A DNA stretch of 64,000 bases from Thalassolituus hydrocarboniclasticus (GTDB taxonomy: Bacteria; Pseudomonadota; Gammaproteobacteria; Pseudomonadales; Oceanobacteraceae), in NCBI RefSeq assembly GCF_025345565.1, contig NZ_CP054475.1:949501-1013500 (forward strand), read 5' to 3'. The notes under the pieces were generated by a model. That model was not told the DNA's origin. It did not search any database and saw nothing but the letters and a program-made list of their open reading frames with translations. Every line of letters begins with the position of its first letter. Position 1 is the first letter of the stretch. The translations under genes were made by a program, and so were the position numbers. Of this stretch, positions 1 to 64,000 are shown piece by piece.

Positions 1-532
1 TATAGCCCACTGGTGTCCGTCGCCGAACTTTGGCCCGCGCCCGCCGGGTAATGAGGGTGAAGTTAACCTGGTGGTTATTCATAACATCAGTCTGCCACCA
101 GGGCAGTTTGGCGGCGGTTATGTGCAGCTTTTTTTTCAGAATGCGCTACCGGTGGATGAACATCCGTACTTTACCGAAATCGCTGCGCTGCAGGTGTCCA
201 GCCATTTACTGATAGAGCGTGACGGGGCGGTAACCCAGTTTGTGAATTTTAATGACAGGGCATGGCATGCCGGCCGTTCAGTTTATAACGGCAGGGAAGA
301 CTGCAACGACTATTCTGTAGGTATTGAGCTGGAAGGCACGGACAGCGAAGCCTACAGTGCGGTGCAATACGCTACGCTGATTGCGGTTATCCGGGCGCTG
401 CAACAGGCTTATCCGGCGATAGGGATGCGCATTACCGGCCATGAGCATATTGCGCCGGGGCGGAAAACCGATCCGGGCCCGGCTTTTGACTGGCAATATC
501 TGCAGCACACCCTGGCACAGTCGGGAAACTGA
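1..532 (+). CDS. ampD: 1,6-anhydro-N-acetylmuramyl-L-alanine amidase AmpD (5'-partial)
   Basis: Cytoplasmic zinc amidase that removes the stem peptide from anhydromuropeptides during cell-wall recycling; its loss derepresses AmpC beta-lactamase in species with AmpR. The frame is open from base 2, and CPSPNFGPRP at the very start is the usual AmpD N-terminus, so the gene begins just outside the window and about 176 residues are visible. A GTG at base 71 is an internal valine, not the start. The zinc site is present: His in VIHNISLPPG, Glu in VGIELEG, and His plus Asp in GHEHIAPGRKTDPG. ampE follows after 19 bases, the usual ampDE order. Identity is close to certain. Confidence 0.95.
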   Translation, partial: IAHWCPSPNFGPRPPGNEGEVNLVVIHNISLPPGQFGGGYVQLFFQNALPVDEHPYFTEIAALQVSSHLLIERDGAVTQFVNFNDRAWHAGRSVYNGREDCNDYSVGIELEGTDSEAYSAVQYATLIAVIRALQQAYPAIGMRITGHEHIAPGRKTDPGPAFDWQYLQHTLAQSGN

Positions 533-551
533 GGAATCTTGAGGGATTGTT

Positions 552-1427
552 ATGAAATTTCTGATCGTTTTTATCGCGCTGGTGCTGCAATCGCAATTAC
601 CCTTGCCGCAGCGCAGCACCCGCAGCCGCACCTTTGCGCGCTGGCTCAGCCTGTGGTTGCCGCGCAGTTTTTTTCCACGGATTCCGCGCCACGTAAAATA
701 CGCCCTGATCGTGGTGCTGCCGGCATTGCTGCTTGCCTCTGGCTTCTGGTATCTGGAGCAGTATGCCTGGGGCTTAATCAGCTTTGCGCTGGAAATACTG
801 TTGTTGCTGTATGTGCTGTCACACATTGGTATTGAGCGGCACCTGCAGGAGTATCGTGAAGATTTGCAGCAGGGCGATACTCAGGGCGCTTATCACTGTG
901 CGGAAAAATTTCTCGCGGTGCCGGAAGTCAGCGTGACGGAAGATACCGGGCAGATGAACGAGCAGGTAATTAAGGCGCTGTTGCATCGCTGGTTCGAATA
1001 TTTTTTCCTGATGGTGTTCTGGTACATGATTGCCGATGTTGCCGGGGTGTTGCTGGCCTGGTTCAGTGTGCAGTACGCGCGCGCCAGTGATTGCGATCAG
1101 AAAGCCTGGCGTTATCTGCACTGGCTGGAATGGATTCCGGTGCGTCTGTTAGGACTTACTTACGGACTGGCGGGTAACTTTATGCGTGCCCTGCCGGTCT
1201 GGCAGAGTTATTTATGGCAACTGAAAGCGAGTGGGGCGGATGTGCTGTTTTCGGTGGCCAGCAGTGCGTTATCCCATAACGGTGAGCAGAGAAAATGGCA
1301 CAGCGTGGCTGACGATGGCGAAGCAGCGGCGCAGGAGCTGGATGAATGGCATCAGCTGCATTTGCGCAGTGTCTCTATCTGGATGGTGATGATTGCTGCG
1401 GCAACGGTCGGCGGCTGGTTACTGTAA
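552..1427 (+). CDS. ampE: AmpE, inner-membrane regulatory signalling modulator
   Basis: Polytopic inner-membrane protein encoded with AmpD in most Gammaproteobacteria; its biochemical role is poorly defined. At 291 residues it is close to the usual AmpE length of about 284. It begins MKFLIVFIALVLQ and has hydrophobic stretches near residues 50-95, 145-175 and 272-291, around a cytoplasmic segment carrying the family-typical EDTGQMNEQVIKALLHRWF. The ATG follows a gagggatt ribosome-binding region. A strong bidirectional hairpin ends the operon. The assignment rests on synteny with ampD and on this motif set. Confidence 0.93.
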   Translation: MKFLIVFIALVLQSQLPLPQRSTRSRTFARWLSLWLPRSFFPRIPRHVKYALIVVLPALLLASGFWYLEQYAWGLISFALEILLLLYVLSHIGIERHLQEYREDLQQGDTQGAYHCAEKFLAVPEVSVTEDTGQMNEQVIKALLHRWFEYFFLMVFWYMIADVAGVLLAWFSVQYARASDCDQKAWRYLHWLEWIPVRLLGLTYGLAGNFMRALPVWQSYLWQLKASGADVLFSVASSALSHNGEQRKWHSVADDGEAAAQELDEWHQLHLRSVSIWMVMIAAATVGGWLL

Positions 1428-1445
1428 ACCGCCGCACGGCGTGAA

Positions 1446-1490
1446 AATAAAACAGCCCTGAGGATGTTACATCCTCAGGGCTGTTTTATT
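1446..1490. terminator. Bidirectional intrinsic terminator after ampE
   Basis: Perfect 21-bp inverted repeat (1446-1466 and 1470-1490) around a TTA loop. The AT outer stem gives a T-run on either strand. It lies between the convergent ampE (plus) and the metallo-beta-lactamase-fold gene (minus) and can serve both. Confidence 0.93.
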
Positions 1491-1535
1491 GTTTGTGCAC
1501 ATCAGATTTTCTGTGTTCTCTTTTGGACGTTCTGT

Positions 1536-2273
1536 TCAGCTTTTAATGGCAATGCCGACCGGCAATTCTTCAAACCAGTTCAGAAATTCATGCACGTGCG
1601 GTGGCTGAAACAGACGGCCATGTTGCGGCGCCATAATCTGAATATCCAGTTGCCGTGCGCGGCGTATCCAGTCCAGCTTGGCTTCGTTTGATGGCATCCA
1701 GCGCTGATGGAATTTACGCATCTTCGGTGTATGCGTATTCATATTGTCGACCCACAGTGGTGCGTCGGTTGATTCCATTGCGGCACCAACATCGCCACTC
1801 ATTAATATTTTGGCTTTCGGGTCGTAAACATGAAAATTGCCCGATGAATGCAGGTAATGGGCAGGAATAAACTGTAACTGAATACGCCCCAGGTTCAGCG
1901 TCATACCTTCATCCGGAATGGAGCAGTACTCGATTTTTTCCATACCGAAATGACGGATAAAACTTTCCCACAACCAGGGCGAATAAAGCTTGGCATTGGG
2001 TAATGCCTGATCCCATAAACCCAGTGATGAGATAATGTCAGGGTCCTGATGCGAGGCAAATAAATGTGTGATCTGTTCGGCGGGTACGAATTTTAATACC
2101 GCAGACAGCATCGGTGCGAATAATTCGATACCGCCCGGATCGAGCAGAATGGTCTGGTCGCCACTCTGGATCAGATACTGGTTGGTATCGATAATACCTT
2201 CCGCTTTATTCGGATCACGGCCGAACATAATCCAGCGGTGATCACCGTCTTCATACAGCGTGGTTGCCAGCAT
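1536..2273 (-). CDS. MBL-fold di-iron protein (ODP-like, oxygen-binding di-iron family)
   Basis: A stand-alone metallo-beta-lactamase-fold protein of 245 residues carrying the ligand pattern of flavodiiron proteins but no flavodoxin domain. Visible ligands are H75-x-D77-x-D79 in SHQDPDI, H142 in the family signature YLHSSGNF, D161 in MSGDVG and H218 in APQHGRLF. Flavodiiron enzymes reduce O2 or NO. The flavodoxin-less ODP proteins known from Treponema chemotaxis act instead as Fe/O2 sensors. The downstream position (37 bases) from a chemoreceptor-like gene on the same strand fits a sensory role. An oxidoreductase working with a separate electron donor remains possible. Family confident, function inferred. 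Confidence 0.82.
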   Translation of the reverse strand: MLATTLYEDGDHRWIMFGRDPNKAEGIIDTNQYLIQSGDQTILLDPGGIELFAPMLSAVLKFVPAEQITHLFASHQDPDIISSLGLWDQALPNAKLYSPWLWESFIRHFGMEKIEYCSIPDEGMTLNLGRIQLQFIPAHYLHSSGNFHVYDPKAKILMSGDVGAAMESTDAPLWVDNMNTHTPKMRKFHQRWMPSNEAKLDWIRRARQLDIQIMAPQHGRLFQPPHVHEFLNWFEELPVGIAIKS

Positions 2274-2310
2274 AATTCTGTTCCTTATTCTGTATATCGT
2301 CCGTTAAGGA

Positions 2311-2910
2311 TTATTGTGTGTGTTTTTGCCGCTGGCCGAGCAAGCGCCGTGCCTGACTCAGATGGGCACGGATTTTATCGGCGGTATCGGTAATATTCTG
2401 CGCAATAACTTCCAGCTGATTGCGGAAATCGCCGGCTGAGGCGGCTTCTACTTTGCTGGAGGTGGCAATCAGGTTGGCGGTGCGGATGTGTTTATCGCCT
2501 TCTTCCAGCTGTTGCTCCAGTTCACGCAGACCACGGCTGAGGGTTTGCGACAGCGTCTCGCGCTGTTTGTAGCAGTTCTGCATCGAAACGGTCAGCGAAC
2601 CTAGGTTCTGGCTGTGCTGGTCGGCGACCCAGCCAAATTTGTCGGCGGCGGTACTGGCGCGCCACAGAGCGACGGCGTTATGGGATAAATGCTCAGAGAC
2701 GCCGTTGATATATTGCGACTGGCGGATAATGTCGGACGCCAGCTCATCAATAAAATGCGTAATTGCTTTAAAACCTACGGTTTTTGATCCGGCACGGACG
2801 GCCAGCGCGCGGGCATTCTTGGCGGTCAGGGCCAGTCCTTTGGCTTCCAGCATGGCCTGATGCAATTCGGCGGCAATGCTGGCGGCAGTAACAAAAATGG
2901 GTGTAGCCAT
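2311..2910 (-). CDS. Soluble chemoreceptor-like (MCP signalling-domain) protein
   Basis: A 199-residue, largely helical protein with no signal peptide, membrane segment or HAMP domain. Residues 31-60 (NARALAVRAGSKTVGFKAI and the following IDELASDI) resemble the hairpin tip of methyl-accepting chemotaxis proteins, where the canonical pattern is NA...AARAG..G.GF..VA.EVR.LA. It is much shorter than a full signalling domain and lacks a sensor module. Its gene precedes the di-iron MBL-fold gene, probably in one transcript, so it may act as an adaptor for that protein. No cheA or cheW is in the window. No strong ribosome-binding site is visible before the ATG. Confidence 0.65.
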   Translation of the reverse strand: MATPIFVTAASIAAELHQAMLEAKGLALTAKNARALAVRAGSKTVGFKAITHFIDELASDIIRQSQYINGVSEHLSHNAVALWRASTAADKFGWVADQHSQNLGSLTVSMQNCYKQRETLSQTLSRGLRELEQQLEEGDKHIRTANLIATSSKVEAASAGDFRNQLEVIAQNITDTADKIRAHLSQARRLLGQRQKHTQ

Positions 2911-2990
2911 AATCAGTGTGTCCGGCAGGGGCTCTGGTATCTGAGCGCGAATTCAAAAAGTATAGATAGTTTTTCGCTGATCTCCGCTGT

Positions 2991-4352
2991 TCAGTTGGCG
3001 GAGACCTTGCGGTTGGGCAATTCGGTACCTGCAGCGTTGGTTTTCAGCCAGCCACGCACACGGCGCACGATCAGGTTGCTGTCGTCGTAATTCAGATCAA
3101 ATGCCGGAATTTCGATCTGCTGATATTGCCGGCGTTGTTTATGCCGCATGTTGCCGGCGCGCTGCTGATTGGCGTAGGCGGGGCTGATGCTCTGTTCGCT
3201 GATCAGATCGAGTAACGGCAGATCCAGCTGCCCCAGTTGCTGATTCAGCGGTACGGCAGACAGCGGGTTATCCAGGGCATCAATCAGAATCAGCGCCAGC
3301 CCTCGCTCCTGCGCCTTATCCTGATTCGCGGTATTACCGGCAGGTTTAGTCGCTGAGCCGTTTTGGCTGCGTGCCAGTAAAAAATCAGCTGCCCAGTTAG
3401 CGCTGTTACCACAGGCAATCACCACAATATTGAGCTGACCGCGCTGATTGAGAAAGCTGATGCCTTGCCGGATACGGTCCTGCATCTGCTCGCGGTAGCG
3501 TTCATTGATATCTGCTTGTTCGGCTGCAGGTGGTGCCGGCTCCGGTTCGCCGGGAGGCAATGGCGGAAGTTCGCTCAGTCTGGGTAAGGCAGGTTCGGCG
3601 GCATTAAAGGCATTGTCCTGCCCGTCGCTGGTGGTTTTCTCGACCGCGCTGATGCCATTGTTGTCGACGCTGTCCGCGGCGGGTGTTTCTGCCGGCGGTG
3701 CGGCTTCAGCTGCCGCGCCAGTGTCTGCGGGTGCTGCCTCAGGAGTTTCTGTGGCATCTGGCGTGGTGGCGGCAGTGTATTCCGCCGTACTGGTGCGTGC
3801 CGGAGGCTGTGCCGTGGGTTGCTCGGGCAGTTCGATGCTCAGGGTGGTCCAGCCATAAGCGGGCAGGGCTTCACGCAGTGGGGCGACGATTTCCGGCCAG
3901 TGCCCGTGCTGGCCATTGTCGTGCAGAATCAGCACGCCGCCCTGAGGCTGGCCACGGGTTTCGGTTAACAGCAGGCCGTAAAATTCACTTTCGGCGGCCA
4001 CCAGTCTGACCAGCTCCGATTCACGGCTGTGCAGTCGCAGATATTGCAGCAGACCATAATGGCGGCTGGCATCGGTATTCGGCACCACACGCGGTAACTG
4101 TTTAACCGGCTGGTTCTGGTCTTCAGCGGGTGGGTTGTCGCTGTTCGTTTCTGCTGTGCTTTCTGTTGCCGCCGCTGGCAATGCGGCGTCACTGGCCGGC
4201 ACTGGCTGACCGCTCTCATTGCCGCTGTTGTCATTGTTGCCGTTGCCGCCGGTACTGTCACCGTCTGCGGCATAAAGCACGCAGCTACCCAGCAACAGCA
4301 GAGCAGGCAAGGCTTTGAACAGGTTTTTCAGCAACCCTGAGAGAGCCGTCAT
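2991..4352 (-). CDS. DUF3530 family protein (exported alpha/beta-hydrolase-like)
   Basis: Predicted exported protein of 453 residues; function unknown. A hydrophobic signal lies near residues 10-28 (LFKALPALLLLGSCVLYAA); LLGSC could be a weak lipobox. Two low-complexity linkers rich in Ala, Pro, Glu and Thr (about residues 30-85 and 165-280) flank a hydrolase-like core containing GGVLILHDNGQHGHW and, later, IVVIACGNSANWAADFLL, which recalls a nucleophile-elbow region. DUF3530 genes sit beside rpe-gph in Pseudomonas, and the same neighbourhood is kept here, divergently. The linkers are longer than seems necessary for the fold. Confidence 0.75.
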   Translation of the reverse strand: MTALSGLLKNLFKALPALLLLGSCVLYAADGDSTGGNGNNDNSGNESGQPVPASDAALPAAATESTAETNSDNPPAEDQNQPVKQLPRVVPNTDASRHYGLLQYLRLHSRESELVRLVAAESEFYGLLLTETRGQPQGGVLILHDNGQHGHWPEIVAPLREALPAYGWTTLSIELPEQPTAQPPARTSTAEYTAATTPDATETPEAAPADTGAAAEAAPPAETPAADSVDNNGISAVEKTTSDGQDNAFNAAEPALPRLSELPPLPPGEPEPAPPAAEQADINERYREQMQDRIRQGISFLNQRGQLNIVVIACGNSANWAADFLLARSQNGSATKPAGNTANQDKAQERGLALILIDALDNPLSAVPLNQQLGQLDLPLLDLISEQSISPAYANQQRAGNMRHKQRRQYQQIEIPAFDLNYDDSNLIVRRVRGWLKTNAAGTELPNRKVSAN

Positions 4353-4505
4353 GGGCGTAAAATCCTTAAAAACTGACGCTTTTCAGGCTTACAGCAAAAG
4401 CCGTTCCTGTTTTCTGGCTGTGGCTGACAGGGTGTTGCTGGCGGTAGTGTTCGCCGCGCTCAGACCTTACAATGCGCGCTGAATTTCTCTTTGCCGGAAC
4501 CGCTG

Positions 4506-5180
4506 ATGAAAGACTTCCTGATTGCACCGTCCATTCTGTCTGCCGACTTTGCCCGTCTGGGTGAAGAAGTTGAAAACGTACTGGCCGCCGGAGCCGACGT
4601 GGTGCATTTCGACGTGATGGATAACCACTACGTACCGAACCTGACCATCGGCCCGATGGTGTGTAAAGCGCTGCGCAATCATGGCATCAATGCACCGATT
4701 GATGTGCACCTGATGGTAAAGCCGGTGGATCGTCTGATCGGCGATTTTATTGAAGCCGGTGCAAGCTATATCACTTTCCACCCGGAAGCGTCTGAGCATA
4801 TCGACCGCAGCCTGCAGCTGATCAAATCGGCGGGCTGTAAGGCGGGTCTGGTGTTTAACCCGGCAACTCCGCTGCACTATATGGATTATGTGATGGACAA
4901 GCTGGATGTGGTGCTGCTGATGTCGGTTAACCCGGGCTTTGGTGGTCAGTCTTTTATTCCGGCCACACTGGATAAACTGCGTGAAGCGCGCGCCAAAATT
5001 GATGCCTCGGGTCTGGATATCCGTCTGGAAATCGACGGTGGTGTTAAGGCCGATAATATCCGCGAAATCACCGCTGCCGGTGCCGATATGTTTGTCGCCG
5101 GTTCTGCCATTTTTAATGCGCCGGACTACAAAACCGTGATCGATCAGATGCGTGCAGAAATCGCTGCTGCGGCGAAGTAA
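4506..5180 (+). CDS. rpe: Ribulose-phosphate 3-epimerase
   Basis: Interconverts D-ribulose 5-phosphate and D-xylulose 5-phosphate in the pentose phosphate pathway (cytosolic TIM barrel, metal dependent). The sequence runs nearly collinear with E. coli Rpe: [58 protein letters not shown] and [11 protein letters not shown], which supply the His/Asp metal ligands and catalytic aspartates. ATG at 4506 is chosen because MKDFLIAPS matches the family start; an in-frame TTG at 4491 would add five residues. gph follows after three bases, the conserved rpe-gph pairing. Confidence 0.97.
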
Positions 5181-5183
5181 CGG

Positions 5184-5879
5184 ATGCGCTGGAATGCTGC
5201 GCTGAGTGCGCACTTTACGGCCGCTGGTGGCCCGCAGTTATTGCTGCTGGATCTGGATGGCACACTGATCGACAGTGTGCCCGATCTGGCGGCCGCGACC
5301 GATGCCATGCTGGCAGGTCTTGGCCGCGCCGTTGCCGGTAGCGAAAAGGTCAGCCACTGGATCGGTAATGGTGCGGATATGCTGATCCGCCGTGCCCTCT
5401 GCGAGGGTGATGAACAGGCCGCCGTGGCGCTGGCCGAAGAGCATGTACAGCCGGCACGGGCATTGTTTGATCAGGCGTATCTGAATACCCTGCATCATGC
5501 CACCGGTGCTTATCCGGGCGTCAGTGAATGGCTGCAGCAGGTGTTGATTCCTAAGGTACTGATTACCAATAAACCGCGCTTATTTACCCTGCCATTGCTG
5601 CAATCACTGGGCTGGGAAGATTACTTCGTTCAGGTGCTGTGCGGCGATGATCTGGCCGAGAAAAAACCATCAGCTATGCCTTTGTTACATGCCTGCCAGA
5701 CGCAGAATGTGACACCGCAACAGGCACTGATGATCGGTGATTCGCGTAACGATATTCAGGCGGCAAAAGCGGCGGGTATTGCCAGTGTTGCCGTCACTTA
5801 CGGCTATAACCACGGCGAAGATATTCACAGCGCCCGGCCTGACTGGGTGGTGGATAATCTGCTGCAGTTACTCGGCTGA
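5184..5879 (+). CDS. gph: Phosphoglycolate phosphatase (HAD family)
   Basis: Dephosphorylates 2-phosphoglycolate, for example that released by repair of oxidative DNA ends. HAD motifs are in order: LLLDLDGTLIDS (nucleophile Asp and acid/base Asp), LITNKP (motif II), EKKPSAMPLL (motif III Lys) and MIGDSRNDIQAAKAAG (motif IV). 231 residues is normal for Gph. Translation probably couples to rpe because only three bases separate them. In many relatives trpE follows; here a 268-bp inverted-repeat element and an unrelated acetyltransferase follow instead, so synteny breaks at this point. Confidence 0.93.
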   Translation: MRWNAALSAHFTAAGGPQLLLLDLDGTLIDSVPDLAAATDAMLAGLGRAVAGSEKVSHWIGNGADMLIRRALCEGDEQAAVALAEEHVQPARALFDQAYLNTLHHATGAYPGVSEWLQQVLIPKVLITNKPRLFTLPLLQSLGWEDYFVQVLCGDDLAEKKPSAMPLLHACQTQNVTPQQALMIGDSRNDIQAAKAAGIASVAVTYGYNHGEDIHSARPDWVVDNLLQLLG

Positions 5880-5891
5880 TACTATTGATAC

Positions 5892-6159
5892 TAGGGCCTG
5901 TCGACACTAAGTAAATCCGGCCTGCTGAGAGCCAGCTTTTCTCAGAACAAGGAGAGAGGAGTGATATTAGCGGGCTAAATGAATGACGAACGACGAAGTT
6001 AATGAGGAAAACTGGCCTCAGCCCGAAGGGTTATGGCTAAAAACCCCTCATCCTGCGTTGCTGTTCGTTCGCTTAACCCGTTAGGCCACACTCTCAGTGC
6101 CTTGTCTGAGGAGTTTTTAGCCAATAACAGGCCTGTTTAATTAGTGTCGACAGGCCCTA
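5892..6159. mobile_element. MITE-like non-autonomous element with 19-bp terminal inverted repeats
   Basis: The 19-bp ends at 5892-5910 and 6141-6159 are perfect inverted repeats (TAGGGCCTGTCGACACTAA and its complement). The outermost TA could be a target duplication, as made by several IS630- or IS5-group transposases, but the family is not determined. Inside, 6034-6050 and 6107-6123 form a second 17-bp inverted repeat with one mismatch. No ORF of useful size is present, so any movement would need a transposase in trans. It sits directly after gph. A degenerate copy of its right end occurs at 10321-10348. Confidence 0.75.
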
Positions 6160-6226
6160 ACAGCGGCGGTTATGCCGCCGCTGTTGTCTGTGCCTGTCTG
6201 CTTTCTTTATTTACGCGAAAAGCGGC

Positions 6227-6727
6227 TTACAGATATTTCTGCCAGAACATCGCTTTACCCATGGCCGCATCCAGTTCATAGCTGGCATAGCCCAGTGAGC
6301 GGTATGCGTTCTGCGCCACCTTATTACCTTCCAGCACTTCCAGCGTCAGCTTGCAGCAGCCGAGTTCGCGGGCGATTTCTTCGGTTTTGTTCATGATGCG
6401 CTTGGACAGGCCGCGGCCCTGAAATTTTTCCACCACGGCCACGTCGTGCACATTCAGCAACGGTTTGCAGGAAAAGGTTGAAAAACCTTCGATGGAAATC
6501 ACCAGCCCCGCTGGTTCATCATCAATAAAGGCCAGCACCACGTGCACATTCGGGCGCCTGGCCAGCTCGGCTGCCAGATTAGCACGGGTAAAGTCAGACA
6601 GTTTTTCACCGCCCCCCATAATGCCGTTGGCATAGTGGTTCAGCACCTCGATCATGGCATTGGCATGGAGGGGATTGTTCAGATCAGCAATAACGATTTG
6701 TTCAGATTGTTCAGACACAACAGCCAT
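6227..6727 (-). CDS. GNAT family N-acetyltransferase
   Basis: Predicted acetyl-CoA-dependent acetyltransferase of 166 residues; substrate unknown. Motif A of the GNAT fold is clear: DVAVVEKFQGRGLSKRIM carries the Q-x-x-G-x-G pyrophosphate-binding loop. It is followed by LTLEVLEGNKVAQNAYRSLGY, the motif B region with the usual Asn and Tyr near the acetyl-CoA thiol. The gene stands alone between the inverted-repeat element and the divergent fxsA, so context gives no substrate clue. Confidence 0.85.
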   Translation of the reverse strand: MAVVSEQSEQIVIADLNNPLHANAMIEVLNHYANGIMGGGEKLSDFTRANLAAELARRPNVHVVLAFIDDEPAGLVISIEGFSTFSCKPLLNVHDVAVVEKFQGRGLSKRIMNKTEEIARELGCCKLTLEVLEGNKVAQNAYRSLGYASYELDAAMGKAMFWQKYL

Positions 6728-6971
6728 TCCGGATTTAATAAGCTACTCAGTAGCGCGGTACTTTAGGAGTTCATGCCTGTGGCGTAAAGGGCCGTATCCT
6801 GTACTGTGCCGAATGACCGGCAGTGTTGACATTTTATGACGCTCCGCCAGCCCCTTTGCCTTGTAATCTCTGTCCTTGCTCCCATATAGCTGTTACCACC
6901 CGCCATCTTATGCTGCACAGTCAGCCAACAGACCCGGCGGCCATTCAAGCACTGACCTCCCGGAGTTGCCT

Positions 6972-7451
6972 GTGCCTTTGTTATTTATCTTTATTCTGGT
7001 GCCGATGATTGAACTGGCTGTGCTGATCAAAGTTGGCTCCCATATCGGCGTGCTGTGGACGCTGGCGCTTATTTTCCTCACCGCCATTATCGGCGTTACC
7101 CTGCTGCGGGCTCAGGGCCTGGCGACGCTGATGCGTGCCGGTCAGCGTCTGCAGGAAGGGCAGTTACCGGCACAGGAACTGGCGGAAGGCTTTTTGCTGG
7201 CACTGGCCGGTGCCTTGCTGATTACTCCGGGATTTGTCACCGATGCTATCGGCTTTACCCTGTTGTTGCCCGGTGTACGCGGCCATTTTGCCGGTTCGGT
7301 ACTGAAACTGCTCAAACCTCAGATGATGGGCGGTATGGGCGCAGGTCGTGGCCCGCGTGATGTTTATGGTGAAAGCGAACAGCCGGGCCGTATTCACCCG
7401 AATCAGAACCGTCCGACCATTATCGACGGCGAATATCGCCGCGAAGACTGA
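6972..7451 (+). CDS. fxsA: FxsA family membrane protein
   Basis: Inner-membrane protein; E. coli FxsA, when overproduced, relieves exclusion of phage T7 by the F plasmid. GTG at 6972 is preferred: GGAG lies six bases upstream, and the resulting MPLLFIFILVPMIELAVL matches the family N-terminus and a length of about 159 residues. The frame stays open much further upstream without homology. Hydrophobic segments lie near residues 1-20, 24-50 and 70-100, with the conserved LLITPGFVTDAIGF loop. The soluble tail contains GGMGAGRGPRD. fxsA next to groESL is a common gammaproteobacterial arrangement. Confidence 0.9.
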   Translation: MPLLFIFILVPMIELAVLIKVGSHIGVLWTLALIFLTAIIGVTLLRAQGLATLMRAGQRLQEGQLPAQELAEGFLLALAGALLITPGFVTDAIGFTLLLPGVRGHFAGSVLKLLKPQMMGGMGAGRGPRDVYGESEQPGRIHPNQNRPTIIDGEYRRED

Positions 7452-7469
7452 AAATTTTTAAGCGGGGGT

Positions 7470-7498
7470 GTTGAAAAGGTTGTGCGCCACCCCCAATA
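7470..7498 (+). promoter_or_regulatory. Sigma-32 (RpoH) heat-shock promoter of groESL
   Basis: GTTGAAA at 7470-7476 and CCCCAATA at 7491-7498 are separated by 14 bases, matching the sigma-32 consensus CTTGAAA-N(11-16)-CCCCATTTA. It lies 19 bases after the fxsA stop and would give a leader of about 105 bases before groES. No CIRCE inverted repeat was seen, so HrcA control is not indicated. Confidence 0.8.
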
Positions 7499-7610
7499 AG
7501 CGAAACACAACGAAAATACAGTTTGGGGATAAGGGCGAAGCAGGCATGGTCTGTACCGTCCGACCCCGGTTATCAGCAAACATTGCTTTAAACATTGGAG
7601 AAAACCTCAA

Positions 7611-7904
7611 ATGAAAATCCGTCCTTTACACGATCGCGTCGTTGTTCGTCGCAAGGAAGAAGAGCAAACCACCGCTGGCGGTATCCTGCTGCCGGGCGCT
7701 GCTGCTGAAAAGCCGAGCCAGGGTGAAGTGCTTGCTGTCGGTACGGGTCGTATTTCCAACAATGGCGAAGTTCAGCCTATGTCTGTGAAAGTTGGCGATA
7801 CCGTTGTGTTCGGCAAATACTCCGGCTCCAACACCATCAAGATCGATGGTGAAGAGCTGCTGATTCTGAACGAAAGCGAAATTTACGGTGTTCTCGAAGC
7901 CTAA
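7611..7904 (+). CDS. groES: Co-chaperonin GroES
   Basis: Ten-kilodalton heptameric lid of the GroEL folding chamber. [14 protein letters not shown] opens the protein. The mobile loop ([23 protein letters not shown]) and the late [17 protein letters not shown] are canonical, as is the length of 97 residues. TTGGAGAAAACCTCAA provides the ribosome-binding site. groEL follows after 55 bases, and both should be transcribed from the upstream heat-shock promoter. Confidence 0.98.
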
Positions 7905-7926
7905 GCGTTTCTGCTTCAACCGTTAG

Positions 7927-9600
<1,674 letters not shown>

Positions 9601-9656
9601 TCTGACGCCAGCCCGGCTGTCTGTAAGAACAGCGCCCACACCAAGGGTACTGCAAT

Positions 9657-9687
9657 AAAAACCGGCCTCATAAGGGCCGGTTTTTTT
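9657..9687 (+). terminator. Intrinsic terminator of groESL
   Basis: AAAAACCGGCC (9657-9667) and GGCCGG (9675-9680) form a GC-rich stem with a TCATAAG loop, followed by seven T residues (9681-9687). The leading A-run may let it also act on the opposite strand, where a convergent gene ends at 9718. Confidence 0.9.
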
Positions 9688-9717
9688 ATGGGCTGTTTTC
9701 GCTGATTGCTGTACAGC

Positions 9718-10299
9718 TCAGCGAGACTGCTTTTGCAGTGCGCTTAAAATGGCTTCAAACGCGGTTAAATCGCTGTATTTTTCCGCCTCTGCTGCCTGAT
9801 GTGTCAGGAATATTCCGCCGCTCAGGGCTATACCGCCTTCGATCATCAGATTGTCGTGCAGATCAAATTGCTCAATGCTTAAGCCATCACGATCGTGTAA
9901 TTCAGAACCGCCATATTCACCCTGACCAAATAACGCAAAGGTGCGCTCGGCAAAGGATGCCGGGTCGTTGCTGTAGCCGTGTATCACTTTGCCCAGACCA
10001 CGTGCCAGTCCCAGTTCATACACCGTACCCACATCGGCGCTGGCACCGCGGAACGGCGTCAGGTTGGCGATCACCAGATCGGCATGGCGAATCAGTTGTT
10101 CGTTGGCCGCACTGATGGCAAAGCCCAGTTCACGGGCACTGCTGGTTTGCTGCAACTCACCATCAAGGGGGAATAAACCACGAAAGCCGTAGCCTTCACA
10201 CAGGGCTTTTTTACGTGCGCCCAGTTCACTGGCGGCCGGACAGAAGACTTCCGGCCCGGCAAGATAGATCGTACGGATATGAGATGCTGGCATGGTCAT
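9718..10299 (-). CDS. Nucleoside 2-deoxyribosyltransferase
   Basis: Enzyme of the NDT family, which transfers 2-deoxyribose between bases or hydrolyses deoxynucleosides (nucleotide salvage or clean-up). IYLAGPEVF near the N-terminus, RHADLVIANLTPFRG, and SADVGTVYELGLARG with the catalytic Glu after the Tyr are the family signatures. HDNLMIEGGI near the C-terminus fits the substrate-binding part. 193 residues is somewhat longer than minimal NDTs. It converges on groESL. Family assignment is good; natural substrate unknown. Confidence 0.87.
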   Translation of the reverse strand: MTMPASHIRTIYLAGPEVFCPAASELGARKKALCEGYGFRGLFPLDGELQQTSSARELGFAISAANEQLIRHADLVIANLTPFRGASADVGTVYELGLARGLGKVIHGYSNDPASFAERTFALFGQGEYGGSELHDRDGLSIEQFDLHDNLMIEGGIALSGGIFLTHQAAEAEKYSDLTAFEAILSALQKQSR

Positions 10300-10320
10300 A
10301 CTTCGGCGCTGATAAACAAA

Positions 10321-10348
10321 TTGTTTAATTAATGTTAACAGGCCCTGG
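10321..10348. repeat. Degenerate copy of the right end of the 5892-6159 element
   Basis: 28 bases matching 6133-6160 at 22 positions, including the terminal AACAGGCCCT-type sequence. Only the last part of the element is recognisable, with no partner left end nearby. It sits between the deoxyribosyltransferase and DUF2798 genes and looks like a decayed solo end. Confidence 0.5.
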
Positions 10349-10419
10349 CGTAAATCCGTTGCCGGCCAAAGCAGATAACGTTTGGTTGGGATGATTTCCC
10401 GTAAGTAATGCCAGGCGGC

Positions 10420-10626
10420 TTATTTAAACCGCATCGATAATTTCTGAATGGTCGGGCCCGTAAAAAATGCGATTAACGCTGCCGCCGGCCAGGCAAGTAC
10501 CCAGGCTTTAAACCAGCGCAGGAAAAACTCATCGGTAAAACCCAGGTTGATAAAGGTAATCCAGCAGGTCATCAGCACCGATAAGACAAAAGACATCATC
10601 AGGGTAAATGCAATGCGCTGTTTCAT
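10420..10626 (-). CDS. DUF2798 family small membrane protein
   Basis: A 68-residue integral membrane protein of unknown function. Two hydrophobic helices are visible (FTLMMSFVLSVLMTCWITFI and AWVLAWPAAALIAFFTGP), joined by FTDEFFLRWFK. The layout, with an aromatic WxxxW-type second helix and a PTIQKLS end, is that of DUF2798. ATG at 10626 is favoured because GAGG lies eight bases upstream; an in-frame GTG starts two codons earlier. Confidence 0.8.
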   Translation of the reverse strand: MKQRIAFTLMMSFVLSVLMTCWITFINLGFTDEFFLRWFKAWVLAWPAAALIAFFTGPTIQKLSMRFK

Positions 10627-10752
10627 GGTCACAGCCTCGCGAATAATGGATTAAACAGAAAGAAGCAGCGCAGGCTACGCCTGGCGGGGGAGCAGAAAAA
10701 GTCGTTGCGCCGGAACAGAATATTCCGGCGCAGACAACAGCGGTTAGCGCCG

Positions 10753-11316
10753 TTATTTCAACAGGGTCAGATATTGCGGTTCTACATCGGCAGCCAGATA
10801 AGCCAGACCGAGTTTGTTCAGGTAATCCATACGGTCACACTTGAACGGATCAATCTCGGCCAGTGTTTTGCCGTTGTTTTCGTACAGCTCGCGCAGCCAG
10901 GCTACATACAGGTTACCCGGCTCCATCACCAGGGCTGCTCCACCGGCATCGGTCGTTACCTGTGCCTGCAATGCTTCAGGCAGGTTCACTGCAAAGATAA
11001 CGGCCTCTTCATTGCCCTGCAGGTACAGATTGCGGGTGTGGGTTTTCTGGCAGGCCCAGAAATACGCCAGTTCTTTACTCTGGGTTAAAAACACCGGGTC
11101 TTTATGTTCGCTGGTGGTGTGACCAATAGTGCTCAGGGTTTTCAGCTGACGCGCCATTATCTCAGCGTCGCCGGAGCCTTTCAGGCCCTCGCTCTGAATA
11201 GCAGCAACCAGACCGGAGGCGGTGCCATGATACCAGGTGCCGGACGTGGCAATACCATCGTCAGAAAGCAGCTGGGCAAGATCCTGAAACTGAGTTGGGG
11301 TGGTAAATTCTTTCAT
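10753..11316 (-). CDS. Hypothetical protein with ADP-ribosyltransferase-like N-terminal signature
   Basis: 187 residues, cytoplasmic by appearance; function not recognised. Residues 28-46 (WYHGTASGLVAAIQSEGLK) resemble the HGT/S...I...GL start of ADP-ribosyltransferase-fold proteins. PVFLTQSKELAYFWA near residue 75 resembles the following (F/Y)LT....A..YA strand-helix. A third catalytic position is not obvious; candidates lie in NEEAVIFAVNLPE. This fold reading is inference from short motifs. GGAATCCAGAAC before the ATG gives a ribosome-binding site. Neighbours give no functional clue. Confidence 0.5.
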   Translation of the reverse strand: MKEFTTPTQFQDLAQLLSDDGIATSGTWYHGTASGLVAAIQSEGLKGSGDAEIMARQLKTLSTIGHTTSEHKDPVFLTQSKELAYFWACQKTHTRNLYLQGNEEAVIFAVNLPEALQAQVTTDAGGAALVMEPGNLYVAWLRELYENNGKTLAEIDPFKCDRMDYLNKLGLAYLAADVEPQYLTLLK

Positions 11317-11454
11317 GTTCTGGATTCCGGACTAAGGGCCGGCACGGCAGGCCCTGATCAATGATCGTGTAAAGGCCGCCATTGTAGCAGGAGTCCGGCA
11401 CTTTGTCTGAGGTGGCCACCGTTTGCGGCGCCACAGTCTGTTGTGCTAAACCTA

Positions 11455-11853
11455 TCAGTTTTTACCGGGCGGCCATTGGGCGAAACCATCAATTCCTTCC
11501 CAGTTAAGCCAGGGTTTGTCGTGTTCCTGCCAGATATGCGCCTGTGGCCGTGCACCCGGATCTTCATCAAGGGTGGCTACACGCACAATCACCAGCGGCA
11601 TCGCCGGACGTTCGGCCATTAAATGACTGCCGCAGCGTGAGCAGAACCAGCGGTTTTTGCCCGGGGAAGATTCATAGCAGCTGAGTTTGTCTTCACCACT
11701 CAGCCAGCGGAAGTGTTCACGCTTAACACCGGCGGTGGGCACAAAGGCTGCGCCCTGAGCTTTACGACAGGTATCACAATGGCAATGCATAATGGGCATG
11801 GCCAGTTCATCCATTTCGTAGCTGACCGTGCCACACAGACAACTCCCTTTCAT
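11455..11853 (-). CDS. GFA family (CENP-V/GFA domain) zinc protein
   Basis: 132-residue protein of the glutathione-dependent formaldehyde-activating (GFA) fold, which binds zinc through cysteines. The pattern is clear: GSCLCGTVSYE, HCHCDTCRKAQGAAF and WFCSRCGSHL. Most members have no demonstrated Gfa activity, so the substrate is unknown. GGAGCAGCG precedes the ATG at good spacing. A second GFA gene lies at 36150-36557; the two share the motifs but are clearly diverged. Confidence 0.88.
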   Translation of the reverse strand: MKGSCLCGTVSYEMDELAMPIMHCHCDTCRKAQGAAFVPTAGVKREHFRWLSGEDKLSCYESSPGKNRWFCSRCGSHLMAERPAMPLVIVRVATLDEDPGARPQAHIWQEHDKPWLNWEGIDGFAQWPPGKN

Positions 11854-11911
11854 TCGCTGCTCCTTCTGCTTTTTCAGACTGACGTTATTTCTTCGCGCGC
11901 GGGAGGATTTC

Positions 11912-12724
11912 TCAGGCGCGGGATTTATTTCTCAGGTGTGAGTAAACCAGTAAGTAGCCTACCGAACACAGCAGCGAGGCGGCCGTTCCCCAGTGCAGGC
12001 CAAGCAGTGGATACAGGTAACTGACTGCCAGCGCATAAACCACTAATGCGCCGATACCATCGGGATAATGTTTGATGGTGGCGTTAAGCACCCCGGCGCC
12101 GTAGCTGATGTGCAGGATCAGCATCAGCGGGAAAAAACTCACCGGAAAAGCCGCCAGCAAGCCGGCGAGGGTCGGGCCAAGCAGATCGGCAAGGCCGGTA
12201 ATCAGCAGTATTGATGCTGTGGCAATACTGGCACGGAACAGCAGAGTCGCAGCCTTACCGGATAATAATTCGGCCAGCTTATTGGCCGGTGGCTGACTGC
12301 GGTCAATCTGCTGTTCGGCAATATCTTTAAACAGCGTGCGGAATAAAAAGATGGCGGCAACCACCACCGCCAGACTCAGCCAGCGGTTGGCCGGTAATTG
12401 CTGCAGAATCAGACTGGCGGCAAAAAAGCAGGCAAAGCCACTGAGCACCGCCAGCGGTAACCATTGCATGCCAGGTTTACGTTTAGCTACCTGCCAGTAA
12501 CCATAGGCCAGACAAATAGCAGAGGTCAGGCCGGACAGGGTAAATACCGCGCTGTCGGCGGCAAACTGCGGTCCCTGCTGCCAGCCGAAAAAATACAGTG
12601 CAATCGCTGTCCCGAGCGGAAAACCGGCCAGTAGTCCGGCATGGCGCGGGCTCATACGTTCGGCCACTTTGGCCAGCAGCACAACGGTTAAGAAAGTAAC
12701 CAGAATTTTGGCGAGTAACAGCAC
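11912..12724 (-). CDS. Multi-pass inner-membrane protein with an internal repeat
   Basis: 270-residue hydrophobic protein with about eight or nine membrane segments; no family recognised with certainty. The halves look related: HAGLLAGFPLGTAIALYFFG in the first and LAGLLAAFPVSFFPLMLILH in the second, which suggests an inverted or tandem duplication as in many small transporters. A charged cytoplasmic loop (FKDIAEQQIDRSQPP) joins the halves. The start is GTG, with GAGG five bases upstream. Function and substrate unknown. Confidence 0.65.
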   Translation of the reverse strand: MLLLAKILVTFLTVVLLAKVAERMSPRHAGLLAGFPLGTAIALYFFGWQQGPQFAADSAVFTLSGLTSAICLAYGYWQVAKRKPGMQWLPLAVLSGFACFFAASLILQQLPANRWLSLAVVVAAIFLFRTLFKDIAEQQIDRSQPPANKLAELLSGKAATLLFRASIATASILLITGLADLLGPTLAGLLAAFPVSFFPLMLILHISYGAGVLNATIKHYPDGIGALVVYALAVSYLYPLLGLHWGTAASLLCSVGYLLVYSHLRNKSRA

Positions 12725-12892
12725 AATAACCTCACGATGCCTGAGCTGGTGGTGAATAACGCGGACAGAGGTGCCCGGTATTTAAAATGCAGTTTAACAA
12801 CAATGTCGGGCGTGGCGAATGAGTAGTTTTACCGCCGTATATTCTGTGGCAGAGTCGGTACAGGAATAACAATAATCTAACAGGGAAGCGCG

Positions 12893-13375
12893 ATGAAAGA
12901 TTATCTCTACCTCGCCATTATTGCCGCCCTTGGTTCTGCACTGGTTTATCAGGTGTTTAACCCAGCGGAATGTCCTTTGCAGCAGGAGCTCAGCGCGATA
13001 CAGGACGAGCTTCGTAACTGCCGCAGTGAGCAGGATGGTCTGAAGACGGCCAATGCCTTACTGAATAACCAGCGTATTCAGGCTGAAGCACAGCGTGATG
13101 CGGCAAAGCGGCAGGCCGATCAGGCTGAGGGCAAAGTCGAAGGTCTGAATAACACCATCACCCAGCGTACCCGTGAGCTGAACGAACAGATCGAATCCTT
13201 TAACCGCTTAAAGGCAGGGCGTGATCAGCTGCTGGTGATTAATCAGCGTATTAATGACCGTCTGAGTTTACTCAGGGCGCTTAAGCAGCAGGGGTCAGAA
13301 CGCAGTCAGCAGCAACTGGATGAATTACTGGCCGAAGATATTGATGGTTTTCTGGTATGGGAGGGCAGCCAATGA
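12893..13375 (+). CDS. Inner-membrane-anchored coiled-coil protein (unknown)
   Basis: 160 residues. An N-terminal membrane helix (YLYLAIIAALGSALVYQVF, residues 4-22) is followed by a long heptad-rich coiled coil from about residue 30 to 125, rich in Gln, Arg and Glu, and a short acidic tail (LLAEDIDGFLVWE). One helix plus a periplasmic coiled coil suggests a tether or spacer. The stop overlaps the start of the next gene in an ATGA junction, so the pair is translationally coupled. CAGGGAAGCGCG precedes the ATG. The arrangement recalls phage Rz/Rz1 spanins, but no phage gene is nearby. Confidence 0.65.
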   Translation: MKDYLYLAIIAALGSALVYQVFNPAECPLQQELSAIQDELRNCRSEQDGLKTANALLNNQRIQAEAQRDAAKRQADQAEGKVEGLNNTITQRTRELNEQIESFNRLKAGRDQLLVINQRINDRLSLLRALKQQGSERSQQQLDELLAEDIDGFLVWEGSQ

Positions 13376-13941
13376 AACCGGGCAAGAGTCTGTTTATTGC
13401 GGCGCTGCCGTTTTTCCTGCCGGGGTGCGTGATGCTGACCAGTACGCACAAGCAGTTAATGGCGGCAGAAGAGTACCGGGTGAATGACCTGAAACATCAG
13501 CTGCAGCAGGTCAGCAGCGAGCGTGATCAGTTAAAGCTGGATCAGCAGAGCAGTGCCAGCCAGCTGCAGGAATGCAGCTCGGCATTGAGTGTATGCAACC
13601 GGGAGCGTGCCGCGTTGCAGGCGCAGCTGGAACAATGCAATAAGCGGCCGACCGGTACGGTAACGGTTGCCGACTGCAGTATTAGCGATGTTCACTTTGA
13701 GGTGCTGGAAGAAAATAAGCCACCGCAATGGCTGCGCGACTTCCACGTGCCGGACATCCGTGTTCAGCCACAGAAAGACGGCATCAATGCGCAGGGTGAA
13801 ACGCTGTATTACCTGTCGGCTGCTCAGCTGCAGGAACTGAACAACGGCATTAAATTATTAATCCGTGCCAGTCGCGGCTGGCCGATCTGGTATCGCGAAG
13901 TACTGGAGCGGCCACAGCGGCAAATGCCCGCAGCGGAATAA
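13372..13941 (+). CDS. Coiled-coil lipoprotein coupled to the preceding gene (unknown)
   Basis: 189 residues from the ATG at 13372, which overlaps the previous stop. The signal peptide ends in a lipobox, FFLPGC, so the product should be lipidated and probably sorted to the outer membrane. A coiled coil covers about residues 25-90 and includes a CSSALSVCNRE region with extra cysteines. The C-terminal part (from VADCSISDVHFEVLEE to WPIWYREVLERP) appears globular and is unfamiliar. Together with its partner it could bridge inner and outer membranes. No function can be assigned. Confidence 0.65.
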   Translation: MKPGKSLFIAALPFFLPGCVMLTSTHKQLMAAEEYRVNDLKHQLQQVSSERDQLKLDQQSSASQLQECSSALSVCNRERAALQAQLEQCNKRPTGTVTVADCSISDVHFEVLEENKPPQWLRDFHVPDIRVQPQKDGINAQGETLYYLSAAQLQELNNGIKLLIRASRGWPIWYREVLERPQRQMPAAE

Positions 13942-13945
13942 ATCG

Positions 13946-14557
13946 TTAATGGGCTGTTATCAGTAAGCCCTGAGCTATTAAAGCCGCCTGCCGGGCGGCT
14001 TTTTTATTGCCCTGCACCTGCGCGCAGACAATCGCCCCTTCTTTTAACAGACATAAATCATCCGCCAGCTTTTTTGCTTTTCTGCTATCCAGCCATTGCC
14101 CCAGGTGTTTGCTCAGCATGCTGACAAGGCGGGTTTTATGCTGCGCACAGTGCTGATGAACCGGATGGGCAGGGTCGGTAAATTCGGCAGCGCTGTGCAT
14201 AAAAAAACAACCGCGGAATTCCTGTAACTCGGCCACACGGTTATGAAACCAGTCATCCAGAGCGGAAAACCAGTGCTGCACCGTATCTTCTGTGCTGCTG
14301 GCGTTGCGGATACGTTGTTCAAGCCAGTTAAAAAATACCTCATCGCGATAGGCCAGCACCGCCAGTACCAGTTCATCTTTACTGGCGAAGTGGTGGTACA
14401 GGGTTTTTTTCGCAATACCGGCTTCCTGCAGAATCTGATTAATGCCAACGCCATGAATGCTGTCACGGTAAAACAAAGCAAAGGCGGTCTGTATCAGCTG
14501 TTGCTGCTTGGCGGGTACAGCATTGACTGCTGATGGTGTCGGTGAAGAATCGGTCAT
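13946..14557 (-). CDS. TetR/AcrR family transcriptional regulator
   Basis: About 203 residues. The N-terminal helix-turn-helix is typical: LIQTAFALFYRDSIHGVGIN, then AGIAKKTLYHHFASKDEL. The C-terminal ligand domain contains FRGCFFMHSAAEF, seen in TetR proteins that respond to small electrophiles or aromatics; the actual ligand is unknown. ATG at 14557 is chosen because GGAG precedes it; an earlier in-frame ATG at 14590 would add 11 unfamiliar residues. It is divergent from the HPP-family gene, with a 16-bp palindrome between them, so it probably represses that gene and itself. Confidence 0.9.
   Translation of the reverse strand: MTDSSPTPSAVNAVPAKQQQLIQTAFALFYRDSIHGVGINQILQEAGIAKKTLYHHFASKDELVLAVLAYRDEVFFNWLEQRIRNASSTEDTVQHWFSALDDWFHNRVAELQEFRGCFFMHSAAEFTDPAHPVHQHCAQHKTRLVSMLSKHLGQWLDSRKAKKLADDLCLLKEGAIVCAQVQGNKKAARQAALIAQGLLITAH
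13980..14006 (+). terminator. Intrinsic terminator for the 12.9-13.9 kb pair, inside the tetR coding end
   Basis: AGCCGCC (13982-13988) and GGCGGCT (13994-14000) with a TGCCG loop, then a T-run, form a plus-strand terminator. It overlaps codons near the 3' end of the convergent TetR gene, so the two transcription units share this sequence. Confidence 0.75.
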
Positions 14558-14590
14558 GGTAAGGCTCCGCTGATATGCCGATATTGACAA

Positions 14591-14612
14591 AGGTATACCG
14601 ATTTGTCTACCT
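14591..14612. promoter_or_regulatory. Second, imperfect TetR-type operator
   Basis: AGGTATACCGA and TTTGTCTACCT match as inverted repeats at 8 of 11 positions and share the GTAnACC/GGTnTAC character of the palindrome at 14624-14639. It lies close to the likely tetR promoter, about 35 bases upstream of its start codon. Confidence 0.45.
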
Positions 14613-14623
14613 TGTGTTTAAGG

Positions 14624-14639
14624 TAGACCGATCGGTCTA
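14624..14639. promoter_or_regulatory. Palindromic operator TAGACCGATCGGTCTA
   Basis: A perfect 16-bp palindrome between the divergent tetR and HPP genes. Its TAGACC...GGTCTA half-sites are like those described for NemR-type TetR repressors. It lies 44 bases before the HPP start codon, where a repressor could block the promoter. Confidence 0.75.
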
Positions 14640-14682
14640 TTTGTTTGAGCTTAACGCTACAGCCGTTATCACAGGAGACACT

Positions 14683-15171
14683 ATGCTTCATCTTTTACGC
14701 CACCCATCCATAACCTCGCTCAGGGCAGCTTTACTGGCCGGCGCCGGGGCAATGCTCTGTATCAGCAGCCTGGCATTACTGCAGCACTGGCAGCACAGCC
14801 TGCTGATCATGGCGCCTTTTGGTGCCACCATGGTGATTCTGTTTGCCTTGCCCGACAGTCCGCTGGCACAGCCGCGCAATATTATCGGTGGCCATCTGCT
14901 GACCGCTCTGATCGGCTTGCTGATGCTGCATTATGCAGAGGTCAGCCCGCTGACACTGGGGCTGGCGACTGGGCTTGGAGTCAGCCTGATGGTGCTGACC
15001 AATACTCTGCATCCGCCGGCCGGAGCGAATCCATTGCTGGTTATGCTGACGGTTCCTGAGTGGGATTTTTTACTGACTCCGGTGCTTAGCGGAGCCGTGC
15101 TGATTGTACTGTTCGGCGTGATCTACCACCGTATGATCAACCGTCGTGCGTATCCGTTGCGCTGGTTTTAA
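14683..15171 (+). CDS. HPP family integral membrane protein
   Basis: 162 residues from the ATG at 14683, which has ACAGGAGACACT upstream. The frame is open further upstream, but that part lies over the operators and lacks homology. The family-naming motif is present: TNTLHPPAGANPLLVML near residue 105, preceded by MAPFGATMVILFALPDSPLAQPRN. About four hydrophobic segments are visible. HPP proteins are small membrane proteins, some linked to nitrite transport in chloroplasts and cyanobacteria; the bacterial role is unclear. Probably repressed by the adjacent TetR protein. Confidence 0.85.
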   Translation: MLHLLRHPSITSLRAALLAGAGAMLCISSLALLQHWQHSLLIMAPFGATMVILFALPDSPLAQPRNIIGGHLLTALIGLLMLHYAEVSPLTLGLATGLGVSLMVLTNTLHPPAGANPLLVMLTVPEWDFLLTPVLSGAVLIVLFGVIYHRMINRRAYPLRWF

Positions 15172-15222
15172 CCTTTTTATCTGCGATGGCGGTCGGGGCA
15201 TTGCGGCCGCTATAATCCGCCG

Positions 15223-16506
15223 ATGACTGATTTCAATACTTCCCCCGAAACGACCGCGCCGGCGAAAACACTGCTGGTGATTGGCTATGTCTGGCCCGAA
15301 CCCAATTCCTCGGCGGCGGGCAGCCGTATGCTGCAGCTGATTCAGGCGCTGCAGCAAGATGGTTATGCCGTGCACTATGGTTCACCGGCCGAGTTCAGTG
15401 AACATGCCGCCGATTTACCGGCGCTGAATATTCAGCCACATAAGCTGGCGCTGAACAGTTCGTCGTTCGATGACTTTATTCAACGGCTTAAACCTGATGC
15501 GGTGATGTTTGACCGCTTTATGATGGAAGAACAGTTCGGCTGGCGGGTGGAAAAATACTGCCCTGAGGCGTTACGTCTTCTCGATACCGAAGACCTGCAC
15601 TGTCTGCGTTATGCGCGCGCAGCGATGATTAAAGCCGACCCGCAACAGCCGGTGATTCAGCCACCGGCAGAATTTATGCACAGTGAGCTGGCCGTGCGCG
15701 AAATCGCTGCCATTCTGCGTTGTGATCTGAGCCTGATGATTTCTGAATTTGAAATGGACTGGCTGCAGTCACAATTTAATGTGCCGGCCACTCAGTTGTT
15801 GTATCTGCCGTTTATGCAGGCTGAAAAAAACACGGCACAGACTGTGCCGGATTTTTCCCGGCGTCAGCATTTTATCAGCATCGGTAACTTTCGCCATGAA
15901 CCTAACTGGGATGCCGTGCGCTATTTAAAAGAATCGTTATGGCCGGCGATCCGCCAGCAACTTCCTCAGGCTGAGCTGCATATTTATGGCGCTTATCCGC
16001 CGCCTAAAGCCACCCAGCTGCATAATGCCCGCCAGGGTTTTCTGGTTAAAGGCTGGGCTGATGATGCACAACAGGTAGTGCGCTCGGCGCGGGTGATGCT
16101 GGCACCATTACGCTTTGGTGCCGGACTAAAAGGCAAATTAATTGATGCCGCCGAATGCGGTACGCCAGCGGTGACGACCGCCATTGGTGCTGAAGGTATG
16201 TATGCTCCGGGCTCTGCAGCGGCACTGGTTGCCAATAGCGCTGAGGACTTTATTCAGCAGGCGGTGGCGTTGTATCAGGATGAAACGCAGTGGCTGCGGC
16301 TACAGAAAAACGGACTTAATCTGATCAGTTCACGTTTTTCTTTTGCTGAACATGCGCCGCGTTTACAGCAGCGTCTGGCCGCTATCGGTAAGAATATTCA
16401 GGCCCACCGTCAGCAGCATTTTTACGGCATGATGCTGCGCCATCACAGCTTAAAAAGCACGCAGTATATGGCGCAGTGGATCGAAGCGAAAAACCGCATT
16501 CAGTAA
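15223..16506 (+). CDS. Glycosyltransferase (GT-B fold, GT4-like)
   Basis: 427 residues. The N-terminal Rossmann half starts LLVIGYVWPEPNSSAAGSRM, whose SAAGSRM loop is typical of this subgroup. The C-terminal half contains FISIGNFRHEPNWDAVRYL, then APLRFGAGLKGKLIDAAECG, the nucleotide-sugar binding region with the conserved acidic residue. It probably transfers a sugar in surface polysaccharide or lipid modification. No other polysaccharide gene is adjacent, so donor and acceptor are unknown. It could equally modify a protein. Confidence 0.8.
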   Translation: MTDFNTSPETTAPAKTLLVIGYVWPEPNSSAAGSRMLQLIQALQQDGYAVHYGSPAEFSEHAADLPALNIQPHKLALNSSSFDDFIQRLKPDAVMFDRFMMEEQFGWRVEKYCPEALRLLDTEDLHCLRYARAAMIKADPQQPVIQPPAEFMHSELAVREIAAILRCDLSLMISEFEMDWLQSQFNVPATQLLYLPFMQAEKNTAQTVPDFSRRQHFISIGNFRHEPNWDAVRYLKESLWPAIRQQLPQAELHIYGAYPPPKATQLHNARQGFLVKGWADDAQQVVRSARVMLAPLRFGAGLKGKLIDAAECGTPAVTTAIGAEGMYAPGSAAALVANSAEDFIQQAVALYQDETQWLRLQKNGLNLISSRFSFAEHAPRLQQRLAAIGKNIQAHRQQHFYGMMLRHHSLKSTQYMAQWIEAKNRIQ

Positions 16507-17150
16507 CACTACTGCTTTTCAATCTGAAACGCCTTTCCGGGGCAAGCCCCTGGCCCCCCTGCAAGGAGAGGTATCTCCTTACGATCCTCTCTTTTCGGCG
16601 CGTCCGGCTTCATCCAGCCAACTGCAATGATTATGCGGCACGCAAAACAATTCGCCCCGGAACGACGCTTTAAAACAGCAAGCATTTGTATCGTTCCGGG
16701 GCAGGGTTTTGCTCTGAAGGCCGCAGAATCATCTGCTTGACTGGCGCCGCACGATCGCCGGTTACAGTAATCCGCTCAGCCGTATTTCATAGGAAACCGT
16801 GTTTGAGACATGATATTTAAAAGAATGCGTTTGATTTGAAAAACGGCATTGCGGTGACGGTTTTCTGCGCCTCTGGGGCCGCCGCAGAAACCGCTGGTAT
16901 GTCTGGTCTGTACGCAGGGATGCGGACAAGTGGCTCCGGCCATGGATGGCCGATGAGGCGCGCGGCCAGTAAATATCAAGGTTTCAAGGGTGACGGCCCA
17001 GAAAGCGCGAAGCTGGGGTCGGCCCGCCGGCAAGGGGATAAGTTCCCCTGGGAGGCAGCAGGCCTTGATGTTAAAAACAATGTTTTTGCTACTTATGCTG
17101 CTGATTAAAAACTGTGGGACAGCTGTGGCATTCAGTAAAGTCAGTTGCAG
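16507..17150. other. Poorly coding stretch with inverted repeats
   Basis: About 640 bases without a convincing gene. Short frames exist on both strands but lack start signals or recognisable motifs. Structural features are AAGGAGA/TCTCCTT with a GGTA loop near 16564, and a perfect 12-bp inverted repeat GCCCCGGAACGA (16654-16665) / TCGTTCCGGGGC (16691-16702) with a 25-base spacer. GC-rich runs such as GGGGCAAGCCCC suggest repeat-derived or decayed sequence. A small RNA cannot be excluded. Confidence 0.45.
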
Positions 17151-17154
17151 ATAT

Positions 17155-17187
17155 AAAAAAACCGGCCGGGCATAATGCCGGGCCGGT
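17155..17187 (-). terminator. Intrinsic terminator of the 5'-nucleotidase gene
   Basis: ACCGGCC (17161-17167) and GGCCGGT (17181-17187), with an inner GGCAT/ATGCC stem, form a hairpin preceded on the plus strand by an A-run (17155-17160). On the minus strand this reads as a stem followed by T residues, downstream of the stop at 17246. Confidence 0.8.
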
Positions 17188-17245
17188 GATCACAATTTTT
17201 TTAATACGTGTGATCAGGCTGCAGATAATCTTCTTAGGGGAGAGG

Positions 17246-19063
17246 CTAAGGCGCAACGTTGACCGATTTAATGCAGTAATTGGCCGCATCCAGTGGTGGT
17301 AAAATATTGTCGGTTAAAAAATCGCGGAAATATTCAATTAACGGTACCGCGTAGGCCACATCGGATTCTTCGAAAGCCGCCGGATTAGCCGCGCGTACAT
17401 CGGCAAAGGTGTTATAGCCATCTTTACCCAGTGCGGTAAACGAGTTGGTAGCAACGGTGTAAGTCGCAGCCATATCAATATTGCTCCACACGCCTGTGGC
17501 ACGGTTGCGCACTTCGACATTGTGAATACCGGTTCCGGCCGCAGCCCCCAGAGTTACGTCATAGCGCAGGTTGGATGAATACGGGAAAGCACCGGTTGAA
17601 CCGGAAACACCCTGTGCATAATCCAGACCTTCGTTCAGCACTTTCACAATATCGGCACCGCTCATGTCAATGGTAACCACGGTATTGGAAAACGGCAGAA
17701 TGGTGTAAGCATCGGCTACGGTGAAATTACCGTTGGCCATTTCTGCACGTACACCGCCGGCATTCTGAATCGCAACATCAGCTTTCGGCAGATACTGCAT
17801 AAACGCATCCGCTACCACCTGTGCTGCGTAACTGCCCGATGGCGTGTCACCATGATTAAATGGCTGTGGAATGCGGGTAAACGGCATAGTGTTGGTCACT
17901 GTGCCCAGTGATGAATTTTTAAAGGTTTCAAGTTCGGTTTTATAAGGTGCAAGAATATCTTCGATACGGCTGTCCGGAGCTATTTCGCGTATGGTTTTCA
18001 GATTCTGAATCGCGGCTTTAATTTGTGTTTGCTGTTCTGCACTGGCATCCACCCAGGCATTGCTGTCATTTTTTACCTGATAAGGTGCGCCAACCAGTAA
18101 TTCTAAATTACCGTTGATGGTGGTAATTTCGCCCTGTTTATCAAAGGAAACATTCATACGGCCAAGGCCCTTGGCATATTCCCAGGCCTGGGCAATATAA
18201 ACCGGTTTACCGGCCGGGTTCATAATTACGGTCGGATAGGTACCGTGAACATCAATCCCCATACTGCTCAGTTCGCCGCTGGAATCGAGAACATCATGGG
18301 TATCGCCACCGATAATAATATCCACATCGGTAACATTGGCGGCGAGAATCTGGTCAAAGTCGTAACCCAGATGGCTCAGCACGATAATTTTATTCACGCC
18401 TTTCTGCTGCAGGCTGCTGACATGCTCTTTTACCGAGGCAATTTCTTCATCAAATTCAACGGCGTCGGTAACCAGTGATGATTCACGGGTTTTCTCAACT
18501 TTTAATACACCGAGAATAGCAACCAGTTCGCCATCCACTTCTTTAATCACGTACGGCTGAATGTCTGAACCGTACAACGGGCTGCTGCTGGTCGGGTGAA
18601 TATTACCGCTGATCACCGGGAATTCGGCCATCTCAATCAGCTCGGCCAGACGGTTTTCGCCTTCATCAAATTCGTGGTTGCCCAGTTCGTAGGCATCCAG
18701 ACCAATGGCATTGAAGACTTTAAAATCCACTTCGCCCTTAAACAGGCTGAAATACAGGGTGCCGTTTAATTCACCGCTGTTCAGTACCAGGGTATTGTCA
18801 TCACGGTATTCACCGATGGCGCTGGCGATACGGGCAAAGCCGCCCAGGTTAAGCCGTACATTTTCCGGCGCGCTGGTGCTGGTGTTGTAGTCCAGCTTCA
18901 GGTCGTAGGTCTGGCCTTCAAAGTAAGAATGGTGATCGTTGGTGTGCAGGATCGTCAGGTCGATGGCTTTGGCTGAGTCTTTATTGTCGTCATCCTGACA
19001 ACCGCTCAACAAGGTCACCAGACCCAGACTGCTGAGGGCAATAATACGGCTTAACGGTTTCAT
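17246..19063 (-). CDS. Surface 5'-nucleotidase / UDP-sugar hydrolase family lipoprotein
   Basis: About 605 residues from the ATG at 19063; an in-frame GTG four codons earlier is less likely. The signal peptide has the lipobox LLSGC. The N-terminal calcineurin-like domain shows the dimetal motifs ILHTNDHHSY, LGNHEFDEG, VLSHLGYDFD and IIGGDTHDVL. The C-terminal 5'-nucleotidase domain has IQNAGGVRAEM, YTILPFSNTVVTIDMSG and TNSFTALGKDGYNTF. It should hydrolyse extracellular nucleotides for phosphate and nucleoside uptake. A possible Pho box lies about 65 bases upstream. Neighbours are unrelated. Confidence 0.92.
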   Translation of the reverse strand: MKPLSRIIALSSLGLVTLLSGCQDDDNKDSAKAIDLTILHTNDHHSYFEGQTYDLKLDYNTSTSAPENVRLNLGGFARIASAIGEYRDDNTLVLNSGELNGTLYFSLFKGEVDFKVFNAIGLDAYELGNHEFDEGENRLAELIEMAEFPVISGNIHPTSSSPLYGSDIQPYVIKEVDGELVAILGVLKVEKTRESSLVTDAVEFDEEIASVKEHVSSLQQKGVNKIIVLSHLGYDFDQILAANVTDVDIIIGGDTHDVLDSSGELSSMGIDVHGTYPTVIMNPAGKPVYIAQAWEYAKGLGRMNVSFDKQGEITTINGNLELLVGAPYQVKNDSNAWVDASAEQQTQIKAAIQNLKTIREIAPDSRIEDILAPYKTELETFKNSSLGTVTNTMPFTRIPQPFNHGDTPSGSYAAQVVADAFMQYLPKADVAIQNAGGVRAEMANGNFTVADAYTILPFSNTVVTIDMSGADIVKVLNEGLDYAQGVSGSTGAFPYSSNLRYDVTLGAAAGTGIHNVEVRNRATGVWSNIDMAATYTVATNSFTALGKDGYNTFADVRAANPAAFEESDVAYAVPLIEYFRDFLTDNILPPLDAANYCIKSVNVAP

Positions 19064-19127
19064 GGCAGATCTCACGGGGTTACTGTTGGTTGATGTCTGT
19101 ACAGGCGTGAGAGGCTAAGGCTCTGGC

Positions 19128-19145
19128 ATGACGGTTTGGTGTCAG
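19128..19145 (-). promoter_or_regulatory. Possible Pho box upstream of the 5'-nucleotidase gene
   Basis: On the minus strand, CTGACAC and CCGTCAT are 11 bases apart, matching the PhoB direct-repeat pattern CTGTCAT-N4-CTGTCAT at 11 of 14 positions. Position and downstream product are consistent, but the match is partial and was made by eye. Confidence 0.35.
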
Positions 19146-19364
19146 TTTTATGATCTTGCTATGTATTTTGTCAGTTATTGTCAGGCTGGCCTTTGGCCAG
19201 TCGTGCTGGCAGAGCATGGCCGATCCGGCCAAAAACATGCCTATCGTTGCTTTTTTTCACCTGCTGCTGACCGCAGCATCAGGCTACTATCGTGCATGCC
19301 GTGTCTGGCCGGATAAGTACTGCCAGGTAGCACAATAATAACAATTCAAAACGCAGGCCCTCTC

Positions 19365-20486
19365 ATGATCCGATCTCTGCTGTTTTCCCTCGTGTTGCTG
19401 ACCGGCAGCGCGTATGCCGCACAATCCACCACCGGTTCCGCTGTATCTGCAGAGGCCCTGCACAAAAAAGCGATGAATCCGGCGCTGACCGAACATGAAC
19501 GCATTGATGCGATTAAGCAGCTGTATGGCAATACACTGGTTGATGGCAATATTCCGCCACGAACGGTTTGCGTCTGGGATATTCTGGGCCGCTCCGGGCC
19601 TATTTATGCGGCTGCACTGGATCAGCAGGCACGGATGCTGGATATGGGAGTGGTTATTAATATGGAGGCCTACACCAATGAAGGGGTGCTGGCCGATGAT
19701 CTGAAAGCCGGTCAGTGCGATGCTGCTTTATTTACCGGTATCCGCGCGCGTTTATTTAATAAATTTACCGGCACCATTGATGCCATTGGTGCGATTCCGT
19801 CATCCAGGCATATGAATATGCTGATGAAAGTACTGGTCAATCCGAAAAATGCACCGCGTATGGAAGAAGGCCAGTTTGTGGTGATGGGTTTTGCCCCTAT
19901 GGGTGCGGCTTATATTTTCGTCAACGATAAGCAGATCAGCACGCTGGCGAAAGCGGCAGGCAAGCGCGTGGCGGTGATGGATTACGATCTGGTGCAGGCG
20001 GAAATGATTCTGCAGCTGGGTGCCAATCCGGTGCCGACCAGCGTAGTCAGTGCCGGCAGTAAGTTTAATAACCGCGCTGTGGATGTATTGCCGGCGCCTT
20101 TGGTGGCCTACAACATTATGGAGTTGTACCGCGGTATCGGCGATAAAGGCGGCATTGTGAATTATCCGTTCTCGCAGTTAACGCTGCAGTTAATTGGCCG
20201 TAAAGATAAATTCCCGACTGAAATTGCCCAGCTGGTGCGTGAGAATTTTTACAGCCGCTTTGCCGCTATTGAAAAAGAAGTAGAACGTCAGACCGGTGAT
20301 GTGCCGGATAATCTGTGGATTGATATTTCAGCGGAAGACAAAGCCGAATACCAGCTGATGATGCAGCAGGCGCGGATTGCCCTGCGTGACCGTGATTATT
20401 ACGACGGTGATATGCTGACGCTGCAGCGTAAAATCCGCTGTAAATTTGAGCCTTCGCATTCGGAATGTGCGCAGCCGGTCGAGTAG
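19365..20486 (+). CDS. AdeT1/2-like periplasmic solute-binding protein
   Basis: 373 residues with a cleavable signal peptide (MIRSLLFSLVLLTGSAYAAQ). The body resembles the putative solute-binding family that includes Acinetobacter AdeT: TVCVWDILGRSGPIYAAALDQ, ADDLKAGQCDAALFTGIRAR and MGFAPMGAAYIFVNDKQIS. The overall shape suggests a TRAP-like periplasmic binding fold. No membrane components are adjacent, as is usual for this family. AdeT proteins have been called efflux components on thin evidence; a binding or signalling role is equally plausible. It is divergent from the nucleotidase. Confidence 0.8.
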   Translation: MIRSLLFSLVLLTGSAYAAQSTTGSAVSAEALHKKAMNPALTEHERIDAIKQLYGNTLVDGNIPPRTVCVWDILGRSGPIYAAALDQQARMLDMGVVINMEAYTNEGVLADDLKAGQCDAALFTGIRARLFNKFTGTIDAIGAIPSSRHMNMLMKVLVNPKNAPRMEEGQFVVMGFAPMGAAYIFVNDKQISTLAKAAGKRVAVMDYDLVQAEMILQLGANPVPTSVVSAGSKFNNRAVDVLPAPLVAYNIMELYRGIGDKGGIVNYPFSQLTLQLIGRKDKFPTEIAQLVRENFYSRFAAIEKEVERQTGDVPDNLWIDISAEDKAEYQLMMQQARIALRDRDYYDGDMLTLQRKIRCKFEPSHSECAQPVE

Positions 20487-20532
20487 TTTCTGCTGCCCGG
20501 AGGCTGCCTGAATCCGGGTAGTCTCTGGTTGT

Positions 20533-21120
20533 TCAGGGGTAAAAAGACGCTTGCTTACGGGCAAACAGATGGCAGCTCAGTGCTGACTGACCGGACAGTG
20601 TTTTTTCTGTGCGGATTTCATCCTCCTCAATACTGAATCCAGTGAGCAGTGCGCGCAGCTCCGCAGGGCGGCTGTGCCACATATCGATACCAAATCCGGA
20701 CATAAATCTTACGCCATTAGCATGGCAGAATTCAGCCAGATATAAGCAGCCTCCCGGTTTAAGCCACTGCCAGAGTTGCCGGATCAGCGTGCTGCGCTCC
20801 TGTTGGCAGGGGATGCAGGTTAAAACGGCACAGGCCAGAATGGCATCGAAGTGATCCGCCGGAAATTGAGCCAGTGGATCATCACTGTGTAACAGCTGCA
20901 GCTGTGGGAATTCCTCCCTGCCACGGCTGATCATTGCTGCGGATGCATCCACACCATAAAGATTGCGATAACCCGCCCGCTGCAGCTGTTCGGTAATACG
21001 GCCATAGCCACACCCCATATCGAGAATGCGCGCAGAATCCGCCAGCCCCTGCGAGAAACGTGGCAGATCAATGGCTAAACTGAAATCAATTGTTGGGGCT
21101 ACGTCCTGCCAGAGGTCCAT
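20533..21120 (-). CDS. Class I SAM-dependent methyltransferase
   Basis: 195 residues with the Rossmann-fold SAM site: ARILDMGCGYGRITEQL (motif I), LYGVDASAAMI (motif II acidic residue) and DHFDAILACAVLTCIP (motif IV region). AGGAAATACTG precedes the ATG. The substrate is not predictable; it resembles small-molecule methyltransferases of the type 11/25 group. It converges on the AdeT-like gene. Confidence 0.88.
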   Translation of the reverse strand: MDLWQDVAPTIDFSLAIDLPRFSQGLADSARILDMGCGYGRITEQLQRAGYRNLYGVDASAAMISRGREEFPQLQLLHSDDPLAQFPADHFDAILACAVLTCIPCQQERSTLIRQLWQWLKPGGCLYLAEFCHANGVRFMSGFGIDMWHSRPAELRALLTGFSIEEDEIRTEKTLSGQSALSCHLFARKQASFYP

Positions 21121-21248
21121 CAGTATTTCCTGTGTATGTATTTGTGTTCGTATCGCTGTGTTTGTCTGTAGCGCCAGTTTGCGGCCTATGCGCCTGTCTG
21201 TTCATCTGCTAAGGTCGCGCCTTAAGTACGAACCCGGAAGAGAAAATC

Positions 21249-21638
21249 ATGACCGATACCCCGCCTGCTACTCCATCTGCACCACGTAAAACCGACCATC
21301 TGCAGGGTGTTACGCTGGAAAATCTGCTTAATCAGCTGGTGGATCAGTACGGCTGGGCAACGCTCAGCGATCTGGTGCGTATCAACTGTTTCCGCTCCAC
21401 CCCCAGCATCCGCTCCAGTCTTACCTTTCTGCGCCGCACCCCCTGGGCCAGAGCACAGGTGGAGGCGGTGTTTATCGGTTTTAAAGATGGTCTTGAGGTC
21501 GAAGCCATTCGCGGGCGGCTCAAAACCATGGCAGCCGGTGATGGCTTAAGCAAAGCGGCGCAGAAGCAAAAAAGCGCCGCCGCCAAACCCCGTAAACCCG
21601 GAGCTCCGGACCCCTGGAAAAAAGCCCGCGGCGAATAA
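21249..21638 (+). CDS. VF530 family DNA-binding protein
   Basis: 129 residues. The VF530 core spans about residues 17-85: LQGVTLENLLNQLVDQYGW, then LVRINCFRSTPSIRSSLTFLRRTPWAR, followed by VEAVFIGFK. Members are small proteins proposed to bind DNA; no cellular role is established. The C-terminal extension is basic and disordered (KQKSAAAKPRKPGAPDPWKK), which fits nucleic-acid binding. AGAGAAAATC precedes the ATG. It converges on the ABC exporter operon. Confidence 0.88.
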   Translation: MTDTPPATPSAPRKTDHLQGVTLENLLNQLVDQYGWATLSDLVRINCFRSTPSIRSSLTFLRRTPWARAQVEAVFIGFKDGLEVEAIRGRLKTMAAGDGLSKAAQKQKSAAAKPRKPGAPDPWKKARGE

Positions 21639-21658
21639 ATCCGGTTGGGCTGAACGCA

Positions 21659-22783
21659 TCAGCCCATACTGACAATGGCTTTGCGGAAGCGTGCCAGTGC
21701 CACGCTGAAAAAGACCGCACCAATGGCCAGTAATATCAGCAGTAATGGCCACACACTCTCAATGCCCGCCCCGCGATAGAGAATATCCTGCGCCAGTGCC
21801 ACAAAATGAGTGGAAGGCGACAGCTGCATAATCCAGCGCAGCGCATCCGGCATACTTTCCTGCGGTGTCGTACCGCCCGACAGCAGATACATAATCACCA
21901 CCACCGGAATAATCAGCAGGCCGAACTGTGCCATGGAGCGGGTGAGGGTGCCGAGCATAATGCCCAGTGATGTTACCGAAAACAGGTACAGCGCCGAGGC
22001 CAGGGCAAATAAAGTCACCGAGCCATGAATGGGCACCGCCAAAAGCTTATTCACAACCAGCCAGAGTGACAGCAGGGTCGCGATTAAAATCACCAGGCCA
22101 TTGGCCCAGATTTTGGCCAGCATAATTTCTGCCGGAGTGACCGGCATCACCAGCAAATGTTCGATGGTGCCGTGTTCGCGTTCACGGATCAGGGCTGCAC
22201 CGGTAAGAATAATACCGAGCATGGTCACACTGTTAATCACCTGCATTACCGAGTTAAACCAGGCTGAGCTGGAATTCGGGTTAAACAGCTTACGCACGCT
22301 GATTTTAACCGGCAGCTGGTCGGCAAAGTTCAGCGTCGGAGCCAAAGCATGAATGGCCTCGGCGAGAATAATCTGCTGAATATACACGGCGCCGTTACCG
22401 GCCTGGGTCATGGCGGAAGCATCCACATTTAACTGTACTTCAGGCTGTTTACCCTGCAGCAGATCACGCTCAAAATCCGGTGGAAACACCAGCACAAAGA
22501 CAAATTCGCCATTTTCCAGCACTTCGTTCATACGGGAGGCTGCAATGCGCACCGCAGGCTGAAATTCCGGTGCCAGCAGGCTGGCAGTAATTTGCCGCGA
22601 TAACGCAGAGTTATCATCATCAACCACCGCGACCGAGGCGTTTTTAACCTCAAAATTGACCCCGGTTGCCACGGTATAAACCGCCACCGAAAAAATATAA
22701 ATAATCAGCAGCAACAGTACCGGGTCGGCTTTCAGGCTGAATAACTCTTTGATGCCCAGCTGAGCGATATTTTTTACACGCAT
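21659..22783 (-). CDS. ABC-2 type permease (YhhJ-like)
   Basis: 374-residue permease of the ABC-2 exporter superfamily. An N-terminal membrane helix (about residues 22-45) is followed by an extracytoplasmic domain, then five membrane segments from about residue 170 on. SAWFNSVMQVINSVTMLGIILTGAALIREREHGTIEHLLVMPV, read in shorter pieces, contains the conserved REREHGTIEHLLVMPVTP cytoplasmic motif. Its gene starts three bases after the stop of the fused ATPase-permease gene. By gene order it corresponds to YhhJ of the E. coli yhiI-rbbA-yhhJ cluster. It probably pairs with the permease half of that protein. Confidence 0.88.
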   Translation of the reverse strand: MRVKNIAQLGIKELFSLKADPVLLLLIIYIFSVAVYTVATGVNFEVKNASVAVVDDDNSALSRQITASLLAPEFQPAVRIAASRMNEVLENGEFVFVLVFPPDFERDLLQGKQPEVQLNVDASAMTQAGNGAVYIQQIILAEAIHALAPTLNFADQLPVKISVRKLFNPNSSSAWFNSVMQVINSVTMLGIILTGAALIREREHGTIEHLLVMPVTPAEIMLAKIWANGLVILIATLLSLWLVVNKLLAVPIHGSVTLFALASALYLFSVTSLGIMLGTLTRSMAQFGLLIIPVVVIMYLLSGGTTPQESMPDALRWIMQLSPSTHFVALAQDILYRGAGIESVWPLLLILLAIGAVFFSVALARFRKAIVSMG

Positions 22784-22785
22784 AA

Positions 22786-25575
22786 TTAACGCTCCTGTTT
22801 ATTCAGGCCGAGCCAGGCCAGCAGGGTAAAGAGCAGCACAAAGCCAGCCAGTGCCAGATGGTTATGCCACAGCTGGGAGAAGGTCAGGGCTTTGGTAAAG
22901 CTGCCCATGCTGATCTGCTGAAACCAGGCCGACGGGAAACCCAGCCCCAGCCATTGGCTGGCACCGGTTAATGACGATACCGGGGTTAATAAACCGGAGA
23001 AATTCACCGCCGGTAAAATGCTGAGTACCGCGGCGGCAAATAAGGCGGCAACCTGAGTACGGGTAAAAGATGAAATCACCATACCGAAACCTGTGGTCGC
23101 CCACACATACAGCAATGCGCCACTGCTTAGTGTCAACAGTGAACCGCGCACTGGCACCTGAAACAGCAGCACGGCCATTAACAGCAGGGTGATATAGCTT
23201 AAAAAGGCAATGGCAATATAAGGCGCCTGTTTGCCAAGCAAAAACTCCAGCCGGGTGACCGGGGTAGAACGGAAATTGGCAATAGAGCCGGTTTCTTTTT
23301 CCCGCACAATACCCAGTGCAGTCATCATCGCCGGAATCAGCGCCAGCATCAGCATGACCACGCCGGGCACAATGGCAAATACACTTTTAAAGGACTGGTT
23401 AAAGTGAAAGCGGGTGCTGACCGACATCGGTAAACTGAGCCCGGATGCCTGCGGACTGGCGGCGGCCATCGCCTGTAATTCCTGCAGCATCAGGCCGTCA
23501 ATATAACCGGCGCTGGTTTCCGCTTTAAAGGGCATGGCGCCGTCAATCAATACACCAATTTCCGGCTGCCAGCCGAGTAATAAATGGCGGCCAAAATCCG
23601 GCGGGATTTCAACCAGCATGCTCAGTTTGCCACTGCGCAATTGCTGCATACCATCAGCAAAATCCAGTGGTGCGGGTTGCTCGTCGAAATAACGCGAACC
23701 GGATAGTCCTTCGAGCAGCATACGGCTTTCCCGTGACTGGTCCTGATCGATGACCGCGTATTTTAAATTATCGACATCAAAAGAAATGCCATAACCAAAG
23801 GTCAGCATCAGTAACAGCGGGCCGAATAAGGCAAACAGCAGGCGGATAGGATCGCGCTGAATTTCCAGCGTTTCACGCCAGGCATAGGCCCACCAACGGC
23901 GCAGACTGAAGGCCTGGCGTACAGGCTTCTGGCACATGTCCTGTTCGGGAATATCCGGATTCCCCGCCAGTGTCTCCACTGAAACGTCACTGTTAGCCGG
24001 GCTGTCTGTCAGGCCTGCGGCTTCGCGCAGGTAATCAACAAAGGCAATTTCCAGTGACGCACTGCCACGCTGTTGCGCCAGTTCGGCGGGTTCTCCCACC
24101 GCCAGCACTTTGCCTGCATGCATCAGTGAAATACGGTCGCAGCGCTCGGCTTCGTTCATAAAATGGGTGGAAATAAAGATGGTCACGCCCTGTTCACGCG
24201 ACAGGCGGATTAAATGACTCCAGAACTGATCACGCGCTACGGGGTCAACGCCGGAGGTTGGCTCATCCAGAATTAAAATATCCGGCTGATGCAATACCGC
24301 AACCGCCAGTTGCAGACGCTGGCGGATACCTAAAGGCAGACTTTCCGGCAGGCTGTTCTGTACTTCATTAAGGCCGAATTCTTCCAGTACATCGGCAATA
24401 CGCGCCGATCCCTGTTGCTCTTCCAGCGCATAGAGTTTGGCATGCAGTTCGAGGTTCTGGCGTACGCTGATTTCGCTGTACAGCGAAAAGCTCTGCGACA
24501 TATAGCCGACTTTTTTCCGCGTTTCCATATCGTTGGCCTGCGGCAGCTGACCGAATAAACGCGCTTCACCGGATGAGAAGGGTAAAAGCCCCGTCAGCAT
24601 TTTCATGGTAGTGGTTTTGCCACAGCCATTGGAACCTAAAAAGCCGAATATCTCGCCGCGCTGGATGCGGAAGGAAACATCATTCACTGCAATAAAATCG
24701 CCAAAACGCCGGGTTAAATGCCGTGCTTCAATCGCCGGCGGACCGTCGTGCTGCACCGCCGGGGGCACCACCACCTCATGATGACCGGCACGTTTTTCTT
24801 CCGGTAAAAGGGCAATAAAGGCTTTTTCCAGCGTATCGCAGCCGGTTTTATGCAGTAATTCCTGTGGTGTGCCGGTGGCAATAATCTGACCATCGTCCAT
24901 GGCGGCCAGCCAGTCAAACTGCTGCGCTTCTTCCATATAAGCGGTGGCGACCAGTACGCTCATCTGCGGCCGCTCACGGCGGATTTCCTGAATCAGCTGC
25001 CAGAATTGCATACGTGATAACGGATCAACGCCGGTAGTGGGCTCATCCAGTACCAATAAATCGGGGTCGTGAATTAATGCGCAGCACAGACCGAGTTTTT
25101 GCTTCATGCCGCCGGACAATTTGCCTGCCGGGCGTTCGAGAAAAGGTGCCAGACCGGTGGCTTGGGTTAAACGCTGAATACGGCGGTTACGCTCGGCTTT
25201 ATCCTGACCAAATAAATGTCCGAAAAAATCCAGGTTTTCCGCCACGCTTAACGTGGGGTAGAGGTTTTTGCCCAAACCCTGTGGCATATAGGCAATGCGT
25301 GGCAGGCTGGCATTGCGGTGGCGGCGGTTATTAATATCGCCCCCGAGTACCGTCAGCTGCCCCTGCTGCAATTGGCTGACGCCGGTAATTAATGACAGCA
25401 GTGTGGATTTACCCACGCCATCAGGGCCGATAAAACCCGCCATTACCCCGGCGGGAATATCAATATCCAGCGGTGCCAGCGCCTGGTTCTTACCATAAAG
25501 GTGTTTTAAGCCGCGTGCGCTGACAATGCTTTTGAACGCTTGCTGATCCATATCTGTATCCATACCTGTATTCAT
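22786..25575 (-). CDS. rbbA: Fused double-ATPase/permease ABC exporter (RbbA/YhiH-like)
   Basis: 929 residues: two nucleotide-binding domains, then an ABC-2 permease. Domain 1 (about 12-240) has GPDGVGKST, LSGGMKQKLGL and LLVLDEPTTGVDP. Domain 2 (about 280-510) has GFLGSNGCGKTTT, a degenerate signature (PLGIRQRLQLA) and ILILDEPTSGVDP. The permease (about 570-929) has REKETGSIANFRSTPVT. E. coli RbbA also associates with ribosomes, but export of a drug or small molecule with the adjacent membrane-fusion protein is the simpler reading. Several in-frame ATGs lie near the start; the longest is used, and 25551 is an alternative. Confidence 0.88.
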   Translation of the reverse strand: MNTGMDTDMDQQAFKSIVSARGLKHLYGKNQALAPLDIDIPAGVMAGFIGPDGVGKSTLLSLITGVSQLQQGQLTVLGGDINNRRHRNASLPRIAYMPQGLGKNLYPTLSVAENLDFFGHLFGQDKAERNRRIQRLTQATGLAPFLERPAGKLSGGMKQKLGLCCALIHDPDLLVLDEPTTGVDPLSRMQFWQLIQEIRRERPQMSVLVATAYMEEAQQFDWLAAMDDGQIIATGTPQELLHKTGCDTLEKAFIALLPEEKRAGHHEVVVPPAVQHDGPPAIEARHLTRRFGDFIAVNDVSFRIQRGEIFGFLGSNGCGKTTTMKMLTGLLPFSSGEARLFGQLPQANDMETRKKVGYMSQSFSLYSEISVRQNLELHAKLYALEEQQGSARIADVLEEFGLNEVQNSLPESLPLGIRQRLQLAVAVLHQPDILILDEPTSGVDPVARDQFWSHLIRLSREQGVTIFISTHFMNEAERCDRISLMHAGKVLAVGEPAELAQQRGSASLEIAFVDYLREAAGLTDSPANSDVSVETLAGNPDIPEQDMCQKPVRQAFSLRRWWAYAWRETLEIQRDPIRLLFALFGPLLLMLTFGYGISFDVDNLKYAVIDQDQSRESRMLLEGLSGSRYFDEQPAPLDFADGMQQLRSGKLSMLVEIPPDFGRHLLLGWQPEIGVLIDGAMPFKAETSAGYIDGLMLQELQAMAAASPQASGLSLPMSVSTRFHFNQSFKSVFAIVPGVVMLMLALIPAMMTALGIVREKETGSIANFRSTPVTRLEFLLGKQAPYIAIAFLSYITLLLMAVLLFQVPVRGSLLTLSSGALLYVWATTGFGMVISSFTRTQVAALFAAAVLSILPAVNFSGLLTPVSSLTGASQWLGLGFPSAWFQQISMGSFTKALTFSQLWHNHLALAGFVLLFTLLAWLGLNKQER

Positions 25576-25632
25576 AGGTCAGGGTCTGAAGCAGTCTTTG
25601 CTGTTACAGACGATTGTTGGCGGATATGAATA

Positions 25633-26607
25633 TCAGGGCAGTTGTACGGCCAGATTTTTCGGCCATTCCAGACTGCTGTCGGTACGCACATAGGCACTGC
25701 CGCGCACGCCGGTTTTTACTTTTTCTTCGTGCAGTTTCAGTAACTGCGGATCAATGCTGAGTTTTACCCGGAACATCAGGTTATTGCGCTCTTCGCTGGT
25801 TTCTACCGATTTCGGGGTAAATTGCGCATCACCGGCAATAAACGACACCCGCGCCGGCACCACATATTCCGGAATCGGGTCGAGTACCAGTCGTGCTTCG
25901 TCATTAATGCCCAGCTTTCCAACCTGAGTGGCCGGTAAAAAGATGGTCATATACACATCGGAAATATCCAGCAGGGTAATCACCCGGCCGCCAGCGGCCA
26001 GAACTTCGCCCGGTTGTGCCAATACATACTGCACACGGCCGTTACGCGGTGCGTAAATCTGTGTGTCGTCGAGCAGGCTCTGTAATTCCTGCAGACCGGC
26101 GCGTGCCGCTTCGATGCTGGCCTGGGTGCGTTTTTCGGTAGCCTGAGCCAGACGCAGGGCCGCGCTTGCTGATTCCTGCTGGGCTTCGGCCTGATCCAGT
26201 TTGTCCTGCGGGGCAACTTTTTGTTTAAACAGAGTCTGTGCGCGTTTTAATTCGGCGTTAGCCAGTTTTAACTGACTCTGGCGTTGGGCTACGGCAGCAG
26301 CGGCTTCCTCGGCGGCCAGTTCAGTCTGGGCAATCTGTGCTTCGGCTTCGCGCTTTTTCGCCAGCAGTTGCTGGTTATCCATGCGTACCAGCAAATCACC
26401 AGCGGCGACCAGCTGACCCTCACTGACCAGAACTTCGGCTACCCGGCCAGCGGTTTTGGTGGCCACTTCCACCTGTTCGGCTTCCAGCCGGCCGTTGGTT
26501 TCAACCACGCCTTCGGGCAGTGATGATGGGTTAAATAAAGTCCAGGCCAGTGTGCCGGCCGCAGCGAGAATAACGGCAGCGGCAGAGAGAATTTTTTTCG
26601 TTTCCAT
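25633..26607 (-). CDS. HlyD-family membrane-fusion protein (YhiI-like)
   Basis: 324-residue periplasmic adaptor anchored by one N-terminal helix (LSAAAVILAAAGTLAWTLF). The lipoyl half-motifs appear as VATKTAGRVAEVLVSEGQLVAAGD and APRNGRVQYVLAQPGEVLAAGG, on either side of an alpha-helical hairpin (about 75-185) rich in Ala, Gln and Glu. First gene of a three-gene exporter operon: adaptor, double ATPase-permease, permease. It would link the permeases to an outer-membrane channel encoded elsewhere. Confidence 0.9.
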   Translation of the reverse strand: METKKILSAAAVILAAAGTLAWTLFNPSSLPEGVVETNGRLEAEQVEVATKTAGRVAEVLVSEGQLVAAGDLLVRMDNQQLLAKKREAEAQIAQTELAAEEAAAAVAQRQSQLKLANAELKRAQTLFKQKVAPQDKLDQAEAQQESASAALRLAQATEKRTQASIEAARAGLQELQSLLDDTQIYAPRNGRVQYVLAQPGEVLAAGGRVITLLDISDVYMTIFLPATQVGKLGINDEARLVLDPIPEYVVPARVSFIAGDAQFTPKSVETSEERNNLMFRVKLSIDPQLLKLHEEKVKTGVRGSAYVRTDSSLEWPKNLAVQLP

Positions 26608-26834
26608 GGCACAAACTCCTTAAGACAGAAAAAGGGATAAAACAAACAGGGAGGCAGAATAAATGCTGTGCTGCCAAGGGTACTCAATCCGGGCCATAAG
26701 GCTATTGATATCAGGCAAATTTCAGCCAGCTGACAAAGTGGCCGTTATTTCATGTCCTGAGGCTGACCTCAGCGTTTATGCGCCCTGGAGCTGTTGTAGC
26801 GCAGGGTCGTTGCATTTTCAGGACAGAGTGTTAG

Positions 26835-28049
26835 CTATGTCGGTTTGTTATCCACACTAAGACGCGTAAAAAAGCGCGCCGAAATGCCGTGAATAAAAAT
26901 ACTGAGCAGCACGGTCAGTACCGTAGTGGCGAAGAGTTCGGCGTGATCCGGATTGCTGCTGCCGAACCCGAGCTGCTCGCTGACCAATAGCAGATACAGA
27001 ATACTGGCAATACCGCGCGGGCCAAACCAGGCGAGAAACATCCGCGCCCGTAATGGCAGGCCGCTGCCGCTTAGGCTGATAAATACCGGAATCATGCGGA
27101 TAAGGGTCAGGCTCAGCAGGGCGTAAATCCAGCTGTTAAGCGTAATATGTGGCAGGGCATCGGGCACAAAAATCAGGCCAAACAGGAAGAACATGGTCAG
27201 GCTCAGCAGTTGGCCTTCGGCTTCACCAAATTCTTTCAGACGCTGCAGTACCAGAGTGTGATGTGACTGCAGAAAAAGCCCGGCGAGAAACACCGCAATA
27301 AAGCCGTTACCACCAAGAATCTCAGCCCCGCTGTATGCCAGAAGAGCCAGTGCCGGGGCTGATAAGCGCTGGAATGAAGCCGTCATCCACTGACGCCGGG
27401 CGGCGGTTTCGGTCAGCAGTCCACCGATCCGCCCGGTTGCAATACCGCAGATAATGCCAATAACAAACTGTTTGCTGATAAATAACAGCCAGTGCAGATG
27501 ATCGACATCCGTTGCTGTGTTGGATGCCAGCAGCGCCATAACAAATAATAAAACCGGCAACGCAATGCCATCGTTCAGGCCGCTTTCCACTGTAATGGAA
27601 TGGCGCAGCGACTCATCAATGTCTTTTTTATTAAAAATAGACTGGGCCAGTGCCGCATCGGTGGGGGTGAGCATAATGGCGAGTAAGGCGGCCAGTAACC
27701 AGCCACCACTGAATAACGGATAAGCTACGAGCGTACCGGCGGCCATGGTTAATGGCAGGCCAATCGCCAGCAGGCGGATAGGTAATACTTCAAATCTGAC
27801 CAGATGGGCGCGTTCAATCTGGCTGGCATCAACAAACAGAATCAGCGCCAGAGTAAACTCTGCCAGCACCATCAGGCCTTTACCGTCGATTTCTGCGGTT
27901 ACCCAGTCAAGCCAGGCCGGCCCGAGCAAAATCCCCAGAGCGGTAAACATCATCGGCGCGGTCAGCGCGACCTGTTCGGTTTTGCGGGAAAATAACGCAT
28001 AGGCAAACACTGCAGCGGCAATTAACAGGGCAAGAGGTTCAGCCAGCAT
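26835..28049 (-). CDS. CPA1-type cation:proton antiporter
   Basis: 404-residue, about 12-helix antiporter of the monovalent cation:proton antiporter-1 family. The ion-binding segment shows ALLAIMLTPTDAALAQ, then IDESLRHSITVESGLNDGIA, where the Asp in the GLNDG stretch is the usual ion-binding acidic residue. WFGPRGIASILYL near residue 350 is the second conserved motif. It has no large cytoplasmic C-terminal domain. It likely exchanges Na+ or K+ for H+ in pH and salt homeostasis. A small charged protein gene lies 17 bases upstream, probably co-transcribed. Confidence 0.88.
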   Translation of the reverse strand: MLAEPLALLIAAAVFAYALFSRKTEQVALTAPMMFTALGILLGPAWLDWVTAEIDGKGLMVLAEFTLALILFVDASQIERAHLVRFEVLPIRLLAIGLPLTMAAGTLVAYPLFSGGWLLAALLAIMLTPTDAALAQSIFNKKDIDESLRHSITVESGLNDGIALPVLLFVMALLASNTATDVDHLHWLLFISKQFVIGIICGIATGRIGGLLTETAARRQWMTASFQRLSAPALALLAYSGAEILGGNGFIAVFLAGLFLQSHHTLVLQRLKEFGEAEGQLLSLTMFFLFGLIFVPDALPHITLNSWIYALLSLTLIRMIPVFISLSGSGLPLRARMFLAWFGPRGIASILYLLLVSEQLGFGSSNPDHAELFATTVLTVLLSIFIHGISARFFTRLSVDNKPT

Positions 28050-28066
28050 GGAAAAATCCTTTCCGT

Positions 28067-28393
28067 TTATTCTTCCCAGATAATACGCAATGGTTCGCCA
28101 AAATCATCGTAAATGACTTTTTTACGCGGGCGGCGGTGTTTTTTCTCGGCGGCCGGTTTGCTGTGCTTACGGCTGGCTTCGCGCCGCTGGTCGATGGTTT
28201 TTAATACATCGGTGAGCGGAGTGCGTTCTTCTTTTGGCTTATCAAAGGCCAGAGAGTGATCGTTATAGCGGCCATTCTGCAGCCCGGTTTCGCCACGGGC
28301 TACCTCTTTTACTTCGCCACCCTGACGCAGAAAGTCATCGACTTCCTGATTCAGTTGATCGCGTAAATCGCGTTTGCTCGGGCGTTTATTCAT
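28067..28393 (-). CDS. Small charged hypothetical protein
   Basis: 108 residues, highly charged and probably partly disordered. RPSKRDLRDQLNQEVDDFL, then RQGGEVKEVARGETG near the N-terminus recalls the FL..GG.V.EV segment of small gammaproteobacterial proteins such as SutA, which bind RNA polymerase, but the rest does not match. A Lys/Arg-rich tail (KPAAEKKHRRPRKK) could bind nucleic acid, and the end is acidic and aromatic (DDFGEPLRIIWEE). It lies directly upstream of the antiporter gene. No function is assigned. Confidence 0.6.
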   Translation of the reverse strand: MNKRPSKRDLRDQLNQEVDDFLRQGGEVKEVARGETGLQNGRYNDHSLAFDKPKEERTPLTDVLKTIDQRREASRKHSKPAAEKKHRRPRKKVIYDDFGEPLRIIWEE

Positions 28394-28499
28394 AGGCTCG
28401 CTTTAGCGCACTGATAGTCGTACAAGGAGTCAGGAAACAGGCCTGACATGTCTGACACGGAGGTTTAGTATAAAGCATCGAATAACAATAAGAATCCCA

Positions 28500-29888
28500 A
28501 TGACACGAATAGCGCCGCTTTTCCTTCGCGCCCGCCTGCAGGCACAGGCCGCGCGCCTGCTCAGTCAGCCCGGTTTACTGGCTATGCGCCGCCGTTGGCG
28601 TGAATTTCAGCGCCAGCTGGGTAATCGCCCGCATGAAATACAGGTCTTTTTGCGTATCGACGACCCTTACAGCTATCTGTTGGTGCAGGTGCTCAACGCC
28701 TTTCAGCAGCATTATGGCGTCAGCGCACGCTGCTTTACCGTGCTGGAGCTGCAGGACGATATGTACCCCGAGCCGGCGTTGTGGCACAGCAACGCCTTTA
28801 AGGACGCCGGTTATCTGGCCGGGCTGTATGGGCTGGATTATCCATCACAGGAATTGCCGGATTCGCAACAACAGCGCCTGCAACAACGCCGCCAACAGCA
28901 AAGCCAGCAGCGCGCCATGCGCCGCTTACAGGCCAGTGCGCAGCTGTTATTGCTGGAGCGTCGCGGTCAGCCCGACTGGCAGGCGGTAGAAAAGGTATTC
29001 CGCGCTTACTGGTACGACGATACGCGGGTGCTGGACAGTTATCCGCTGCTCAACCACGATCTGAACGAACATCTGCGCCGCAATGAGCAGCGCCAGCAGC
29101 AACTGGGGCATTACCTCAGCGCGACGCTGTATTACGAAGGTGAATGGTACTGGGGGCTGGATCGTCTCGATCATCTGCAGCAGCGTCTGCGTGATCTGGG
29201 CTTACAAAAGGCCGATAGCACATTGATGGAATTTGACCGTACCTGGCGTGACTTCTGCTGCCATCCTGTTGCTGATATTCCTCCTGCAGAAAACAAACCG
29301 CTGGTGCTGTATTTTTCCGCGCGCAGCCCCTACAGCCATCTGGGGCTGGAACAGATGCTGCAACTGGCACAGCACTACCGAAAGCCATTAATGATTAAAC
29401 CGGTATTGCCCATGCTGATGCGCGGGCTGAAAGTACCGGCGCTGAAAAAATGGTACATCTTCGCCGACACCCAGCGCGAAGCACGCAAGCGCGGAATTGC
29501 GTACGGCTATGTCGCCGACCCGCTCGGCGCCGGAGTGGAGCGCTGTTACAGCCTGTTCGCCTGGGCGCAGCAGCAGGGCAAAGCCGCCGACTATTTACTG
29601 AGTTTTTCCCGCGCGGTTAACAGCGAAGGTGTACTGGCCGAAACCGACTCCGGCATGCGTTTTATCGTGCAGCGCGCCGGCCTTAACTGGCCTGACGCCA
29701 AAGCCATTCTGCAACGTGATGACTGGCGTACACACTGGCAGGACTGGGCTGAAGCCAACCGTCAGGAAATGATCAGCTATGGGTTATGGGGCGTGCCCAG
29801 TATGCGTTATGGCGAGCTGGCGGTGTGGGGGCAGGACAGGATGTTTGTGATAGAGCGGGCGTTAAGGGATGCTGGGGCGGTTGAGTAG
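28500..29888 (+). CDS. Two-domain DsbA/HCCA-isomerase-like thioredoxin-fold protein
   Basis: 462 residues containing two thioredoxin-fold modules like 2-hydroxychromene-2-carboxylate isomerase or kappa-class GST. Each has the S/D-x-PYS start: RIDDPYSYLLVQVL near residue 53 and FSARSPYSHLGLEQ near residue 270. The second also has the cis-proline loop GVPSMRYGELAVWG near 429. No CxxC is present, so disulfide chemistry is unlikely; glutathione-dependent isomerase or transferase activity is the family expectation. A Gln/Arg-rich linker lies around residues 120-145. No aromatic-degradation genes are adjacent. The start codon has only a weak ribosome-binding site. Confidence 0.75.
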   Translation: MTRIAPLFLRARLQAQAARLLSQPGLLAMRRRWREFQRQLGNRPHEIQVFLRIDDPYSYLLVQVLNAFQQHYGVSARCFTVLELQDDMYPEPALWHSNAFKDAGYLAGLYGLDYPSQELPDSQQQRLQQRRQQQSQQRAMRRLQASAQLLLLERRGQPDWQAVEKVFRAYWYDDTRVLDSYPLLNHDLNEHLRRNEQRQQQLGHYLSATLYYEGEWYWGLDRLDHLQQRLRDLGLQKADSTLMEFDRTWRDFCCHPVADIPPAENKPLVLYFSARSPYSHLGLEQMLQLAQHYRKPLMIKPVLPMLMRGLKVPALKKWYIFADTQREARKRGIAYGYVADPLGAGVERCYSLFAWAQQQGKAADYLLSFSRAVNSEGVLAETDSGMRFIVQRAGLNWPDAKAILQRDDWRTHWQDWAEANRQEMISYGLWGVPSMRYGELAVWGQDRMFVIERALRDAGAVE

Positions 29889-29911
29889 CCTTCGTTATCG
29901 ATTGGTATCTT

Positions 29912-29995
29912 ATAGCTGCTACGCGGGCTGGCTACTAAGCCGAGCCAGGCATTGGCTTTGAATTAATCGCAAAAGCCAGCCCGCGCAGCGACTAT
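29912..29995. repeat. 22-bp imperfect inverted repeat
   Basis: ATAGCTGCTACGCGGGCTGGCT (29912-29933) pairs with 29974-29995 at 19 of 22 positions, around a 40-base spacer. It lies between the DsbA-like gene and the beta-oxidation cluster. No T-run follows, so it is more like a REP/BIME-type palindrome than a terminator. The rest of 29889-30168 holds nothing recognisable. Confidence 0.55.
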
Positions 29996-30168
29996 GGCGC
30001 CGGGCCAACCTTTTCCTGCTTTTTTTTGCCAAATTTCCTGCGCAATCTTGTCATGGTTTGCTCTGCCAAGCTGCGTCACACTGAACTCCGCTGTTTATTC
30101 ATCGTATAACCCGTTAACGGGTATTCCAGTCAGGAAAATTAATAACAACTAATAACAAGAGGCATGTC

Positions 30169-30930
30169 ATGGAATTTAATAATGTAGCCGCCATTGTCAC
30201 CGGCGGCGCGTCAGGCTTGGGCGAAGGCACGGTACGCGCACTGGCCGCCGAAGGTTGCCGGGTAGCGATTTTCGATTTGCAGGAAGAGCGGGGCGAAGCA
30301 CTGGCCAAAGAAGTCGGCGGTATTTTTGTGCGCTGTGATGTGTCGTCGGCGGAGAGTGCCGAGGCCGCTTTTAAAACCGCACGCGAAGCTCATGGTCTGT
30401 GTGGTATTGCCGTCAACTGTGCCGGTATTGCTCCGGCGGCAAAAATTGTTGGCCGCGAAGGGCCAATGGCGCTGGATGCGTTTAACCGCGTTATTCAGGT
30501 CAATCTGGTGGGGACTTTTAATATTATGCGTCTGGCCGCGGCCGAGATGATGGAGCGCGAAGCCAATACCGACGGCGAGCGCGGCATTATTATCTGCACC
30601 GCGTCGGTGGCCGCCTACGAAGGCCAGATTGGTCAGGCGGCTTACAGCGCGTCCAAAGGTGGCGTGGTGGCAATGACACTGCAATCGGCACGTGAATTAG
30701 CGCGCAGCGGTATTCGCGTCAATACCATTGCCCCCGGCCTGTTTATGACGCCGATGATGGCCGGTATGCCGCAGGAAGTGCAGGACAGTCTGGCGGCGAC
30801 ACTGCCATTTCCACAACGTCTTGGTCGTCCGGAAGAATTCGGCATGATGGTGAATCAGATGGTTAAAAATCCGATTCTGAACGGCGAAGTCATCCGTCTG
30901 GATTGCGCTCTGCGCATGGCACCGAAGTGA
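30169..30930 (+). CDS. SDR family 3-hydroxyacyl-CoA dehydrogenase (type II-like)
   Basis: 253-residue short-chain dehydrogenase. VTGGASGLGEGTVRALAAEG is the TGxxxGxG NAD site, VNCAGIAPAAKI the NAG region, and AYSASKGGVVAMTL the YxxxK catalytic pair, with a Ser in IICTASVAAYEG. The sequence style and the neighbours (acyl-CoA dehydrogenase, thiolase) point to the HSD10-like subgroup that oxidises 3-hydroxyacyl-CoA in fatty-acid or branched-chain degradation. The next gene follows after seven bases. First gene of the cluster. Confidence 0.88.
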   Translation: MEFNNVAAIVTGGASGLGEGTVRALAAEGCRVAIFDLQEERGEALAKEVGGIFVRCDVSSAESAEAAFKTAREAHGLCGIAVNCAGIAPAAKIVGREGPMALDAFNRVIQVNLVGTFNIMRLAAAEMMEREANTDGERGIIICTASVAAYEGQIGQAAYSASKGGVVAMTLQSARELARSGIRVNTIAPGLFMTPMMAGMPQEVQDSLAATLPFPQRLGRPEEFGMMVNQMVKNPILNGEVIRLDCALRMAPK

Positions 30931-30937
30931 GAACAGC

Positions 30938-32086
30938 ATGAGCTTTATTAAAGAACCTCAGGAACGCGCACTGTTCCGCGATAACGTAGCGCGCCTGCTC
31001 GAAGTTGAAGTTGCTCCGCATTATGAGCAGTGGGAAAAAGACGGCATTGTACCGGCACAAATCTGGCGCACGTTAGGCATCGCCGGGCTGTTGTGTGTGG
31101 ATATGCCGGAAGAATTTGGCGGTTGCGGTGTGCCGTTCGATTATTCCGTCGTGGTCGGTGCCGAGCTGGCGCGTATGGGCTTTGGCGCACTGGCGACTAA
31201 TGTGATGGTGCATTCCGATATTGTGGCGCCGTATCTGCAGCATATTGGCAGCGAGCAGCAAAAACAGCAGTGGTTGCCGAAAATGGCCAGCGGTGAAATC
31301 GTAGGTGCTATCGCCATGACCGAACCCGGCGCGGGCAGCGATTTACAGGCCATGCGCGCGTCGGCCAAAAAGGACGGCGAGCATTATATTCTTAATGGTT
31401 CAAAAACCTTTATTACCAACGGCCAGCACGCCGGACTGGTGATCGTGGCGGCGAAAACCGATCCGTCTGCCGGTGCCAAAGGCATCAGTTTATTTCTGGT
31501 CGACACAACGCTGCCAGGCTTCAGCCACGGCCGCAATATGGAAAAAATCGGTCAGCATTGCGGCGATACGTCAGAATTATTTTTCGACAATATCCGCCTG
31601 CCGGCATCGGCGTTACTGGGTGAAGAAGGCATGGGTTTTGTTTACCTGATGCGCGAATTGCCGCGCGAGCGTCTGGTGATTGGTGCGCTGGCCTGTGCCG
31701 CCGCCCGTGGCGCACTGGATTTAACCGTCGCCTACACCACCGAGCGTGAATTATTCGGCCAGAAACTCAGCCAGCTGCAGAATACCCGTTTCCGCATCGC
31801 CGAAATGGAAACCGAATACCGCGTTAATCAGGCTTTTATTGACCAGTGCATTGGCCAATACAGTGCCGGTGAGCTGGATACTGCCACCGCCTCGATGGCG
31901 AAATACAGCGCCACCGAAATGCAGTTCCGCGTAGCCGATGGTTGCCTGCAATTATTTGGTGGTTATGGCTACACCTCGGAGTATCCGATTTCCCGCGCCT
32001 TTACCGATGCCCGTGTGCAGCGTATTTACGGCGGCGCGTCAGAAATTATGAAAGAAGTCATTGCCCGTACCCTGTTAGGCAAATAG
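30938..32086 (+). CDS. Acyl-CoA dehydrogenase
   Basis: 382-residue FAD enzyme that introduces the alpha,beta double bond into acyl-CoA. Standard motifs are AIAMTEPGAGSDLQAM, then LNGSKTFITNGQHAGL in the middle domain and RIYGGASEIMKEVIARTLLG at the C-terminus, where a Glu near this region acts as base in family members. QLFGGYGYTSEYPISR is also typical. It lies seven bases after the SDR gene and 137 bases before the thiolase, consistent with one operon for beta-oxidation. Chain-length preference cannot be told. Confidence 0.92.
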   Translation: MSFIKEPQERALFRDNVARLLEVEVAPHYEQWEKDGIVPAQIWRTLGIAGLLCVDMPEEFGGCGVPFDYSVVVGAELARMGFGALATNVMVHSDIVAPYLQHIGSEQQKQQWLPKMASGEIVGAIAMTEPGAGSDLQAMRASAKKDGEHYILNGSKTFITNGQHAGLVIVAAKTDPSAGAKGISLFLVDTTLPGFSHGRNMEKIGQHCGDTSELFFDNIRLPASALLGEEGMGFVYLMRELPRERLVIGALACAAARGALDLTVAYTTERELFGQKLSQLQNTRFRIAEMETEYRVNQAFIDQCIGQYSAGELDTATASMAKYSATEMQFRVADGCLQLFGGYGYTSEYPISRAFTDARVQRIYGGASEIMKEVIARTLLGK

Positions 32087-32223
32087 CAGCCCAAACAGCA
32101 GCTGATAAAGCGACAGCGCAGGACAGCAATTCAGACAAACCCGATATATAAACGAAAGCGGCTGACTATCCGACAATAATATTTATCCAGGGATCGTCAG
32201 CCGCGAAACATCCGGAGCAAACT

Positions 32224-33405
32224 ATGCACAATAATGACGTCGTTATTTGTGGGGCAGCCCGTACCCCAATGGGCGGTATGCTGGGCGAATTAAGCAGTGT
32301 ACCGTCACCGCAATTAGGCGCGGTGGCTATTTCCGCTGCGATAGAGCGTGCGGGCCTGAGCCCGGATGAGATTAACGAAGTGATTATGGGCTGTGTGTTA
32401 CCGGCCGGATTGGGGCAGGCACCAGCGCGTCAGGCGTCACGTGCGGCGGGAATTCCCGACAGCTCGGGCTGCTCGACCGTGAATAAAATGTGCGGCTCCG
32501 GTATGCAGGCAATTATTCTGGCCCACGATCAGATCAAAGCGGGCACTAATAACGTGATGATTGCCGGTGGTATGGAAAATATGAGTCAGGCACCGTATTT
32601 ATTACCCAAAGCGCGTGCTGGTATGCGCATGGGGCACGGCCAGGTTATTGATTCCATGTTTTTTGATGGCCTCGAAGACGCCTACGAAGGCGGCCTGATG
32701 GGCGTGTTTGCTCAGCGCAGTGCCGATGAATATGGCATCAGCCGCGAAGCCATGGATAACTTCGCCATCCGCTCACTTAATCAATCGTTGGCGGCGATTA
32801 AAAACGGCTATTTTGAACAGGAAATTGCTGCGGTATTGGTATCTGGTCGTAACGGCGATACCCTGATCGACGTTGATGAGCAGCCGGGTAACGCCCGCCC
32901 GGAAAAAATCCCGACGCTGAAACCGGCGTTCAAAAAAGACGGCACCATAACGGCTGCCAACGCCAGCTCCATCAGCGATGGTGCTTCGGCGCTGGTACTG
33001 ACCAGCAGCGCCTACGCGCAACAGAAAAACCTGCAACCACTGGCACGCATCGTTGCCCATGCAACCCATGCGCAATTACCGGCGGAATTTACCCTGGCGC
33101 CTATCGGTGCAATAAAAAAGGTACTGGAAAAAGCTGGCTGGAGCAGCGCTGAGGTGGATTTATTCGAGATTAACGAAGCCTTCGCCGTCGTCAGCCTGCT
33201 GGCGATTCAGGAATTGGGTCTGGATGAGAATAAAGTCAACGTCAATGGCGGTGCCTGCGCACTAGGCCATCCGATTGGCTCTTCTGGTTCGCGTATCGTG
33301 GTTACCCTGATCAATGCACTGAAACAGCGTGGCCTGACAAAAGGCGTGGCTTCTCTTTGCATTGGTGGTGGCGAAGCCACGGCAGTGGCTGTCGAGATTC
33401 TGTAG
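32224..33405 (+). CDS. Acetyl-CoA acetyltransferase (thiolase)
   Basis: 393-residue thiolase. The nucleophile is C90 in NKMCGSGMQAI. The other catalytic motifs are EINEAFA near 315, GGACALGHPIGSSGSR with the catalytic His near 350, and SLCIGGGEATAVAVE with the second Cys near 379. It would cleave 3-ketoacyl-CoA or condense acetyl-CoA units; grouping with SDR and acyl-CoA dehydrogenase favours degradation. A GGAGCAAACT ribosome-binding site precedes the ATG. A hairpin terminator lies shortly after the stop. Confidence 0.93.
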   Translation: MHNNDVVICGAARTPMGGMLGELSSVPSPQLGAVAISAAIERAGLSPDEINEVIMGCVLPAGLGQAPARQASRAAGIPDSSGCSTVNKMCGSGMQAIILAHDQIKAGTNNVMIAGGMENMSQAPYLLPKARAGMRMGHGQVIDSMFFDGLEDAYEGGLMGVFAQRSADEYGISREAMDNFAIRSLNQSLAAIKNGYFEQEIAAVLVSGRNGDTLIDVDEQPGNARPEKIPTLKPAFKKDGTITAANASSISDGASALVLTSSAYAQQKNLQPLARIVAHATHAQLPAEFTLAPIGAIKKVLEKAGWSSAEVDLFEINEAFAVVSLLAIQELGLDENKVNVNGGACALGHPIGSSGSRIVVTLINALKQRGLTKGVASLCIGGGEATAVAVEIL

Positions 33406-33429
33406 GGGAGAAGAGAAGGCGTTTATTCA

Positions 33430-33466
33430 AAAGCCGCTGTCAGTTTGGCAGCGGCTTTGGTTTTTG
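33430..33466 (+). terminator. Intrinsic terminator of the beta-oxidation cluster
   Basis: AAAGCCGCTG (33430-33439) and CAGCGGCTTT (33449-33458) form a perfect 10-bp stem with a 9-base loop, followed by GGTTTTT. Confidence 0.85.
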
Positions 33467-33527
33467 ACAGTAAGGACTTAGCGTTTTTAAATGCGGGGAA
33501 AGATCATGCTTTCTGTGTTTCCACTTT

Positions 33528-33782
33528 TTATTGCGAATTAAATTTCTCCTTAGAAGCGACACACACTACCCCCTCGGGGTTTTCCTTGCACTCTTCAGAC
33601 AACATGTCACAAGCCTTTTCAACTCCGAATCTTACTGATTTCCTATCTGATTCGTCCATTCCCTGCATTTGTTCTTCCATGCCTAATGAAAGACAGCTCT
33701 CATAAAATGGGTCAGACCCTGATGCTGAACATCCAACTAAAAAAACAGATGTAATGGCCGCTATGATGCATGTTTTTTTCAT
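33528..33782 (-). CDS. Small predicted lipoprotein (unknown)
   Basis: 84 residues starting MKKTCIIAAITSVFLVGCSA, with a good lipobox (FLVGC). The mature part is acidic and has four further cysteines (ESCLSLGMEE, EKACDMLSEECKE and GVVCV), which could form two disulfides in the periplasm. AAAAGGAATTTACT precedes the ATG. It is the first of several small genes in an AT-richer patch. No family recognised. Confidence 0.65.
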   Translation of the reverse strand: MKKTCIIAAITSVFLVGCSASGSDPFYESCLSLGMEEQMQGMDESDRKSVRFGVEKACDMLSEECKENPEGVVCVASKEKFNSQ

Positions 33783-33824
33783 AGTAAATTCCTTTTAGTA
33801 GAAAATTTAATTTTGACGTATTTG

Positions 33825-34253
33825 TTAGCTGATAGGATTAAACGCTCCGGGTTTTTCTTTTTCTCTGGTTCTTATTAGATCTCGGGTTAAAATAAAAATA
33901 AAAGGGATTCCCCAGGATATTTTTCCAGCGCTTTTTCCCAGTGTTGACCAGAAGAATTTATTGTCAGAGCTGAACTCTAAATTTTTAAATAAATCTCCGG
34001 AAAATATAGTGTAAGATGTCACTATTACCATATATGACCAGCAGGTCAAGCTAAAGATGTATCCTATTCTCTTGCCTTGCCATAGTAGTATGCCGCCGAT
34101 CGTTCCGCACACTCCTCTGAATAATAATTCAGTCATAACTAAAAATGTGATGTATGAGGAACTTGTATTACCCACTGCTATTGTTATCAATGCTCCGAAT
34201 CCAGGGATTCCGCCCAGTATTGTCATTAAACCAATAAATTCTCTCTTTTTCAT
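33825..34253 (-). CDS. Small multi-pass membrane protein (unknown)
   Basis: About 142 residues with four hydrophobic segments: LMTILGGIPGFGALITIAVG, YITFLVMTELLFRGVCGTIG, the IFSLTCWSYMVIVTSYTIF region and ISWGIPFIFILTR. The C-terminus is charged (RTREKEKPG). Start is ATG 34253 or ATG 34265; an AGGA lies just upstream of the latter and 12 bases from the former, so it is undecided. Base composition is AT-richer than in the flanking core genes. Confidence 0.55.
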   Translation of the reverse strand: MKKREFIGLMTILGGIPGFGALITIAVGNTSSSYITFLVMTELLFRGVCGTIGGILLWQGKRIGYIFSLTCWSYMVIVTSYTIFSGDLFKNLEFSSDNKFFWSTLGKSAGKISWGIPFIFILTRDLIRTREKEKPGAFNPIS

Positions 34254-34327
34254 CGATGTAAACATTCCTGTATTTTACGCTCATGATAATTGGGTCGGTT
34301 TTCTGCGAATGTAAATTGAGTATGTTG

Positions 34328-34651
34328 TTATTTGTTATTCATGCTTTCTAGGTCGGCTCTCATTTTATCTTGGTCGATATAATTCTTAAGTGTATCCCAC
34401 TGACTCATTCCGGATCGCAGAATAACTAATGTTCCAGTCGATACTCCCGAAATCCAGACAAGTAGAAGCATTAGGTATTCCTTCTTTTCTGTAAAACCAA
34501 AGAACATCAATGGCACACTGAGAGTAATTAGTGCTATTGCTAAAAATGCAACAGATTGGGTTTTGCTGTTTTTAGTTAAGGTAACAGGGTCTTCCAGATG
34601 ATTTAATATTTTCTTCAGAATCTGGATCTTATAATCTTCTTTTGTATTCAT
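34328..34651 (-). CDS. Small membrane protein (unknown)
   Basis: 107 residues from the ATG at 34651. Two hydrophobic helices (SVAFLAIALITLSVPLMFFG and LMLLLVWISGVSTGTLVIL) lie between charged ends. The ATG overlaps the stop of the upstream 34651-34863 frame (TAATG), suggesting coupled translation. No family recognised. Confidence 0.55.
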   Translation of the reverse strand: MNTKEDYKIQILKKILNHLEDPVTLTKNSKTQSVAFLAIALITLSVPLMFFGFTEKKEYLMLLLVWISGVSTGTLVILRSGMSQWDTLKNYIDQDKMRADLESMNNK

Positions 34652-34863
34652 TATTTTAACCTGCACACCGATAAGTCCCGGGTTTCGCAGGGGAAATGGA
34701 TCAGATCCTCCCCATATACCCTGATGTAATTCTTCATATGACTAACTTCCTCATTGGTTATGGGAGCGACACCTATAGCACAAAAAGATAGCGCGTAATA
34801 TTTTTTACAAAGGCACCAACGATTTTGGAAAAATAAGATCGCCAAAGCTTTGGAGCTGAGCAT
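34651..34863 (-). CDS. Short hypothetical frame coupled to the next gene
   Basis: 70-codon frame whose stop overlaps the following start codon, which argues that at least its 3' part is translated. The C-terminal stretch MKNYIRVYGEDLIHFPCETR reads like protein. The N-terminal part overlaps the 34805-35116 frame in another phase, so the true start may be the internal ATG about 28 codons from the end. It may be one piece of a frameshifted gene. Confidence 0.35.
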   Translation of the reverse strand: MLSSKALAILFFQNRWCLCKKYYALSFCAIGVAPITNEEVSHMKNYIRVYGEDLIHFPCETRDLSVCRLK

Positions 34864-35116
34864 TCGCTTTCCCCATCATCCATACCCCGAGCTTCAATTG
34901 CTGCCATGGCATTTTCTTCCTGTATTGCCACCCATCCTTATAAACGCATGGCAGGAGTGGCGTGGTGTTATATCCGGGATTATTAGCGGGAGGGCGATCG
35001 TTTGAACTGTGTTTATTTACGATATAGCGGCATCCCTGCTGTAGCTCAAGAGTACTGAGTTTCTGAATTTGGTTCAATAATTGATAAAACTGCTTGCAAG
35101 TGGCAAGTGGCGACAA
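34805..35116 (-). CDS. Hypothetical frame, possibly frameshifted with 34651-34863
   Basis: 103 codons, no family recognised. It contains LPCVYKDGWQYRKKMPWQQL, which looks protein-like, and ends in LIFPKSLVPL, overlapping the next frame by 59 bases in a different phase. The overlap is larger than expected for two independent genes, so a single ancestral gene with a frameshift is possible. No good ribosome-binding site was seen. Confidence 0.3.
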   Translation of the reverse strand: MSPLATCKQFYQLLNQIQKLSTLELQQGCRYIVNKHSSNDRPPANNPGYNTTPLLPCVYKDGWQYRKKMPWQQLKLGVWMMGKANAQLQSFGDLIFPKSLVPL

Positions 35117-35301
35117 TATTTGTCATCGCCTGATCATGGGCTCCGGCGGCAGCCCAAAAATCCGGCCCGCGCAGCGGCTGCAACTCAGAGCGCGATTCTT
35201 TCCAGAACCAACAAAGCAGCAGGCACTACTAATCCACCTCTGCCCTGTAAGAAACCGCCCCGTCATACGACTACCGGGTTATCTCAAAAAAGGATAATGC
35301 T

Positions 35302-36015
35302 ATGAACCGTCTTTTCGCGCTCTCATGTTCTCTGATTGTCTCTACGCTGGCTCTGTCGGGTTGTGGCGGCAATGACTCCGGCTCATCGTCCAATGACCCG
35401 CAGGGGCAGGGGGAGGTGCAGTACAAGCTGACCTTTACCACATTGTGGAATGCAGAGGATTTTCCTCAGGGTTTCCCATCCAATCCGCATTTTTCGCCTT
35501 TGGTCGGCGCGACTCATAATGAGCAAACGGTGATCTGGCGACCGCTGGATCAGCCATCAACAACGGGTATTGAGCAGGTTGCTGAAACCGGTGGTACTTC
35601 GCTGTTCCGGGCTGAGTTACAGGAGCGTAAAACCCAGGGCTATGTGCAGAATATTCTGCTGGCCGGTGGTGGTGTGGGCAGTCCGGGGGAAACGGTGTTG
35701 CGCTTCCGCGCCAGCGAACAATTTCCGCTGTTGTCGATCATCAGCATGATCGCACCGAGTCCGGACTGGTTTGTCGGCCTGCGCGATGTGAATCTGCGCG
35801 AGGGCGGTGAGTGGCTGGAATCGGCGACATTTAATCTGGCACTGTACGACGCCGGCACCGATCTGGGGGTTGCCTTTACCAGTGCCGACAGTGACGGTGG
35901 CGACGGCATTATCCGCCTGCTGAGCAGCGATGTCAGCGATACCGATTTTAATAACGGCGTACACCGCAGCAGCGGTTTATATGTCGCGACCATGCAGTTG
36001 CAGCGCGAGGAATAA
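35302..36015 (+). CDS. Spondin-domain lipoprotein
   Basis: 237 residues. The signal peptide ends in LALSGC, followed by a Gly/Ser/Asn-rich linker. The rest matches the bacterial spondin_N domain: YKLTFTTLWNAEDFPQGFP, HFSPLVGATHN, LLSIISMIAPSPDWFVGLRD and LALYDAGTDLGVAF. The animal F-spondin domain binds matrix components; bacterial members are surface proteins of unknown role. AAAAAAGGATAATGCT precedes the ATG. It stands alone, and 35117-35301 upstream shows no other feature. Confidence 0.87.
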   Translation: MNRLFALSCSLIVSTLALSGCGGNDSGSSSNDPQGQGEVQYKLTFTTLWNAEDFPQGFPSNPHFSPLVGATHNEQTVIWRPLDQPSTTGIEQVAETGGTSLFRAELQERKTQGYVQNILLAGGGVGSPGETVLRFRASEQFPLLSIISMIAPSPDWFVGLRDVNLREGGEWLESATFNLALYDAGTDLGVAFTSADSDGGDGIIRLLSSDVSDTDFNNGVHRSSGLYVATMQLQREE

Positions 36016-36149
36016 AAACGGACTTGCTGATTCAGGTCGCGGATAAAATCCGCTCCTGCAATCCGGCGTTTGTTTTTATATCCGGCGTTACGTCTGAATA
36101 CTTGCGTCAGCAGTTCGCGCCTGAAAGGTCGTACCGGTAATGTTGCCCA

Positions 36150-36557
36150 TCACCCCGGCAAACCATCCAGTTTGGCCACACTCTCTAAGTCGTGATCCCA
36201 GTCGGCCTTACTGGCCATAAATAAATGCGCATTGGGGCGCATGCTCAGGCTGTTATCCAGACTGCCGGCCGGCACCACCAGTAACTGGCCATCCATCTGT
36301 TGGGTGGGCAGGGCAGAGCCACATTCGCGGCAGAAGCTTTTGCAATGGCGGCTGTTGGGCAGGTTAAACACCTTTACCTGTTCTGCGCCGCGATCCCAGT
36401 TCAGTGTGGCACTGGTGGAAAACAGGTTGGCGGCATGGGCCGAGCCGGTGTCTTTCTGGCAGTGCTGGCAGTGGCACAGGAAAAAGCTCTGAAAGTCGCC
36501 GGTTACGGTAAATTGCACGGCGCCGCAAAGGCAAGAGCCTTTATAAGATGTGGTCAT
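36150..36557 (-). CDS. GFA family zinc protein (second copy)
   Basis: 135 residues with the GFA cysteine set: GSCLCGAVQFTV, FLCHCQHCQKDTGSAHAAN and SFCRECGSALP. Function unknown, as for most GFA proteins. It differs substantially from the copy at 11455-11853, so it is not a recent duplicate. An AGGAGGATAACC ribosome-binding site precedes the ATG. The dusC gene upstream on the same strand ends 34 bases before it. Confidence 0.87.
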   Translation of the reverse strand: MTTSYKGSCLCGAVQFTVTGDFQSFFLCHCQHCQKDTGSAHAANLFSTSATLNWDRGAEQVKVFNLPNSRHCKSFCRECGSALPTQQMDGQLLVVPAGSLDNSLSMRPNAHLFMASKADWDHDLESVAKLDGLPG

Positions 36558-36590
36558 GGTTATCCTCCTTAATAGCTGCTGACCAGACTA

Positions 36591-37670
36591 TCAGAATCCC
36601 TGATGCTGGTAAGCCTTGTAGTCGGAGGCGTTTGGAGGATTAGCGGCAACGTCAGCGCTGGTTTCGGCCAGGCTGTTGAAAAAGTCCTGCAGGCTGCGCT
36701 GGCGTTTTACCTTCTCAAACACGGCGCGGATTTCCAGCGATTGCAGCGAGAAATAATGCAGCCACTGTTTTAAACGGTCGGTCTGGGCTTTTTCCGGCAG
36801 GTGCGCGAGGCAGGGAATTAATGCCTGCATCATCTCCAGATGCTGTTGCCAGCCGTGGGCACTGTGCGCAAGCAAGCCGTGGTCAGCTTTAATCTGCAGC
36901 GCTAAATCGGGCACGGCGACTAAACCACGGCCAATCATAATCAGGTCGGAATGGCTTTCGGCCATGCACTGACGCGCCTGCTGTGGCGTCCAGATCTCAC
37001 CGTTGGCAATCACCGGGATGTCGGTTACTTCTTTTATCCGTGCAATCCAGTCCCAGTAGGCCGGTGGTTTATAGCCTTCGGTTTTGGTGCGGGCGTGAAC
37101 GGTCAGCCACTGTATACCACCGGAGGCCAAGGCACGGGCGTTGTCGAGTGCCAGTTCTTTATCGGCAAAACCGAGGCGCATTTTCGCGCTGACCGGAATA
37201 TGCGAGGGCACGGCCGCGCGTACGGCGCTGGTAATGCGCGCGAGTAAATCCGGGTATTGCAGCAGTACGGCACCGCCCTGGCTTTTATTCACGGTTTTGG
37301 CCGGGCAGCCAAAATTCAGATCGATGGCCGGGGCACCGAGCATGGCGGCTTTGCGTGCGTTGGCGGCCATTAATTCCGGGTCGGAGCCTAATAACTGCAC
37401 ATGCACCGGTGTGCCTGCGGGGGTTTTGCCACCATTGAGCAATTCCGGGCAATAACGGCGGAACACCTTGGCCGGGTAGACCTGCTGGGTCACGCGGATA
37501 AATTCGGTCACGCAGTGGTCGATGCCGCCGACGCGGGTTAACAGGTCGCGCAGGTGGTGGTCCATCAGCCCTTCCATCGGTGCGAGGGCAATATAAGGGC
37601 GGTGCGGATGGTTATTAAAAGGCAGCTGGCCTGTGAACATGGTGGCGGGTCTTGGTGATCGGGCGGGCAT
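36591..37670 (-). CDS. dusC: tRNA-dihydrouridine(16) synthase DusC
   Basis: FMN enzyme that reduces U16 of tRNA to dihydrouridine. IALAPMEGLMDHHLRDLLT at the barrel start, DLNFGCPAKTVNKSQGGA with the catalytic Cys (about C122), SAKMRLGF, TVHARTK, IANGEIW and MIGRGLV mark the Dus fold. The DNFGCPAK form and overall order fit DusC rather than DusA or DusB. The first ATG gives 359 residues; an internal ATG at 37640 gives 349 and starts closer to the homologous region. Neither has a clear ribosome-binding site. Confidence 0.88.
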   Translation of the reverse strand: MPARSPRPATMFTGQLPFNNHPHRPYIALAPMEGLMDHHLRDLLTRVGGIDHCVTEFIRVTQQVYPAKVFRRYCPELLNGGKTPAGTPVHVQLLGSDPELMAANARKAAMLGAPAIDLNFGCPAKTVNKSQGGAVLLQYPDLLARITSAVRAAVPSHIPVSAKMRLGFADKELALDNARALASGGIQWLTVHARTKTEGYKPPAYWDWIARIKEVTDIPVIANGEIWTPQQARQCMAESHSDLIMIGRGLVAVPDLALQIKADHGLLAHSAHGWQQHLEMMQALIPCLAHLPEKAQTDRLKQWLHYFSLQSLEIRAVFEKVKRQRSLQDFFNSLAETSADVAANPPNASDYKAYQHQGF

Positions 37671-37727
37671 TATAGCGGCGGCAATGTGGCAGCTCCAGCA
37701 AAGTGCAGTGTCGGACAGGTTGTTTTC

Positions 37728-37743
37728 CTGACCGTATGGTCAG
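37728..37743. promoter_or_regulatory. Palindrome CTGACC-GTAT-GGTCAG
   Basis: Perfect 6-bp inverted repeat with a 4-base spacer, in the 280-base gap between dusC (minus) and oadG (plus). The geometry is that of a TetR- or GntR-type operator. The rest of 37671-37950 has no other clear element beyond the oadG ribosome-binding site. Confidence 0.4.
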
Positions 37744-37950
37744 TCCGGGCCGCATGGTTTCTGGCGTCGGTTAAGCCATCGTCAGGCATGGTATCAAGCC
37801 ATGACACGGGTCAGGATTGGCGGTGATCAGGTTGCGCTGGTATGGCCTTTTCAGTAATCTACGTCGGTTTTGCCGCCCAGCCCGGAAGGTTATTTTTCAA
37901 CCGGGCCGAGGGGTGGGGAGCACAGAACCAATCATTCAAAGGAGCCCCTG

Positions 37951-38196
37951 ATGTCAGAGCCTAGTCTCGTATCACAGGGTTTGGAGCTGATGATTTTCGG
38001 TATGGGCGTGGTATTCGTCTTTCTGACGATGCTGGTGTTCGTGACCGGATTCATGTCCAAGCTGGTAAATAAACTCGCCCCTGAGCAGGAAGTTGTCGCC
38101 GCCCCCGTGCGTGCCGCTAAGCCTCAGGGAGTGGACCCGCAATTGCTGAAAGTACTGTCAGCAGCGGTAAAAGAGCATCGCGCGCGCCAAAAGTAG
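37951..38196 (+). CDS. oadG: Oxaloacetate decarboxylase gamma subunit
   Basis: 81-residue single-span membrane subunit that holds the Na+-pumping decarboxylase complex together and binds Zn2+. The helix is LMIFGMGVVFVFLTMLVFVT, followed by a polar tail. ATG 37951 is preceded by AAAGGAGCCCCTG; an upstream in-frame start would add 27 unfamiliar residues. It is followed by oadA after 60 bases, giving the usual gamma-alpha-beta order. Confidence 0.9.
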   Translation: MSEPSLVSQGLELMIFGMGVVFVFLTMLVFVTGFMSKLVNKLAPEQEVVAAPVRAAKPQGVDPQLLKVLSAAVKEHRARQK

Positions 38197-38256
38197 CGAG
38201 CGGTATAATAACAACCCAAACGTTTACAACGTTAAAGGAAGAAAAGGCCATCACCC

Positions 38257-40029
38257 ATGTCCGATTCTAAGAAAGCTTTAGGAATTACCGACGTCGTTCT
38301 GCGCGACGCCCATCAGTCCATTCTGGCTACCCGCATGCGCATTGATGACATGCTGCCAATCGCTGCAAAACTTGATCAGGTTGGTTACTGGTCTCTCGAA
38401 TCCTGGGGCGGCGCTACGTTCGACTCCTGCATTCGTTTCCTCGGTGAAGATCCGTGGGATCGTATCCGCGAATTCAAAAAAGCCATGCCGAACACCAAGC
38501 ATCAGATGCTGCTGCGTGGTCAGAATCTGCTGGGCTACCGCCACTACGCCGATGACGTAGTTGAAAAATTTGTTGAACGCGCAGCCACCAACGGTGTTGA
38601 TGTATTCCGAGTGTTCGACGCCATGAACGATCCGCGCAACCTGGAAACCGCGTTGAAAGCGGTTAAAAAACAGGGCAAACACGCGCAGGCCACTCTGTCT
38701 TACACCACCAGTCCGGTACACACACTGGAAGCCTGGGTAAGCCTGGCCAAGCAGATCGAAGATATGGGTGCAGACTCTATCGCCATTAAAGATATGGCCG
38801 GTGTGCTGACTCCTTATGCGGCTTTTGAACTGGTTTCCCGCTTAAAAGCACAAACCGACCTTGAAGTTCAGCTGCACGCTCACGCGACCGCTGGTCTGTC
38901 GGATATGACCATTCTGAAAGCCGTAGAAGCCGGTATTGACCGTGTGGATACCGCTATTTCTTCTATGTCCATGACTTACGGCCACACCGCTACTGAGTCT
39001 GTGGTTGCTGCACTGGCAGGCACCGAGCGCGATACCGGTCTGGATCTGCTGCTGCTGGAAGAAATTGCTGCTTACTTCCGTAACGTACGTAAGAAGTACG
39101 CCAAGTTTGAAGGCGCCCTGAAAGGCACTGACAGCCGCATTCTGGTGGCTCAGGTTCCTGGCGGCATGCTGACCAACATGGAAAACCAGCTGCGCGAGCA
39201 GGGTGCTTCTGACAAGTTCGATGAAGTACTGAAAGAGATCCCGCGTGTGCGTGAAGATCTGGGCTTTATCCCACTGGTTACTCCTACCTCTCAGATCGTG
39301 GGTACCCAGGCGGTACTGAACGTACTGAGCGGCGAGCGTTATAAGTCTATCTCGAAAGAAACCCAGGGCATCCTGAAAGGCGAATACGGTGCAGCCCCTG
39401 CGCCAATGAACGCCGAACTGCAGGCCCGAGTTCTGGATGGTGCTGAAGTGATCACCTGCCGTCCGGCAGACCTGCTCGAAAACGAGCTGGACAAAGTGAT
39501 TGCCGACGTTGAAAAGCTGGCCGCCGAAAAAGGCTTCAAGCTGGCTGCTGACAAGATCGACGACGCCCTGACCTTCGCCATGTTCCCGCAGGTTGCGCCT
39601 AAGTTCCTGGCCAACCGTGGCAACCCGGATGCCTTTGAACCGGCTCCGAAAGGCGACGCTGAAGATACCTTCACCATTACCGTCGATGGCAACGAATACG
39701 TTGTTAAAGTCGATGAGGGCGGTGATGTCACTCAGCTGGCGGCGGTTAACGGCGCACCAACTTCACTGGGTGGTGCTGCACCAGCCGCTGGTGCTGCTCC
39801 GGTTGCAGCTGGTGGCGGTGATCCGGTGGCTTCGCCACTGGCGGGTAACATTTTCAAAGTGATGGTTCAGCCTGGTGATCAGGTTGCAGAAGGTGATCTG
39901 GTGATCATTCTTGAAGCCATGAAAATGGAAACCGAAATCCGTGCACCCAAGGCAGGCACCATTGGCAGCGTTAATGCCAAAGAAGGTTCAGCTGTCAAAG
40001 TGGGCGACACTCTGTACACAATCGGGTAA
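38257..40029 (+). CDS. oadA: Oxaloacetate decarboxylase alpha subunit (biotin-containing)
   Basis: Cytosolic carboxyltransferase that moves the carboxyl group of oxaloacetate to biotin, giving pyruvate. The N-terminal barrel starts [19 protein letters not shown] and contains [13 protein letters not shown] and the metal-ligand stretch [11 protein letters not shown] Pro/Ala-rich linker near residues 500-525 leads to the C-terminal biotinyl domain with EAMKMET (biotin on the Lys). 590 residues is normal. oadB follows after nine bases. Propionyl- or pyruvate-carboxylase fragments are less likely given oadG and oadB. Confidence 0.95.
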
Positions 40030-40038
40030 GGAGCTGTC

Positions 40039-41340
40039 ATGCATAGTCTGATTAACCTGTGGCACGATACAGGTCTTTACCATATCGAACCGGGCCAGAT
40101 CATTATGATGCTGGTCGGCTTCGCTATGTTATTCCTGGCGATCAAAAAAGGCTTTGAGCCTTTGCTGCTGCTGCCGATTGCCGTTGGTACGCTGATGGTC
40201 AACATTCCGGGTGCGGGTATGGGCTGGTCAGCAGCTGAAGCCGCTATCCGTGGTGGTGATGCCGCGCTGCTGGCGCAATTCCGCGAGCTGTTTGGCCTGG
40301 CGGCCAATGCCGATGTTGGCGCGATGCTGGAGGCTTATCACCACGCGGGTGTGGCCGAATACAACAAAGCGTTGAGCATGGGTGCGGCGGCCGGTTTCGA
40401 ACACGGCATGCTGTACACCTTTTATAAGGTCACTATTGCCAGTGGTATTGCTCCGCTGCTGATCTTTATGGGTGTGGGCGCGATGACCGACTTCGGCCCG
40501 CTGCTGGCCAACCCGAAAACCCTGCTGCTCGGCGCTGCCGCTCAGTTTGGTATTTTCGGTACGCTGTTCGGTGCCGTGTGGATGACCGATATCGGCCTGA
40601 TGGACTTCACCATGCAGCAGGCCGCGGCGATTGGCATTATCGGTGGTGCGGACGGTCCGACGTCCATCTTTATTGCCTCCAAGCTGGCGCCTGAACTGCT
40701 GGGTGCGATTGCGGTAGCGGCTTACTCTTACATGGCTCTGGTGCCGCTGATTCAGCCACCGATCATGCGTGCGCTGACCACTGAAAACGAGCGTAAGATT
40801 GCCATGAGCCAGCTGCGCACCGTAACCAAAGCCGAGAAGATCGTTTTCCCGATTGCGGTTCTGGTTCTGGTTGCTCTGTTGCTGCCTTCTGCAGCGCCGC
40901 TGCTGGGTATGTTCTGCTTCGGTAACCTGATGAAAGAATCCGGTGTGGTTGAGCGTCTGAGCGATACCGCGCAGAACGCCCTGATCAACATCGTGACCAT
41001 CTTCCTCGGTCTGTCGGTGGGTTACAAAATGAGCGCAGACGCTTTCCTGAATGGCAGCACGCTGGCCATTATTGCACTGGGTCTGGTGGCTTTCTGTGTG
41101 GGTACTGCGGCTGGTGTTCTGATGGCCAAGCTGATGAACAAGCTGAGCAAAGAGCCGATCAACCCGCTGATTGGTTCCGCTGGTGTATCGGCAGTGCCGA
41201 TGGCGGCCCGCGTATCCAACAAAGTGGGTCTGGAATCTAACCCGCAGAACTTCCTGCTGATGCACGCAATGGGCCCGAACGTGGCTGGTGTTATCGGTTC
41301 GGCGGTGGCTGCCGGGGTGATGATTTCCTACTTCGGTTAA
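40039..41340 (+). CDS. oadB: Oxaloacetate decarboxylase beta subunit (Na+ pump)
   Basis: 433-residue polytopic membrane protein that decarboxylates carboxybiotin and exports Na+. Key stretches are [36 protein letters not shown] (with the essential Asp and the GGADGPT signature) and [19 protein letters not shown]. About nine to eleven membrane segments. GAGCTGTC precedes the ATG. Last gene of oadGAB, ended by a strong hairpin. In a marine bacterium this links oxaloacetate breakdown to the sodium gradient. Confidence 0.96.
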
Positions 41341-41377
41341 GTGCTGTTGCGGGCTTGCCCGCACATCACAGCCCATA

Positions 41378-41415
41378 AAAAAACGGCGTCTGTAGAAATA
41401 CAGACGCCGTTTTTT
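41378..41415. terminator. Bidirectional terminator between oadB and mqo
   Basis: Perfect 17-bp stem (41378-41394 / 41399-41415) with a GAAA tetraloop and A/T outer ends giving a U-run on both strands. It separates the convergent oadGAB and mqo genes. Confidence 0.93.
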
Positions 41416-41460
41416 ATATCGCTTTTTTATGCAGTTTCAGCACCGCTGCTGAAGCTGAAA

Positions 41461-42939
41461 TTACTTCAGCTTCAGCGTGCTTAGCGTATGTTCGCGGATG
41501 CTGTTAAGCAGGGCTTCGTTGGTTTTCAGATCTTCGCCATAGGACGGAATAATCTCTTTTAACCGGGCTTTCCACTCACTCTGCATTTTGTCTTTAAAGC
41601 AGCGTTCCAGTACTTCGATCATCGCCTGTACCGATACCGATGCACCCGGAGAGGCACCCAGCAGAGCGGCTAAGCTGCCGTCTTTGGCAGCCACCAGTTC
41701 GGTACCGAATTCCAGCTTACCGCGGCCTTCTGCATCTTTCTTGATGACCTGTACCCGCTGACCGGCTTCGGCCAGGGTCCAGTCTTCATCTTTGCAGCTC
41801 GGGAAGTAACCACGCAGGGTGGCTACGCGGTCTTCGTGTGACTGCATCACTTCGCTGATCAGGTATTTGGTCAGATCCATGTTGTTAATGCCAACCGACA
41901 TCATCGGCAACAGGTTGCTGATGCTGACCGATTTCAGCAGGTCGAGCTTGGAGCCTGCTTTCAGGAACTTGGTGGTAAAACCGGCATAAGGTCCGAACAG
42001 CAGGGCAGGCTCGCCATTGATGATACGGGTATCCAGATGCGGTACCGACATCGGGGGCGCACCGATAGCGGCTTTACCATATACCTTGGCGTGGTGCTGG
42101 CTGACGATGGCCGGGTCTTTACACACCAGCCACTGGCCGGAAACCGGGAAGCCGCCATAACCGTTGGCTTCGTCGATACCGGATGCCTGCAGCAATGGCA
42201 GTGCGCCACCGCCGGCACCGAGGAAGACGAATTTGGCATTAATGGTCGAAGACTTACCGCTCTTGCGGTCATTCACGCGGACAAACCAGCTGCCGTCGTG
42301 GGAGTGGTCAAAATCATCCACTTCGTGGTTCAGCAGCAGGCTGAAGCTTTCTTTTTCCTGCAGGCGTTTTACCAGATTGCGGGTCAGCGAGCCGAAGTCG
42401 ACATCGGCACCGTGCAGCACGCGGGTAGCCGCCACTTTTTCGGACGGGTCACGTCCTTCCATCACCAGTGGCATCCACTCACGCAGCACCGCCGGGTCTT
42501 CGCTGTATTCCATCTCTTTAAACAGATGGTGAGCGCTCATTTTGGCGTGACGCTGGCGCAGGAAGGCAACGTTATCTTCGCCCCAGACAAAGCTCATATG
42601 CGGTGTCGGGTTGATGAACTGGGTAGGTTCCGGCAGTACGCCGTTTTCCACCATGTGCGCCCACAGCTGCAGCGACACTTCGAAGTTGGCGTTGATCACC
42701 AGTGCGCGGTCAATGGCGACGTTGCCCTGGGCATCTTCGGCGGTGTAATTGAGTTCGCAGTAGCCTGCGTGACCGGTACCGGCGTTGTTCCAGCCGTCGG
42801 TACTTTCGTGAGCAACATGGTCCAGACGTTCGACCATAGTGATTTTGAGTGATGGGTCCAGCTTGGTAAGCAGGGTTCCCAGGGTAGCACTCATGACCCC
42901 GCCTCCGACGAGGAGCACATCGACTTTTTGTATAGTCAT
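41461..42939 (-). CDS. mqo: Malate:quinone oxidoreductase
   Basis: 492-residue peripheral membrane FAD enzyme that oxidises malate to oxaloacetate and reduces quinone. DVLLVGGGVMSATLGTLL is the FAD-binding Rossmann motif; DGWNNAGTGHAGYCELNYT and FVFLGAGGGALPLLQ are characteristic. 492 residues is typical. It converges on oadGAB across one shared terminator. Since Oad consumes the product of Mqo, the two could form a malate-to-pyruvate route that feeds the quinone pool and the Na+ gradient; no joint regulation is visible. Confidence 0.96.
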   Translation of the reverse strand: MTIQKVDVLLVGGGVMSATLGTLLTKLDPSLKITMVERLDHVAHESTDGWNNAGTGHAGYCELNYTAEDAQGNVAIDRALVINANFEVSLQLWAHMVENGVLPEPTQFINPTPHMSFVWGEDNVAFLRQRHAKMSAHHLFKEMEYSEDPAVLREWMPLVMEGRDPSEKVAATRVLHGADVDFGSLTRNLVKRLQEKESFSLLLNHEVDDFDHSHDGSWFVRVNDRKSGKSSTINAKFVFLGAGGGALPLLQASGIDEANGYGGFPVSGQWLVCKDPAIVSQHHAKVYGKAAIGAPPMSVPHLDTRIINGEPALLFGPYAGFTTKFLKAGSKLDLLKSVSISNLLPMMSVGINNMDLTKYLISEVMQSHEDRVATLRGYFPSCKDEDWTLAEAGQRVQVIKKDAEGRGKLEFGTELVAAKDGSLAALLGASPGASVSVQAMIEVLERCFKDKMQSEWKARLKEIIPSYGEDLKTNEALLNSIREHTLSTLKLK

Positions 42940-43591
42940 GGATTTCGCCTTTAAATCAGAAAATCAAAATCTGCGTGCATGCCAGACAACTGGCGTCCCC
43001 ATGGACATTGGCTGATAGCCTTCTGGCCTGAATTCTGCCGGGGCTTGTGGCCGGGGCAGCGGGGAAGGATAAATCGACGCTTTATACACAGCGCCCTTAC
43101 GGCTTACAACCGCTAATGAGACAGCTACTACTAATGTATATTGCAGTCGCCGGGAGGCGAACTTTCAACCACAACACGGGTTTTTTCCGTGACTTTCAGT
43201 CCCTTCAGGGGACTGGTAGCAGGCCGTCGTCATACACAAAAATCAGTTACCAATCCGGCCATAGCAGAGTCTGGCATTACCACCGGAGGAGCGGGGCAGT
43301 AAAACAACGGATGGTTAAGTAAGAAGTGGCTGTGCCGGGGCCGGCTTCCGCTGACTGGCTGAAACCGCTCTGTTGCCGCGCGCGGGCAAGGTGTTTCAGC
43401 AGGAATGTCAGTTTCCGGAAGACTTCGGTCTTACCACAAACACAGCGACGTTAAGGCCGCGAAAAATACCGGAAACGGCCTGTATGGTCAAACCATTGAT
43501 CCTGCAACAGGTTGTTCTTTTGTGCCAGATCAAGCGGGCATTCACGCCGCAGCAACTACACTGATAAAACATTCATCAGTGCGGAGTCACT
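42940..43591. other. 650-base intergenic region between mqo and gap
   Basis: Divergent promoters for mqo and the GAPDH gene must lie here. Several short frames exist on the plus strand but none has a ribosome-binding site or recognisable motif. A small hairpin AGTCCC-TTCAG-GGGACT lies near 43197-43213. Nothing else is supported. Confidence 0.4.
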
Positions 43592-44587
43592 ATGCTGCGG
43601 ATAGCAATTAACGGGTTTGGCCGTATTGGCCGCAATGTTTTACGGGCGCTGTATCAGTCGGGTTTCCGCGAGCAGATACAGGTGGTGGCGATCAACGATC
43701 TGGGCGATGCCGAAACCTGTGCGCACTTGCTGGAGTTTGATTCAGTACATGGGCACTTTAACGCCGATATCCGTCTCGAAGACGGTCTGCTGGTACTGGG
43801 GGATGACGCCATCATGCTGTTGCGTGAAGCCGAGCCACTGAAGCTGCCCTGGGGCGAGCTGGATATCGACATCGTGCTGGAATGCTCAGGGCGTATGACC
43901 AGTGCGGTGAAATCCATGGCGCATCTGGATGCCGGTGCCGGCAAAGTACTGATTTCAGCGCCGGCAGAAGATGTCGATGCCACGGTGGTGTTCGGCGTTA
44001 ACGATAACGTGCTGCAGGCCAGCGACCGTATTGTTTCCAACGCCTCCTGTACCACCAACTGTCTGGCACCGGTGGCGCGGGTACTGCACGAGCAGTTCGG
44101 CATTGAAGAAGGCAGCATGACCACCATCCATGCCTACACCAACGATCAGCACCTGCTCGATCTGGGGCATGATGATCTGTATCGCGCCCGTGCGGCGGCG
44201 TTGTCGATGATCCCGACCCGTACCGGTGCGGCCAAAGCCATTGGTCTGGTACTGCCGGGGCTGGATGGCAAAATCGCCGGTATGGCGGTGCGTGTGCCGA
44301 CCGCTAATGTGTCGCTGGTGGATCTGGTGCTGCGCGTACACGACACGCCGTCGCGCGATGAAGTGAACGCGGTGATGCGTGCTGCCGCAGCGGCCAGCAG
44401 CGTACTGGATTATAACGACCGTGCGCTGGTGTCGGTCGACTTTAACGGCAATCCGGCGTCCTCCATCTTTGATGCCAACCATACCCATGCACAGGGCCAT
44501 CTGCTGCATGTGATGGCCTGGTACGATAATGAATGGGGCTTTGCCCACCGTATGCTGGACACTGCGCTGGCGATGAGCCGCGCCTGA
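43592..44587 (+). CDS. gap: Type I glyceraldehyde-3-phosphate dehydrogenase
   Basis: 331-residue glycolytic/gluconeogenic dehydrogenase. INGFGRIGRNVLRAL is the NAD site; NASCTTNCLAP has the catalytic Cys; HAYTNDQHLLDL and SMIPTRTGAAKAIG bind phosphate; WYDNEWGFAHR is the C-terminal signature. Retained INDL after the second strand fits NAD preference. The sequence is also close to erythrose-4-phosphate dehydrogenase (Epd), which cannot be excluded by eye. The start ATG follows GTGCGGAGTCACT. Monocistronic by spacing. Confidence 0.88.
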   Translation: MLRIAINGFGRIGRNVLRALYQSGFREQIQVVAINDLGDAETCAHLLEFDSVHGHFNADIRLEDGLLVLGDDAIMLLREAEPLKLPWGELDIDIVLECSGRMTSAVKSMAHLDAGAGKVLISAPAEDVDATVVFGVNDNVLQASDRIVSNASCTTNCLAPVARVLHEQFGIEEGSMTTIHAYTNDQHLLDLGHDDLYRARAAALSMIPTRTGAAKAIGLVLPGLDGKIAGMAVRVPTANVSLVDLVLRVHDTPSRDEVNAVMRAAAAASSVLDYNDRALVSVDFNGNPASSIFDANHTHAQGHLLHVMAWYDNEWGFAHRMLDTALAMSRA

Positions 44588-44730
44588 GTTATCCACTGCC
44601 GCGGTGGTTGCTGGTCGGTTCAGGCCGGTAGCCGCCGCTGGCGTAACTTGCCTGCCATATTCTTGACCCGCCGCAACCCCTACTTCCTGCAGAAACGGCA
44701 CACTGAACAGCCAGATTTCAGGACGAAGCT

Positions 44731-47481
44731 ATGACTCTTGCCCGCGACCGCAAAACCGCCGATCGGCTTGTTGATGACCCCACCTCTATGGCGGCCAGCC
44801 AGCTTGCTGTGGCCGAGATCCGCGCCCGGCTGCAGGCACCGGAAGAGGGCCTTAGCAGCAGCGAAGCCGCAACACGGTTACAGCAACAGGGCAGCAACAG
44901 CTTGCCGCAGGCGCGCGGACGTTCGTGGTGGCAGCGCTTATGGGCACAGATCAGTAACCTGCTGATTCTGGTGCTGCTGTCGGCGGTGGTAATTACCGCG
45001 CTGCTTGGCCATACCCTCGACAGTGTGGTGATTCTGGCGGTGGTGATTTCCCAGGCGCTGATCGGGCTGGTGCAGGAGGGCCGTGCAGAGCAGGCGCTGG
45101 CGGCTATCCGCCATATGCTGGCACCAGCGGCCAGTGTGATCCGCGATGGTCACAGCCAGCGCATTGCCGCCGCCGATCTGGTGCCCGGCGATACGGTGCT
45201 GCTTGAACCCGGCGACCGGGTACCGGCGGATATCCGTCTGGAACGTTGCCACAGCCTGAGTCTGGATGAGGCCATTCTGACCGGTGAATCGCTGGCGGTG
45301 GAAAAACAGCCAGAGGCTCTGGCCGCCGCCAGTGCGCTGGGGGATCAGACCAATATGGCCTTTTCCGGCACGCTGGTGGTGCGTGGTACCGGCCGCGGTG
45401 TGGTGGTGGCCACCGGCAGCCGTTCAGAAATCGGCCGCATTTCAGGCTTATTGCAGCAAACAACCGGCTTACAAACCCCGCTGCTGGCACAGATGGATCG
45501 CTTTGCGCGGCTGATGGCAACGCTGGTACTGGCCGGTGGCTTACTGATTCTGCTGCTTGGCCACTGGCTCAGCGGGCTGCCATTTGCCGATTTATTTATT
45601 GCCGTTGTCGGCTTAACGGTGGCGGCTATTCCGGAAGGGTTACCCGCCATTCTGTCGATTACCCTGGCCGTGGGGGTGCGGCGTATGGCCAAACGTCAGG
45701 CCGTGGTACGGCGCATGCCGGCGATTGAAACCATTGGTGCGGTGTCGGTGATCTGCTCGGATAAAACCGGCACCCTGACACGCAACGAAATGATGGTGGC
45801 GGCCCTGGCCTGTGGCGTTCATTACCGCCAGGTGCGCGGTGATGGCTACGCCCTCGATGGCGGACTGGATGAACCCTTACCGGAAGCGCTGCAGACACCG
45901 CTGATGCTGGCGGCGGCCCTGTGTAACGATGCCAGTCTGCAGGCCGCCGAAGGTACGGTAAAAATTCACGGCGACCCGATGGAGGCCGCGTTGCAGGTGC
46001 TGGTCCACCGGCTGGATGGTGACCCGGTGCGTCTGGCGCAGCACTGGCCACGGCGTGACGAAATTCCCTTTGATGCCGAATACCGCCTGATGGCGACGCT
46101 GAATCACAACCATCAGGGGCGGCATGTGCTGTGGGTAAAAGGCGCGCCGGAAGCACTGCTGCAGCGTTGCCGCCAGCAGCTGGATGACGCCGGTAACAGC
46201 GTGGCTCTGCAAACCGGATACTGGCTTGAGATGATTGAGCGGCTGGCCGCCGATGGCCAGCGGGTACTGGCCCTGGCCTGCAAAGAATACAGCGGCAGCG
46301 AGCTGGAAATGTCCGACCTGAATGAGCTGCAGCTGATCGGTCTGGTCGGTTTAATGGACCCGCCGCGCGCCGAAGCCATCGCCGCGGTGGCGGAATGCCA
46401 TGCCGCCGGTATTGCGGTGAAAATGATCACCGGCGATCACGCGCTGACTGCCAGTGCCATTGCCGCCCGGCTGGGGCTGAGTAACAGCGCTGAGGTACTG
46501 ACCGGCAAACAACTGGACGAGCTGGATGATCAGGCGCTGCAGGATTGCGTCGGGCGGGTGAATGTTTATGCCCGCACCAGCCCGGAACATAAGCTGCGGC
46601 TGGTGCAGGCGCTGCAGAGCAGTGCTGGCAGTGGCGCTGACAGTGGTAATCAGCGCGCTGATGGTCAGGGCGGCGCTGTGGTGGCGATGACCGGCGATGG
46701 CGTGAACGATGCGCCGGCACTTAAAGCCGCCGACGTGGGTATTGCCATGGGACACAAAGGCTCACAGGCGGCGCGTGAAGCCTCGGCAGTGGTGTTGCTG
46801 GACGACAATTTTGCCAGCCTGGTGGCCGCGGTTAAGGAAGGCCGCACGGTTTATCAGAACCTGAAAAAAGGCATTGCCTTTATGCTGCCGATTAACGGCG
46901 GTGAATCCATCAGTCTGGTGGTGGCGCTGTTGCTGGGGCATACCCTGCCGATTTCAGCGCTGCAGATTCTGTGGGTGAATATGATCAGCTCGGTGATTCT
47001 GGCTATGACCCTGGCGTTTGAGCCGGCCTTACCCGGCATGATGCAGCAGCCACCCCGTGCCCGCTTTGAGCCTCTGCTCAGCCGGCGTCTTGCCTGGCAG
47101 GTATTGAAGGTGTCGTTGCTGTTTCTGGCCGGTATTTTTGCCGCCTGGCACTGGGGGATGGCGCACTCTGGCAGCGAAGCTTTTGCCAGTACCGTGGCGG
47201 TAAATGCGCTGGTGGCGATGGAATTATTCTATCTGTTTGCGGTGCGTTACCCGCCGGGGCAGGCCATCAGCTTACAGGGTTTTAAAGGTACGCCGGTGAT
47301 CTGGGCGGCCATTGCGGCGCTGATTGTGATGCAGTCTTTATTTAACTGGCTGCCGCTGTTTCAGCGTACCTTTAACAGCAGCGCGCCGGATGTCGCAGCG
47401 CTGCTGGTGGCTGCGGGCTGTGGCATCGTACTGTTGCTGATACTGCAGCTGGAAGGCTGGATCAGACGCGGCCGGGGTTGA
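44731..47481 (+). CDS. P2-type cation-transporting ATPase
   Basis: 916-residue P-type ATPase of the SERCA/PMCA-like class. The actuator domain has ILTGESLAVEKQ (about 185); TM4 has AIPEGLPAIL (about 299); phosphorylation occurs at the Asp of CSDKTGTLTRNEM (about 343); the nucleotide domain has VKGAPEALLQRC; and the hinge is MTGDGVNDAPALKAADVG (about 652). In TM6 the usual NLxxD ion ligand reads WVNMISSVILA (about 747), so a key Asp is absent and Ca2+ specificity is doubtful. It may carry Na+, K+, Mg2+ or another cation. A poly-Gly/Ser/Asp insert lies near 630-645. Confidence 0.88.
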   Translation: MTLARDRKTADRLVDDPTSMAASQLAVAEIRARLQAPEEGLSSSEAATRLQQQGSNSLPQARGRSWWQRLWAQISNLLILVLLSAVVITALLGHTLDSVVILAVVISQALIGLVQEGRAEQALAAIRHMLAPAASVIRDGHSQRIAAADLVPGDTVLLEPGDRVPADIRLERCHSLSLDEAILTGESLAVEKQPEALAAASALGDQTNMAFSGTLVVRGTGRGVVVATGSRSEIGRISGLLQQTTGLQTPLLAQMDRFARLMATLVLAGGLLILLLGHWLSGLPFADLFIAVVGLTVAAIPEGLPAILSITLAVGVRRMAKRQAVVRRMPAIETIGAVSVICSDKTGTLTRNEMMVAALACGVHYRQVRGDGYALDGGLDEPLPEALQTPLMLAAALCNDASLQAAEGTVKIHGDPMEAALQVLVHRLDGDPVRLAQHWPRRDEIPFDAEYRLMATLNHNHQGRHVLWVKGAPEALLQRCRQQLDDAGNSVALQTGYWLEMIERLAADGQRVLALACKEYSGSELEMSDLNELQLIGLVGLMDPPRAEAIAAVAECHAAGIAVKMITGDHALTASAIAARLGLSNSAEVLTGKQLDELDDQALQDCVGRVNVYARTSPEHKLRLVQALQSSAGSGADSGNQRADGQGGAVVAMTGDGVNDAPALKAADVGIAMGHKGSQAAREASAVVLLDDNFASLVAAVKEGRTVYQNLKKGIAFMLPINGGESISLVVALLLGHTLPISALQILWVNMISSVILAMTLAFEPALPGMMQQPPRARFEPLLSRRLAWQVLKVSLLFLAGIFAAWHWGMAHSGSEAFASTVAVNALVAMELFYLFAVRYPPGQAISLQGFKGTPVIWAAIAALIVMQSLFNWLPLFQRTFNSSAPDVAALLVAAGCGIVLLLILQLEGWIRRGRG

Positions 47482-47525
47482 ACGGCTGCGGCTACCCGGT
47501 TTTATGTGGGTTTGTCAGTCCGGGC

Positions 47526-47957
47526 TTATGCCGATTGCTGGCTGGCACGTAACAGATGACAGGCATTCCGCATAAAACTCAGTGCGCCACGGGCGGTCAT
47601 GCTGAAGGGATCAAAATCGGTGCTGTTGGTATATTTCAGCACCATGCTCTGGGTAATCTGACTGTCGGGCAGATAAGACATATGCCAGTGCTCCATGTCC
47701 CGTTCATCAATCTCGTCGAAAGCCAGGATCTGCACATCGCAATGGCGCCGGTCCTGCACAATTTCGTTATACAGGGAAGACACGATCTCCCGTTGCCCTT
47801 CGATGCACTGCAGAAAGTATTTGCGGTTAAAGTAAAGAATGCCGGTGATGTGATGCGCTTTGTTGTAGCGCTGGGCATTTTCCAGCAGACGTCCCAGCTC
47901 AAGATCATTCCAGAATTCGGTTTTACGGCTGGCGTAAATCAGACGGACAAGGTTCAT
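47526..47957 (-). CDS. BLUF-domain blue-light photoreceptor
   Basis: 143-residue short BLUF protein, which binds FAD and senses blue light. All key residues sit at a constant offset of 13 from AppA numbering: Y8, N32, Q50, W91 and M93, within LVRLIYASRKT, RYNKAHHITGIL, YFLQCIEGQREIV and HWHMSYL. ATG 47957 is chosen because MNLVRLIYAS is the family start and GGAG lies eight bases upstream; the frame is open for another 32 codons. There is no effector domain, so output must come through a partner, not evident nearby. A lipoprotein gene is divergent. Confidence 0.93.
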   Translation of the reverse strand: MNLVRLIYASRKTEFWNDLELGRLLENAQRYNKAHHITGILYFNRKYFLQCIEGQREIVSSLYNEIVQDRRHCDVQILAFDEIDERDMEHWHMSYLPDSQITQSMVLKYTNSTDFDPFSMTARGALSFMRNACHLLRASQQSA

Positions 47958-48085
47958 GGCATGGCTCCGCAGAGTGATCTGATAACGATAGAACGGCTCA
48001 GTCGGCGTGCAAGCGTGCAGCAGTTCTGCAATCCGGGTTTTTATTCGTGCCATAATGCGCGCTTTCTGTAAGTCGTTGTTTTTCT

Positions 48086-49501
48086 ATGACTAAGCGCAAT
48101 TCTTATTTTTGTAGTTTTCCGTTGCCGTTTTTTGTGTACATCGGTGTGTTGCTTGCGCTGCTGGCAGGCTGTGACGATGGCTCCCGGTCTGGTGGCAGTA
48201 CAGCTTCGCCGCCCGATAGCGGCAAACTTTCTGCACCACTGGCTCCGCGTTTTGGTATGTCGGCCCTGCCGCCGATTCCGCAGCTGCATGAGCGCGCACT
48301 GGTCGAAGGGCAGCTGGCACTGGCGGCAACAACGGTCGACTGGTCTGGTTTTCGGGTGCAGTGGCTGTTTGATGATGAATCTCTGGGTGAGGCCGTAAGC
48401 GTTGCTGCGGATGGTAAGTTCCGCTTACCGCGGCCATTACAGGATGCGCCGGCCGGACTCTGGGCTGAGGCCTGGTCGGGCGCTTATCGTTTACGCGGGC
48501 GTCCGGATGAGCTGGGGCATTTACAGCTCAGTGCTCTGAGCACTGCCCGTGCGGCACTCAGCAATGGCAGCCGGGCCGAACCGGCCAATCCGCAGCTGGA
48601 GCCGCTGCACAATATTCTGCATGCGGTCTTGCTGGAGGGTATCAGTGACGGTGCGGAAACAACGGCTGATCATGCCGCCACGCCGCTGCTGGCGCACTAT
48701 AAGAGCAGCTGGCAACTGGCACAGGTGCTGGCGCGCAGCCCGGTACACCGTATCGCTTTTCAGCTGCGTCATCAGCAGGCGCTGGCCGACAGTTTTGCCT
48801 TGCTGCATCAGTTGCCGGATTTTGGCCATGGTGATTTATCCGAGCAGCAACGTATGGTGCGCCTCGACCGCTGGGGCACCCCGCTGCGCTGGCAGCACCG
48901 GCCGTATCAGGAGCAGGCCTGGGGCTGTGTTGATTACCTGCAATTAGGGCAGCGCTGGCTGGTCAGTGAAGAATCTTCCACCGCGCTGACGCTGAATGCG
49001 CTGCAGCAGCGTCTGCATGCATTATCACAGCAGCATTTCTGTGGCCAGGATCAGTGGCGTCTGCCAACGGTGAATGAATTACACAGCCTGATTAATCATG
49101 ATAATGGCGGCTGGGCGTTTCCGCTCAGTCTGCCGTTTGCCGGCAGCAATATTTACTGGGTTCAGGATGAACAGGGGCAGGCCCAGATTTTTGATCTGCA
49201 GCGCAACAGAGTTATCTCTGATGCTCAGCAGGCGCACTGGCTGCCGCTGGTGGTAAGAGGTGAGGAATATTCCATACGCTCGCAAAACCGGCGCTCGGTC
49301 AGCAGTAACCGCTCGGATATGTTTATGGATTTCTCTGTGCTGCAGGCGTTGTATGGGGTTGCATTTCCCGGTGCAGATAATGATCGGCCGGTGTCTGACA
49401 AGGGTCAGCAGACGGATGATGTCTGGCTGCAGGAATCCTGTTCCGAGTGTCACCTTGAGGTGCAAACCGATCCGCAAACCGAACCGCAAACCGACCCTTA
49501 A
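48086..49501 (+). CDS. DUF1566-domain lipoprotein (unknown)
   Basis: 471 residues with a signal peptide and lipobox (LALLAGC). Residues 30-220 are unfamiliar, with a GQLALAATTVDWSGFRVQW stretch that could be an Ig-like domain. Residues 275-390 match DUF1566: WGCVDYLQLGQRWL, CGQDQWRLPTVNELHSLIN and IYWVQDEQGQAQIFDLQ. Near the C-terminus is LQESCSECHLEV, a lone C-x-x-C-H that could bind heme or metal, followed by the short repeat QTDPQTEPQTDP. Surface-exposed role likely; function unknown. The start lies close to that of the divergent BLUF gene. Confidence 0.72.
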   Translation: MTKRNSYFCSFPLPFFVYIGVLLALLAGCDDGSRSGGSTASPPDSGKLSAPLAPRFGMSALPPIPQLHERALVEGQLALAATTVDWSGFRVQWLFDDESLGEAVSVAADGKFRLPRPLQDAPAGLWAEAWSGAYRLRGRPDELGHLQLSALSTARAALSNGSRAEPANPQLEPLHNILHAVLLEGISDGAETTADHAATPLLAHYKSSWQLAQVLARSPVHRIAFQLRHQQALADSFALLHQLPDFGHGDLSEQQRMVRLDRWGTPLRWQHRPYQEQAWGCVDYLQLGQRWLVSEESSTALTLNALQQRLHALSQQHFCGQDQWRLPTVNELHSLINHDNGGWAFPLSLPFAGSNIYWVQDEQGQAQIFDLQRNRVISDAQQAHWLPLVVRGEEYSIRSQNRRSVSSNRSDMFMDFSVLQALYGVAFPGADNDRPVSDKGQQTDDVWLQESCSECHLEVQTDPQTEPQTDP

Positions 49502-49541
49502 AGCCGAAGCATAAATCCGGTTGAATCCGGTATTGGTACTA

Positions 49542-50099
49542 TCAAAGCGCGCAGGTCAGATAAGCAGCTTCACCATAAACGCTGATTCTGGCCTGTAACT
49601 CAGCGTCCTGTGACAGCGGATGGCGGTTATGAAAACCATAACGCTGCCAGAACGGCACCGAATTCTGAATGGCAATCAGGCTGGTCTGGGTAAAACACCG
49701 CGCTCTGGCAGTATTAAAAAATGCCTCCAGCAGTGGTGAACTTAAACCCAGGCCGCGCGCGGAGGGATCAATGGCTAAATCATGCAGATACAAACAATCA
49801 GCCTCCGGTGGCACGATAAAATCATCGGCATCCAGCGCTGGTGGCTGTTCTGTGCGGATTGGCAGGGCAAATAAATAGGCCAGTAATTTTCCGTTTTCTT
49901 TTATCTCTGCATCACTATTGTTGCCCGCATCTTTAATAATGTCGTTTTTATCTTCAACAACAAAAGCACAGCCGGGTGCCTGCTGTAATTTATTAATAAA
50001 AGATTCGGCTCTCTCAGGCTCGATGCTGGTGTAGCACAGCGCCTGAATGCGCAGAATTTCCGGAATATCGGTTATGAGAGCGGGACGTAACGAAGACAT
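49542..50099 (-). CDS. GNAT family N-acetyltransferase
   Basis: 185 residues. The acetyl-CoA motif is LYLHDLAIDPSARGLGLSSP, with the G-x-G loop, followed by SLIAIQNSVPFWQRYGFHN (motif B). A loop around residues 55-70 (KNDIIKDAGNNSDAEIKENG) is unusually polar and might be an insertion. Substrate unknown. The gene stands alone between the DUF1566 gene and a repeat cluster. Confidence 0.83.
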   Translation of the reverse strand: MSSLRPALITDIPEILRIQALCYTSIEPERAESFINKLQQAPGCAFVVEDKNDIIKDAGNNSDAEIKENGKLLAYLFALPIRTEQPPALDADDFIVPPEADCLYLHDLAIDPSARGLGLSSPLLEAFFNTARARCFTQTSLIAIQNSVPFWQRYGFHNRHPLSQDAELQARISVYGEAAYLTCAL

Positions 50100-50201
50100 A
50101 AAACAGCGCAGTGATTAAACAATCGGCCATGTTAGCGGATGGGATATTTTTTGCCAGCGTATAAAACAGGTGTCAGATAATACAGCGAAAAATACATCAT
50201 C

Positions 50202-50469
50202 GTGGCTCCCACGCACTCACCTGGCTCCCACGCTGAGCATCACACCTGGCTTCTGGCTCCCACGCTCTGCGTGGTAGTCTTTACGGCATCGCATTCCCAC
50301 GCGGAGCATGGGAACGAGTTCAGCATTATCACCTGGCTCCCACGCGGAGCATCACCTGGCTCCCACGCTCTGCGTGGTAGCCTTTACGGAATTGCATTCC
50401 CACGCGGAGCATGGGAACGAGTTACGCGGAGCATGGGAACGAGTTACGCGGGGTATGGAAACGAATTTA
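50202..50469. repeat. Cluster of palindromic TGGCTCCCACGC/GCGTGGGAACGA repeats
   Basis: The stretch is built from a short GC-rich module (CTGGCTCCCACGCTCTGCGTGG; ATTCCCACGCGGAGCATGGGAA). Two larger units of 103 bases start at 50253 and 50356 and share long identical segments. At the end, GCGGAGCATGGGAACGAGTTAC repeats with period 22 at 50404, 50426 and, degenerate, 50448. The same module occurs singly at 54661-54688 and 59104-59131. Short frames through it are not genes. Confidence 0.85.
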
Positions 50470-50503
50470 AAAAAAAGACCTCAGCGGCGGGCCGCTGAGG
50501 TCT
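50463..50503 (-). terminator. Intrinsic terminator of the phosphoesterase gene
   Basis: AGACCTCAGCGG (50476-50487) and CCGCTGAGGTCT (50492-50503) form a perfect 12-bp stem with a CGGG loop. The A-run at 50469-50476 gives the T-run on the minus strand, 28 bases after the stop at 50531. Confidence 0.88.
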
Positions 50504-50530
50504 GTTTCTGTATTGTGAAAAATACAGGTA

Positions 50531-52489
50531 TCAGAGAGCTATTAATGCCACTTCAGCATCCCGGTTCAGAACCGTCCACCAGGTATTTTCGCCGGCATCG
50601 TAGCCTACCAGTGGTTGGTTGGCACATTCAGCAGGGCGGACCGGTGGCGTTTGCAGGTAGCTTTTCAGCCAACGGCCAGCGGTTACACAATTGCCGCTGG
50701 TCAGTGGTTGCCATTGGCTGGCTTTCAGGCTGGCAAGCTGAGCATTATCAGCGGTCAGATTTTCTGCACCTTTAAATTCAATCGCGTAAGCATCGGCAAC
50801 GGCATCGCTGATATTCCAGCTGCGGGTTGCCGTCGCTGGCAGAACAACCGGTGCTTTAGCGGATGATGCATCGGTGGTCGAACCGGGCAGGCCAGTGTCG
50901 GTGCTGATATCTTTGGTTTCACCATAATCGCCCTGATAAACGCCGGTCTGGTTTTGCGTACCGCTGACAATCAGGATATCCGACAGGGTATCAGTGGTTG
51001 CCGGTGTCCAGCTCAGGGTGACATGCTCTTTCAGATCAATAGTCGTTTCCGGGATATCCAGCACATTATCAACGGTATTAGGAATAATCCGCTGTTCACT
51101 GTTCAGGTTAGGGGTCCAGCTTTCATGAACCTGATACATCCACTGATACGCCAGACGGGTAAGATCGGTCAGCGTTTCTGCGCGTGAAAAACCGGGCATA
51201 TATTCCATATCCCGGCCACGGGTATCGGTACGGTTAAAGGTGTTATTCACACCACCGGCGAGGCGTGCGACAGAGCCATCTTCTGCCAGACAAATATCTG
51301 TGATGTAATCTGGCTGGAAAACCATGACCGAGCGGGTGCCATCAGGAATGCTGTTCGGATACACCACGGTTTCACAGCGGTTGCCGGTGCGGGTAAACTG
51401 ATCATGCAATTGCCAGTCGGCGTTAAAGGCCTGATCGCTGTTATTGCTGGTGGCGGTATGTTCGGCAAAATATCCCTGATAATTAACCCGGTCGTTATCA
51501 AAATTCAGCAGCCCGGAATTTACGTCAAAGTGGGTTGAACCACCGCTTTTGGTCGCATTTTTCTGCGCAATAATCATCTGCACCAGTTCACGTTCGCCAT
51601 AGCGGAATTCGTAGCCTTTATAGGATGCATTACCCGCCATGATCTGCGTGTAAGTGTTCATCCGGTAATTACCACCAGAAGGTGTTGAGCCGGACGGAAA
51701 GGTGGTTTGCGCTGTATCTTTGGCAATTAATGAGCGCTGATATTGATGCTCATGCCCTTGTACATAAATAACATCATGTTGTGAAAACAGCGCACGGATC
51801 TGATCGGCAACACCATATACCCAGTCATCGTCCTTGGTGCCTTCAACAATCTGTTCGCGGGTGAGGCCGTATTTTGCACCAATCAGACCATCGTGGCTGG
51901 CAACGACCACGTGATCAACTTGTCCGGCGGTTTTTTCTAATGTTTCTTCAATCCAGTCAATGGCAATCGGCAGGTTGTAATAGGCAAGGCCGATGATCAG
52001 AACATTTTCGCGCACGACATAATAATTAATCCATTCATAACCTGGCATATGAACGGCATCTTCAGGAATGTAATCCCGCATTGTTTTCACCCAGGCGTGG
52101 GTGTAGCTGTAGTTCATTTCGTGATTACCCATAACCGGTAAAAACTCCATGCCCTGATCACGATAGGTTTTGGCAACGGATGTCCATTCCTGCCATTCAA
52201 CTGCCGATCCTTTATCAGTCAGGTCACCTAACGCAATAACCATATCAGCGCCTGCCGCTGACTGATGCTTTAACACTTCGCGCAGCGGATGCAGTGCCAC
52301 ATGCGCCTGGCCGGAAGCATCGCTGCCGCCCTGAGTATCGGGCAACAGGCCAATAGTAAAAGGTTGATAGTGTTTTTCATCGACCACGACGGCGGGGGTA
52401 TCCGGTTTATTGGATGAGTCGTCATTACAGCCGGCCAGCAGGCTGCTGCCTATCAGTGCCAGCGGGATAAGTAAGTGGGGTGATTTCAC
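50531..52489 (-). CDS. Calcineurin-type metallophosphoesterase lipoprotein
   Basis: 652 residues. Signal peptide with lipobox LLAGC. The phosphoesterase domain (about 45-300) has D51 in LLPDTQGG, D89 in ALGDLTDKG, GNHEMNYS at 121-128, VVASHDGLIG and VQGHEHQYQ, completing the dimetal site. The remaining 350 residues are unfamiliar and may hold a beta-sandwich substrate or surface domain. Start is GTG, with AAGGAGTCCACCT just upstream. Substrate could be nucleotide, phospholipid or phosphoprotein. A lone CTGTCAC half-site near 52549 is not enough to claim PhoB control. Confidence 0.85.
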   Translation of the reverse strand: MKSPHLLIPLALIGSSLLAGCNDDSSNKPDTPAVVVDEKHYQPFTIGLLPDTQGGSDASGQAHVALHPLREVLKHQSAAGADMVIALGDLTDKGSAVEWQEWTSVAKTYRDQGMEFLPVMGNHEMNYSYTHAWVKTMRDYIPEDAVHMPGYEWINYYVVRENVLIIGLAYYNLPIAIDWIEETLEKTAGQVDHVVVASHDGLIGAKYGLTREQIVEGTKDDDWVYGVADQIRALFSQHDVIYVQGHEHQYQRSLIAKDTAQTTFPSGSTPSGGNYRMNTYTQIMAGNASYKGYEFRYGERELVQMIIAQKNATKSGGSTHFDVNSGLLNFDNDRVNYQGYFAEHTATSNNSDQAFNADWQLHDQFTRTGNRCETVVYPNSIPDGTRSVMVFQPDYITDICLAEDGSVARLAGGVNNTFNRTDTRGRDMEYMPGFSRAETLTDLTRLAYQWMYQVHESWTPNLNSEQRIIPNTVDNVLDIPETTIDLKEHVTLSWTPATTDTLSDILIVSGTQNQTGVYQGDYGETKDISTDTGLPGSTTDASSAKAPVVLPATATRSWNISDAVADAYAIEFKGAENLTADNAQLASLKASQWQPLTSGNCVTAGRWLKSYLQTPPVRPAECANQPLVGYDAGENTWWTVLNRDAEVALIAL

Positions 52490-52880
52490 AGGTGGACTCC
52501 TTCTTAATTGAAGGACGCATTGAGAGGCTTGTTTATTAATATGGCGTGACAGTTTTAATATAAAAAAAATCTCAGCGAAGTAATGTTTTCTTCAGGTTTC
52601 AAATGGTTTCAGAATGGCTTCGTTGATGACTTGCTATTATTTCTAAGAAGATAGTTTTTTTATTGAGCGGGCGGGTAGTATTTTAATCCGGTCATTAGCC
52701 GCCGGTTTTTTATCGGAAATCACCTGATTGTTAAGGGTTGATGATGATATTAATAAAAAAGATGCAAAATTCCGGAACAGTATTTTCCGCCGTTTTTTTG
52801 CAAAAAAGCGCCGCAATGCATATTACTGCAATATAACTTCAGGCGTATATTGGTGCATCCGTGCGCTGAGTGTGTTCGGC
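52490..52880. other. AT-rich intergenic region upstream of the phosphoesterase gene
   Basis: About 390 bases, markedly AT-richer than the flanking genes, with many T and A runs. It lies downstream of the TetR stop and upstream of the phosphoesterase start. No ORF, perfect palindrome or convincing operator was seen. It should contain the phosphoesterase promoter. Confidence 0.5.
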
Positions 52881-53489
52881 TTATGAATTATTTGCCTGCA
52901 ACATACCTGTGAGCGCCTGTTTCAGTAAACGGGCCGCATAACCCGGGTTCGCTGCCGGGGCTGTGGTGGCCAGCTGGTAACTGCCCTCGATACTGGCGAT
53001 CACAAAGGCGCTGATATCGGCCGTTTGTGACGGGCTGAGCGTCATGCCATTCTCTGCCGCCGCCTGCTGTAATAATTCGCTGAGCTGCTGGCTGTGCTGG
53101 CGGATAATCTGCTGATACAGCGCGCGCACTTCCTCAATACGCACAGCCTCTGCGCCAATAATGACCCAGGCGGTTACCGCCTCAGGGTTGCTGCCATCAC
53201 CTAACGCCAGTGCGGCGTCGATATAGGCATCCAGCTGTTGTTGGGCATTCCCGGCGGCGTCTGCCAGCAGGGTAAAACGCTGCGCGGCCTGCTCGCTGAT
53301 CTGATGAATCAGCGCAATCAGAATCTCCTGCTTGGTCTTGAAGTGGTAATGAATCAGCCCCGGCGATAAGCCCGCCGCTTTGGCAATGCTCTGAATGGAG
53401 GCCTTTTCGTAGCCCTTGTCGGCCATAGCCTGCATCAGGCCGTTGACGATTTCCTGGCGGCGGTGCCCGGTATTGGAAGGTCTGGCCAT
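52881..53489 (-). CDS. TetR/AcrR family transcriptional regulator
   Basis: 202 residues from the ATG at 53489 (MARPSNTGHRRQEIV). The frame is open upstream, but that part runs through the operator region. The DNA-binding domain has IVNGLMQAMADKGYEKASIQ, then AAGLSPGLIHYHFKTKQEIL. The C-terminal part (about 65-200) is a helical ligand domain of the BetI-like type. Two operators of identical TTGGTT-N4-AACCAA geometry lie just upstream, between it and the divergent HD-hydrolase operon, so autoregulation and control of that operon are likely. The ligand is unknown. Confidence 0.9.
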   Translation of the reverse strand: MARPSNTGHRRQEIVNGLMQAMADKGYEKASIQSIAKAAGLSPGLIHYHFKTKQEILIALIHQISEQAAQRFTLLADAAGNAQQQLDAYIDAALALGDGSNPEAVTAWVIIGAEAVRIEEVRALYQQIIRQHSQQLSELLQQAAAENGMTLSPSQTADISAFVIASIEGSYQLATTAPAANPGYAARLLKQALTGMLQANNS

Positions 53490-53503
53490 GGTGGGTCCCG
53501 GAT

Positions 53504-53533
53504 AAGTATTTTGGTTATTCAACCAAAATACTT
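53504..53533. promoter_or_regulatory. TetR operator O1 (13-bp inverted repeat)
   Basis: AAGTATTTTGGTT (53504-53516) and its perfect complement (53521-53533) flank an ATTC spacer. The core TTGGTT-ATTC-AACCAA has the same geometry as the second site at 53571-53586. It begins 15 bases upstream of the TetR start codon and abuts the -35 box of the divergent promoter. Confidence 0.82.
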
Positions 53534-53561
53534 GACGACAGGGAAGTGGATAACCTATCTT
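53532..53561 (+). promoter_or_regulatory. Sigma-70-type promoter of the HD-hydrolase operon
   Basis: TTGACG (53532-53537) and TATCTT (53556-53561) are 18 bases apart. The promoter lies between the two operators, so a repressor bound at both would cover it. Transcription would start near 53568. Confidence 0.5.
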
Positions 53562-53570
53562 TGACTTAAG

Positions 53571-53586
53571 TTGGTTGACCAACCAA
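53571..53586. promoter_or_regulatory. TetR operator O2 (TTGGTT-GACC-AACCAA)
   Basis: Six-base half-sites identical to those of the upstream site, with the same 4-base spacer; the two centres are 60 bases apart. It overlaps the predicted transcript start of the HD-hydrolase operon. Confidence 0.75.
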
Positions 53587-53658
53587 TTTATAGGGTGTGA
53601 CTGGCAGAGAGAAAGCGCCAGAGAGAACACGCCAGAAAGAATGGTAAGGAGAACAGCG

Positions 53659-54276
53659 ATGCAACAACTCAGCGAGCAATGGCAGCAACAGGCGCAGCAG
53701 TGGGGGGCCGGCAGTCAGGCCTGCCAGCAGGTGTTTAACCTGCTGCAGAGCAGCTACAGCGGCGCGCAGCGCTTCTACCACGGCATTGGCCATATCCGGC
53801 AGATGCTGGAGCTGGCGGAGCAACAGCGCGCGGCGATAGCAGACTGGCCGGCGTTCTTCTTTGCCATCTGGTTTCACGATCTGATTCAGCAGAACAAAGG
53901 CAATAACGAAGAGCTGAGTGCGGCTCTGGCGCGCGAATATCTGCAGCCGCTGGCGGTTCCTGAAGCGGTGATCGCCAAAGCCGAACAACTGATTCTGGCA
54001 ACCCGCACTCATCAGTATCAGGCCGACGGTGATGTGCAACTGTTTATGGATATCGACCTGTCGATACTGGCCGCCGAACCTGCGGCTTACCGTGCTTATG
54101 CCAGCCAGTGCCGCAAAGAATACTTTCTGCCCGACTTTGTTTACCGCTTTGGCCGTCGCCGTTTTCTGCATGAGCTGTCAGGGCGCGAATGGATCTTCTC
54201 CAGCCCGTATTTCAGACAACACAGTGAGCAGGTTGCCCGCGCCAATATTCACTGGGAGCTGGAGGAGTGGTTATGA
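53659..54276 (+). CDS. HD-superfamily metal-dependent phosphohydrolase
   Basis: 205 residues from the ATG at 53659 (AAGGAG eight bases upstream). The frame opens earlier, but that part covers operator O2. The HD signature is split as in this COG4339-type family: RFYHGIGHIRQML (first His pair), FAIWFHDLIQQN (HD) and MDIDLSILAAEP (late Asp). Substrate unknown; such proteins may act on nucleotides. The stop overlaps the next start (ATGA). Its promoter sits between two TetR operators, so it is probably inducible. Confidence 0.85.
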   Translation: MQQLSEQWQQQAQQWGAGSQACQQVFNLLQSSYSGAQRFYHGIGHIRQMLELAEQQRAAIADWPAFFFAIWFHDLIQQNKGNNEELSAALAREYLQPLAVPEAVIAKAEQLILATRTHQYQADGDVQLFMDIDLSILAAEPAAYRAYASQCRKEYFLPDFVYRFGRRRFLHELSGREWIFSSPYFRQHSEQVARANIHWELEEWL

Positions 54277-54656
54277 GCCTTTTTAAAAAAATCAGCGACG
54301 GCTGGCAGCGTGCGGTTAATGGTAACGTTGTGAGAGAGCCTGATGTGAAATTTACTGACCGCGGCATGCATATCACCCAGGGCAATGGCATCGAGCTGGA
54401 TATTGCTTTCAGCGCCATAGACCAGATCGACATTATCACCACCGACCAGGGCCCGTGGCGGGAAGATGTCTGGTGGTGTTTTTACCTGAGCAATGAAGAG
54501 AAGCCGGTGTATTTACCGCAGGGCATTAAAGGGGAAGACCAGATACTGCTCGTGCTGGAAAAGCACTTTGCCGGAATCGATTTTCAGACGTTTATTATGG
54601 CTATGGGCTCGGCAGAAAATGCGGTGTTTAATCTGTGGCGACGGGCGGAAGGCTGA
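54273..54656 (+). CDS. Hypothetical protein coupled to the HD hydrolase
   Basis: 127 residues from the ATG at 54273, which overlaps the previous stop and has GGAGGAGTGGTT upstream. It begins MSLFKKISDGWQRAV and then appears as a mixed alpha/beta domain: VKFTDRGMHITQGNGIELDI, FSAIDQIDIITTDQGPW and FYLSNEEKPVYLPQG. It might be a PH-like or small sensory domain, but no family is recognised. Being second in a TetR-controlled pair suggests a shared role with the hydrolase. Confidence 0.65.
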   Translation: MSLFKKISDGWQRAVNGNVVREPDVKFTDRGMHITQGNGIELDIAFSAIDQIDIITTDQGPWREDVWWCFYLSNEEKPVYLPQGIKGEDQILLVLEKHFAGIDFQTFIMAMGSAENAVFNLWRRAEG

Positions 54657-54660
54657 GCAT

Positions 54661-54688
54661 CTGGCTCCCACGCAGAGCGTGGGAACGA
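54661..54688. repeat. Single palindromic repeat at the left border of the helicase island
   Basis: CTGGCTCCCACGCAGAGCGTGGGAACGA, the same module as the 50.2-50.5 kb cluster and 59104-59131. It lies five bases after the last core-like gene and about 120 bases before the helicase stop codon. 54689-54806 holds a small hairpin (GCTTGT-AACTCG-ACAAGC) and nothing else recognisable. Confidence 0.8.
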
Positions 54689-54806
54689 TAAAAGAGTCCA
54701 TGCCTGTTATCAGACTGGAAATCAATGGAGTTTAGAGTGTGTGTCCGCTAGCGCTTGATTGCACAACGCTTGTAACTCGACAAGCACATTGCTCGCTCAG
54801 TTTAAG

Positions 54807-57800
54807 TTATGCATCTCCTGAAAGGCGCTTCCATATCTTCTGATAATCCTCACCAGAGAGTGATGAGTTCTCTGGCTTCAAACGGGTCCAATCATCCGGT
54901 TTCAAAGATTTCAAATATTCACTGGCTTTTCGAGGCGACAGAATATTTTCCGCACCGGCTTCAGTTCGAGCCTTAAAGTCTTCACCGGCACGTTCAGCAA
55001 TGCTTCGTGGAACGCTGTTCATGCGCATCAACACACCTTCTTCGGTTTTCACACCATGGTAAAGCATAGCTGGGAGGTTATTTAATCTACGCTTTTCTTC
55101 GTCTGTCATGGCTTCAAAATCAAGCCCTGAAGTTGGCATTTTACTTAATGCCGACAACCCCCAAGCGCCATTGTTAGCCAAGTCTCTATACACCGCTCTA
55201 CAAGCTTTAGAGATTTGATCTGTAAGGCTATCACCTTCAAAGTAAGTCTTCGCTATAGACTCAATGGAGCTGCCTGTTACCCAAGCCTGGGTAATATCAG
55301 CAAGTTTACGATGACTATTGCCCTGACCTTTACTGATCTCTCGCAGGCTCTCTTGTAACTGCGGAACCTTAAGCATAATCCCCATTAAGCTTGGCAACAC
55401 AGACTTTGATTTATCACCAAATAGGCTCGAAGGCTCCCAATCCGAAAGCGTTAATTTATTTTCAAGGTTATTCAAATCCAATAAAGTTGAACGAACACCC
55501 TCAGGAGAGAAACCGGTAACATCAGCAAGCGAAGCATTTTCTGGATGCTCAGCTAACGTTCTAACATATCCTTTGGTGGCTTCAAGAAGCGCGTCGGCTT
55601 TTTCTTGCGAAGCCTGATCAGCCTTAGCGCGAAGAGAACCAAAGCCATAGGTATTTCGCAATAATTGTTCTGCTTCACCAATTACAGCGTCCAAATTACG
55701 TTTTTCATTCCACAAATGAGCGATATAGCTTCTGAAGTCAGCCCATTGTTCTTGCTGCATAACCAAAGATAAGTTTGCTAATTCCCCCGCAGCTTGAAGA
55801 TCATCTAGCATTCCTTCCAAGCGGGAAACTAACGATGCGGTTGCATCACTAACATATTTTCGGATCTCATTCGGTTCTTTGCCCGCAGCAATACCGATAA
55901 CGCCGACGCTATCATGGCCGATACGCCCAGCACGACCCGCGAGGTTCCAAAATGCCCGATGCGACATTTCATTGCCGTAAGGTAATTTTCTCGTCGCAAG
56001 AAAAACAGATGAAACAGGGAAGTTAAGCCCTTGTGCAATGGTTGTCGTTGCACACATCACCCGAATATGGCCGGCTTCTGTAAGCCACTCGATTAATGAA
56101 AGCGCCTCAGCAGGTAAACCAGCATGATGCACAACGACACCTTTTGACAGCATATCAATTAGCTCGAAGTCCTCGCTAATCTCAGCAGCAAGAAAACGCT
56201 GAACCAGTTTAATGTCTTCATGCACCTGGACCAAAGGTTCAAGCTCTTCTGCAACTTTACGAGCAATACTCCAGGCATCTGGAATCGTCTGCGCCACCGC
56301 AATACTGGTACCACGCTTAGAGAACACCTTAGCCATAGCAACAGCCTGTGTTGCAAGCCCTTTAGCGCTAGAGTAAGTCAGTTTTTGCAGAGGTCGGTTA
56401 CCATCTACATTGTGGATTCCTTTAAGATGAATCGTACGTTGAGTGGTCGTCAACGTTTCAAAACTTAAATTCCAATCACCACGTTTTTCACCTTTGTGGA
56501 TATCGAATAAGCCAACAATTCTCTCGTTCGGTTGCCACGCTGAAGTACCTAAGCTGATGCTTCGGCCGCGATCAGCAGCTAGCCATTGAGCTAAATCGTT
56601 AGCATTCGGAACAAATGGCATCAATAGTAAAAAGTTTGCCCGAGGTGATTCTTGCTTAATCGTTGCAAGCAGAAGTTCAATCCGCAATCCACGCGATTCA
56701 TCTTCAATATTGTGAGCTTCATCCATCACAACCAAGGCCAATGGACGAGCGACTTTTTTGTTCCTCATCACCAACTGAAGTTTCTCAGGTGTAGCAACCA
56801 AAACCTGAAAAGCACGTGCTTCACCCAAAAGAGCTTCTTCAAAAGCATCTACTTCAATCGCGCCAGTTAACGGCTCAACTTGAATGCCTAATGGGCCAAA
56901 ATCTTCACGTAATCGACGGGTAATTTGAGCAACCAAAGCACGAGTTGGCGCAACATAGGCCACCCAACCATCATCCCGATCAAATTGGTTAAGTGCTTGC
57001 AACATACGGAATTGCGCCAGCGCTGTTTTACCGCCTGATGTAGGCAAATCAACAATTACCGCTCTGCTGGCTTGGTCGAGTAAACCTTGCTCTTGAAGCG
57101 CAGCTCGTTGCGGCGGTAATAGCTCAAAGAAGCTCTTGTGCTTTGTTACATGGGAAACAAAGCGAGTCACACGGGAGTTAACCGTATGAGCCACCCACCA
57201 TAACGAGCCTGCGACCATTTTTCGGCTTGCGACATGTAGCCAGCGTAAGATCATTTCGAGTTGCGGGTCTTTCGAGGCTTGAGCCGCTTTTTGCGCCGCT
57301 TCAAAATGCTGATCTAATTGCGCATCTATCGCTACCGGTTCGCCTTGCAGCATGTACACAGCTAAACGCTCAGTTGCTTTTGCCCAGTGATAAAGCGCTA
57401 CTAATCGCATGGCTATGCTTTGCGCCTCTGCACCTTGGCTTTGTTCTAGTAACGCTTTTTCGTAGTTTGCTTGATCGTTTCGTAAGCCAAGCACAATCTC
57501 TGAAATCTGATCTAAGTCGTCCCAGCGGTTTTTACGTAGCAGCCGTAACCAACAATCAAAAATTCGGTATAGCAAACGCTTATCCCAAGTGACACCTGCC
57601 ACACTGGGTACTGCTACTGTACTGTGTTGCTCTTGAAACCATCGACGCAAGTCAGTCCAGCGATCTGCGCAGTAGGCTAAACCCGACACATGCAAAACAT
57701 GAAACAAGCGCGCCTCATTGTCACTAGGTACGGGTAATACACGATAAAGCCCGAACGCCCGAAACGCGCCAGCTTGTGCAAGCTCACGAATATTTTTATT

Positions 57801-58049
57801 GTCTTGATTGGCTACGGGGTGCAACAAAGCGCCAATGCCTTCGATCGCGGCCAACTCATACGCCGTCGCTACTTGCTCTAACAAGTCGCTGTCAAATTCA
57901 GTTGCCGCATGTTCAAGTAGATTACTCAGCGCCACATCAACCAAGCGCCGCTCAGCCATTTCCATAGCAGCAACACGCCGTTCGTCGTGAATGGACTGAA
58001 CAGCCCAATGCTGATCTACCTGCAGTAAGTGCTCTTGTGAAAGCGTCAT
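54807..58049 (-). CDS. Ski2-like superfamily 2 helicase, probable defence protein
   Basis: 1080 residues. Residues 1-305 are helical and unfamiliar. The helicase core follows: Walker A PTSGGKTALAQ (336-346), YVAPTRALVAQ (365-375), DEAH in VVMDEAHNIED (443-446), PFVPNANDLAQWL, HHAGLP (641-646), CATTTIAQGLNFPV (motif V, about 666-679) and NLAGRAGRIGHD (702-713). These are Ski2-like motifs, as in HamB of Hachiman and other antiphage helicases. The C-terminal 350 residues are helical. A strong GGAGG precedes the ATG, which overlaps the nuclease-like gene by four bases. GC is visibly lower than in the flanking core genes. Confidence 0.85.
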   Translation of the reverse strand: MTLSQEHLLQVDQHWAVQSIHDERRVAAMEMAERRLVDVALSNLLEHAATEFDSDLLEQVATAYELAAIEGIGALLHPVANQDNKNIRELAQAGAFRAFGLYRVLPVPSDNEARLFHVLHVSGLAYCADRWTDLRRWFQEQHSTVAVPSVAGVTWDKRLLYRIFDCWLRLLRKNRWDDLDQISEIVLGLRNDQANYEKALLEQSQGAEAQSIAMRLVALYHWAKATERLAVYMLQGEPVAIDAQLDQHFEAAQKAAQASKDPQLEMILRWLHVASRKMVAGSLWWVAHTVNSRVTRFVSHVTKHKSFFELLPPQRAALQEQGLLDQASRAVIVDLPTSGGKTALAQFRMLQALNQFDRDDGWVAYVAPTRALVAQITRRLREDFGPLGIQVEPLTGAIEVDAFEEALLGEARAFQVLVATPEKLQLVMRNKKVARPLALVVMDEAHNIEDESRGLRIELLLATIKQESPRANFLLLMPFVPNANDLAQWLAADRGRSISLGTSAWQPNERIVGLFDIHKGEKRGDWNLSFETLTTTQRTIHLKGIHNVDGNRPLQKLTYSSAKGLATQAVAMAKVFSKRGTSIAVAQTIPDAWSIARKVAEELEPLVQVHEDIKLVQRFLAAEISEDFELIDMLSKGVVVHHAGLPAEALSLIEWLTEAGHIRVMCATTTIAQGLNFPVSSVFLATRKLPYGNEMSHRAFWNLAGRAGRIGHDSVGVIGIAAGKEPNEIRKYVSDATASLVSRLEGMLDDLQAAGELANLSLVMQQEQWADFRSYIAHLWNEKRNLDAVIGEAEQLLRNTYGFGSLRAKADQASQEKADALLEATKGYVRTLAEHPENASLADVTGFSPEGVRSTLLDLNNLENKLTLSDWEPSSLFGDKSKSVLPSLMGIMLKVPQLQESLREISKGQGNSHRKLADITQAWVTGSSIESIAKTYFEGDSLTDQISKACRAVYRDLANNGAWGLSALSKMPTSGLDFEAMTDEEKRRLNNLPAMLYHGVKTEEGVLMRMNSVPRSIAERAGEDFKARTEAGAENILSPRKASEYLKSLKPDDWTRLKPENSSLSGEDYQKIWKRLSGDA

Positions 58050-58843
58050 GACGCCTCCTGCATAGCCGCTTGAGCACGAGCAGACAGCGTACCAATCATG
58101 TTAAGGGGAAGGTATAAAGCGTACATTTCAATATCAGTTTGCACTGGACAATCGGCCGCCAGTGCTTTTGCTCGGCCAGCAATATCAGAAGCGCTTGGGG
58201 CAATATCGCGCACCAAAATACCATAAACAGCAACGTCCGTTGTATTCGAGCTAAAATAGCGTTTGGCAGCGCTTTTAAACATCGGCTCCCAAGGTGCTTG
58301 CACCGCATGAAGACCTAAATAACGTAAGAGAGCATCTTTTACTTGGCGATTATCTCGTAGCCCAGACAATTGGTTACCCAAGCTGGTCATAACGCTTGGC
58401 GGTGTTTTGTTCTCTTCAGACGTTTTTACTTCACCAAACGCAAAACGGTAAGGATACTCAGCATCGTTTACAGGCTGAAACCCGGTCAAATCGCACCCTG
58501 CTGGGCTTGCGTTCGGATTTTTAAGATCACGTCCTGTTGGCCACGGAAACACACAATTGCCTTTGTCCACCACAAAGGCTTCGGCAATAGCTTCGCCCAC
58601 TCGCCAGTTATCTGGCACAGTTTCATCTGTCAGTGCTTGGCGTAAACCTTCTTGCTCAAATTCAGTGCTCACGACACTGCCAAGTAACTCCTGGAGCTCA
58701 TCATTGCCTGCGGTATCTTGCAAAATATCCTTTACGGGGCCAGCTAACATCTCGCTCACTTGCTCGTCTTGATAAGACAAACCATGAGCAATTACAGGCT
58801 GGGTGCCAGCATCATAAGCAAGCGTCGGTGTAGGCATAGGCAT
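58046..58843 (-). CDS. PD-(D/E)XK-like nuclease candidate (HamA/DUF1837-like?)
   Basis: 265 residues from the ATG at 58843 (GGAG nine bases upstream; a TTG precedes it). A restriction-nuclease-like signature is visible: WRVGEAIAEAFV (helix with Glu, about 80-91), GCDLTGFQ with an Asp near 118, then FAFGEVKTSEE with E-x-K near 138-140. This E..D..ExK order fits PD-(D/E)XK folds. Overlap with a Ski2-like helicase gene makes it the likely effector of a nuclease-helicase defence pair, as HamA is in Hachiman. Membership of DUF1837 cannot be confirmed by eye. Confidence 0.65.
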   Translation of the reverse strand: MPMPTPTLAYDAGTQPVIAHGLSYQDEQVSEMLAGPVKDILQDTAGNDELQELLGSVVSTEFEQEGLRQALTDETVPDNWRVGEAIAEAFVVDKGNCVFPWPTGRDLKNPNASPAGCDLTGFQPVNDAEYPYRFAFGEVKTSEENKTPPSVMTSLGNQLSGLRDNRQVKDALLRYLGLHAVQAPWEPMFKSAAKRYFSSNTTDVAVYGILVRDIAPSASDIAGRAKALAADCPVQTDIEMYALYLPLNMIGTLSARAQAAMQEAS

Positions 58844-59112
58844 CAAACCAATTCTCCATAAAAGGCTTTGTCCATAATCGAAGGCATCAGAACTTCCAGT
58901 TCGGTCTCATTTCCGATTGAACTTATGGCATAACTACGAATTTGATTACACCGAAGGTTATAGCGGCTAGAGGAGCGTGATGCATTCTTTAACCTTTTCA
59001 TCGCTATAGTCCAGTTTTTTTGTACTAACAAAGAATATGGAGCAACGCGAGTGACATTACTTACACTTGGTACGTCTTTAGTAAGCACTTGCTTAAGCCG
59101 CTGCGTTCCCAC
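58843..59112 (-). CDS. Small upstream ORF of the helicase operon, probably 5'-truncated
   Basis: Up to 89 codons, but the only early start (GTG 59112) lies inside the palindromic repeat and has no ribosome-binding site; an internal ATG at 59001 gives 52 residues. The stop overlaps the nuclease-like start (TGATG), so the 3' end is organised as a real gene. The composition is basic (MKRLKNASRSSSRYNLR), ending in ELEVLMPSIMDKAFYGELV. It may be a small third component, or the remnant of a longer gene cut off when the repeat-bounded junction formed. Confidence 0.45.
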   Translation of the reverse strand: MGTQRLKQVLTKDVPSVSNVTRVAPYSLLVQKNWTIAMKRLKNASRSSSRYNLRCNQIRSYAISSIGNETELEVLMPSIMDKAFYGELV

Positions 59113-59131
59113 GCCGAAGCGTGGGAACGAG
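59104..59131. repeat. Single palindromic repeat at the right border of the helicase island
   Basis: CGTTCCCACGCCGAAGCGTGGGAACGAG: 12-bp arms (CGTTCCCACGCC-like) around a short centre. Same family as 54661-54688. It separates the helicase operon from the gcvP stop at 59148 and supplies the first codons of the small upstream ORF. Confidence 0.85.
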
Positions 59132-59147
59132 AAAACTACGAAAACAT

Positions 59148-62075
59148 TCAGTCCTCGTAATTCTCAATCGCCGGGCAAGAACAAATCAGGTTGCGGTCGC
59201 CGTACACATCATCAATACGGCCAACGGTTGGCCAGAATTTATGGGCACCGAGTTCTTTAACCGGGTAAGCGGCCAGTTCGCGGCTGTATGGACGATCCCA
59301 TTCGCCGGCAATTACCGGTGCGGTGTGCGGGGCGTTTTTCAGCGGGTTGTTTTCCGCATCCAGTTCGCCGCGCAGTACCGCGTCGATTTCGCCTTTGATG
59401 CTGATCATGGCGTCAGCAAAGCGGTCGATTTCGGCTTTGGATTCCGATTCGGTCGGCTCGATCATAAAGGTGCCTGCAACCGGGAACGACATGGTCGGCG
59501 CGTGGAAACCGTAGTCCATTAAGCGCTTGGCGATATCTACTTCGGTAATGCCGCTTTCGGCTTTCAGCGGACGCAGGTCAACAATACATTCGTGCGCCAC
59601 ACGGCCGTTCTGGCCGGAGTACAGAATCGGGTAGTGAGCCGATAAGCGCTTGGCCAGGTAGTTGGCTTTCAGCAGTGCGTTTTGGGTCGCACGACGCAGA
59701 CCTTTGCCGCCCATCAGGGTGATGTACATCCAGCTGATGGTGAGAATGCTGGCGGAGCCGTAAGGCGCAGCCGATACCGCGCCATTGCCTTTGGCTTCGT
59801 TCTCCAGCGGGCGTACCGCGTGGTTGGCCACGAATGGCGCCAGATGTTTGGCAACACCGATAGGGCCCATGCCCGGGCCGCCGCCGCCGTGTGGAATGGC
59901 GAAGGTTTTGTGCAGGTTCATGTGCGATACGTCGGCACCGATAAAGGCCGGCTGGGTAATGCCCACCTGTGCGTTCAGGTTGGCGCCGTCCATATACACC
60001 TGGCCGCCGAGGCTGTGTACCAGATCGCAGATTTCACGCACGCCCTGCTCGTAAATACCGTGGGTCGACGGGTAGGTCAGCATCAGGCACGACAGCTGGT
60101 CGCCGATTTCTTCGGCTTTTTTCTTCAGGTCGTCAAAGTCGACGTTACCTTCGTCATCGCAGTTGGTGACCACAACGCGCATCGAGGCCATTTGCGCCGA
60201 CGCCGGGTTAGTACCGTGGGCAGAGCGCGGAATCAAACAGACGTTACGGTGACCTTCGCCACGGCTCTCGTGGTATTTCTTGATCGCCAGCAGACCGGCG
60301 TATTCGCCCTGCGCACCGGAGTTCGGTTGCATACAGATGGCGTCAAAACCGGTAACGGCTTTGAGGTAGTCGTCCAGCTCGGCAATCATCTGCTCGTAGC
60401 CAACAGTCTGTGACTTAGGCGCGAACGGGTGAATATTGGAGAACTCAGGCCAGGTAACCGGAATCATTTCGGTGGTGGCGTTCAGTTTCATGGTGCAGGA
60501 ACCCAGCGTGATCATGCTGTGGTTCATGGCCAGGTCTTTCGACTCCAGACGCTTCATATAACGCAGCATTTCATGCTCGGTATGGTAGCGGTTGAAGGTC
60601 GGGTGGGTCAGGAATTCGGTGTTACGTGCCTGACCGGCGTCGATGCTGTTGGAACCGCTGGCAACAATCTGCGCATCCAGTGCGTATACATCCAGACCGT
60701 GACCTTCGCCGAGAATAATATCGAACAGTTCCTGTACATCGGCTGCAGAAGTTTTCTCGTGCAGGCTGACACCCAGAGTGTTTGCGGCCATACCCAGAGC
60801 GGCGTCGTCGCGCAGGTTCACTTCACGCGCTTCGGCACGGGCCAGTAGTGCGGCTTTGTCGCTGGCGTTAAAGGTCAGGGTGTCGAACCAGTGGTTGTTG
60901 ACCAGCTCAATGCCTTTAGCCTGCAGGCCTGCTGCCAGAATATCGGTTAAGCGGTGAATTCGGCCGGCAATGGTCTTCAGACCTTGTGGGCCGTGGTAGA
61001 CGGCGTAGAAGGAACTCAGGTTGGCCAGCAGCACCTGCGCAGTACAGATGTTGGAGTTGGCCTTCTCACGGCGGATATGCTGTTCACGGGTCTGCAGTGC
61101 CATACGCAGCGCAGGCTTGCCCTGAGCGTCAATGGATACACCGATAATACGGCCGGGAATATTACGCTTGTACGCATCGCGGGTGGCAAAGAACGCCGCG
61201 TGCGGGCCACCAAAGCCCATCGGCACGCCGAAGTGCTGGGCGTTACCCAGCACGATGTCGGCACCCATTTCGCCCGGTGCTTTCAGCATCACCAGCGCCA
61301 TCAGGTCGGTGGCCACGGCGGCCAGTGCGTCTTTGGCGTGCAGGGCGGTAATCACATCGGTGAAGTCACGCACATCACCGTTTTTACCCGGATACTGGAA
61401 CAGGGCACCGAATACATCGGCGTCGGCAGCGGCATCCGCCGGGCCAACCAGTACGTCCCAGCCAAAGGCTTCGGCGCGGGTTTTGACCACGTCGATGGTC
61501 TGCGGCAGGCAGTTTTCATCGATATAGAAGGTGTTGGATTTGTTTTTCTTTACCGAGCGCTTGGCCATGGCCATGGCTTCGGCAGCGGCGGTGCCTTCGT
61601 CCAGCAGGGAGGCGTTGGCCAGTTCCATACCGGTAAAGTCGATCACCATTTGCTGGAAGTTGAGCAGGGCTTCGAGACGGCCCTGGGCAATTTCCGGCTG
61701 GTAAGGGGTGTAGGCGGTGTACCAGCCCGGATTTTCCAGCACATTGCGCAGAATCACCGGCGGAATAATGGTGTCGTGGTAACCCAGACCGATGTAGCTT
61801 TTAAAGATCTTATTTTGGGCGGCCAGCGCTTTTAAATAATTCAGCGCATCGTATTCCGTTTTGCCGTCGGCAATATCAAGGAAAGGCGCACGCAGAATAT
61901 CAGCGGGGACGATTTCGGCGCTCAGGGCTTCCAGCGAGTCGGCACCAACGGCAGCCAGCAGAGCGGCTTCTTCGTTGCTGTCCGGGCCTGCGCCATTGGA
62001 GGCAATATGACGGCCGATAAAATTATCGCGTTGTTCCAGATCTTTAAGAGACAGTGTGGTCATGGGAGAACTCAA
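59148..62075 (-). CDS. gcvP: Glycine dehydrogenase (decarboxylating), P protein
   Basis: 975-residue PLP enzyme of the glycine cleavage system: decarboxylates glycine and passes the aminomethyl group to lipoylated GcvH. It starts [15 protein letters not shown] and contains [10 protein letters not shown]-type residues ([18 protein letters not shown]), [19 protein letters not shown], and the PLP-lysine region [19 protein letters not shown] (about residue 720). Length fits the fused single-chain P protein. It lies 93 bases after gcvH on the minus strand. Its 3' end adjoins the repeat that borders the helicase island. Confidence 0.98.
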
Positions 62076-62168
62076 AAAAGTTAAAACGGATGCGCTTGGT
62101 GAGAACCTGCCGCTGGCGGTGTTAACGGCAGTCCGCCTGCGGCCGGGCCGCAGGTGGACAGAAGCGTC

Positions 62169-62552
62169 TTATTCGCAGGCGGCTGCGTAGGCTTCGGCGT
62201 CGAGCAGGTTGTTCAGGTCGTCGGCGTTAGCCAGTTCCATTTTGAAGAACCAGGCATTGCCGTACGGATCTTCGTTGGCCATTTCCGGTGCATCAACCAG
62301 CGCGTCGTTCACGGCGATGATTTTACCGGCCAGTGGCGCGTAGATGTCGGACGCGGCTTTTACCGATTCAACCACGGCGATGTCCTGCTCGGCTTCCACT
62401 TCGGCGCCGACTTCCGGCAGTTCAACGAATACCACATCACCCAGCTGAGCCTGGGCAAAATCGGTAATACCGATGGTTACGGTGCCGTCGGCTTCGAGAC
62501 GGATCCACTCATGGGAAGTCACGTATTTCAGTTCGGCTGGGATATTGCTCAT
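62169..62552 (-). CDS. gcvH: Glycine cleavage system H protein
   Basis: 127-residue lipoyl carrier. ATG 62552 is chosen because [18 protein letters not shown] is the family start and GGAG lies seven bases upstream; a start four codons earlier is possible. [21 protein letters not shown] and [15 protein letters not shown], with the lipoylated Lys, are canonical, followed by [20 protein letters not shown]. Placed between gcvT and gcvP. Confidence 0.97.
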
Positions 62553-62601
62553 GTTGATCTCCACTCAAAAATAAAAAGCGTAAAACGAATTCGTTAAGGA
62601 A

Positions 62602-63696
62602 TCAGAACTGCTGCTTGCCGTTACGGACGAAAGGCAGCTTAACCACGCGTGCGGGCACTAATTTACCACGCATTTCCACCAGACACTTGTCTGCGGTGCC
62701 AACCGGTACACGCGCCATGGCAATAGAATACTCCAGGCTTGGGGAGAAGGTGCCGGAGGTGATTTCACCCTCACCAACGCCTTCAACCACAACCTTCTGG
62801 TGCGAACGCATTACACCGCGCTCTTCCAGTACCAGGCCAACCTGCTTCAGCGCCTGCTGTGGGTTGGCTGCGCGCTCAGCTTTTTCGGCTTCCAGTGCGG
62901 CACGGCCGATAAAATCACGCTCTGCTGGTTCCCAGGCAATGGTCCAGCCCATGCCGGCCTGCAGTGGCGAAATGCTTTCGTCCATATCGTTGCCGTACAG
63001 ATTCATACCGGCTTCCAGACGCAGGGTGTCACGTGCGCCCAGACCGGCCGGAGCAACACCGGCATCCAGCAGCTGCTGCCAGAATGCCGCTACTTCGGCT
63101 TCCGGCACCATAATTTCCAGACCGTCTTCACCGGTGTAACCGGTGCGCGCGTAGAACCATTCGCCTTTGCCTTTACCCTGAAAAATCATCAGGCTGTCGA
63201 TCAGTTCGGCGGCTTCCGGTTTAACCTGTTTTACCAGCTCAATGGCTTTCGGCCCCTGGATGGCGACCATCGCCAGCTCAGGACGTTCGGTGAGGCTGAC
63301 TTCAAAGCCTTTGCTCTGACGTGACATCCACTCCAGATCCTTTTCGCGGGTGGAGCAGTTCACCACGGTGCGGTACCAGCCATCCATTTTGTAGACGATT
63401 AAGTCGTCGATCACGCCGCCTTCGTTATTCAGCATGCCGGAGTACAGGGCTTTGCCGCTTTCTTTCAGCTTGGCGACATCGTTGGCCAGCAGTTTCTGCA
63501 GATAGGCGGTGGCATCCGGGCCGCGCACATCAACGATGGTCATATGCGATACGTCGAACATACCGGCCTGCTCGCGCACAGCTTTGTGTTCCTGAATCTG
63601 CGAGCCGTAATGGATGGGCATATCCCAGCCGCCAAAGTCGACGATTTTGCCGTTGGCTTCGAGGTGCTTGGCGTACAGAGCGGTTTGCTTGGCCAT
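62602..63696 (-). CDS. gcvT: Glycine cleavage system T protein (aminomethyltransferase)
   Basis: 364-residue tetrahydrofolate-dependent aminomethyltransferase that releases ammonia and forms 5,10-methylene-THF from the GcvH-bound intermediate. [47 protein letters not shown] and [18 protein letters not shown] are characteristic. AGGACATAAC precedes the ATG. First gene of gcvT-gcvH-gcvP. No glycine riboswitch was recognised in the 300 bases upstream, so control is probably by a regulator such as GcvA. Confidence 0.98.
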
Positions 63697-63972
63697 GTTA
63701 TGTCCTGCTGTAGTCAGTCGTGATGTGATCGTTTGCTGTCTTTATTCTGTTCCGCCAGTGTTGTCGCGGCGGGTGCTTTGTCTGCCCTGAGGGCGGACGA
63801 ATGCTTTGTTTCAGATCGTAAAAAAGGGCGGCAGTATAGCGCCTAAAACGGACTTAGGCACCCTCCAATCTGTAAATAGCTGGACTATGGTTCCATTTTG
63901 TGAATATTGGCCTGTTTCAGCCTGCGGGCCGCATGGACGCTGGGGTGGTGCTGTTGCCTTAAATGGTGGAAA
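63697..63972. promoter_or_regulatory. Upstream region of gcvTHP
   Basis: Contains the gcvT promoter on the minus strand. Hairpins visible are GTCTGCCC-TGA-GGGCGGAC near 63779 and GCCTAA-AACGGAC-TTAGGC at 63841-63859. Neither forms an obvious riboswitch core. No ORF is supported. Confidence 0.35.
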
Positions 63973-63990
63973 TCTGACTGTTCAGTCAGA
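63973..63990. promoter_or_regulatory. Palindrome TCTGACT-GTTC-AGTCAGA
   Basis: Perfect 7-bp inverted repeat with a 4-base spacer at the right edge of the window. The TGACTG..CAGTCA form is common for TetR-family operators. The regulated gene would lie beyond the window. Confidence 0.45.
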
Positions 63991-64000
63991 AAAAGGTATG

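Follow-up and report, generated by a model that had tools for sequence, protein, structure and literature searches.

An orphan PDC-M23 nuclease-helicase pair beside an hsdS remnant, a likely remote relative of HamAB

Two adjacent genes of the window (the whole 64,000-nt stretch of DNA that was analyzed) encode a pair of proteins, M23A and M23B, that match the PADLOC candidate PDC-M23. This pair is likely to be an orphan from a composite type I restriction-modification (RM) operon, remotely related to Hachiman HamAB, with a defense that would operate by HamAB-like cutting of DNA. An earlier note on this DNA had offered a divergent Hachiman-like system and an undescribed relative as alternatives. 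The first of these is supported by the PADLOC matches, the D-ExK site, the HMM-HMM comparison, and the fold matches presented below; the second falls away, since the pair is already catalogued.

Locus layout and the two encoded proteins

The features of the block and its flanks are as follows.

54267 to 54656, plus strand: hypothetical gene, 129 aa, bordering the variable slot on one side; two sister genomes, G008 and G002, conserve it
54665 to 54685, no strand: REP-type palindrome at the low-coordinate edge of the block, with CCCACGC-AGA-GCGTGGG at 54667-54683
54807 to 58049, minus strand: M23B, 1080 aa, Ski2-like SF2 helicase whose N-terminal part (about 1-300) is predicted to be helical, putative HamB-like sensor
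58046 to 58843, minus strand: M23A, 265 aa, predicted PD-(D/E)xK nuclease, putative HamA-like effector
58843 to 59112, minus strand: 89-aa ORF, apparent decayed 3' remnant of the type I RM specificity gene hsdS
59106 to 59127, no strand: REP-type palindrome between gcvP and the HsdS remnant, with CCCACGC-CGAA-GCGTGGG at 59108-59125
59148 to 62075, minus strand: gcvP, the other flank of the slot, upstream of the block and in the same orientation

The three minus-strand frames (1080, 265, and 89 aa) and their overlaps had been described before and are all present at these coordinates. The end of M23A and the start of M23B overlap in ATGA, and the TGA stop of the 89-aa ORF shares one base with the M23A start in TGATG. 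M23A would be 266 aa long if the TTG preceding the ATG serves as the start. The block is indeed richer in AT than its surroundings, with a GC content of 0.473 versus 0.536 for the window; values as low or lower appear in 2 of 240 sliding 4040-base segments, both of which lie over the block.

M23A matches the PDC-M23A model of PADLOC-DB 2.0.0 with 383.6 bits over residues 1-264 of 265. In an alignment of 14 M23A sequences (the window's included), E84, E88, D118, E138, and K140 never vary, which confirms the E..D..ExK signature recognized earlier. D118, E138, and K140 constitute, as judged from the alignment, a D-ExK nuclease site, with which M23A would cleave DNA. An AlphaFold model of low confidence (mean pLDDT 63.0, built from 8 sequences) was compared with the PDB using Foldseek; the sole matches below 1e-3 for this weak model are HamA chains 8vxy_A (2.8e-5) and 8vx9_A (4.5e-5), with TM-scores of 0.42-0.49. 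In the HMM-HMM comparison with HamA, the GE, GxD, and GExK motifs are in register (E 4e-4, at a probability of only 34%), and the profile alignment is restricted to the catalytic core. The Pfam HamA family (PF08878, DUF1837) is not matched by the window M23A and is reached by 1 of the 14 members, at 16.7 bits and thus below the gathering cut-off of 25. No match to M23A was found among plasmid and phage records, no viral contig carries M23A alone, and the viral fold library gave no match below 1e-3. The M23A profile retrieved only hemoglobin from the sequences of solved structures (E about 0.9), which was taken as chance.

M23B matches the PDC-M23B model near full-length with 1588.4 bits, and the HamB models follow with 221.8 bits at best. 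The protein carries a Pfam DEAD match, the short helicase motifs that were checked are intact, and the core resembles Hel308 and Brr2. The AlphaFold model is of low confidence (mean pLDDT 49.7, built from 8 sequences); with this weak model, the top three of five Foldseek matches below 1e-3 in the PDB are HamB, with TM-scores below 0.2. The first ~280 residues of the same low-confidence model are predicted to be helical, with a block pLDDT of 50-88. The long N-terminus had been viewed as a mark of difference from Hachiman; it does not serve as one, since the solved HamB chain has 1174 residues and its matched helicase core also begins near residue 305. In the helicase tree a clade (support 0.999) unites all M23B sequences except that of L082 and excludes the 7 sampled HamB sequences; intermediate positions are taken by L082 and the HamB of L099. 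The outgroup is a distant Lhr-like helicase, and no conclusion on the rooting of M23B versus HamB was drawn because the deciding split has a support of 0.81. Taken by these comparisons, M23A and M23B look like remote relatives of the Hachiman proteins.

The hsdS remnant and the distribution of the pair

By its similarity, the 89-aa ORF is a decayed C-terminal end of HsdS, the specificity subunit of type I RM, and does not belong to the M23 system. BLASTP against the HsdS of L004 gives an E value of 5e-13 with 43% identity over 79 columns with gaps, and tblastn aligns 59067-58846 with HsdS residues 303-380; the similarity begins at 59067 or 59088, depending on the query, and extends to 58846. 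In intact relatives the hsdS stop and the M23A start also share one base (TAATG). The frame that had been counted as an operon member therefore exists, and a role for it as a regulator or antitoxin was ruled out because it resembles the C-terminus of HsdS and ends at the hsdS/M23A junction of intact operons. The GTG start of this ORF sits inside the high-coordinate palindrome. When the window was searched by tblastn with HsdR, HsdM, and three HsdS sequences (E up to 0.1), the hsdS tail was the only hsd sequence obtained, and adjacent hsdR, hsdM, and hsdS genes were not found at the locus. The sole HsdM-like match in the window genome is 30% identical and is located at C1:2260604.

Type I RM genes, annotated as such in E. 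coli, lie around or beside the pair in 17 of 24 related loci, with Hsd domains checked for part of the 17. Among these RM-linked loci, L002-L006, L069, and L070 are near-identical and represent one lineage, and L076 and L077 share one genome. The count of 24 leaves out L007 (a cut contig) and L085 and L086 (contigs of L067 and L068). No type I RM genes were found at the other seven (L052, L068, L072, L078, L080, L082, and L084, the last ending at a contig edge), an absence that is not firm, since the first Hsd screen, with few reference sequences, failed to detect the HsdR and HsdS proteins at L073. Pfam searches detected no Hsd protein among the neighboring ORFs tested (eight at L052, three each at L080 and L082, two each at L078 and L084). 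Full-length pairs with no Hsd gene found nearby are those of the window, L080, L082, and L068; the L068 pair sits among phage genes. At a second orphan, L078, an HsdS tail ending in KAFKGELV-stop abuts the M23A start, and M23B is a split frame. Small ORFs beside some pairs were labeled RhuM-like as a guess, and no match was obtained for those of L082 (Pfam) or of L071 and L079 (NCBIfam). Taken together, the nearby RM genes at 17 of the 24 loci, the HsdS remnant, and the L078 orphan indicate that the pair originated in a restriction operon and persisted when that operon was lost.

The pair is not a core feature, since it is absent from all 8 of the other genus genomes searched, as the proposed comparison of the locus among relatives had left to be seen. 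With the window genome included, the pair occurs in 1 of 9 genomes of the genus, 7 of 390 of the order, 6 of 369 of the class, and 2 of 398 of the phylum, each count having been made with a different M23A query.

The slot downstream of gcvP

The block occupies a variable slot downstream of gcvP that is bordered by REP-type palindromes. The two palindromes have identical arms and different loops, and two such sites appeared in 0 of 100 shuffles. In a looser form that tolerates up to 2 mismatches, the forward pattern occurs 83 times in the genome and the reversed-pattern control 0 times; across the genus genomes the forward matches range from 0 to 83 and the reversed control gives 0 or 1. In 5 of 7 sister genomes a palindrome follows the stop codon of gcvP at a distance of 33-158 bp. 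Of the claim that the block is bounded by repeats, the copies at both edges stand; the repeat itself is a dispersed REP-type element that also occurs outside the block. Because most of the sister genomes examined have palindromes at this site next to different cargo, the palindromes are features of the slot and not of the operon.

Other defense or candidate-defense genes fill the slot in 3 of the 7 gcvP-bearing sister genomes. In G004 the slot holds PD-Lambda-1, and a palindrome scan of that genome returned no copy, so that the repeat is not required for cargo at the gcvP site. A role for the repeats as the ends of a dedicated mobile cassette is weakened by this case and by their dispersal. 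A REP-associated transposase is present in the slot of G007 and G001 (NCBIfam NF047646, 97.6 and 97.0 bits, cut-off 80); the G007 protein gave no match in Pfam. A Pfam Y1_Tnp search of the window genome found none, with a sensitivity limited enough that the same search missed both slot transposases. The gcvP slot is a REP-bordered site with different defense or candidate-defense genes in sister species.

Proposed history, alternatives, and known systems

An ancestral composite operon, hsdR-hsdM-hsdS-M23A-M23B, would have arrived by horizontal transfer. Later loss would have removed the restriction genes except for the final ~75 codons of hsdS, beside the REP palindrome, and spared the pair. 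M23AB is probably an antiphage DNA-cutting system, and by analogy with HamAB its DNA cleavage, damage sensing, and antiphage action would proceed as follows. M23B would survey DNA while keeping M23A inactive; DNA ends or single-strand structures caused by phage would load M23B and release M23A; and the freed M23A would destroy DNA and abort the infection. Where the operon is intact, cuts introduced by the restriction enzyme could serve as an added trigger. A more tentative extension, to which we give a modest chance, is that M23AB amplifies methylation-based immunity, with restriction breaks loading M23B and M23A finishing unmodified phage DNA. M23B would then sense DNA ends and not Hsd proteins, so that the pair could break away and act alone, as in the window genome, and could move among type I RM operons, a DISARM-like cluster, phages, and REP-bounded slots.

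Rather unlikely is a non-functional leftover of the lost restriction operon whose decay is still to come. The upstream hsdS has decayed, the L078 orphan has a split helicase, and no sigma-70-like site was found upstream on the coding strand; the promoter and terminator scan gave fewer matches than shuffled sequences. Read-through transcription from gcvP is possible, since that gene lies upstream in the same orientation. Against a leftover, both proteins are full-length with intact catalytic residues and checked helicase motifs, and substitutions relative to relatives are mostly synonymous, whereas divergence is much greater in the hsdS tail next to them. The dN/dS values (0.099-0.132 for M23A and 0.036-0.058 for M23B, 7 comparisons each) suggest constraint; part of the period that they cover precedes the loss of the restriction genes, so they are no proof of constraint on the orphan alone. 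For a pair of loci that both keep RM genes the M23A value is 0.082, below those of the window M23A. PrrC, embedded in the hsd operon, is a precedent for a restriction guard, and a similar guard, silenced by the Hsd complex and firing when phage inhibits restriction, would agree with the frequent type I RM context, the stop-start overlap with hsdS in close relatives, and the split M23B of L078. The distant HsdM-like protein may even silence the pair in trans. We regard such a guard as improbable: an Hsd-silenced effector should turn lethal or broken after Hsd loss, yet the window copy is intact and three further full-length pairs have no Hsd gene found nearby, with part of the neighbors put to Pfam.

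That the pair is canonical Hachiman is very unlikely. The similarity in fold and motifs to HamA and HamB speaks for it, but M23A is left out by the curated family definition, with one member in 14 approaching PF08878 below its cut-off, and M23B scores 1588 bits with PDC-M23B versus 222 with HamB and, L082 excepted, belongs to a separate clade. The Hel308- and Brr2-like core might suggest a housekeeping helicase for DNA repair or recombination, accompanied by an accessory protein; this is scarcely credible for a pair that occurs so sporadically and adjoins defense genes. With the preferred reading of an orphaned, HamAB-related defense pair, the link to Hachiman provides a likely mechanism for a catalogued candidate. 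The window and L078 orphans, at which no restriction gene was found beyond an hsdS tail, offer a natural setting in which to ask if an embedded module depends on its restriction operon. Defense by the orphan alone would make the embedding modular stacking; a need for HsdRMS would make the pair a guard or amplifier.

PDC-M23, which both proteins match, is the name of a computational candidate; a literature search found no published mechanism for it, and a full-text search for the name returned no paper. The window copy lacks the restriction genes that usually accompany the pair. HamA-HamB of E. coli ECOR31 (PDB 8VX9 and 8VXY; Tuck et al. 2024, PMC12278908) is a two-gene operon of a D-ExK nuclease and a Ski2-like helicase, as M23AB is predicted to be. 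Hachiman is further characterized by an N-terminal helical bundle of HamB that binds HamA, and by DNA degradation and abortive infection triggered by DNA damage. HamB and M23B both have a ~300-residue N-terminal region before the core, and HamA and HamB are the best fold matches of the two weak M23 models. Unlike HamA, M23A lies outside Pfam HamA (PF08878), and M23AB, by contrast, mostly occurs together with type I RM genes. The Hachiman variant AbpAB is also a nuclease and Ski2-like helicase pair, in which AbpA is reported to combine an N-terminal Cap4-like nuclease domain with an inactive HamA-like domain (PMC12278908). M23A differs from AbpA in consisting of one short protein whose predicted site is intact.

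A 2024 preprint by Payne et al. reportedly describes defense genes embedded in type I RM operons. In the RRDM island of EPEC, DarTG2 is such a case, with defense genes embedded in a type I RM operon (PMC12255303). As for M23AB, a second defense module lies in or at the end of the hsd genes. The M23 module is instead a nuclease-helicase pair, and the window shows the state after loss of the restriction genes.

Architecture and origin of the block

The gene pair M23AB, a predicted nuclease (M23A) with a Ski2-like helicase (M23B), is the survivor of a lost restriction operon and lies in a defence-bearing chromosomal slot. The block consists of three minus-strand frames at 54807-59112, joined by ATGA and TGATG overlaps as the earlier note had reported:

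54807-58049, minus strand, M23B helicase, 1080 aa
58046-58843, minus strand, M23A small protein, 265 aa
58843-59112, minus strand, 89-aa ORF

The AT-richness claimed for the block is also found, its GC content of 0.473 (0.536 for the window) being the lowest of any 4-kb stretch there. The palindromic repeats said to bound it have identical arms and different loops, and two such sites appeared in 0 of 100 shuffles.

Six close relatives with M23A 93-95% identical (one cut) were obtained in a one-genome-per-species scan, from Marinobacter, Vibrio, Tolumonas, Pseudoalteromonas and two MAGs. The pair is carried by 5 of 5426 complete E. coli genomes at 91.5-92.9% DNA identity. Such high identity across groups this different points to recent horizontal transfer of M23AB. 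The order hsdR-hsdM-hsdS-M23A-M23B is present in the five of the six relatives that have upstream DNA (hsdR is in two frames in one, L003). The one-base overlap of hsdS stop and M23A start reads TAATG in those five and TGATG in the window. The E. coli annotation gives the same operon order, preceded by a small helix-turn-helix gene, and the copy sits between dinD and yicC, where an integrase is also present in the stretch. At two E. coli loci (L069:8754-8951 and L070:8757-8954) the helix-turn-helix gene before hsdR is annotated MADS1, the remaining operon being type I restriction-modification (RM) plus M23; the L069 gene scores 83.2 bits against NF047737 (cut-off 80).

The 89-aa ORF, previously listed among the operon's three frames, is a decayed HsdS tail. 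It matches, in frame, roughly the final 78 residues of HsdS, the specificity subunit (E 5e-13, ~43% identity, with gaps), while the adjoining M23A has kept 95% identity to its close relatives; the HsdS tail has therefore decayed. One search of the window places the similarity at 59067-58846. With one query the similarity starts at 59088. The palindrome's near edge (59106) is 17 bp away, which places the truncation at or next to this REP. HsdR and HsdM of L002, a close-relative locus, and three HsdS, used as queries with E values of up to 0.1 allowed, picked up no other hsd remnant in the window.

A second orphan was found in another genome of the class (L078, G933 C1:271001-290900), where no Hsd gene was found in 19.9 kb. 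The HsdS ending KAFKGELV-stop abuts the M23A start; with 8 residues and an E of 0.078 in a small search, this short match takes its weight from position. M23B is split there into two frames of 542 and 549 residues. A gcvH-like ORF, recognised by eye, lies ~2.4 kb from this M23A.

Operon partners and proposed activity

At 17 of 24 loci with readable context M23AB is accompanied by type I RM genes, whose arrangement varies; these 17 are not independent, seven being a single near-identical lineage. HsdR, HsdM or HsdS domains were checked for L067, L071, L073, L074, L075, L079, L081 and L083. At L072 (G756 C1:2995001-3014900) the pair lies within a DISARM-like cluster containing a DrmD-like protein (319 bits, short of the 610-bit cut-off) together with an MZB helicase and a 1550-aa methyltransferase-like protein. 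At L068 (same contig as L086; IMGVR_UViG_3300032770_001058) M23AB stands alone, on the opposite strand, among tape-measure, capsid and portal genes and is possibly a phage-borne defence. At the remaining loci no partner is seen or, for L084, the contig ends. Short ORFs whose first residues look alike by eye ('TVWLTQ' or 'TIWLSQ') adjoin M23AB at L071:10153-10716, L079:5721-6044 and L082:13472-13780, and one of these three loci has no recognised Hsd gene. The L082 ORF has no Pfam match; those of L071 and L079 have no NCBIfam match.

By analogy with the Hachiman nuclease-helicase pair HamAB, M23B would sense DNA ends or damage and, once triggered, would unleash the M23A nuclease. More speculatively, restriction breaks could feed M23AB in intact operons. 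The orphan state argues that M23AB can stay silent without its former Hsd partners; a distant HsdM-like protein encoded elsewhere in this genome (30% identity) might conceivably silence it in trans. The dN/dS values between the window and seven close relatives are 0.099-0.132 for M23A and 0.036-0.058 for M23B. L002 versus L005, both with RM, gives 0.082 for M23A and 0.052 for M23B. Beside these values the window branch, which includes time before its RM genes were lost, shows no visible relaxation in M23B and a slightly raised ratio in M23A.

The slot downstream of gcvP

M23A was found in 0 of the 8 other genomes of the genus that were searched. The earlier note had proposed looking for absence of the block between the same flanks; G008 and G002 keep both flanks, with other DNA between them. 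G006 keeps gcvP and DNA further out. gcvP itself was found in seven of the eight, with none in G003. The recognised slot cargo is as follows:

G008 (L038), PDC-M45 genes and a SoFic-like gene
G005 (L041), PDC-S31 (DUF2971) gene
G004 (L044), PD-Lambda-1, 409 bits
G007 (L042:10248-10832), REP-associated tyrosine transposase, 97.6 bits (cut-off 80)
G001 (L043:10219-10800), REP-associated tyrosine transposase, 97.0 bits (cut-off 80)

Nothing was recognised in the G002 and G006 slots, and no integrase was recognised by eye among the listed slot ORFs. The PADLOC test covered 10 of the slot proteins, none from G007 or G001. With the cargo of G008, G005 and G004, the region downstream of gcvP is a chromosomal site that houses defence or candidate-defence genes in sister genomes.

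The palindrome appears 33-158 bp past the gcvP stop in five of seven sister genomes (not G008 or G004), and the G007 and G001 transposases adjoin the palindrome next to gcvP. Because it is common at this position and dispersed across the genus (0-83 forward matches per genome), the palindrome was probably in place before the M23 block. Two more tandem palindrome pairs, REPIN-like and each with two REP variants, occur at 50257-50417 in the window; beside them, near 50468-50505, a minus-strand hairpin with a T-run is seen by eye.

Relation of M23AB to Hachiman

Both proteins were run against PADLOC-DB, as had been suggested. M23B matches PDC-M23B with 1588 bits and M23A matches PDC-M23A with 384 bits; the next best models for M23B are HamB (222 bits). 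The earlier alternatives, a divergent Hachiman-like system or an undescribed relative, are thereby narrowed: the Hachiman likeness stands, and the family is already modelled. The label PDC denotes a computational defence candidate; passages of an archaeal survey (PMC12988326) describe PDCs as putative systems found by 'guilt-by-embedding'. A full-text literature search for PDC-M23 returned no paper, and no account of the M23AB pair was found in the portions covered of the literature on PDCs, Hachiman and embedded defence systems.

The window M23A has no match in Pfam or NCBIfam. The E..D..ExK signature attributed to it is borne out by E84, E88, D118, E138, K140 and S142, which are kept across 14 M23A sequences, down to 17% identity to that of the window. 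Sites of this D-ExK kind are named PD-(D/E)xK. The GE..AE - GxD - GExK pattern resembles the sampled HamA alignment (n=6), in which G94, E95, G127, D129, G146, E147 and K149 are invariant. Profile comparison brings the motifs into register with an E of 4e-4 and a probability of only 34%, and the M23A relative of L080 scores 16.7 bits against Pfam HamA, below the cut-off of 25. The only two PDB matches below 1e-3 for the weak AlphaFold model of M23A (pLDDT 63) are both HamA, nearly full length. HamA is described in passages of PMC12278908 as a D-E(x)K nuclease with its site at E138 and K140, and HamB as a Ski2-like helicase bearing an N-terminal helical bundle. The residue numbers 138 and 140 common to M23A and HamA are a coincidence.

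The short SF2 motifs that were checked are conserved across 21 M23B sequences, though the more distant members deviate: four have SSGKT in place of SGGKT, L052 has DEAQ in place of DEAH, and L082 has a diverged PPQR. The core resembles Slh1, Brr2, Hel308 and HamB by sequence. The 305-residue N-terminus, once regarded as unfamiliar and distinguishing, loses that standing, since the matched core of the solved HamB chain (1174 aa) also starts near residue 305; the long N-terminus is a layout common to M23B and HamB. The top three PDB matches of the low-confidence M23B model (pLDDT 50) are HamB, with TM-scores too low to carry the comparison beyond this. In the tree, the 1015-aa M23B relative of L082 and a 1108-aa HamB (L099) take positions intermediate between M23B and the remaining HamB of the sample; these two are candidate bridges between PDC-M23 and Hachiman. 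M23AB is a real and probably functional Hachiman-like pair, belonging to a candidate family that was catalogued before.
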